Shown: positions 1 through 21,756 of the stretch, piece by piece
How the letters are laid out: each line of letters opens with the position of its first letter
How positions within the stretch are numbered: position 1 is the stretch's first letter
Virus record (IMG/VR): IMGVR_UViG_3300034063_000536
Location: 1 to 21,756 of that record
Direction: 5' to 3' (one strand)
Length of the DNA: 21,756 nucleotides
Origin: a virus
Notes under the pieces: generated by a model
The model's database searches: none
The model's input: only the letters and a program-made list of their open reading frames with translations
Told to the model about the DNA's origin: nothing
Made by a program: the position numbers and the translations under genes

Positions 1-1
1 G

Positions 2-769
2 TTACCACGGTCTATAACGGAGTATGTTAATGTTACTAAAAAAATAATCGATCACTATCATACTTTAGGTAGAACAATAAATTGGAAATTTAATGGAGGA
101 GAACCGTTAGATATGTTTGATTTTCCAATGATGCTTAAGTTATGTAAAGAAAATAATGGAAATATTGACTTAACTACAAACGGAGGAAAACTATGGCTAG
201 ACTGGTGGGCTATTGCTCCGCATGTAGACAGCTTACATTTATCTTTCCATTACTGGCAACAATTTAATTTGATAAAATTTATATTTGATGCATTTCGAAA
301 GAATAATAAAACTGTTGAAGTAATTGTTCCTATTAGACCTGATTATTTTAACGAAGATATAGCAAGAGCTTTAAAAGTCGAAAATGAATTTAATATTGTA
401 GTTTCTAAATATATTTTATATAGAAATGCTGATCCAATTGGAGGCATGTTTCCTTATACTGATGAACAATTGAGAATTATAAGAGGTGAGCAATTAGTAG
501 AAGAAAAGAAACATTTTGAAGAAACTACATTTCAAGAAAGACTAACAGAAACACTAAATGCTAATCCTAGTTATACAGGGAAATTGTGTAATGTAGGAAT
601 AGAAAGTTTATCGATTAGTCACGACGGTTGGGTATCTGGTAGTGCATGTGGAAATACATCACTAGGTAATATTTGGCATGATAATTTTGAATTACCTGTA
701 GGACCGCAACCGTGTAAGATGATAGCTTGTGTAAATGAATCCGATCAAAAAATTACTAAGTTTGATTAA
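2..769 (+). CDS. Radical SAM protein with C-terminal Cys cluster, 5' end cut by window
   Basis: The frame is open from the first bases of the window, so this is the 3' part of a longer gene; the first internal ATG (113) is not the true start. The sequence NGGEPLD just before that Met is the GGEP motif that contacts SAM in radical SAM enzymes, and an alternating strand/helix pattern of a partial TIM barrel follows. The CxxxCxxC cluster motif must lie upstream, outside the window. The C-terminal part has four Cys (in KLCN, SACG, QPCK, IACV) around ISHDGWVSGSACGN and LGNIW, which resembles SPASM/Twitch domains that hold an auxiliary iron-sulfur cluster. It is the only plus-strand gene and converges with the HIT gene, overlapping it by 4 bases. 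The substrate is unknown. It is too long and too Cys-rich at its C-terminus to be a simple QueE. Confidence 0.8.
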   Translation, partial: LPRSITEYVNVTKKIIDHYHTLGRTINWKFNGGEPLDMFDFPMMLKLCKENNGNIDLTTNGGKLWLDWWAIAPHVDSLHLSFHYWQQFNLIKFIFDAFRKNNKTVEVIVPIRPDYFNEDIARALKVENEFNIVVSKYILYRNADPIGGMFPYTDEQLRIIRGEQLVEEKKHFEETTFQERLTETLNANPSYTGKLCNVGIESLSISHDGWVSGSACGNTSLGNIWHDNFELPVGPQPCKMIACVNESDQKITKFD

Positions 770-1158
770 TTTTTGTAATTGCCCTTGCCAGGAATAACAT
801 TTCTAACTCCGCCAGTAGGATCTTCGCTATCGCCTGATCTTCGTAGGATTAAATGAACATGCGGGTACATAACAGTTTGTCCAGCAGCCTTACCGATATT
901 TAAACCGATATTAAACCCGTCACATTTTCCTTCTTCAACTAACATCATTCCATGTGTATATGCGTCGTAAAATGCATCTTGTATAACAGCAGGGGTATTA
1001 TATTTAGGTACAAATAGTAAATGGCCGTCAGTAACTGGGTACTTATCTTTATATACCGCAACATGAAAATCTTCTCGAACTAAGTTATCCCAAGGAGCAT
1101 CACTTTTTTCTAGAGTATCGGCCATTTTTATTTTAGATTGGTTAAATGAAAACATCAT
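766..1158 (-). CDS. HIT-family nucleotide hydrolase/transferase
   Basis: A 130-residue histidine-triad protein. The typical features are in order: GHLLFVPKY near residues 45-53, [16 protein letters not shown] at 81-96 and the triad region [10 protein letters not shown] at 99-107. The triad is His-Val-His-Leu-Ile, so the first two histidines (H100 and H102, the latter equivalent to the nucleophile) are present and the third is Ile. HIT proteins hydrolyse or transfer nucleotidyl groups on AMP- or ADP-linked substrates; the substrate here cannot be told. The start is uncertain: ATGATG at 1158 overlaps the end of the GMP reductase gene by 17 bases, and an ATG at 1125 (MADTLEK) gives a protein 11 residues shorter with no overlap. 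Neither has a clear Shine-Dalgarno sequence. It is the last gene of the minus-strand cluster. Confidence 0.85.
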
Positions 1159-2164
1159 TAATTTGTCTATTTACTCGAACAAATGTGGTACATTTGCTTA
1201 GTTGCTTTAATGTTTGTGCACCAACATATGTACAAGTACTGCGTAGACCACCGAGTATATCGAGCACAGTTTTTCCTACAGGACCCCTGTACGGCACTTC
1301 TACAGTCCTTCCTTCGCTGCTTCGGTAGCTTGCTACACCACCGTGGTGCTTCTCCATAGCAGTATCCGAACTCATTCCGTAGAATGAAATAGTATTGTTT
1401 GTATGATTTACGGTGCCTCCACCTTCATCATGCCCAGCAAACATACCTCCGATCATAACGAAGTCCGCACCAGCACCAAAAGCTTTAGCAACATCGCCAG
1501 GACAAGTACATCCACCGTCAGCCATAATATGACCACCAAGACCGTGAGCGGCATCGGCACATTCAATAATAGCACTAAGTTGTGGGTAGCCCACACCAGT
1601 TTGAACACGAGTAGTGCAAACGCTCCCAGGCCCAATACCAACTTTAACAATATCTGCACCACGTAAAATTAACTCCTGCGTCATATCTGCGGTAACAACA
1701 TTACCTGCAATGATAGTTTTATCTGGAAATTCTTTTCTTACCTTTGCTACAAAATCTCCAAAATGTTCCGAATAGCCGTTTGCAACATCTATGCAGATAA
1801 ATTTTAGCTTTGGTAATGCAGCTAAAATAAACTTTAACCGTTCGAAATCTTTATTATTTGTTCCCGTACCGACTGCTGTAAAATCAGAAAATAAATTATC
1901 TCTTTCGTCTACCCATTGTTCAAGAGAGTATGATTTTACTGCGCAGGTTAGCAGTTTATGCTTTTGTAATTCCTTTGCCATTGCAAATGTACCTACACCG
2001 TCCATGTTTGCAGCAGTAATAGGGACACCTGTCCATGTGTTTTTACTCCACTTAAAACTATAGGTACGTTCTAAAGAAACTTCTTTTCTGCTCGAAAGTG
2101 TACTACGTTTTGGTCTAATTAATACGTCTTTAAAATCTAACTTAATGTCTTCTTCAATAATCAT
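1142..2164 (-). CDS. guaC: GMP reductase
   Basis: A 340-residue protein of the IMPDH/GMP reductase family, close in length to bacterial GuaC (about 346). It reduces GMP to IMP and ammonia with NADPH. The active-site loop [11 protein letters not shown] (177-186, catalytic Cys183 and Thr185) is followed by [23 protein letters not shown], the phosphate-binding [15 protein letters not shown] and [12 protein letters not shown], a pattern that matches GuaC rather than IMPDH. There is no CBS domain. MDGVGTF near 54-60 and YRGPVGKT at 292-299 also fit. The start overlaps the stop of the cupin gene as ATGA (2161-2164), so translation is probably coupled. In a phage it would shift host guanine nucleotides toward IMP and adenine nucleotides, which is plausible for an AT-rich genome; that role is inference. 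Confidence 0.93.
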
Positions 2165-2628
2165 TTTTGTGCTTTACTTGTTAGATATATATCATTATGA
2201 ATCCAATGATCTTTCCCATCATTTGTAACTAAAAATCCCCATTCACGTTTTTGTGGCCCGGGCATAAACATAGTCCAACATTCTACATCTGCTTTAAGTT
2301 CAATACGATGAAAGCTATTAGCTTTACAGAATCGAAAGTGACCAGGACCCCGCCAGTGACGAGTTTCGCCTATCTTAGCACCGTTGCTATCAAAATCCGG
2401 AGTCCACTCATAGTATCCACCTTTAAGGATTAGTGTTGCATAAGGCCAAGGATGGTCATGTACATCATCTGGATCTGATCTTAAAAATTTATGAATAAAC
2501 ACATTAAATGGAAAATGCCTACGGTCTTTTAGAAACACGTAATATCTTTCTAAATAAGGTTTATTATTTTGACGATCCATAATAATTCTATGTCGTCCTA
2601 CTCGTTTTAGGAGATTTAATAAAAACAT
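2161..2628 (-). CDS. Cupin-fold protein, possible metal site
   Basis: A 155-residue protein of mostly beta strands. The cupin-like pattern is [22 protein letters not shown] (55-75), in which His57 and His59 would be metal ligands, then a GPGHFRF turn (95-100) and FHRIEL (106-111) with His107 as a further ligand. [10 protein letters not shown] at 116-125 is the closing strand. Cupins include dioxygenases, isomerases and binding proteins, and nothing here picks between them. It lies between GMP reductase (ATGA overlap) and the glycosyltransferase (9-base gap), so a part in nucleotide or sugar modification is possible but unproven. No strong ribosome binding site is visible before the ATG. Confidence 0.65.
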
Positions 2629-2637
2629 AATTATATT

Positions 2638-3735
2638 TTACATTAAATTTTGCAAAAGTCTATCACAACTAAAAAATAAATTAGTTAAATCTTGTGCTTG
2701 TTTACGTACATACGAAACATGTTTATCATAATTTTCCATTATAGTAATAATGTTATGACAAATGTTTGGTCTGAATTTTTCGTAGTTCTCCCAAGAATCG
2801 GTCCACTCGGAGGGATATTTAAATCCTTCGTAATACATTTCTTTGTATGATAACCGATTAGGTACCAATGGTACAGCATTCACTAATGCGCCTTCGTAAC
2901 ATCCAATACCTAGTGTTTCTTGCAAACTGCAACTAAACACAATTTTAGATTGTCCTAACAATGTGTGATATTGATCTTTAGTAAGAGATTGATCTTGACA
3001 CACTACAAACTCGTATTGTGGAAGATGTTTAGCAATGTCTCTAAAAATCTCAACTTGCTTTTCTGGAGCAATGCGGTGCGGAAACAATACTAGATTTCGT
3101 TTTTCAAGGTTAGCATATGGACTTAGGATATTTTCCATATATTCCATAGGCCAACCAGATCGTACAATCTTAGGCCAATTGCCGCTCAAGATTTCGTCTA
3201 GGTCATCCTCTAACCAAGGATTTTCTACAATGCCATTAAGCAAATTGCGTACAAACATTTCAATATGGAAGTTTGTAGCAAAATAATTGTAATCGATAGC
3301 ATGGTAAAAACTTTCCTCGGCAAATCTAACCCAAGGTTTATTACCGATTAGACGACCAAGGAAGTCATGAGGGTCATAACTTCCAGCATGCCATAGAGCG
3401 TGAATCTTGACAGGAATGCCAAGAAGCTCGCTCATATATTTTAAATTTACAATGCCCGGATGCCAAGCATCAGTGAAAATAAAATGGTCGCCAGGAGAAA
3501 TACGTCCATTGCAAAAAAGTCTACCCATCTTTTCAACTTGAGAAGACTTGTAGATATTAGTGCCACCAAAATTAAGAAAGGCACCTGGAGTAGTAGCAGC
3601 CGGGATATCCGTAGGCCCGTCAATAATTTGAACATTGTGCCCTGCCTTTTTTAGTAATTCAGGAATATGAGTTTTCCATTGACCTGTATAGCGTGTTTCC
3701 ACGCTTTCCAGGTCTACAAGAAATATATTACTCAT
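2638..3735 (-). CDS. GT-B glycosyltransferase, GT4-like
   Basis: A 365-residue protein with the C-terminal half of a GT-B glycosyltransferase. VLFPHRIAPEKQVEIF (216-231) is the donor-binding loop with the Arg/Lys pair (R221, K226) that holds the nucleotide-sugar phosphates. QETLGIGCYEGALVNAVPLVPN (272-293) contains the EX7E motif (E273 and E281) of retaining family 4-type enzymes. The N-terminal half starts with the usual beta strand (NIFLVDLES). The acceptor is unknown. In T4-like phages glycosyltransferases can decorate modified DNA bases, and this gene shares a cluster with a DpdA-like base-exchange enzyme; action on a virion protein or host surface sugar is equally possible. Its start lies 2 bases after the stop of the next upstream gene. 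Confidence 0.8.
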   Translation of the reverse strand: MSNIFLVDLESVETRYTGQWKTHIPELLKKAGHNVQIIDGPTDIPAATTPGAFLNFGGTNIYKSSQVEKMGRLFCNGRISPGDHFIFTDAWHPGIVNLKYMSELLGIPVKIHALWHAGSYDPHDFLGRLIGNKPWVRFAEESFYHAIDYNYFATNFHIEMFVRNLLNGIVENPWLEDDLDEILSGNWPKIVRSGWPMEYMENILSPYANLEKRNLVLFPHRIAPEKQVEIFRDIAKHLPQYEFVVCQDQSLTKDQYHTLLGQSKIVFSCSLQETLGIGCYEGALVNAVPLVPNRLSYKEMYYEGFKYPSEWTDSWENYEKFRPNICHNIITIMENYDKHVSYVRKQAQDLTNLFFSCDRLLQNLM

Positions 3736-3737
3736 GA

Positions 3738-3944
3738 TTAATGATGATCACGTTGTGCATAACGTGCAGCCTTTGAACGCTCACGTTGCCACTCCTTATA
3801 TTCTTTACTCTTGTAAAGATCCCTAGGGTTAAAAGGAAGCAGATTAAATCTGCAATGATCTAGCCAATCCTCAAGATCGTCGAAGATCTTAGAAACTTCG
3901 GGCTTCATAACAAGGGTTTTTTGAATGTAATTAGGAATTGCCAT
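3738..3944 (-). CDS. Small conserved-looking protein of unknown function
   Basis: A 68-residue protein that I do not recognise. It is rich in charged and aromatic residues (EDWLDHCRFNLLPFNPRDLY in the middle) and ends in a basic tail with two His. No membrane segment or signal peptide is seen. It is placed tightly between the T-fold gene (15-base gap) and the glycosyltransferase gene (2-base gap), all on the minus strand, which supports it as a real gene of the operon. Confidence 0.65.
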   Translation of the reverse strand: MAIPNYIQKTLVMKPEVSKIFDDLEDWLDHCRFNLLPFNPRDLYKSKEYKEWQRERSKAARYAQRDHH

Positions 3945-3959
3945 TTTTGATTTTAAAAA

Positions 3960-4346
3960 TTAAAGAGTTGAAGAAAATTTAATGAAGCAGCCATTCTCGC
4001 CGTCTTCACTTACGTCAATCCAGATCTCGCGAGCTGGATATCTTGCGGTAATGGTAGCGTGAAGATCACGACTAATCATTTCGCAGGATTTATAGTTAAG
4101 TTGGAGTGTACCTTCGCTGTACAGCTTTTCCAACCAACGTTTAAACTGAATAAATTCGATATCTCGGTCATCATGAAATACTTCGATATAGACCTTGAAA
4201 TGAAAAATATGTCGATGTGGAGTTCCAAGGAAACTAACATCATATTCATCACCTGTTGCTAACTTTGGATCATAGTTAGCAGCTGGATATTTATGAATAC
4301 CTTCTTTACGGAAGGTAACCCAAATCATAGATTTTTCTTTGTTCAT
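3960..4346 (-). CDS. PTPS/QueD-like T-fold protein
   Basis: A 128-residue protein whose pattern resembles the 6-pyruvoyl-tetrahydropterin synthase/QueD family. PHRHIFHFKVYIEVFH (43-58) contains an HxH (His44, His46) like the zinc-binding HGH of the family, with His18 as a possible third ligand. SCEMISRDLHATI (87-99) matches the helix that starts PTSENLA in PTPS, and IWIDVSEDGENGCFIKF (108-124) matches the last strands with the substrate-binding acidic residue. QueD makes carboxy-tetrahydropterin on the way to preQ0, the base used by DpdA enzymes, and a DpdA-like gene lies 2 kb upstream in the same operon. The catalytic Cys of QueD is not evident, so it may be a divergent family member. The start overlaps the previous stop as ATGA; Met7 is an alternative start. 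Confidence 0.5.
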   Translation of the reverse strand: MNKEKSMIWVTFRKEGIHKYPAANYDPKLATGDEYDVSFLGTPHRHIFHFKVYIEVFHDDRDIEFIQFKRWLEKLYSEGTLQLNYKSCEMISRDLHATITARYPAREIWIDVSEDGENGCFIKFSSTL

Positions 4347-4522
4347 TCTTCGTCGGTTTTCTTAGCAACTTTCTTAGGAGTAGGCTTTGCTTTTTCTGTA
4401 GTAGAATCCTTAAGGATATTATACATTTCCCAAAGCTTCCAGTCAATGCTCTCAAGTAGTTTAAACAACTTTTCTTCGCTAGTTTGTTGATTTGCAGTTT
4501 TTGTGATTTTAGAATTGATCAT
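4343..4522 (-). CDS. 59-aa protein with Lys-rich tail
   Basis: A short gene found by reading the gap between its neighbours. It encodes 59 residues from ATG at 4522 to TGA at 4343. The middle (EEKLFKLLESIDWKLWEMYNIL, about 16-37) is an amphipathic helix and the end (KAKPTPKKVAKKTDEE) is a disordered Lys/Pro tail. Both ends use ATGA overlaps: its start with the stop of the 175-aa gene (4519-4522) and its stop with the start of the T-fold gene (4343-4346). This double coupling is strong evidence that it is translated. Function unknown. Confidence 0.8.
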   Translation of the reverse strand: MINSKITKTANQQTSEEKLFKLLESIDWKLWEMYNILKDSTTEKAKPTPKKVAKKTDEE

Positions 4523-5046
4523 TTTAGAATTTTATCCTCTTTATATTGTCTCCAGTCTGTAAAGTGCTTACGATTCATTAGAGTGTGCAGACTGTGAGAC
4601 CACACTCCAGGATTTGTTGCATTAAAATCTTTGTCATCGATTTTAAGCATTGTATTATAGTTCCAAAGACGAATATACGGAATTGGAACTCGAATTTGCG
4701 GAATAAAATTATTGTATTCGTTTAGACCGCAATCATTAAATTCTTCGACTTGACTAATAGGAATATCCAAAGAACACAAATAGTCTTTGTCAAGAAAGAA
4801 AGTAATCATATCTTCCCAAGCCTTATGTTCGTCATAAGTTTGAGGATTGTAACTATGATTAGCTCCAAAGAAAATGTGTTGAATTGACTTACGAGTAACT
4901 TTAGTTAGTTGACTGGCAATTTCCTCTACAGGTCTAACGCCAGTAACAAATAAAGTCTCCATTCCGTATGCGGGTGTGTGTTCAACTTCGTTACCTACAA
5001 AGTAGATAACGTCGTCTGATTCGCCAGTTTGATAATCTCTTTTCAT
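4519..5046 (-). CDS. Conserved phage protein of unknown function, probably alpha/beta
   Basis: A 175-residue protein. Alternating strands and helices are visible (METLFVTGV, IQHIFFGANHSYNP, helix EHKAWEDMITFFL, then LCSLDIPISQVEEF and FIPQIRVPIPYIR), which could be part of a barrel or Rossmann-like fold. It has no CxxxCxxC or Walker motif. The C-terminal part (WNYNTMLKIDDKDF, TNPGVWSHSL, FTDWRQY) is polar and aromatic and resembles proteins I recall from T4-like marine phages with no assigned function. A perfect sigma70-like promoter lies directly before its ATG, so its mRNA may be nearly leaderless. It couples by ATGA to the 59-aa gene and heads the group that includes the QueD-like gene. 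Confidence 0.75.
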   Translation of the reverse strand: MKRDYQTGESDDVIYFVGNEVEHTPAYGMETLFVTGVRPVEEIASQLTKVTRKSIQHIFFGANHSYNPQTYDEHKAWEDMITFFLDKDYLCSLDIPISQVEEFNDCGLNEYNNFIPQIRVPIPYIRLWNYNTMLKIDDKDFNATNPGVWSHSLHTLMNRKHFTDWRQYKEDKILK

Positions 5047-5052
5047 ACAAAA

Positions 5053-5081
5053 ATTATATAGTAATTAGTATCAATTGTCAA
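5053..5081 (-). promoter_or_regulatory. Perfect consensus sigma70-type promoter
   Basis: Read on the minus strand, TTGACA (5076-5081), 17 bases, then TATAAT (5053-5058). It overlaps the last codons of the DpdA-like gene. Only 6 bases separate the -10 box from the ATG of the 175-aa gene at 5046, so transcription would start at or next to that ATG and give an mRNA with almost no leader. It would drive the 175-aa, 59-aa, T-fold and later genes by host RNA polymerase early in infection. Confidence 0.75.
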
Positions 5082-6624
5082 GATCTTCTGCTAATTTTCT
5101 CAATTCATCGTCGTCCGGATTAGTTAGATCTAATTCTTCTTGACGAGTAATTTGAGTTTCGAATAAATTACCAAATGTATTTTGAGCAGGGCCACCGCGT
5201 AGTCGAGCACCTTCTAAGCTACGTAAGAATGGTCCAGCTTCTTCAATCATTGTAAATGCTTCATCTTTAGTTTTAGTATTGAACAACTCTTCAACAAATT
5301 GACTAAAATAAAGAATATTACGAGGCACCCAATCTGAATATTCGTCACTGGCTGAATTTTTAGCATTAAGTTTTTGCCAAGCTTTCCAGTTTAGCTTTCC
5401 TTTTATTTTAGCAATTTCAATATCCATTAATTGTTGGGCACGTTGTACAGCAACAATATGGCAATAAACATTATGACCCATCATAAGGGCATATGAAAAA
5501 CTATCCCAAGATGTTTTGCCTTCTTTACCAATTTTGTTAAGCATACCTGGAGCATACCAACAAATGTCTCCCATTGTTAGTCTGCGGCCGAATTCTGATT
5601 CGAAGGGGAATGGGATTGTGCTTTCGGCAAGTAGTTTGTTATCTGGTGCTTTGTCCATAATAACACTCCAACGTTTCGTAGTGTGTTGGGCATTTGTGTA
5701 GACGAGTCCGTGTGCTGTTGCAATAAACGGTGAGGCGCAGTCAAAAGATATGGTAAGGTTTTCATTAATGTGTTTCCTAATTTGTCGTTGAATTAAAGTC
5801 AGATAGCACGACCAGTCAAGTTGTGCTGTACCAAGAACGTGAATCCAGTCTTTGTTTTTTAACAGTCCGTCTTCACGTAAGGTCATCAAGCGTTTGAGGG
5901 TGATATCCATTTTACACATGTTAGCACCTCCGAACGCCCATCCTTCTGCGGCTTTATCGCCCCAGACAGCAGGATCACTAAATTCTTTTACACCTTGATA
6001 CCATTTTTCAGCAGTATCCCAATCTGATCCTTGTAGAACATTTAGAAACTTAGTTTGTCCTAGTCTACGTGTCAGCCAGTATTCGTTATTGAACCTTGTT
6101 TTATCTAAGCAATCATCGAATGTCTTTAGCCCAGTTTTAGCAGTATGATTGTGATCACATGCCCATGTTGGTACATCTAAAAACATTGACCAATCAGCAG
6201 TCATTTCTAACCAAGCTAAAATATCATCTCGAACTTTATTTGCCTGTGTTCCTTCAAAGTCTAACCAATCAAATTTAAGAACACCTTTACCAATTTGGTA
6301 TCCTCCTGAATCTCCGAGGATCATAGTATTTTTACGATCTCGTTGTTGGATCATTGATTCTTGTACTACGCTCTTATTAAGATCAAGTTGAGCATGACCT
6401 GCAGAATAAAGAGCATATTTGTAGGTAAAATAACCTTGTTCTGGATTAAGAAAGTTCATACCTTCTATTCCACGATCAAATCCTTGAGGAATACGATCTT
6501 TAGGAACAAATTCATCAAGACGTTGTTTAGCTACATAGGTAGAATAAAACGAACTGATAGCTGGAAGATAAACAGCATAATCCTGCTGTAAAGGAGTTAA
6601 ATCAACTGGTGGTCTGTAAGTCAT
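5071..6624 (-). CDS. DpdA-like DNA guanine transglycosylase (TGT superfamily)
   Basis: A 517-residue homologue of tRNA-guanine transglycosylase. The catalytic landmarks occur in order: ILGDSGGYQ (D105, general acid/base), FLDVPTWA (D150, base recognition), VLQGS (Q198), WAFGGANM (G232-G233), VLGTAQL, and SFDCASPF (D295, the nucleophile of the FDC motif). The CxCxxC-H zinc site that follows the nucleophile in tRNA enzymes is not visible. Phage relatives of this kind (DpdA) swap guanine in DNA for 7-deazaguanines such as preQ0, which blocks host restriction. The C-terminal region contains NTFGNLF (482-488), identical to the end of this phage's DNA polymerase, in a disordered acidic tail: a likely sliding-clamp docking peptide. 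Its start overlaps the end of the 121-aa gene by 23 bases. A tRNA-modifying role is the alternative, but the phage setting favours DNA. Confidence 0.8.
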   Translation of the reverse strand: MTYRPPVDLTPLQQDYAVYLPAISSFYSTYVAKQRLDEFVPKDRIPQGFDRGIEGMNFLNPEQGYFTYKYALYSAGHAQLDLNKSVVQESMIQQRDRKNTMILGDSGGYQIGKGVLKFDWLDFEGTQANKVRDDILAWLEMTADWSMFLDVPTWACDHNHTAKTGLKTFDDCLDKTRFNNEYWLTRRLGQTKFLNVLQGSDWDTAEKWYQGVKEFSDPAVWGDKAAEGWAFGGANMCKMDITLKRLMTLREDGLLKNKDWIHVLGTAQLDWSCYLTLIQRQIRKHINENLTISFDCASPFIATAHGLVYTNAQHTTKRWSVIMDKAPDNKLLAESTIPFPFESEFGRRLTMGDICWYAPGMLNKIGKEGKTSWDSFSYALMMGHNVYCHIVAVQRAQQLMDIEIAKIKGKLNWKAWQKLNAKNSASDEYSDWVPRNILYFSQFVEELFNTKTKDEAFTMIEEAGPFLRSLEGARLRGGPAQNTFGNLFETQITRQEELDLTNPDDDELRKLAEDLDN

Positions 6625-6967
6625 GTTTTTTTGATAAATGTATTGTTGTTTCTAATTGTTGTTCTGCACGTTCTAGATTTTCTAATGCTGCTTTAATTGC
6701 AGGATGAGATTCTGCTAATATCTTTCGATCACGTTCTTCTAACATTTTTTTGCTAGCCCAATTTAAGATATCGTTTCCGTGTGTAGTTAAATCTATAGTT
6801 TGATATTGATTAAGAGGTCTCCAATAGCTCCCATCATAAACTTCTAAGCAAGAACCGTTACCGTTATATCGAACCATGCCTGCACTTGGGGTAGCCATGT
6901 TCATATATTCTGCGTTAACAGTACCTACACTTATGTAGGGGCTATTGGAAATTACACCTTTAATCAT
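6602..6967 (-). CDS. Possible virion-associated protein with coiled coil
   Basis: A 121-residue protein. The N-terminal half (GMVRYNGNGSCLEVYDGSYWRPL, about 30-52) is a short beta module that I recall from phage fibre and virion proteins, where it follows segments like MATPSAG. The C-terminal half is a charged helix (LNWASKKMLEERDRKILAES, then AALENLERAEQQLETTIHL) likely to form a coiled coil. It overlaps the clamp stop as ATGA (6964-6967) and the DpdA-like start by 23 bases, so translation is tightly coupled in this replication/modification operon. That position is odd for a structural protein; the role is unknown. Confidence 0.65.
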   Translation of the reverse strand: MIKGVISNSPYISVGTVNAEYMNMATPSAGMVRYNGNGSCLEVYDGSYWRPLNQYQTIDLTTHGNDILNWASKKMLEERDRKILAESHPAIKAALENLERAEQQLETTIHLSKKHDLQTTS

Positions 6968-7698
6968 GTTTGTGCAGGGATGATATACTTGTAAACAGCA
7001 AGACCGCTATCTAATGTTAATTGTAAAGCACCTTCGTTACTAATACTCATTTTAGTATTGTTAACATCGGCAATTTTCAAAATGCTTAAAATAGGTAACA
7101 CAGGCCAAGTCCAATTTTTATTAAGTTTTCCGCTTACATTGGTAGCAAACACAAATTCGCCACCGTGGCTAGCAGCATCACCGAATGTAAACTTAAGATC
7201 AGTTCCATCAGTCTTTGCTAAGAACGTTGCATGTTCGTTGTTTGCAGCAGCTTGGAATTGAAAACGTTGTACTGCACTAACAGTCGGTTCAACTTCAACA
7301 TCCCATTTTACACCACGGAACTTAACAGTCTTAAGTTTTTCGTTAATGATATCGCTGTTCATAAAACGATAATCGTTCTTAAAGTCTTTAGTCTTATTTT
7401 CAAAATGAACGCCGACTGGAATAGTTTCGCCATTTCGATCTGCTTTTACAACATCGATTTTTGCGTCTTCTTTGTACTCTGGGCAATCTAGTAGATATTT
7501 TAGCTTGCTCATTTGACTCATACCAAATACACCGAGCATGTCTGGATTAGGAGTAGTTGTTTCGGCAAACATAATTACAGTACGGTCATCAGCCATACTA
7601 TCAATTTGTGTTTTATCTTCAGCGCCTGTAATTTTTACAATATTCAAAAACCCTAAACTGTGTGTATGGGCTACGATGTCTTTTAATAGATCTTGCAT
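6964..7698 (-). CDS. 45: Sliding clamp (DNA polymerase processivity factor, gp45-like)
   Basis: A 244-residue protein of the size and strand pattern of T4-type sliding clamps, which form a trimeric ring around DNA and tether polymerase and, late in infection, RNA polymerase. An N-terminal helix (MQDLLKDIVAHTHSLG) is followed by beta-rich repeats, including IDSMADDRTVIMFAET, MLGVFGMSQMSKLKYLL, and a C-terminal half with GEFVFATNVSG and SISNEGALQLTLDSG. An upstream ATG-less extension is open in frame, but the ATG at 7698 is chosen because AAAGGAAA lies 4 bases before it; the longer version would translate through that site and the promoter. It directly follows the polymerase gene. Identification rests on pattern and context, since clamps diverge strongly in sequence. 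Confidence 0.85.
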   Translation of the reverse strand: MQDLLKDIVAHTHSLGFLNIVKITGAEDKTQIDSMADDRTVIMFAETTTPNPDMLGVFGMSQMSKLKYLLDCPEYKEDAKIDVVKADRNGETIPVGVHFENKTKDFKNDYRFMNSDIINEKLKTVKFRGVKWDVEVEPTVSAVQRFQFQAAANNEHATFLAKTDGTDLKFTFGDAASHGGEFVFATNVSGKLNKNWTWPVLPILSILKIADVNNTKMSISNEGALQLTLDSGLAVYKYIIPAQT

Positions 7699-7702
7699 GT
7701 TA

Positions 7703-7710
7703 TTTCCTTT
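7703..7710 (-). promoter_or_regulatory. Ribosome binding site that fixes the clamp start
   Basis: AAAGGAAA on the minus strand, 4 bases before the ATG at 7698. It rejects the 16-residue N-terminal extension that is open in frame. Confidence 0.8.
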
Positions 7711-7717
7711 ATAGTTA

Positions 7718-7746
7718 ATTTTATTTAGACCTGATGCAAATGTCAA
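7718..7746 (-). promoter_or_regulatory. Sigma70-type promoter for the clamp gene
   Basis: On the minus strand TTGACA (7741-7746), 17 bases, TAAAAT (7718-7723), in the 57-base gap between the polymerase stop and the clamp start. Transcription would start close to the AAAGGAAA ribosome binding site, leaving a short leader. It would let the clamp, the 121-aa protein and the DpdA-like enzyme be expressed together by host polymerase. Confidence 0.75.
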
Positions 7747-7755
7747 TGATTATTT

Positions 7756-10425
7756 TCAATCAAATGAAAATAAATTACCGAATGTATTATCCTGTGTAGT
7801 GGATTCAAGATCCCATTCTAGAACACCTATTAAGTTATCTAGTTTGTTATTGATAATAACTGATTCCATTTCACTATGATCAAACGGTAGTTCTTGAAAC
7901 CATTTAGGTAGTCTAAGTTCGTCAGTAGGGTATGCAACTGATGTGTATCCAAGTGGATTATCTTTTACCTTACAGACAATAACTTTCATACCATCTACAA
8001 TGCCCATTGAATATTTGTCTCCGTGCATACGCTTTAATGTATTCCAATTCATACTTGCACGTACATGTCCGGGCATATTTGCCTTACCTTTTTTCTTTTC
8101 TTCTTCTTGATACTCAGTGAGATTATTAACACGCTTTGGTGTGCCTTTTTCCCAACCAGGTCTTGCTTTAAAATCTGTTCTAAACTCTTTAATTCGTTCT
8201 AATATGTCATTTTCTTTTGCGCCATTCAATACTTTATTTAGAATTTCACTAAGGAAGTTCTGCATAAATTCTGGTGTATCACTACGCTTGAGGTCTAACC
8301 CCATAGCTTTAATTTTACCAGACTTTCCCTCTGTGTCATATCTGTTACCATCTTTATCGTAATAAAGAACAGCATATCTTTTCTTAGTAATGAATAGGCC
8401 TTTACTGGCTACAATTTCTCGACCTGCCTTGATTACTTCTCCTCTTGACTTAGGGCAATGAAATGCATCTAGCATAAATTCCGGAAAGGTTGAGTTTACA
8501 TTTTCTGCAATAGTGTTATATAGCTGAATAACAATGTCTCGGTCCCATGGTATTGCTTTCTTAAGGATATCTGTTTTCAATGTTGGATATGCACTGAAGT
8601 AACATGAATCTGTATCACCGTATATAATTGATTTTCCTACGTGATCAAATTCACCAGTAATCATCTCATTTACTTTACCGGCCATATAGCGAGCAATGCT
8701 TCTTCCAGTTAAAGTAGTTGATTGGCCAATACGCTTATCAAAGAAACGGCACCCGGGATTAAGAATAGCACCGTAGAGTGAGTTAAGGTTAATCTTTTTA
8801 ACCAGTTGACGCTTGTCCCAATATTCTTCTTCAATTTCATTATTTGCTTCTTTTGCTACTTTTAACTTTTTCTGTAGTTCTTTACGTTCTGCATACCAGC
8901 GTTTTAGCAAACCTGGAATAACACCTTCACTGTCATAAGTAAAGATTGTTCCGTTGGCGCTTAACATCCAAGGCTGGTTGCTTTCGTATATTAGTTTATA
9001 TACTTCGGCAGCACTTAGCACATTGGTTTCTCCGTTTTCCCAATCAACAATAATATCAAACGCACGATCCTGCTTCATTACAGCATCATATTCTAGCGTA
9101 CCGAATAACCCTTCCCATGCAGCAGCAAATGACTTTTTGTGTATGCTCATTTGTTCTCGAATATATTTTTCTGTTTGTTCTGGTCTTAGCTGACCTACAA
9201 TAGTTTCTGGACCCATGTTTAATGCTCGAATTACACTAGGATATAGACTGTTTATATCCATTGAGCCGATCCAATCATGCAGACCTTTTTTAGGATATGC
9301 AACATATGCACCTGCTGCTTGTGTATCGCCTAATTCGTCTCTTTTAGTTCTACTTGGGACAATTAATCCTCTATGATGTGCTTCATTGATAATTGCCTGT
9401 TCGGTAACTGCTACAGCACCTAGAGTAGTTTGTAGTAGAACAGTGTTTTCATGTGCAATGGTATTTGCTAAATCAATAAATTTTAATTTTTTATCTAGTT
9501 TATCGAGCAATGCACAGTCTTGTCTGTTATATTCAATAAACTTTTTAAAATCGTTGTTATAAAGTTGATCGAGCGTACCTTCGTATACAGTTTTAGTTTC
9601 ACCGATTTCTAGTTCGCCAATGGCATCTAGACGATAGCTATGACGTTCTTCATACGTATATTTTCTATAAAGTTCGAGACTATCTAAATGAACACGGCCG
9701 ACTAAGTCATATGTTACAGCAGCCTTGCCATATTTTTCATATTCACGTTTTTTAGGAAATTGATTCCACAGACAAAACCTACGAGTATCTTCTTTTGATA
9801 GTGTTTTAGTAACACGATTTACAGTATACGGAATATCAAAGCCTTCTGAATTCCATCCACTTAAAATATCTGCATCTTCTATTAGTTGAAGAAACATTTC
9901 AAGCATTTCTGCTTCAGTTTCAAACAGATATGTATTAGGAAAATCTTTAACCTGTTCTTTTGCCTGTTCTATTGTTAGTGTTTTAGGCGGAATAGCAAGA
10001 CAGACTAACGTGTCGAGCCATTGCAAATGAACAGCAATAGCTGTAATAGGCATGAATGCATCGTCTGGGCTTGCATAGCCTCGTTCTGGATCGAAGTCTA
10101 CTTCAATGTCGAAAAATGCTACATTAAGTTTAGGTGGTTCTTGACCTAGATAGTGTTCTTCTAAAATACGAAATACAGCATTAATATCGCTTTCGTAAAG
10201 TTTATATCCACTATGGATTTTCTGTTCTTTAACAAAGTCTTTAAAGTTCTTAGTAGAAACTTTACTTAATGGTTCGTTATAGATCGAACGATATTTCCCT
10301 TTAGCATCGGGATAGTAAAAAACATATTTGGCAGGGTATTCTTGGAATAGCCTACCTTTCTTTGGATCGCGTTCAACGACTTGGATGATATCCTTATCTC
10401 GATCCCAGATGGCATCTACGTACAT
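7756..10425 (-). CDS. 43: Family B DNA polymerase (T4 gp43-like)
   Basis: An 889-residue replicative polymerase, close to the 898 of T4 gp43, with both editing and synthesis domains. Residues counted from the ATG at 10425: exonuclease motif I FFDIEVD (D106, E108), motif II GWNSEGFDIP (D197), motif III YNRQDCALL (D303); polymerase motif A SMDINSLYPS (D390), motif B KKINLNSLYG, motif C IYGDTDSCYF (D604, D606), then TKKRYAVLYYD. The last ten residues, NTFGNLFSFD, sit where T4 gp43 has its clamp-binding tail. The start is set by AAAGGAA 5 bases upstream; a 13-residue extension to 10464 is open but would translate the ribosome binding site. All catalytic residues are present and there is no intein or split. 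It is followed by the clamp gene. Confidence 0.97.
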   Translation of the reverse strand: MYVDAIWDRDKDIIQVVERDPKKGRLFQEYPAKYVFYYPDAKGKYRSIYNEPLSKVSTKNFKDFVKEQKIHSGYKLYESDINAVFRILEEHYLGQEPPKLNVAFFDIEVDFDPERGYASPDDAFMPITAIAVHLQWLDTLVCLAIPPKTLTIEQAKEQVKDFPNTYLFETEAEMLEMFLQLIEDADILSGWNSEGFDIPYTVNRVTKTLSKEDTRRFCLWNQFPKKREYEKYGKAAVTYDLVGRVHLDSLELYRKYTYEERHSYRLDAIGELEIGETKTVYEGTLDQLYNNDFKKFIEYNRQDCALLDKLDKKLKFIDLANTIAHENTVLLQTTLGAVAVTEQAIINEAHHRGLIVPSRTKRDELGDTQAAGAYVAYPKKGLHDWIGSMDINSLYPSVIRALNMGPETIVGQLRPEQTEKYIREQMSIHKKSFAAAWEGLFGTLEYDAVMKQDRAFDIIVDWENGETNVLSAAEVYKLIYESNQPWMLSANGTIFTYDSEGVIPGLLKRWYAERKELQKKLKVAKEANNEIEEEYWDKRQLVKKINLNSLYGAILNPGCRFFDKRIGQSTTLTGRSIARYMAGKVNEMITGEFDHVGKSIIYGDTDSCYFSAYPTLKTDILKKAIPWDRDIVIQLYNTIAENVNSTFPEFMLDAFHCPKSRGEVIKAGREIVASKGLFITKKRYAVLYYDKDGNRYDTEGKSGKIKAMGLDLKRSDTPEFMQNFLSEILNKVLNGAKENDILERIKEFRTDFKARPGWEKGTPKRVNNLTEYQEEEKKKGKANMPGHVRASMNWNTLKRMHGDKYSMGIVDGMKVIVCKVKDNPLGYTSVAYPTDELRLPKWFQELPFDHSEMESVIINNKLDNLIGVLEWDLESTTQDNTFGNLFSFD

Positions 10426-10427
10426 AA

Positions 10428-10437
10428 TTTTTCCTTT
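10428..10437 (-). promoter_or_regulatory. Ribosome binding site that fixes the polymerase start
   Basis: AAAGGAAAAA on the minus strand just before ATG 10425. The 70-base gap upstream (10426-10495) also holds short inverted repeats such as GATCA/TGATC and GTGA/TCAC. T4-type polymerase genes are translationally controlled here, but I see no clear operator or terminator. Confidence 0.7.
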
Positions 10438-10495
10438 ATGTGATTTGAGGCTCACAAATACCAATAGTGATCATTTTTGGCTGATCTTACCTTAC

Positions 10496-10798
10496 TCAAT
10501 ATATACTTATCAATCTAACTAGTGCAATGCTATCTATAGCGACTAATAATAAGTAATTAGCTACCATACCTGTGCTGCGTCTAGTCCAAGCAGCCCAGCA
10601 AAATATTGCACATTGTAGTATAAACAACGGATATAGAATTAAGAATGGTGGATTAGGAACAGTAATAGCCATTGTTAGGCTACAGCCTATACTCATAACC
10701 CATGCTGAGATTTCTAGTACAAATCTTAAAGGCCACTCTTTGAAATCGTTCTTTGCCCAGTTGTAAATGTTTATAAATGTATTTGAAAGTTGATCCAT
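10496..10798 (-). CDS. Small membrane protein, three transmembrane segments
   Basis: A 100-residue protein with a polar amphipathic start and three hydrophobic stretches at about 25-47, 51-70 and 77-96, separated by a Pro-rich turn (PNPPF) and a basic loop (WTRRS). This suggests an inner-membrane protein with the basic loop toward the cytoplasm. No enzyme motif is seen. Its ATG overlaps the stop of the DsbA-like gene by one base (TAATG), so the two are translated together. Possible roles include membrane changes, lysis timing or anchoring of replication; none is supported directly. Confidence 0.75.
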   Translation of the reverse strand: MDQLSNTFINIYNWAKNDFKEWPLRFVLEISAWVMSIGCSLTMAITVPNPPFLILYPLFILQCAIFCWAAWTRRSTGMVANYLLLVAIDSIALVRLISIY

Positions 10799-11070
10799 TA
10801 ATCATCTTTGCGTATATTTGCATGACCACTGATATCAACAATAGTTTCAAGGTCATCAAACTCACGGAATACCTGATCCCATTGATCTTTAAGTGCAATA
10901 CGAATTGCTTTGCGAATAACACTAGGTTTAACATCTAGTTCTTCTGCTACTGCTTTAATGGTTTCGTTCAATCCTTCAGTAAGGTCTTGAATTTCCTGCA
11001 TTACAGTAACGCCCTCAGAAACAATTTGTTTAATTTTAGCCTGCTCTGGGGCACCATATGATTTGCTCAT
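10798..11070 (-). CDS. dsbA: DsbA-like double-stranded DNA-binding protein
   Basis: A 90-residue all-helical protein of the same length and plan as T4 DsbA (89 residues), a small protein that binds DNA at T4 late promoters. A first helix (AKIKQIVSEGVTVMQEIQDL) is followed by LNETIKAVAEELDVKPSVIRKAIRIALKD, which resembles a helix-turn-helix, and FREFDDLETIVDI near the end. Identity at residue level with T4 is low, so the call rests on length, helical pattern and T4-like context. It has its own sigma70-type promoter (11090-11118) and a strong AAAGGAG ribosome binding site (11078-11084), and is coupled to the membrane protein gene downstream. Confidence 0.6.
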   Translation of the reverse strand: MSKSYGAPEQAKIKQIVSEGVTVMQEIQDLTEGLNETIKAVAEELDVKPSVIRKAIRIALKDQWDQVFREFDDLETIVDISGHANIRKDD

Positions 11071-11089
11071 ATTTTCTCCTTTATGTTTA

Positions 11090-11118
11090 ATTATAGCTTG
11101 TTAGTTGACAAAACGCAA
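11090..11118 (-). promoter_or_regulatory. Sigma70-type promoter for the DsbA-like gene
   Basis: On the minus strand TTGCGT (11113-11118), 17 bases, TATAAT (11090-11095). It lies in the 51-base gap after the 207-aa gene and is followed by AAAGGAG (11078-11084), 7 bases before the ATG. It marks the change from the putative virion block to the replication block. Confidence 0.75.
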
Positions 11119-11121
11119 CTT

Positions 11122-11745
11122 TTATTTTGCGTAAAAACCTAATCTAGTTTGTGGTAATAAATGATCAGCATCGTCGTGAGATTCTATCCAAGTATAACCG
11201 TCCGGAATTTTAATCTCATCTCCTTGCCATACTGGGATTAGTTCTTGATAAGATGTAGGATCCGGTGATGCTCTTAAATGGACTTCGATAATTTTGTCTT
11301 CTATACATTCTACATTTATGTATTCGCAATCGGATAGATAGTTTAGTATCAATGGTAACTTTATTTTTTTATCGGTTTTAATCCACTTACTAAATTTATA
11401 CAATTTAGTTAGGTCGTTAATTCCCTGCATTGCAGAAATTTGTTCCCATTTATTATTTTTCCATTTGTAATCAATACTGTATTGATTACCTTTAAATTGT
11501 TCACACCAAAAGTATCCGGGAGGAACACTAGTTAAATCAGAAGGATCTAATTTTTGTATAGAAGCACACAGCCCCATACCTCTTAAGTTATATATAGGTC
11601 TTACTATATAATTATTAAGTCTTGGTACAGGAACACCACCTGGGCCACATGTGTATCCAAATTGTTCGCTTAACCAAAGTTTGTTAAACCAATTATGATG
11701 ATGTGGAAATTTATGCCATGCTGAAACATCGTCGTCAATAATCAT
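11122..11745 (-). CDS. Conserved phage protein of unknown function, possibly ATP-grasp-like
   Basis: A 207-residue protein. The N-terminal part (HNWFNKLWLSEQFGYTCGPGG, PVPRLNNYIVRPIYNLRGMG) and the middle (PPGYFWCEQFKGNQYSIDY) resemble a family I recall from many marine phages, in which a conserved Cys-Gly-Pro-Gly and a VRPIYN-GMG segment recur. The order strand, Gly-rich loop, EQF, and a later IEVHLR strand is vaguely like ATP-grasp ligases, but no metal-binding residues can be assigned with confidence. Its start codon overlaps the stop of the -1 frame extension (ATGA, 11742-11745), so its translation may depend on ribosomes that have shifted frame at the end of the 809-aa gene. Confidence 0.75.
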   Translation of the reverse strand: MIIDDDVSAWHKFPHHHNWFNKLWLSEQFGYTCGPGGVPVPRLNNYIVRPIYNLRGMGLCASIQKLDPSDLTSVPPGYFWCEQFKGNQYSIDYKWKNNKWEQISAMQGINDLTKLYKFSKWIKTDKKIKLPLILNYLSDCEYINVECIEDKIIEVHLRASPDPTSYQELIPVWQGDEIKIPDGYTWIESHDDADHLLPQTRLGFYAK

Positions 11746-11951
11746 GTCTTCTCTATTGCGTGTTTCCTAGCAGACCATGCCATTTGAACTTTTTTCTCAG
11801 GCGTTTTATTTTTAAATTGATGATATTTATTTGGGTCAGCATCTAAAAAAGTTTGTTCCCATTGATCAAGAGGTACCTGTGGTGTTAGTTTAACAGCCGG
11901 CTTTTTCGGAGCAGGAGGTTGGGCCGGTTGTTCGGCCTCCTGCTCTTTTAC
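11742..11951 (-). CDS. -1 frameshift extension of the 809-aa protein (69 aa)
   Basis: The -1 frame after the 809-aa gene encodes 69 more residues to TGA at 11742. It starts with a Pro/Ala/Gln/Lys linker (about the first 28 residues) and ends with a folded-looking part containing VPLDQWEQTFLDADPNKY and MAWSARKHAIEKT. There is no ATG, GTG or TTG in frame between the preceding stop in this frame (12 codons before the slippery site) and a Met 57 codons in; only an ATT would serve as a separate start. It is reached by slipping at A AAA AAG, giving an 878-residue fusion. Its stop overlaps the next gene's ATG. Those points make it coding and not chance. Confidence 0.75.
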   Translation of the reverse strand, partial: VKEQEAEQPAQPPAPKKPAVKLTPQVPLDQWEQTFLDADPNKYHQFKNKTPEKKVQMAWSARKHAIEKT

Positions 11952-11957
11952 TTTTTT
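11892..11957 (-). promoter_or_regulatory. Programmed -1 ribosomal frameshift signal with stem-loop/pseudoknot
   Basis: On the minus strand the slippery heptamer A AAA AAG (11951-11957) is in the correct phase (CTA AAA AAG TAA). After a 5-base spacer (TAAAA) comes a perfect 10-bp stem: GAGCAGGAGG (11936-11945) with CCTCCTGCTC (11909-11918). The 17-base loop contains AACAACCGGC (11923-11932), which can pair at 9 of 10 positions with GCCGGCTGTT (11892-11901), giving an H-type pseudoknot with a 3-base first loop and 7-base last loop. These are the three parts of known -1 frameshift sites. Confidence 0.78.
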
Positions 11958-14377
11958 AGTTTTGACTCTAATGCTGTAGTTAAATGATTAAAATAGTTGT
12001 CCTCATTTGTTGGAACACAATTAGGAACAGTTTTTCCATTTTTCTTTTTAGTTCCTACAGGTTTGTAGCCTTTCCAACAAGGATTATCTTTAGGATCTCT
12101 TAATCCCTCTTCTACATCTTCTTCTGCACTTTTATTAGCGTTTTTAAATTTTGCCGGCATCATAGACGCCATTTTTTGAGCAGTTAGTTTATCGGACATA
12201 TTGCTTTTATGTAATCTTGCCTTATTAGATAAACCTACATAATGATGAGATGCTTTATCATATTGGTCCATTTTACTCAGTCTGTCAGGAGCAAGACTTT
12301 GTTGCCATGGCATTGCTGCGATACGATCCTTTTCGGCCCTAAACATACTTGCTCTTTGACTTGCTGCGTCTCGAGTTCTATTCAAAAGATCTGTAGATAG
12401 TTCATTTACGGGATTTTCTGCAACACCTTGCTTACCGGCATCTAATCCTTTGCCGTATAATGTCACGGCTTTACCGCCTACACCATATGGAGGATTCATT
12501 ACAGTACCTTGTTTGCCGTGTTCGACGCCAATAGCATACCAATCAATATTAGCAGCACCACCGGCCTTTTGTGCTTCACGCTTCCAGAATGATAAAGAAT
12601 CCAAGCCTTCCGCCACATTATCCCTAGCGTATTGGTCCTTCATACTGTTATAGTAATCATATATGTCTTTGTAACCATTCTTTTTAGCAGCACGTTCTAG
12701 AATACCACCAATTTTGTGATCAGCAATGCCCTGCTTTCTGAACCATGGCAGTAACCAATCGATCGGGTCACCGTCTGGGAAAATTTGACCAACAACATCT
12801 TCAACCTTGCGCCATACATCATCTAATGTTAGTTTAGGCGCTGTTGGTTTTGGTTGACGAAACATGTCCTTCATTGTAAATGAGTTTTCTTTTGGTGGCA
12901 ATTCTTTTCCAGTGCGTGGATCTAACTTAGCGCCGGTCTTTGCATTAATAGTGAATTTACCTTCCGCCAGTCCGTGTTGATCCAACATATTCGGTAAGCC
13001 CTGTGCCTTACGAGCCATATGGCGGGCCCAATCTACTTTATCGTCGTCCACGACATCAACTAACTCTGCCATCTTCTTTGCGATTAAGTTGTTTGCTGTT
13101 GATGGCTTGTACCTTTTCATATTCAACTTTTTAGCAACACTAAGATAAAGTTGTAAATCATTGCTGCCATCGCCACCATTAAAATCGCCCTGAGCAAATT
13201 CGTTTAAGGAGCCTTCCGCCACACCTTTTTGTGCAATTTTACTAGTTGCTCTAGCAATGCCGCTGGCACGTTTTTCTGCACGTTTGTTTAACCAATCTGC
13301 TTCATCGCTCCAGTCTGAACCTTTTTTTAGTTCACCGTGTGATATGTGCTGTATGGCTTTGTCTCTTGCAGATCTTGAATCACGTTGATCGTCGCCTACT
13401 TCACGACCTGCTGCTTTTGAATATGCACGTAATGTATCTTTGCTTAATTCATTTACAGGAGCTTCTGCTACACTACCTACTTTATTGAATAATTGTTGAA
13501 ACTTATCATTACCTAGAACAGACATCATTTTACTATAGTCGTCTTTACGGAATGTTATTTTATTTCCTTGAACTTTAGTATCTCTAGATAATTTATTTTG
13601 AGATATTAAACCTTGAACTAATCTTTGTCCGTCTGAACTTGCTTGAACAGTAACCATACCTGTACTAGCAATACCACGACTTGATCCGCCTACCTGTGCT
13701 TTAGCAGGATCTCTGTTGATCCTCTTTCCATCTGGTCCGATACCAATTACTTTACCGCCAGTTTTTGCTTCAGGTTCTTCTTCATCGCCGCCTGTATATA
13801 GTTCTAATCTTTCGTCTCTATCAGCATAATCTATAATGTCACGTAGTTGTCCTGTAAATTGATTAGGAATATCTAAAACAATTTTTTCTACGCCGATAAA
13901 GTCTTTATCGTTTAATATTTTTCTAATATGAGAAATTACATCTGATGCTTCGTCGGCAGCAAATGGTTTAATTTTAGCATTAGCAACAGTTACATCTTTA
14001 GGAGTTGTGCCAAAACCTCCATATGCTAACACCATCATTTCGTCATTTGGCAAACGTTTACCTCTAAATTTAAGGAACATTTGTCCACTCGGAGTTTCTA
14101 ATTCATAAAGTTTTTTTTCGTCTCTAGATTTTTGTCTTTGATTAGATTGATGTTTTTGTGTTCCACGTCCTTGTGTGCTTCCCATACCTACTGGATTACG
14201 TGGTTTTGAAACAGGAACACTTACTTTATCTTTAAGTTCCGATAATCGTCGTTGTAACATTTTTACACTACCGGGAGCAGTAGCAACATCGCTTGCACTA
14301 GTTGCACCTGCACTTGCAGTTTCTAATACATAACGAGTTTCGTTTTTAATTTTAACTTTTTTAAATTCGTTGTTCAT
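11948..14377 (-). CDS. Probable head polyprotein with repeated prohead-protease-like sites
   Basis: An 809-residue modular protein. Six short sites recur: SVAE/A (E305), GVAE/G (E388), GLAE/G (E472), NVAE/G (E590), GVAE/N (E654) and DVEE/G (E757). T4 prohead protease cuts after Glu in L/I-x-E before small residues, so these look like cleavage sites that would release pieces of about 50-120 residues plus an N-terminal 305. Two pieces begin alike (PVNELSKD at 307 and PVNELSTD at 656), showing module duplication. The last piece has a Cys pair in NPCWKGYKPVG and VPNCVPT, a motif I recall from marine phage proteins. Most modules are basic and helical. The gene ends on a -1 frameshift signal. Its start overlaps the previous stop as ATGA. 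Exact function unknown; a packaged internal protein is the best guess. Confidence 0.75.
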   Translation of the reverse strand: MNNEFKKVKIKNETRYVLETASAGATSASDVATAPGSVKMLQRRLSELKDKVSVPVSKPRNPVGMGSTQGRGTQKHQSNQRQKSRDEKKLYELETPSGQMFLKFRGKRLPNDEMMVLAYGGFGTTPKDVTVANAKIKPFAADEASDVISHIRKILNDKDFIGVEKIVLDIPNQFTGQLRDIIDYADRDERLELYTGGDEEEPEAKTGGKVIGIGPDGKRINRDPAKAQVGGSSRGIASTGMVTVQASSDGQRLVQGLISQNKLSRDTKVQGNKITFRKDDYSKMMSVLGNDKFQQLFNKVGSVAEAPVNELSKDTLRAYSKAAGREVGDDQRDSRSARDKAIQHISHGELKKGSDWSDEADWLNKRAEKRASGIARATSKIAQKGVAEGSLNEFAQGDFNGGDGSNDLQLYLSVAKKLNMKRYKPSTANNLIAKKMAELVDVVDDDKVDWARHMARKAQGLPNMLDQHGLAEGKFTINAKTGAKLDPRTGKELPPKENSFTMKDMFRQPKPTAPKLTLDDVWRKVEDVVGQIFPDGDPIDWLLPWFRKQGIADHKIGGILERAAKKNGYKDIYDYYNSMKDQYARDNVAEGLDSLSFWKREAQKAGGAANIDWYAIGVEHGKQGTVMNPPYGVGGKAVTLYGKGLDAGKQGVAENPVNELSTDLLNRTRDAASQRASMFRAEKDRIAAMPWQQSLAPDRLSKMDQYDKASHHYVGLSNKARLHKSNMSDKLTAQKMASMMPAKFKNANKSAEEDVEEGLRDPKDNPCWKGYKPVGTKKKNGKTVPNCVPTNEDNYFNHLTTALESKLKK

Positions 14378-14742
14378 TTTGTTTTATTCCAATTTGCTAC
14401 AGGGCTTACTGTGTAAGTATCGTCAGTTTCTCTACTACGCATATCGCCGTGGTTTACATCATTTACCTTAACACCTGCTGCTTTTGCAGCAACATTGATC
14501 ATATCTTGTTCTAATTGACTATATGGATGTAGTGTTTTCCATCTACCGACCCAACTTTCTTCGTCCATTTCTGGAACATTAACTCCGTCACAGGCAGCAA
14601 GAGCTAGACCTAATCTATATAATTTATAATCGCTGCTCCATCTGTCAGCGTCAGTATATTTGTTAACACCGCGAGTTGGGTTTTGTTGACGTTTAGTCAT
14701 CTTACCGCCTTTACGTTCAACAATAAATTCGTTTGCTCTCAT
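14374..14742 (-). CDS. Putative internal head protein with capsid-targeting-like N-terminus
   Basis: A 122-residue basic protein. It starts MRANEFIVE/R, which resembles the capsid-targeting peptide of T4 internal proteins (MKTYQEFIAE, cut after Glu), with I-V-E as the cleavage triplet. After it come GKMTKRQQNPTRGVNKY, a helical core with YRLGLALAACDG and SWVGRWKTLHPYSQLEQDMINVAAKAAGV, and a tail DTYTVSPVANWNK. I recall this module from marine T4-like phages, alone or inside long polyproteins like the neighbouring 809-aa product. It couples by ATGA to that gene and follows the Dps-like gene by one base. Confidence 0.7.
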   Translation of the reverse strand: MRANEFIVERKGGKMTKRQQNPTRGVNKYTDADRWSSDYKLYRLGLALAACDGVNVPEMDEESWVGRWKTLHPYSQLEQDMINVAAKAAGVKVNDVNHGDMRSRETDDTYTVSPVANWNKTK

Positions 14743-14743
14743 G

Positions 14744-15184
14744 TTAACCTTTCATGCTTGCACGTAGCATCCAACCGTGTTTTCTATGTGCATCCATGCG
14801 GCCAGCAACAAAGTCACTAAATCCATGCTCTCCGCTTGATTCACTAAGGTCAAATAACTTTTTTAAAATCATTACCATTTTTTCGTTATCTAATAAAAGT
14901 TCTTTAACCATTGCATCTTTAGGCAATATTTGTGTTTCATCTTCTACTTTAGTTAACATATCAAATCTAGCATAGCTAGCTGGAACATATGCACCTAAAC
15001 TACGAATTTTTTCTGCAAAATCGTCAATGCTCGAATAAACTTCTTCGTATATTTTGCCAAATAGGTCGTGGTATTGTAAAAAATCTGAGCCTTCAACGTT
15101 CCAATGAAACCCGTGAGCTTTTACATAAAAGCTGAATTCACTTGCAAATGCTATTTTGGCCAATTGTTGTAATTGTTCGTTCAT
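14744..15184 (-). CDS. dps: Dps/ferritin-like protein
   Basis: A 146-residue protein of the Dps family, four-helix proteins that form 12-mers, oxidise and store iron, and protect DNA. The ferroxidase ligands known from E. coli Dps align by spacing: His27 in AHGFHWNVEG, His39 in QYHDLF, Asp54 and Glu58 in SSIDDFAEKI; one acidic ligand (Asp67 in E. coli) is Gly43 here. LGAYVPAS follows as in the family. There is no Lys-rich N-terminal tail, so DNA binding of the classic kind is not expected. It lies in the probable head-protein block, 11 bases after the 974-aa gene. No clear Shine-Dalgarno sequence is seen. It could protect phage DNA from oxidative damage or be packaged. Confidence 0.88.
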   Translation of the reverse strand: MNEQLQQLAKIAFASEFSFYVKAHGFHWNVEGSDFLQYHDLFGKIYEEVYSSIDDFAEKIRSLGAYVPASYARFDMLTKVEDETQILPKDAMVKELLLDNEKMVMILKKLFDLSESSGEHGFSDFVAGRMDAHRKHGWMLRASMKG

Positions 15185-15195
15185 GATTATTTTAT

Positions 15196-18120
15196 TTATT
15201 CTGCATCGCCTACCAAATCGCCTGCTTTAGCAGGACGTTTCATACTACCTTTTAAATGTGCTGAAGGTCCTAGTTTATGTTTATTAGATCCTGCAAATGC
15301 ACTTTTTGGTAACATTTTTTCTTTTATATTATTTTTTGGCCTAATTAATGCGTTTAATAAACGTTCTTGTGTTTTAACAGGGTTAGCTGAAGGTAATCCC
15401 ATTCCTTTTCTAGTTACATCCATTAAATGTTTAATCCAATCGACACCTAATTTGTTAACATCGAATGCATTTGACCATACAGCTAACGCTTTTTCGGGCG
15501 GATCGTTTTTTAAACTATTTCTTAGCATAGTACCGCTAATTCCAGTTCCACGAGGAGTAACGCCTAAACTTACTTTAACATGTTCATAGCCTGGAAATTT
15601 ATTTACAGACTTCATTAATGCTGCTGGCATAGGTAATCCTGCTCTATCTTCTCCTACCATGATCACAATATTATCATAACGTGGAGATTTACCAGGTAGT
15701 GGATTGATCAATTCATGCTTTATTTTTTGCATTAATGATCCGCCCTGTATAACTGTGCTAATATTTTGTGCATATTCTGGATATAATTTATGCCAAGTTT
15801 CTACCTTAACGGCAGGAGGTATAGGATCATCTTTTCCTTCAGCGTTACCTATAAACAAATAAGCATCTCCGTTTAATTCTTTAGCCTTGTTGATTGTATA
15901 GTTGAAAAGTTCTTCATGTCCTTTGTGTCCAACAAAGCTTCCTATGGCAACTACTGCTGTTTTGTTAGTATTTTCTCTAGGTTGTTCAGCACGGGCTGCT
16001 GCTTTTGCAGCATTTTTATTTGCTATAATGCCTTTTTGTCTTTCGCTAGTCACTTTAATAGGGCCAAGTCTACTATTAATAACAATGCCTTCGTAGTCTT
16101 GTCCGAGAATATCTTTTCCTATGATATTAGGATCTTCGTCTATTGCTTTTTCTAATGCTATTTGTACAGGCTTTAATTTCTCTTCAACTTCTCTTTTCAA
16201 TTGCAAACTAGCTCTATCTCGTTTTCCGCTAGTATCGCTTACAATTCTTTTTAGTTCTTCTAAATTTTCTAATGGATTAATGATTTCAGTTACATCTAGG
16301 CCTTCTTTTTGTTTTAATTGATTGCTCATAAACATAACAGAGCCGTTCTGACCTAGGTTAGACAATGTTTGTATTATTTTATTTGATTCCGGAATATCTT
16401 CGCCGGTGCTAGCTTGAACAATACGGAAAGGAACTAATACTAAATCTACTCCTTGCGGTAATTGATCGTATTCTATACCTACAAATTTTAATTTACCTTC
16501 TTGAGTTTGAGTAGCAAATGGTAAAAATAAAACTTCGCAAGTTACTTGTTTATCTAATAAAAAATCTTCTCCTAGTGCACTATCGACAACTTTGATAGCA
16601 TTCATTGTTTCGTTAAAAAGTTTATCAAAGTTTGCTGCACGTCCTAATATTTCTGGATCAGTTGTGCCTTTTTCTTGATGATATTTTAAGAAACCTGCTT
16701 GGTATCTAGGTTCAGTTCTACTAGTTCCCATGAAGGGCTGGCCGTCTGCATTTTTTCCAAAACGTCCACCGAATCCGTCTATTTTTACATTTAATGGAAT
16801 ATTCTGTAAGCGAAATCGTCCGCCTTCACTTCTTAGTTCATCAACCAGATCTAAAAAGTCTGCAGGTTTCAAATCACGCAAATGGGGCATTCCTTTACGC
16901 AATTGTGCTTTTACTTCTGCTTCTGTTACAGGCCCGGTTTGATTTTTAAATCCACTAGCATAATCTTGAATCGTACTGTTTAGTGTTGCAGGTGGTGCTA
17001 TACCTAATATTTTGTACATAGTATTAACAGCGGCATTTTTTTCTTTTAAATCTTGTTCTGCACTATCTTTATACAAACGTTGAGCACCTTTGCCAAATAC
17101 AATGTCAATGAATGAATCAGTAACAACCTGTTGTTCTTGTGGATCTAAATAATCTTTCATTAGTTCTACAATACCTGTAAAACTCCAAAATTTTGATTCC
17201 AATGCTTTTACCTGTGCTAGAGGTAATCTATCTCCAAAAATAGTTGTAAATATTTTTGATATATCTTGTTCGTATCCTGAAGTAGGTAATTCTGTATACA
17301 CAGGTAAATTATCTTTAATTTCCTGTGCACCTGTAGTTGGATCTATTACAGGAGTATATTTTGGTCTTAGTCCGCCGCCCTCTTTTGATTTAACAGCGAA
17401 GCTGATCATATTATCAGTTGTGGGCTTTTCTGTAGTTTTTCTTGCACCTATTTTTCTTAGTAAGAATGTTTTTTGTGTTAACCCACTTAACGAACGGATA
17501 ATCCATTTGTGAAATACACCTTTGATCCCTTGGCTCAAATCATTCCACTCTGAGCTTGCTGAGAACTGAGCCCACTTTGTAGGAGAACCTTTTTGGAACG
17601 GTTTAAGTTCTAAGTCTATTTGTATTGTAATAGGAGTTTCGTTACCATTCTGATCAGTTACAACGATATCTGGAAACTTCCATAATGTTAATACTTGTGC
17701 AGGATCTTTAGCATCCATTCCTGCAAATTGTGCAGGTCCGATTTGAGAACCGGGTGGTAAATTTCCTAACCAGTTACGAACTTGATCGGCCATGTTTTGA
17801 TCAACTTGTGTATCAATATCTCCTACAGTTCTTTTTACATTAGCAAAGTCAGCATCTGAAATTTCTAATCTATTAAAAAAATGAAATGAAGAGCCAGCAA
17901 GGAATTTTTTACTTGAAAGTAAACTAGGCATCCACAATGGTACACCGTTGTTTATTTTTTTAAATTCTGTGTTAATAGCAGTCAGTGCTGAGTCTATAAT
18001 AGGAACAATCTGTGCTCTTTTGCTGCTATCTATTCTGTTTGCTGCAACATCACCGATTTGTAAGTTACCGCCTTCGGATAAAGTAAATCTATTTTTTTTA
18101 AATAATTCGAGTAGTCGCAC
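15196..18120 (-). CDS. Multi-domain nucleotidyltransferase (pol-beta-like, KxDG ligase-like, HxGH) with head-targeting-like N-terminus
   Basis: A 974-residue protein starting at GTG 18120 with TTAGGA (18128-18133) before it. MRLLELFKKNRFTLSE/GG resembles the T4 Alt targeting peptide, with L-S-E (16) as a possible prohead-protease cut. Next is a pol-beta-type pattern: LAGSS (G76, S77), VGDIDTQVD (D101, D103) and a later acidic strand ITIQIDLEL (D169). The middle has covalent nucleotidyltransferase motifs: NVKIDGFGGRFG (K446, KxDG), CEVLFLP (E529), DYEGIVINS (E677) and GPIKV (K689). The C-terminal part has an NMNAT/cytidylyltransferase fold: AIGSFVGHKGHEEL (H732, H735) and ISGTMLRN (861-868). 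The tail is basic. It may be a packaged, injected enzyme acting on NAD, RNA ends or host proteins; substrate unknown. The HxGH and KxDG calls are firm, the pol-beta call moderate. Confidence 0.82.
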   Translation of the reverse strand: MRLLELFKKNRFTLSEGGNLQIGDVAANRIDSSKRAQIVPIIDSALTAINTEFKKINNGVPLWMPSLLSSKKFLAGSSFHFFNRLEISDADFANVKRTVGDIDTQVDQNMADQVRNWLGNLPPGSQIGPAQFAGMDAKDPAQVLTLWKFPDIVVTDQNGNETPITIQIDLELKPFQKGSPTKWAQFSASSEWNDLSQGIKGVFHKWIIRSLSGLTQKTFLLRKIGARKTTEKPTTDNMISFAVKSKEGGGLRPKYTPVIDPTTGAQEIKDNLPVYTELPTSGYEQDISKIFTTIFGDRLPLAQVKALESKFWSFTGIVELMKDYLDPQEQQVVTDSFIDIVFGKGAQRLYKDSAEQDLKEKNAAVNTMYKILGIAPPATLNSTIQDYASGFKNQTGPVTEAEVKAQLRKGMPHLRDLKPADFLDLVDELRSEGGRFRLQNIPLNVKIDGFGGRFGKNADGQPFMGTSRTEPRYQAGFLKYHQEKGTTDPEILGRAANFDKLFNETMNAIKVVDSALGEDFLLDKQVTCEVLFLPFATQTQEGKLKFVGIEYDQLPQGVDLVLVPFRIVQASTGEDIPESNKIIQTLSNLGQNGSVMFMSNQLKQKEGLDVTEIINPLENLEELKRIVSDTSGKRDRASLQLKREVEEKLKPVQIALEKAIDEDPNIIGKDILGQDYEGIVINSRLGPIKVTSERQKGIIANKNAAKAAARAEQPRENTNKTAVVAIGSFVGHKGHEELFNYTINKAKELNGDAYLFIGNAEGKDDPIPPAVKVETWHKLYPEYAQNISTVIQGGSLMQKIKHELINPLPGKSPRYDNIVIMVGEDRAGLPMPAALMKSVNKFPGYEHVKVSLGVTPRGTGISGTMLRNSLKNDPPEKALAVWSNAFDVNKLGVDWIKHLMDVTRKGMGLPSANPVKTQERLLNALIRPKNNIKEKMLPKSAFAGSNKHKLGPSAHLKGSMKRPAKAGDLVGDAE

Positions 18121-18124
18121 AGTA

Positions 18125-18490
18125 TTATCCTAACTTATACTTGTTTGATTTTAAATCATCTTTATAATGATCGTATAATTTTTGGCATATTTCTTCTCTT
18201 AATGATTCAGGAAATATTTTTCCAAGTTTGCCGTTCATTTTTTTATAAGAAAAGTATTCTTTACAACCTTTTTTAACCATAGGCATAAAAAGTTCTAAAA
18301 CTGTTTCAGGTGGGCATTCTTTTAAATTTTTTAATTTATTAGCAATGGGAAAAAAGTAATCTTTATGAAGCTTATCGTGATCTAAAATATACCAAAATAG
18401 ATCATCAGTTTTGACAGCTTTGTTAGAGTCGTCATTTTTCTTGTTACTAGAACCATCTATAGGACGTCCGAAAAATTCTACCAGTTTCAT
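18125..18490 (-). CDS. Small protein of unknown function, possible head protein
   Basis: A 121-residue protein. The start MKLVEFFGRPID is similar in style to capsid-targeting peptides of the neighbours, but no L/I-x-E follows closely. A polar linker (SSNKKNDDSNKAVKTDD) leads to a helical domain with DHDKLHKDYFFPIANKL, PPETVLELFMPMVKKGCKEYF and a basic C-terminus. I do not recognise the family. It ends 4 bases before the GTG of the 974-aa gene, and its stop carries part of that gene's ribosome binding site, so the two are probably co-translated. Its start overlaps the stop of the homing endonuclease gene as ATGA. Confidence 0.65.
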   Translation of the reverse strand: MKLVEFFGRPIDGSSNKKNDDSNKAVKTDDLFWYILDHDKLHKDYFFPIANKLKNLKECPPETVLELFMPMVKKGCKEYFSYKKMNGKLGKIFPESLREEICQKLYDHYKDDLKSNKYKLG

Positions 18491-19122
18491 AATTCTGCCT
18501 TATATTTAAACTTATATCCTTTTACAGATTTTTGCCTTTTTTTAAGGCAGTTTCCTATATCTCCCTGACGTATTCCTAATTCTGTCGCTGCTTCAATTTG
18601 ATTACTGTATTCTTTATTTGTAGTAATTTCTATAATTGGTTTTCGATTGTTTGCGGGTTTATTAAACATAGGGTGTTTATCACCTTTTAAACTTTCACTA
18701 ATAGCCTTCTTATGTTGTTCGGAATATGAGCCTCTTTTTTTACCTAACAATCTCTTTGTTATATTCTCGCCAAATTCCTTTGGCATTTTTATTCCTTTAT
18801 TCCAAGGTATTTTTCCTGTAGTATTAGGCGGAGTTGCTTCGATTTTAATATTTGTTAATCTATCAAAATTTTCTTTTATATATTGCGTTTCTAACTTGTA
18901 TGCTAATTTTTCATCTTCAATGTTTGCATAAAGAAAAATTACACCGGGTTGTAGTCCTTCGGATTGAATACGTTTTATTTTATTTTCTGTAGGATTATTT
19001 TTTCCGTTTCCGCTCCAATGACCGATATGACTTTTCCATCGATCGCCGGACCCCTTTCCACAATAAAATACTTCATTGTTATTTCTTGGGTCTGTTAAAA
19101 GATAAACATAAAATAGTTTCAT
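18487..19122 (-). CDS. GIY-YIG homing endonuclease (Seg-like, free-standing)
   Basis: A 211-residue protein. The N-terminal nuclease domain has the paired tyrosine motifs in FYVYLLTD (4-11) and VFYCGKGSGDRWKSH (18-32, with the catalytic Arg in DRW), and a later Glu-containing helix (KLETQYIKEN). The C-terminal half carries DNA-binding modules typical of these enzymes: a NUMOD3-type segment (SYSEQHKKAISESLKGDKHPMF) and a NUMOD1-type segment (IEITTNKEYSNQIEAATELG, then CLKKRQKSVKGYKFKYK). Such genes are selfish elements that cut DNA lacking them and spread between related phages. It sits between virion-type genes, with no split host gene, so it is free-standing. The last base of its stop forms an ATGA overlap with the next gene. 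Confidence 0.93.
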   Translation of the reverse strand: MKLFYVYLLTDPRNNNEVFYCGKGSGDRWKSHIGHWSGNGKNNPTENKIKRIQSEGLQPGVIFLYANIEDEKLAYKLETQYIKENFDRLTNIKIEATPPNTTGKIPWNKGIKMPKEFGENITKRLLGKKRGSYSEQHKKAISESLKGDKHPMFNKPANNRKPIIEITTNKEYSNQIEAATELGIRQGDIGNCLKKRQKSVKGYKFKYKAEL

Positions 19123-19150
19123 ACTTTATTTACCAATATCTGGCTTTAAC

Positions 19151-19630
19151 TCACCATGCTCGACAACTCCAGTATCTAGCACGCCACCTTGGTCCTGGAT
19201 TATCGCAATTGTGTCTTGCTCTAAATGATTTACGGCGTGCAGGGTTTGATTTTTTAATCTTCATTTTTTTATCGCCAAAATTTACTTTAACGACATTTCC
19301 CTTAGGACCTTTTACGTAGACCTTGGATTTTTTAACATCACCTGCCATTGGTTTTCCTAAAGGAACATTTCTACCTTGGTACTCAGCTTCAGATAAGCTT
19401 CCGCCCCCCTCCATGATAGCAATTTCCATTTCGGTAAATTGAGTTATTGATTCTTTAACAGTGGTATGATTTAAGTATGATAACACAGTGTTATCACCTT
19501 GAATAACAACGCCATCGGTCATAAATCCGACTACAGTTGATTCTATAATCAAATTGTCGTCTAATTCGATTGCAAATATATCGCCTTGACGAATTATATT
19601 GTCATGATTAATTAAATCTAAAATACGCAT
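19151..19630 (-). CDS. Conserved late phage protein with basic Cys-containing C-terminus
   Basis: A 159-residue protein. The N-terminal half (about 1-70) is a small beta domain (NIIRQGDIFAIELDD, VVGFMTDGVVIQGDN). A linker with I-M-E/GGG (E74) and L-S-E/A (E81) follows, both fitting prohead-protease sites. The C-terminal part is strongly basic and distinctive: GKPMAGDVKKSKVYVKGPKG, VNFGDKKMKIKKSNPARRKS, then FRARHNCDNPGPRWRARYWSC. I recall this ending as very common in marine T4-like phages, with no known role. A late promoter sits 22 bases before the ATG and a GGAG about 10 bases before it. It precedes the homing endonuclease gene. Confidence 0.8.
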   Translation of the reverse strand: MRILDLINHDNIIRQGDIFAIELDDNLIIESTVVGFMTDGVVIQGDNTVLSYLNHTTVKESITQFTEMEIAIMEGGGSLSEAEYQGRNVPLGKPMAGDVKKSKVYVKGPKGNVVKVNFGDKKMKIKKSNPARRKSFRARHNCDNPGPRWRARYWSCRAW

Positions 19631-19651
19631 TAAATATATCTCCGTATAGAA

Positions 19652-19659
19652 TATTTATG
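19652..19659 (-). promoter_or_regulatory. T4-like late promoter
   Basis: CATAAATA on the minus strand, one mismatch from the T4 late consensus TATAAATA, in the 50-base gap upstream of the 159-aa gene. The ten bases AGCATAAATA are identical to those of the site before the next upstream gene. Confidence 0.65.
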
Positions 19660-19680
19660 CTATTTTGAGTAAATGAAAAT

Positions 19681-20085
19681 TTAGTGATTGTATTGTATTA
19701 CGCTAACTGTACCTTCGTTGATTGCAATATATCCTCTTACCCAAACAAAGTTTCCTGTAAAATTATATATGTCAACTGTACTGGTAGATCTAGAATTTAA
19801 CGGAGTATAAGTGCTAGTAGTTCCGTATATATTAAACCAATCTGTTTCTACTGGCTCAGATGCAAGTGTAGCTTGCATAGTAATAGTACCATGGAAATAT
19901 CTTGAAGCAGTGAATGCTACAGTATGTAAGCCGTCACTGCCTCCAAAATAGCCGTCTCCTTTTACCTTATCGCTTTTATAAACTAAGGTAGTAGTTGCTG
20001 TGTTAGGATAATCAACAACTACCGTGTTTGTTGTAGTATTACCATTATTAACATGAAAAATTAAATTTTGGCTTAGGGCTGGCAT
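19681..20085 (-). CDS. Putative virion structural protein, beta-rich
   Basis: A 134-residue protein rich in Thr, Ser, Val and Tyr, with an all-beta pattern and no Cys. The C-terminal stretch (EPVETDWFNIYG, VDIYNFTGNFVWVRGYIAIN, GTVSVIQYNH) resembles a family I recall among marine T4-like phages as a virion or decoration protein. It has its own late promoter (CATAAATA at 20108-20115) and an AGGAAT ribosome binding site before ATG 20085, both fitting late, abundant expression. The start overlaps the end of the 228-aa gene by 13 bases. No enzymatic motif is seen. Confidence 0.75.
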   Translation of the reverse strand: MPALSQNLIFHVNNGNTTTNTVVVDYPNTATTTLVYKSDKVKGDGYFGGSDGLHTVAFTASRYFHGTITMQATLASEPVETDWFNIYGTTSTYTPLNSRSTSTVDIYNFTGNFVWVRGYIAINEGTVSVIQYNH

Positions 20086-20759
20086 AGTAATTCCTGGTTA
20101 GACTCAGTATTTATGCTGTTTCTAACCACATATTCGTCTGTCTTACGAATATATCCACTTGCTGCCATTGCAATTAATGTTATCATTTTACTATCTTTGA
20201 TATAAAAATAGTGAGTACCATAATGATATTTTAACGATTTAAAATGACGTCTTGTACTTTCTGTAACGTAAATGTCGTCGTTATCATAACGTTCTGCCCA
20301 TGCAATTAGATCATTTCTGACTTTTGCAGGCATATCTTTAAATGTGACTTTATAACGATACTTATTGTGAGGAAGTTTATTACATAAATTGTATTTTTTA
20401 TTTTCTAGAAGAGTTTTTAACTGTTCGTCGTTATCCGGCTCAACAACACGAACTGCGTATTTTGCTAATCTAGTTTGTAACGCAAGATATTCAGACTCTG
20501 TTTCTAAATAGAAATCTATAAAACAACTTTCTATTCTTTTTTTAATCTTTTCGTTGGTAATATAATGTTGTGCATTAGTTACAAATTCTACTAGGTCATT
20601 GCTAATTTTGCCCGCTGGCAATTGTCTAGGATAACCATAGAGAAATAAAAAATGATTCACACCATAATTTCTAATATAATGTGCCCCTTCTATGCGGCAA
20701 GTGATCTTATAAGGATACTTGCTATAAAACAGTTTATTGGTTTTCTGTTTCACTAACAT
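20073..20759 (-). CDS. Protein of unknown function, 228 aa
   Basis: A basic, Tyr- and Lys-rich protein that I do not recognise. It begins with NKLFYSKYPYKITCRIEGAH, has a helix-rich middle (EKIKKRIESCFIDFYLETES, EYLALQTRLAKYAVRVV) and a second part with YRYKVTFKDMPAKVRNDLIAWAERY and a strand-rich HYGTHYFYIKD. The repeat of a strand followed by a long helix suggests two similar alpha/beta halves. ATG 20759 is chosen; a TTG two codons upstream (20765) is the alternative. Either start lies within the last codons of the ClpA-like gene, so translation is coupled to it. The gene contains the late promoter of the next gene. Confidence 0.7.
   Translation of the reverse strand: MLVKQKTNKLFYSKYPYKITCRIEGAHYIRNYGVNHFLFLYGYPRQLPAGKISNDLVEFVTNAQHYITNEKIKKRIESCFIDFYLETESEYLALQTRLAKYAVRVVEPDNDEQLKTLLENKKYNLCNKLPHNKYRYKVTFKDMPAKVRNDLIAWAERYDNDDIYVTESTRRHFKSLKYHYGTHYFYIKDSKMITLIAMAASGYIRKTDEYVVRNSINTESNQELLCQP
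20108..20115 (-). promoter_or_regulatory. T4-like late promoter
   Basis: CATAAATA on the minus strand, inside the 3' end of the 228-aa gene and 22 bases before the ATG of the putative virion protein. The identical context and identical distance to the ATG (22 bases) in the two copies support function. Confidence 0.65.
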
Positions 20760-21756
20760 TTGCAACTTTCTTTACTGGTAGTGGATCGATGATATTAAGT
20801 TTTAATTGATCATTTTCGATTGAAACTTCTACTACTCCACCGTTGACTAGTTTTCCAAATAAAATTTCTTTACTCATTGGTTTCTTAATATGCTCGTCAA
20901 TTGTACGTTGTAAAGGTCTAGCTCCCATTTTGCTATTAAATCCTTTATCGATGAGATATTCAATAGCTTCTGCATTAAGTTTAACGTGAATGTTTTTATC
21001 CTTGATAAGGGCATTTAAATCGTCAATGAATTTCTTAACAATTTTAACCATATTCGTTTTATCAAGTTTGCCAAACTTAACAATTCCGTCTAGCCTATTT
21101 CTAAATTCAGGTGCAAAGAATCTGTTCACAGCATCTTTAGGATCTCCATCTCTTTCAAGGTCACCGAACCCTACAGAGTTCTTTTCAGCATCCGCAGCAC
21201 CCAAATTAGAAGTCATAATAATAATAGCATTACGTCCGTCTGCTTTTTTACCATTACTTCCAGTAATAAATCCATTATCCATAAGCTGAAGTAAGACAGT
21301 TAATACATCGGGGTGAGCTTTTTCAACTTCGTCGAGTAGTAATACACAATTAGGATTTTCTTGTAGATTTGTAATAAGCTGACCGGCGTTATCATCAAAT
21401 CCGACATATCCCGGAGGAGCTCCGATAAATTTCGCAACTGAGTGCTTTTCTTGGAACTCACTCATGTCAAATCTAATTAACTTAATGCCCATATTTGCTG
21501 AAAGCTGTTTTGCTAGTTCAGTCTTTCCTACGCCAGTAGGACCGACAAATAGGAAACTTCCGATTGGTTTATTATATGCCTTCAATCCAGATTGTGCGAT
21601 AAAGATTTTTTCAAGTAGATTATCGATTGCAGTTTCTTGTCCAAATACCTTATTTCTAAGATTCTTTTCTAAGTTTTCTAGATTGTTATTCTCTTTCGAG
21701 CTAACTTGTTCGATAGGTAGATTTGCAATTTTTGCTACTTCAAAAACAATTTCATC
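20734..21756 (-). CDS. clpA: ClpA-type AAA+ unfoldase, C-terminal half, cut by window edge
   Basis: The frame is open from the window edge, so the first part is missing; the TTG at 21585 is not the start. What is present matches the second AAA+ module of ClpA: a lead-in helix with NKVFGQETAIDNLLEKIF, Walker A GPTGVGKT, RFDMSEFQEKHSVAKFIGAPPGYVGF with the pore-loop Tyr, Walker B VLLLDEVEKAHPDV, sensor 1 MTSNLG, arginine finger EFRNRLDGIV and sensor 2 GARPLQR, ending with a small C-terminal domain. The SVGFGD stretch is in the position of the IGL/IGF loop that docks on ClpP. ClpA feeds proteins to ClpP. In a phage it could redirect host proteolysis or remodel virion or replication complexes. 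Confidence 0.92.
   Translation of the reverse strand, partial: DEIVFEVAKIANLPIEQVSSKENNNLENLEKNLRNKVFGQETAIDNLLEKIFIAQSGLKAYNKPIGSFLFVGPTGVGKTELAKQLSANMGIKLIRFDMSEFQEKHSVAKFIGAPPGYVGFDDNAGQLITNLQENPNCVLLLDEVEKAHPDVLTVLLQLMDNGFITGSNGKKADGRNAIIIMTSNLGAADAEKNSVGFGDLERDGDPKDAVNRFFAPEFRNRLDGIVKFGKLDKTNMVKIVKKFIDDLNALIKDKNIHVKLNAEAIEYLIDKGFNSKMGARPLQRTIDEHIKKPMSKEILFGKLVNGGVVEVSIENDQLKLNIIDPLPVKKVANVSETENQ

Follow-up and report, generated by a model that had tools for sequence, protein, structure and literature searches.

The DpdA-like enzyme and the family-B DNA polymerase encoded in this viral sequence carry the same peptide, NTFGNLF, in their C-terminal tails, and among the gene families of the window (the whole 21,756-nucleotide stretch of DNA analysed here) this motif is retained in the tails of these two proteins only. 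We consider it likely that DpdA docks onto the phage sliding clamp and thereby brings base exchange to freshly replicated DNA, although both the binding and the coupling to replication are inferred. The argument rests on the conservation of the motif in relatives, on its occurrence in a second DpdA family, and on the resemblance between DpdA and polymerase tails within individual genomes.

A tail peptide common to DpdA and DNA polymerase

The relevant features of the window are the following.

5071..6624, minus strand: DpdA-like (TGT-superfamily) enzyme, putatively base-exchanging, 517 aa (profile homology, invariant residues)
5161..5181, minus strand: NTFGNLF, putative clamp-docking motif, residues 482-488 of the DpdA-like enzyme (sequence, conservation)
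6602..6967, minus strand: small protein between clamp and DpdA, without the motif (104 homologues)
6964..7698, minus strand: sliding clamp, PCNA/gp45-like, 244 aa (phrog_12062; AlphaFold fold matches; homologue annotation)
7756..~10425, minus strand: family-B DNA polymerase of the gp43 type, 889 aa (PF00136, 7e-38; PF03104, 2e-19; phrog_262, 4e-198)
7768..7788, minus strand: NTFGNLF in the polymerase C-terminal tail (...QDNTFGNLFSFD; sequence)

Residues 482-490 of the enzyme read NTFGNLFET (peptide from its tail: AQNTFGNLFETQ), and in the window DpdA family the NxFxxLF motif lies about 29 residues ahead of the C-terminus, in a tail that AlphaFold models mostly with pLDDT < 50. The polymerase, which matches the RB69 polymerase in the PDB, ends in NTFGNLFSFD. 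The position of its NTFGNLF corresponds to that of the tail by which T4 gp43 binds gp45 (SLDFLFG). The initial annotation had reported the peptide at these positions in both proteins, which held. It had also counted 19 of 20 coding bases alike; this count is correct (19 of the first 20 and 19/21 over the full motif, AATACATTTGGTAATTTATTC in dpdA versus AATACATTCGGTAATTTATTT in the polymerase gene) but adds no evidence, because codon agreement of this kind is close to codon-usage expectation.

The identity of the peptides is nevertheless far beyond chance, because the motif is conserved in relatives. A strict N-x-F-x-x-[LFHWM]-F pattern is present in 95 of 122 distinct relatives of the enzyme from viral contigs, and most of the others carry a variant. 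For 71 distinct relatives, positional entropy amounts to 0.11 bits at N482, 0.19 at F484, 0.72 at L487 and 0.00 at F488, compared with about 2 bits at the spacer positions 483, 485 and 486. When 25 window genes were scanned with the strict pattern, the motif fell within the last 70 residues in 137/148 polymerase and 117/151 DpdA homologues; the remaining 23 gene families gave none in that region, three of them having no homologues to score. The small protein encoded between clamp and enzyme likewise lacks the motif in its tail (0/104 homologues), and its gene has no space in loci such as L017, L078 and L006, in which the clamp gene directly neighbours dpdA.

Co-conservation in relatives of both proteins, proposed in the initial annotation as a check, was thus clearly positive, and it extends to a second family, DpdA2 of T4-like phages, in which 47 of 55 distinct sequences bear a T4-gp43-like C-terminal tail (such as SLEDLFA or NSLDDLFG directly before the stop). 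T4 gp43 itself terminates in SLDFLFG, nearly the DpdA2 tail, and the position of the peptide differs between the two DpdA families. Moreover, DpdA and polymerase tails resemble each other within single genomes: SLDDLFE/TLDELFE in ACP17, NTDLFDW/NNDLFGW in Vibrio 2.275.O, DDFFS/DSFFD in BUCT-ZZ01 and TVDDLFG/TVDSLFD in L253, with further matches in Stenotrophomonas phage IME-SM1, X1, PA5oct and T4-like viral contigs. A permutation test of this own-genome match gave p 5e-5 for 11 lineages and p 0.004 for 8 lineages within DpdA2; these values are not corrected for phylogeny, and representatives were picked and aligned by hand. An uncorrected permutation of window-family tails (0/5000 shuffles) is not relied upon because of shared ancestry.

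The pattern that had been named as refuting, an enzyme retained without the motif while the polymerase keeps it, is confined to minor side lineages, namely KVP40/nt-1/VH7D, phages resembling pf16, and isolated members of the window family such as L140 and L163. DpdA2 of the KVP40/nt-1 and pf16 type accordingly has no clamp tail. CAjan DpdA ends in RVMELF and does not match the CAjan polymerase; polymerase and clamp of this phage are of a different type. Used as queries, the PA5oct and Vibrio 2.275.O enzymes returned no relatives among viral contigs, and the Phosso enzyme returned two, with tails ending in IIGGIFS. The Phosso enzyme itself ends in VEGLF, which is too weak to count as the motif.

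Assignment of the enzyme and the clamp

The product of 5071-6624 has no match in the Pfam, PHROG or NCBIfam family libraries, yet it is a homologue of the TGT/DpdA superfamily with TGT-type active-site residues. In profile-profile comparisons, the window DpdA family matched DpdA2 as a distant homologue (92%, E 6e-7) and, on its own, a tRNA-guanine transglycosylase set only weakly (15.6%, E 0.0017), whereas the combined alignment of both DpdA families matched that set at 96.9% (E 1.6e-10). The homology is visible by profiles only, as direct BLAST against nt-1 DpdA2 found no match. Queuine tRNA-ribosyltransferases were the only, weak matches in a PDB profile search (E 0.1-0.9). Invariant positions of the enzyme comprise DSGG-x-Q (105-110), D150, G199, H262-x-L-G265 and D295, among which D105-SGG-Q110, D150, G199 and D295 are invariant across both DpdA families and align with catalytic and base-binding residues of TGT. 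As to the TIM-barrel fold of the superfamily, the AlphaFold model of clamp and DpdA had only partial confidence in its DpdA portion, and clamp matches dominated the fold search. Comparison with L307 and L311, two plasmid-borne proteins annotated as tRNA-guanine transglycosylase, was negative. As markers of the preQ0 pathway, QueD is present in 16 of 21 large contigs of relatives and QueC in 1 of 12, the latter contigs being fragmentary. It is probable that the enzyme replaces DNA guanine with a protective 7-deazaguanine; its catalysis and the modification of DNA by the window phage are inferred.

The gene at 6964-7698 adjoins the polymerase gene, and its product is predicted by modelling to adopt a PCNA-like two-domain clamp fold (pTM 0.74; best fold matches PCNA, E 3e-11). 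Homologues in PAC2 and Phosso are annotated as PCNA or sliding clamp. No sequence match to T4 gp45 was found.

Proposed clamp docking and its alternatives

In the mechanism that we propose, the shared peptide would be a sliding-clamp-binding motif, and the enzyme would exchange DNA guanine for 7-deazaguanine (preQ0 or a derivative). The flexible C-terminal tail of DpdA would enter the same hydrophobic pocket of the clamp as the polymerase C-terminus, and, since a trimeric clamp ring would give three sites, DpdA could ride behind the polymerase or alternate with it. Duplex DNA would be modified just after synthesis, ahead of host nuclease attack. The clamp motifs of T4 gp43, gp55 and gp33 are interchangeable (PMC2988020); a shared motif therefore suggests a shared site.

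Structure prediction did not settle the matter. Modelled as read-through fusions with the clamp, both the polymerase tail (a natural read-through that served as positive control; 18-row alignment) and DpdA (read-through in L017; 21-row alignment) had peptide pLDDT below ~50. As the alignments were shallow and neither peptide was placed confidently, the control included, the docking check suggested by the initial annotation allows no conclusion either way. Its central claim, that the enzyme rides on the sliding clamp, is supported by co-conservation and lineage-matched tails without binding data; the further claim that guanine replacement is coupled to replication remains an inference, the coupling itself not being shown.

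Among competing explanations, the one closest to ours accepts DpdA as a true clamp ligand but assigns the contact a mainly regulatory role, with the enzyme competing with the polymerase or parking on lagging-strand clamps and modification not timed to the fork. The same motif presumably implies the same pocket, clamps are known as tool belts (PMC2988020), and the contact between T4 alpha-glucosyltransferase and gp45 does not determine modification levels (PMC13216743). However, a DNA-modifying catalyst gains most simply by delivery to its substrate, and competition for the clamp would cost replication; we regard this reading as unlikely. Still less plausible is that the motif binds another common replication protein, such as the clamp loader, helicase or single-strand binding protein. 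Clamp binding is indeed not shown here, but the polymerase C-terminal tail is an established gp45 ligand in T4/RB69 (PMC2988020), and it is the T4 gp43 end that the DpdA2 tail nearly reproduces.

Equally hard to sustain is the view that the protein modifies tRNA or is no base-exchange enzyme, and that the tail means something else. The failure of every family library to recognise it and the scarcity of QueC speak for this view; against it stand the full set of TGT-type residues, the homology to DpdA2 with 7-deazaguanines in nt-1 DNA (PMC6884629), the frequency of QueD, and the clamp motif, which points to DNA. Shared descent or gene conversion, by which a functionless tail segment was recently copied from the polymerase gene, can be virtually dismissed. 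The near-identical bases in the window would fit, but an identical residue uses an identical codon in 51% of cases within a genome versus 48% between genomes, near codon-usage expectation, which gives no indication of recent conversion; selection acts on the peptide. Codon statistics thus rule out conversion as the source of the DNA similarity; it is also contradicted by conservation across divergent relatives, with anchor residues kept in many lineages while spacers drift, and by the different location of the peptide in the two DpdA families.

Beyond clamp docking of this DpdA, we lean, with considerable reserve, towards a bolder joint reading: clamp-tethered, replication-coupled DNA modification may be a strategy that T4-type and related jumbo phages use in general, in which at least two DpdA families and a glycosyltransferase-like protein would copy the docking tail of their own polymerase and together make up a modification crew that travels on the clamp behind the fork. 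In many T4-like viral contigs, the gene for the glycosyltransferase-like protein lies immediately upstream of dpdA2. It is not settled by what means phages with post-synthetic DNA modification outpace host nucleases; a clamp-docking tail, if true, offers a simple answer: the replication ring carries the modifying enzyme. Phages with a tail-less DpdA2 (nt-1, ~0.2% of G) would then modify sparsely and tail-bearing phages more densely, and a genome's own polymerase tail would be a sequence tag by which unannotated phage proteins could be searched for further clamp-tethered enzymes.

Comparison with known systems

As in the gp45-binding peptides of T4, a short hydrophobic/acidic peptide ends a flexible tail, here common to the polymerase and another enzyme. 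The T4 sharers in the literature searched are polymerase, ligase and late-transcription factors, with no base-exchange enzyme among them; the window-family motif further differs in being NxFxxLF and in lying ~29 residues short of the C-terminus. The literature searched yielded no clamp-tethered DpdA, consistent with the initial annotation, which knew of none, and a paper on phage DpdA (PMC6884629) does not mention clamp contact (no occurrence of "clamp"). Clamp-tethered phage DNA modification does have a precedent in T4 alpha-glucosyltransferase, a DNA-modifying enzyme that binds the T4 clamp gp45 (Sommer 2004; PMC13216743). Its chemistry differs in that glucose is placed onto hydroxymethylcytosine, an SLDFLFG-type tail is absent from its sequence, and the level of glucosylation in vivo is not governed by its contact with gp45 (PMC13216743).

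The DpdA2 enzyme of Vibrio phage nt-1 (PMC6884629) is a TGT-superfamily homologue with the same active-site residues, but it and its KVP40 counterpart differ from the window enzyme in lacking a clamp tail. In nt-1 DNA, three 7-deazaguanine bases together amount to ~0.17% of G (PMC6884629); as a counterpoint, this DpdA2 works without a tail, although weakly. For CAjan, the literature shows that 7-deazaguanine in DNA depends on the dpdA gene. In eukaryotes, DNMT1 is tethered to PCNA by a PIP motif. It resembles the proposed arrangement as a DNA-modifying enzyme on the replication clamp, and differs as an unrelated protein, a maintenance methyltransferase that performs no base exchange.

Gene order and assignment of the DpdA-like enzyme

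The window, a virus record of 21.8 kb that is possibly a fragment, includes four genes in the following minus-strand order:

7756-10425, minus strand, family-B DNA polymerase
6964-7698, minus strand, clamp
6602-6967, minus strand, small protein
5071-6624, minus strand, DpdA-like protein (517 aa)

The polymerase has its nearest counterparts in jumbo phages, e.g., Phosso, Atu_ph07 and the CBB/RaK2 group. The polymerase gene lies in two reading frames in several relatives (L016, L031, L055, L082), and in PA5oct a homing endonuclease gene stops immediately before the second part of the split gene. The clamp belongs to phrog_12062, a family of unknown function, and has no other family name; its AlphaFold model (pTM 0.74) matches PCNA structures in a fold search (E 3e-11), and its homologues bear the annotation PCNA or sliding clamp.

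Searches of Pfam, PHROGs and NCBIfam returned no match for the DpdA-like protein. Relatives from isolated phages share 41% identity with it in PA5oct-type Pseudomonas phages, 31% in Phosso and 29% in Vibrio phage 2.275.O. Profile comparison pairs the window family with the DpdA2 family found in Vibrio phage nt-1 (92%, E 6e-7), and a joint profile of both families matches tRNA-guanine transglycosylase (TGT) at 96.9% (E 1.6e-10), pairing the DSGG-x-Q motif, the second aspartate, the QG loop and the nucleophile aspartate D295. Since the window family by itself scores weakly against TGT, the assignment rests on DpdA2 as a bridge. In a fold search with a clamp-DpdA model, of which the DpdA part was only partly confident, clamp matches dominated and no TIM barrel was confirmed. 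QueD (PF01242) is present in 16 of 21 large contigs bearing either DpdA family.

Three further window genes were observed. An IMP dehydrogenase/GMP reductase homologue (1142-2164, minus strand; PF00478, E 1e-71) might affect guanine pools beside a guanine-exchange enzyme gene. A radical-SAM-like ORF (2-769, plus strand) is truncated at the window edge and under the cut-off (PF04055, E 0.003). A glycosyltransferase-like gene near dpdA (2638-3735, minus strand; weak PF00534) is kept in 158 relatives and is without the clamp motif.

A tail peptide shared with the polymerase

The initial annotation had reported NTFGNLF in both the polymerase tail (NTFGNLFSFD) and the DpdA-like enzyme. This held: the peptide occupies DpdA residues 482-488 and is conserved in relatives. 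The reported near-identity of the coding DNA (19 of 20 bases) also held as a count, being 19 of 21 over the motif, a similarity expected from codon usage. Across 71 distinct DpdA relatives, N482, F484, L487 and F488 show entropies of 0.11, 0.19, 0.72 and 0.00 bits, while the spacers between them (483, 485 and 486) reach about 2 bits; fixed anchors with drifting spacers are what one expects of a short linear motif. N-x-[FY]-x-x-[LFHWM]-F occurs in 95 of 122 distinct DpdA tails and a relaxed pattern in another 20, one of which (L180, tail NKGLFDWGD) was counted through a match elsewhere. Of the remaining seven, L029 reads through into the next gene, four retain x-[LH]-F, and the last two, L140 and L163, are probably genuine losses. 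The last 70 residues carry the motif in just two of the 25 window gene families, DpdA and the polymerase.

DpdA2 of T4-like phages bears a different clamp-type end, with [LVI][DE]x[LFM]F near the terminus of 47 of 55 distinct sequences (e.g., SLEDLFA, SLEELFG, NSLDDLFG); T4 gp43, the DNA polymerase, ends in KASLDFLFG. The motif sits at different places in the two DpdA families, which implies two separate gains or a relocation. In each lineage compared, the DpdA tail resembles that of the same genome's polymerase.

Polymerase and DpdA tails from the same genome
ACP17: polymerase PSLDDLFE; DpdA TTLDELFE
IME-SM1: polymerase SSLEDLFGW; DpdA NSLDDLFG
X1: polymerase SSLESLFG; DpdA QSLEELFG
BUCT-ZZ01: polymerase STLDDFFS; DpdA ASLDSFFD
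L253 (contig): polymerase NTVDDLFG; DpdA STVDSLFD
Vibrio 2.275.O: polymerase NNTDLFDW; DpdA NNNDLFGW
PA5oct: polymerase HFDSLFGW; DpdA NSFNSLFDV

Permutation of the own-genome match gave p 5e-5 for 11 lineages and p 0.004 for 8 lineages within DpdA2; because representatives were hand-picked and hand-aligned and phylogeny was uncorrected, these values are indications only. A scan of non-overlapping ACP17 ORFs found the C-terminal tail in the polymerase and DpdA2 only. Co-conservation in relatives of both proteins, proposed initially as a check, is therefore positive, with a similar pairing in DpdA2.

Tail-less enzymes and other possible clients

DpdA2 of KVP40 (L090), nt-1 (L087:9913-11304) and VH7D lacks the tail, and the end of pf16-like DpdA2 is degenerate; the tether thus appears dispensable for activity. 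KVP40 and nt-1 gp43 nevertheless retain ITLESFFG, the very pattern (enzyme without motif, polymerase with it) that the initial annotation had named as refuting; it is confined to small side branches, which also comprise the pf16-like phages and single window-family members such as L140 and L163. The KVP40/nt-1 group provides a natural tail-less control. In nt-1 DNA, 7-deazaguanines amount to ~0.17% of G, three bases summed (PMC6884629), a low level that agrees with the tether model, albeit as one case with other causes conceivable. No tail-bearing phage with measured DNA modification was found in the open-access literature searched. Separately, dpdA of phage CAjan (L312:28848-29768, minus strand) lies two genes from that for its polymerase processivity factor; the encoded protein ends in RVMELF, which differs from the CAjan polymerase tail.

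Among 1447 distinct ORFs of at least 100 aa at DpdA2 loci, 96 have a clamp-type tail: 47 DpdA2, 20 polymerases and 29 others, 27 of which (27 distinct sequences) form a single family. These proteins of ~455 aa, encoded directly upstream of dpdA2 (L223:8631-9992 and equivalents in L204-L279), resemble glycosyltransferases, with weak matches to PF00534 (E 6e-4 to 6e-3), and end in TLESLFA, NLESLFG and similar. They may be clamp-tethered DNA glycosyltransferases, a reading inferred from sequence with action on DNA assumed; if so, they would be a second clamp-tethered modifier. A 340-aa protein near dpdA2 in L214 (9710-10729), without family matches and ending in APSLEDLFS, is a further candidate client.

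Proposed clamp docking and its precedent

A hydrophobic patch on each protomer of gp45, the T4 clamp, takes the polymerase C-terminus; the clamp motifs of gp43, gp55 and gp33 are interchangeable, and gp45 also binds ligase (PMC2988020, PMC7892883). It follows that a DpdA whose flexible tail bears the polymerase's peptide should occupy the same pocket, an inference for which there are no binding data. AlphaFold chains (natural read-through) gave low confidence for both the DpdA peptide and the polymerase peptide serving as positive control. In the proposed mechanism, the tail would keep DpdA on the clamp ring, where it would exchange guanine in freshly synthesized duplex. The initial claim of a clamp-riding, replication-coupled enzyme is thus supported and we consider it likely, with binding and timing inferred and unproven.

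Like the proposed DpdA, T4 alpha-glucosyltransferase (alpha-GT) is a phage DNA-modifying enzyme on a gp45-type clamp, its binding confirmed by pull-down in 2026; T4 glucosylation levels are not set by this interaction (PMC13216743). Unlike tail-bearing DpdA, alpha-GT has no gp43-type tail in its sequence, so its contact with gp45 must be of another sort. Clamp-tethered DNA modification is hence already known; what is new here is that the modifiers would be base-exchange enzymes from two DpdA families, with clamp binding inferred.

Follow-up and report, generated by a model that had tools for sequence, protein, structure and literature searches.

The heads of T4-type phages contain a few internal proteins, each encoded by its own gene, and at least one of these (IPI) disables a host defence when it enters the cell. 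In T4, each gene gives one protein that receives one N-terminal cut, Alt being cut at its C-terminus as well. The T4 prohead protease gp21 cuts after L/I-x-E, and a 10-residue capsid-targeting sequence (CTS) brings the internal proteins into the head and is then cut off (PMC9026906). The same protease cuts gp22, gp67 and gp68 into many fragments that are mostly removed (PMC9026906, PMC5694885). In phages phiKZ and SPN3US, a protease related to gp21 cleaves large virion proteins behind Glu residues, and the propeptides contain redundant sites (PMC9026906, PMC10052503).

The DNA analysed here (the window) is the 21,756-nt stretch of the viral record IMGVR_UViG_3300034063_000536, from an uncultured phage related to T4. 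One of its genes, with an ORF of 809 codons, is proposed, at a probability of about 0.7, to encode a polyprotein of head cargo modules that would be cut by a gp21-like S77 protease at V/L-x-E linkers and swapped in frame. Like T4 IPI, IPII, IPIII and Alt, the protein has an N-terminal pro-segment ending in hydrophobic-x-Glu, its relatives encode an S77 protease and gp23, and the neighbouring genes have CTS-like N-termini (M[KR]xxEF[ILV]xE); unlike in T4, a single gene here joins numerous unrelated modules, has sites inside the chain and carries a linker conserved as DNA. With T4 gp22, gp67 and gp68 it shares several Glu sites in one chain (cut in the T4 prohead, predicted here), but those proteins are scaffold that is broken down and mostly cleared, whereas here conserved modules are shuffled between phages and the sites are specific to module boundaries. 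The predicted cuts after Glu by a gp21-related protease recall the inner-body and ejection proteins of phiKZ and SPN3US, although the phiKZ motif is S/A-x-E and cutting there strips off propeptides instead of releasing modules in series. As in viral polyproteins, one ORF would give several proteins through sites of a virus-encoded protease; in contrast to these in general, the carrier is a tailed dsDNA phage and module content differs between close relatives. Finally, unrelated payloads divided by a conserved short DNA word resemble integron-like cassette arrays. Here, by contrast, the modules are fused in frame into one protein, and general phage enzymes are assumed to carry out the recombination. 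No description of the linker sequence, or of phage polyproteins of this kind, was found in the open literature searched; what is new here is that the linker is conserved also as DNA.

The 809-aa ORF and its predicted cleavage sites

The ORF lies between a Dps-like gene and a DNA polymerase gene (coordinates of its parts and of two neighbours are given in Table 1). The original prediction had placed six [VL]-x-E/[GNA] sites in it, and all were found at the residues named: SVAE305/A, GVAE388/G, GLAE472/G, NVAE590/G, GVAE654/N and DVEE757/G, with V at P3 in five and L in one. They represent every [VLI]xE[GNA] match in the protein, against 1.5 expected, and none of 500 residue shuffles reached six. 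The narrower pattern [VLI]AE[GNA] occurred five times (0.11 expected), while every other gene of the window had one match at most and none was enriched. The sites bound six downstream pieces of 52–118 residues plus a 305-residue head, as had been predicted, and homologies with other proteins often break at them. In total the protein has 13 [VLI]xE sites, including three that had been overlooked five residues beyond predicted cuts (VNE310, LNE393 and VNE659) and one near the N-terminus (YVLE19/TASAGATSA). Modules A and E have a common start, PVNELSxDxL. A Pfam scan of the 809-aa protein gave no significant match.

Table 1. Coordinates, in the window, of the 809-aa ORF, its predicted pieces and linkers, and two neighbouring genes
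Feature	Coordinates	Strand	Remarks
809-aa modular polyprotein ORF (predicted), ATG to stop	11948..14377	minus	stop codon included
N-terminal segment, residues 1–19 (MNNEFKKVKIKNETRYVLE)	14321..14377	minus	predicted targeting/pro-segment, predicted cut after E19; MCP-like in alignment
Head piece, residues 1–305	13463..14377	minus	N-terminal part conserved in L001, L005, L082, L108, L121
Module A, residues 306–388, APVNELSKDTL...	13214..13462	minus	
Module B, residues 389–472, GSLNEFAQGDF...	12962..13213	minus	
Module C, residues 473–590	12608..12961	minus	predicted four-helix region
Module D, residues 591–654, GLDSLSFWKREA...	12416..12607	minus	
Module E, residues 655–757, NPVNELSTDLL...	12107..12415	minus	
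Module F, residues 758–809, GLRDPKDNPCWKGYKPVGTKKKNGKTVPNCVP...	11951..12106	minus	
Linker GVAE388/G	13211..13225	minus	canonical DNA GGTGTGGCGGAAGGC
Linker LAE472/G	12959..12970	minus	near-canonical DNA CTGGCGGAAGGT
Linker VAE590/G	12605..12616	minus	canonical core DNA GTGGCGGAAGGC
Upstream 122-aa gene	14374..14742	minus	T4-CTS-like N-terminus MRANEFIVE/RKGGKM
974-aa gene	15196..18120	minus	CTS-like N-terminus MRLLELFKKNRFTLSE/GGN; several fused regions including nucleotidyltransferase-like (phrog_3041, E 5.6e-10)

A frameshift had also been suggested to give the last piece a second form. This was not supported: no slippery heptamer is present there, stops occur after 8 and 21 codons in the two alternative frames, and it is the in-frame C-terminus that is conserved, in L003. 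Initiation of translation within the gene, at the SD-like GGAAGG in the linker, was considered and is not favoured, the pieces having no start codon a few bases on.

Modules recur in other orders and in other genes

A search of IMG/VR with the 809-aa protein returned five loci whose homologous or related genes were strings of differing modules, with (E/K)QGVAE/G between the modules in most. A degenerate search for EQGVAEG found at least 120 stretches, and in the loci fetched 113 distinct ORFs had two linkers or more; 95 representatives were taken from these. Their 199 linker-to-linker modules fell into 165 families, 137 of them singletons. Module order was changed in many pairs of representatives. 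Local protein alignments between them had starts peaking 3–6 residues before a predicted cut (23% versus 6% at random) and ends peaking 0–2 residues past it (21% versus 6%). Comparing module order in related phages, as the original prediction proposed, likewise found the window's modules in other orders and genes. Homologues of module B with 81–91% identity occur in other genes or orders in L133/L001, L135, L136 and L137; in L001/L004 the module is part of an 865-aa cytidylyltransferase-type gene and not of the polyprotein homologue. Module C appears in many architectures, in proteins that begin with MKTTEFIVE, MKISNLTE, MFLGSLFE, MNSKQFLKE or MPKNNES, among others, and module F is found widely among cyanophages and other phages of T4 type.

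A component of the prohead core or scaffold would also carry many Glu sites. On that explanation the protein would resemble T4 gp22, gp67 and gp68, which gp21 cuts and which are mostly removed (PMC9026906, PMC5694885), and its fragments would be waste leaving the head rather than cargo; the total of 13 [VLI]xE sites is in keeping with it. However, the full-motif sites lie at module boundaries and not throughout the chain, and the modules are conserved families, one of them predicted to be folded, found on many unrelated genes that include enzyme genes. Some also stand free in other phages: the PGLWANI module makes up most of a 55–56-aa protein of Limnohabitans phage DC33 and forms the N-terminal part of a 170–171-aa protein in S-RIP2. 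The position of the gene, outside the protease–scaffold–MCP cluster in a relative (G005, see below), also argues against a core component, which we regard as quite unlikely.

Strings of modules without VAE/G linkers were seen in Kyanoviridae cyanophages (L171 250–2025, L174 2959–3948 and L176 757–2238), and the mini-modules CWxGY, KVWPSAYASG and RRxSFCARM are common to these strings and the linker phages.

Modules stand behind N-terminal and internal sites alike

The N-terminus of the predicted polyprotein, YVLE/TASAGATSASDVAT, looks like the region where the major capsid protein (MCP) is presumably cleaved, HLAE/SATAGATSAGNVAT; in an alignment of seven MCP N-termini with those of the window protein and of five relatives, E, G and T were invariant. 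The pro-segment ending at YVLE19 does not have the 10-residue T4 CTS form, which the neighbouring genes do resemble. CTS-like N-termini, M[KR]xx(E)F[ILV]xE, were found in 64 ORFs of the loci, with I at P3 in 34, L in 21 and V in nine. Of the 50 ORFs with three or more linkers whose start codon could be seen, 25 had hydrophobic-x-Glu near the N-terminus; among linker-free ORFs the figure was 210 of 897 (Fisher p = 8e-5).

Several modules were located behind a CTS-like N-terminus in one phage and behind a linker in another. The PGLWANI module follows MRFTEFISE/ in L115 and GVAE/ in L107; YPFN follows MKSCEFITE/ in L150 and GVGE/ in L002; CPxCGG follows MIIDDLFE/ in L020 and GVAE/ in L030; and CWxGY follows MKATEFIIE/ in L048, MRYKEILE/ in L020 and DVEE/ in the window. 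This is what would be expected if the internal linkers are cut in the way that targeting sequences are. It also bears on whether some other protease processes the protein, or whether it is an uncut structural component of the virion, with the sites as flexible hinges. The V at P3, which lies outside the T4 rule, would suit either possibility, as would the annotation 'virion structural protein' borne by the PHROG matches of some carriers, but the likeness of the N-terminus to the MCP cut region and the equivalence of linkers and CTS-like N-termini make both very improbable.

Cytidylyltransferase-like proteins with CTS-like N-termini (FISE/A, IIE/A, VLKE/A and NIFE/A) shortly before the enzyme core were noticed in cyanophages, Methylophilales phages and linker phages (L175 277–1455, L189 1993–3945, L088 and L011 1642–4236); these N-termini suggest a packaged nucleotidyltransferase.

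The linker is conserved as DNA

The codons of the linker word CAAGGTGTGGCGGAAGGC were compared, over 341 linkers, with codon usage in the same genes. The Ala codon was GCG in 88% (8% in the background), and similar skews were recorded for GTG (87% versus 18%), GGT (92% versus 41%), GGC (77% versus 33%), CAA (95% versus 71%) and GAA (90% versus 77%). In an unbiased set of loci, fetched by protein homology only, GGT was used in 34 of 34 linkers, and GTG and GCG in 32 of 34 each. The word was in the QGVAEG frame at 240 of 245 places. The 21-mer RAGCAAGGTGTGGCGGAAGGC had at least 120 occurrences in IMG/VR, versus one in 257 Gb of prokaryote genomes, and DNA stretches shared at an identity of at least 75% ended at linkers in 30–32% of cases, versus 4.6%. 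In the window, linkers 388, 472 and 590 have a canonical or near-canonical DNA core, while 305, 654 and 757 have diverged in DNA and kept V-x-E. Pausing at rare codons was considered as a cause: GCG and GTG are rare, yet the common codons GGT, CAA, GAA and GGC are skewed too, so a cause at the DNA level fits better.

The protein site is also kept where the DNA has changed. Among 88 non-canonical module starts, 55 had hydrophobic-x-Glu at the boundary, versus a background of 18%, and the flanks of module C are usually hydrophobic-x-E even with a diverged linker (SVGE/S, GVKE/G, DLSE/G). In a few linkers the Glu is lost (QGVAAG in L139 and L149), which suggests that an uncut boundary is tolerated. 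Considering the skewed codons together with the boundaries that keep hydrophobic-x-Glu, constraint appears to act at both levels, on the protein as a Glu site and on the DNA as a word that recombination either homogenises or uses. The linker is probably also a joint for in-frame exchange of modules.

The same data could mean that the linker is a DNA recombination joint and nothing more, or a trace of the shared ancestry of inserted cassettes, with QGVAEG a neutral flexible spacer in a protein that stays in one piece. The near invariance of the DNA at synonymous positions, the ends of shared DNA at linkers, the abundance of the 21-mer in linker phages and near absence from prokaryotes, and the linkers lacking Glu all agree with this. 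A spacer of that kind is nevertheless unlikely in view of the hydrophobic-x-Glu kept by diverged linkers and at the flanks of module C, the single reading frame, the swapping of modules with N-terminal CTS-like cut sites, and the S77 protease encoded by all large carriers searched.

Protease and capsid protein genes in relatives

No protease or capsid gene was found on the 21.7-kb window record; the link to a prohead protease is by way of relatives. One of these, G005, is closely related to the window phage, with 77% identity in the polymerase over 544 aa and 85% in the 90-aa protein next to it. Its S77 protease of gp21 type and its capsid protein of gp23 type are encoded at 67–70 kb, and its polyprotein homologue lies at 4–6 kb. 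In two batches, 31 linker-matching records were searched for both genes. All eight linker-bearing contigs of at least 150 kb have them, the S77 protease being gp21-like and the capsid protein gp23-like; the records without a protease or capsid gene are shorter, a few contigs of 40–60 kb having single matches, and are possibly fragments. The MCP N-terminus had LxE followed by a stretch of small residues in 12 of 12 linker phages, G005 included (for example RRHLAE/SATAGATSAGNVAT), and by analogy with T4 this LxE/ is taken as the MCP cut site. The P3 residues do not match, V at most linkers contrasting with L in the MCPs of the same phages. By capsid protein, the nearest cultured group is that of jumbo phages such as GAP32 (78–80% identity over the stretch searched), and no linker match coding for GVAEG was present in GAP32, CBB or Vibrio phage 2.275.O, the closest cultured phages by MCP.

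The shuffled modules bounded by sites, the interchangeability with N-terminal sites, the MCP-like N-terminus and the S77 protease in every large relative searched together point to a polyprotein with T4-type prohead protease sites. That part of the original prediction is thus supported, by inference, from several independent lines of sequence comparison; V at P3 departs from the L/I-x-E of T4.

A model for the cargo polyprotein

In the proposed model, the N-terminal pro-segment (to E19), which resembles the cut region of the MCP, would bring the chain to the core of the prohead. A gp21-like S77 prohead protease would then cut after Glu at the V/L-x-E linkers, releasing about six mini-proteins of 52–118 residues and the head piece. 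The pieces would remain in the head and, like T4 internal proteins, may be ejected with the DNA. In-frame exchange, gain or loss of modules would come about by recombination at the shared word of 17–21 bp, and every exchange would automatically retain a protease site; the outcome would be a rapidly reshuffled set of cargo from one gene. Counting against a cargo polyprotein are the V at P3, the few linkers without Glu, the absence of the linker from the closest cultured relatives, the comparable cyanophage module strings without VAE/G linkers and the low confidence of the model for module B. A broader reading, that a T4-related lineage uses the in-frame DNA adaptor both as recombination joint and as head-protease site to produce combinatorial sets of injected mini-proteins, is put forward tentatively, at slightly less than even odds. 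An exchangeable-cargo polyprotein with a DNA-conserved adaptor that keeps frame and site would explain how phages can quickly vary the proteins they inject. It would also yield a catalogue of more than 100 small candidate proteins that are so far unstudied and whose N-termini are predicted.

Cargo modules and neighbouring genes

Most modules match no known family in Pfam or PHROG. Among 55 proteins scanned there were isolated matches, in one or two members each, to GNAT acetyltransferase, ribosome modulation factor, ParB N-terminal, nucleotidyltransferase and Tat-signal families. AlphaFold2 predicted four helices for module C (residues 46–116 of the piece), with block-mean pLDDT of 84–92 except at the C-terminal end, and a PDB fold search with this model gave no significant match. 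The model for module B was of low confidence, too weak for a fold search.

The 122-aa protein encoded upstream of the predicted polyprotein has a homologue in L012 that starts with MRINELISE/AVVGKM. The CTS-like start of the 974-aa protein, LSE/GGN, recurs as LNE/GGN in L001 and LSE/GGN in L005, and this protein is possibly another internal head protein. A Ferritin/Dps-like gene (window 14744–15184, minus strand; PF00210, E 1.1e-17; phrog_3636) is flanked by genes for predicted internal head proteins. On the polymerase side, a 90-aa protein (window 10798–11070, minus strand; 85% identity to L005) adjoins the DNA polymerase in relatives too; it contains VSE/G and LTE/G, which fit the site rule, possibly by chance.

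Signal-like sequences were seen to start right after a predicted cut, as VAE/DLSRRGFLKGAGAAGALAGAAGG (Tat-like) and VAE/GWKEKAAGAALAGAMAASPTHA, in L060 (5751–8642, minus strand) and L139 (2609–6610, plus strand), and the Pfam family TAT_signal matched two of 55 members. These modules look as if they acted at, or crossed, the host membrane after injection.
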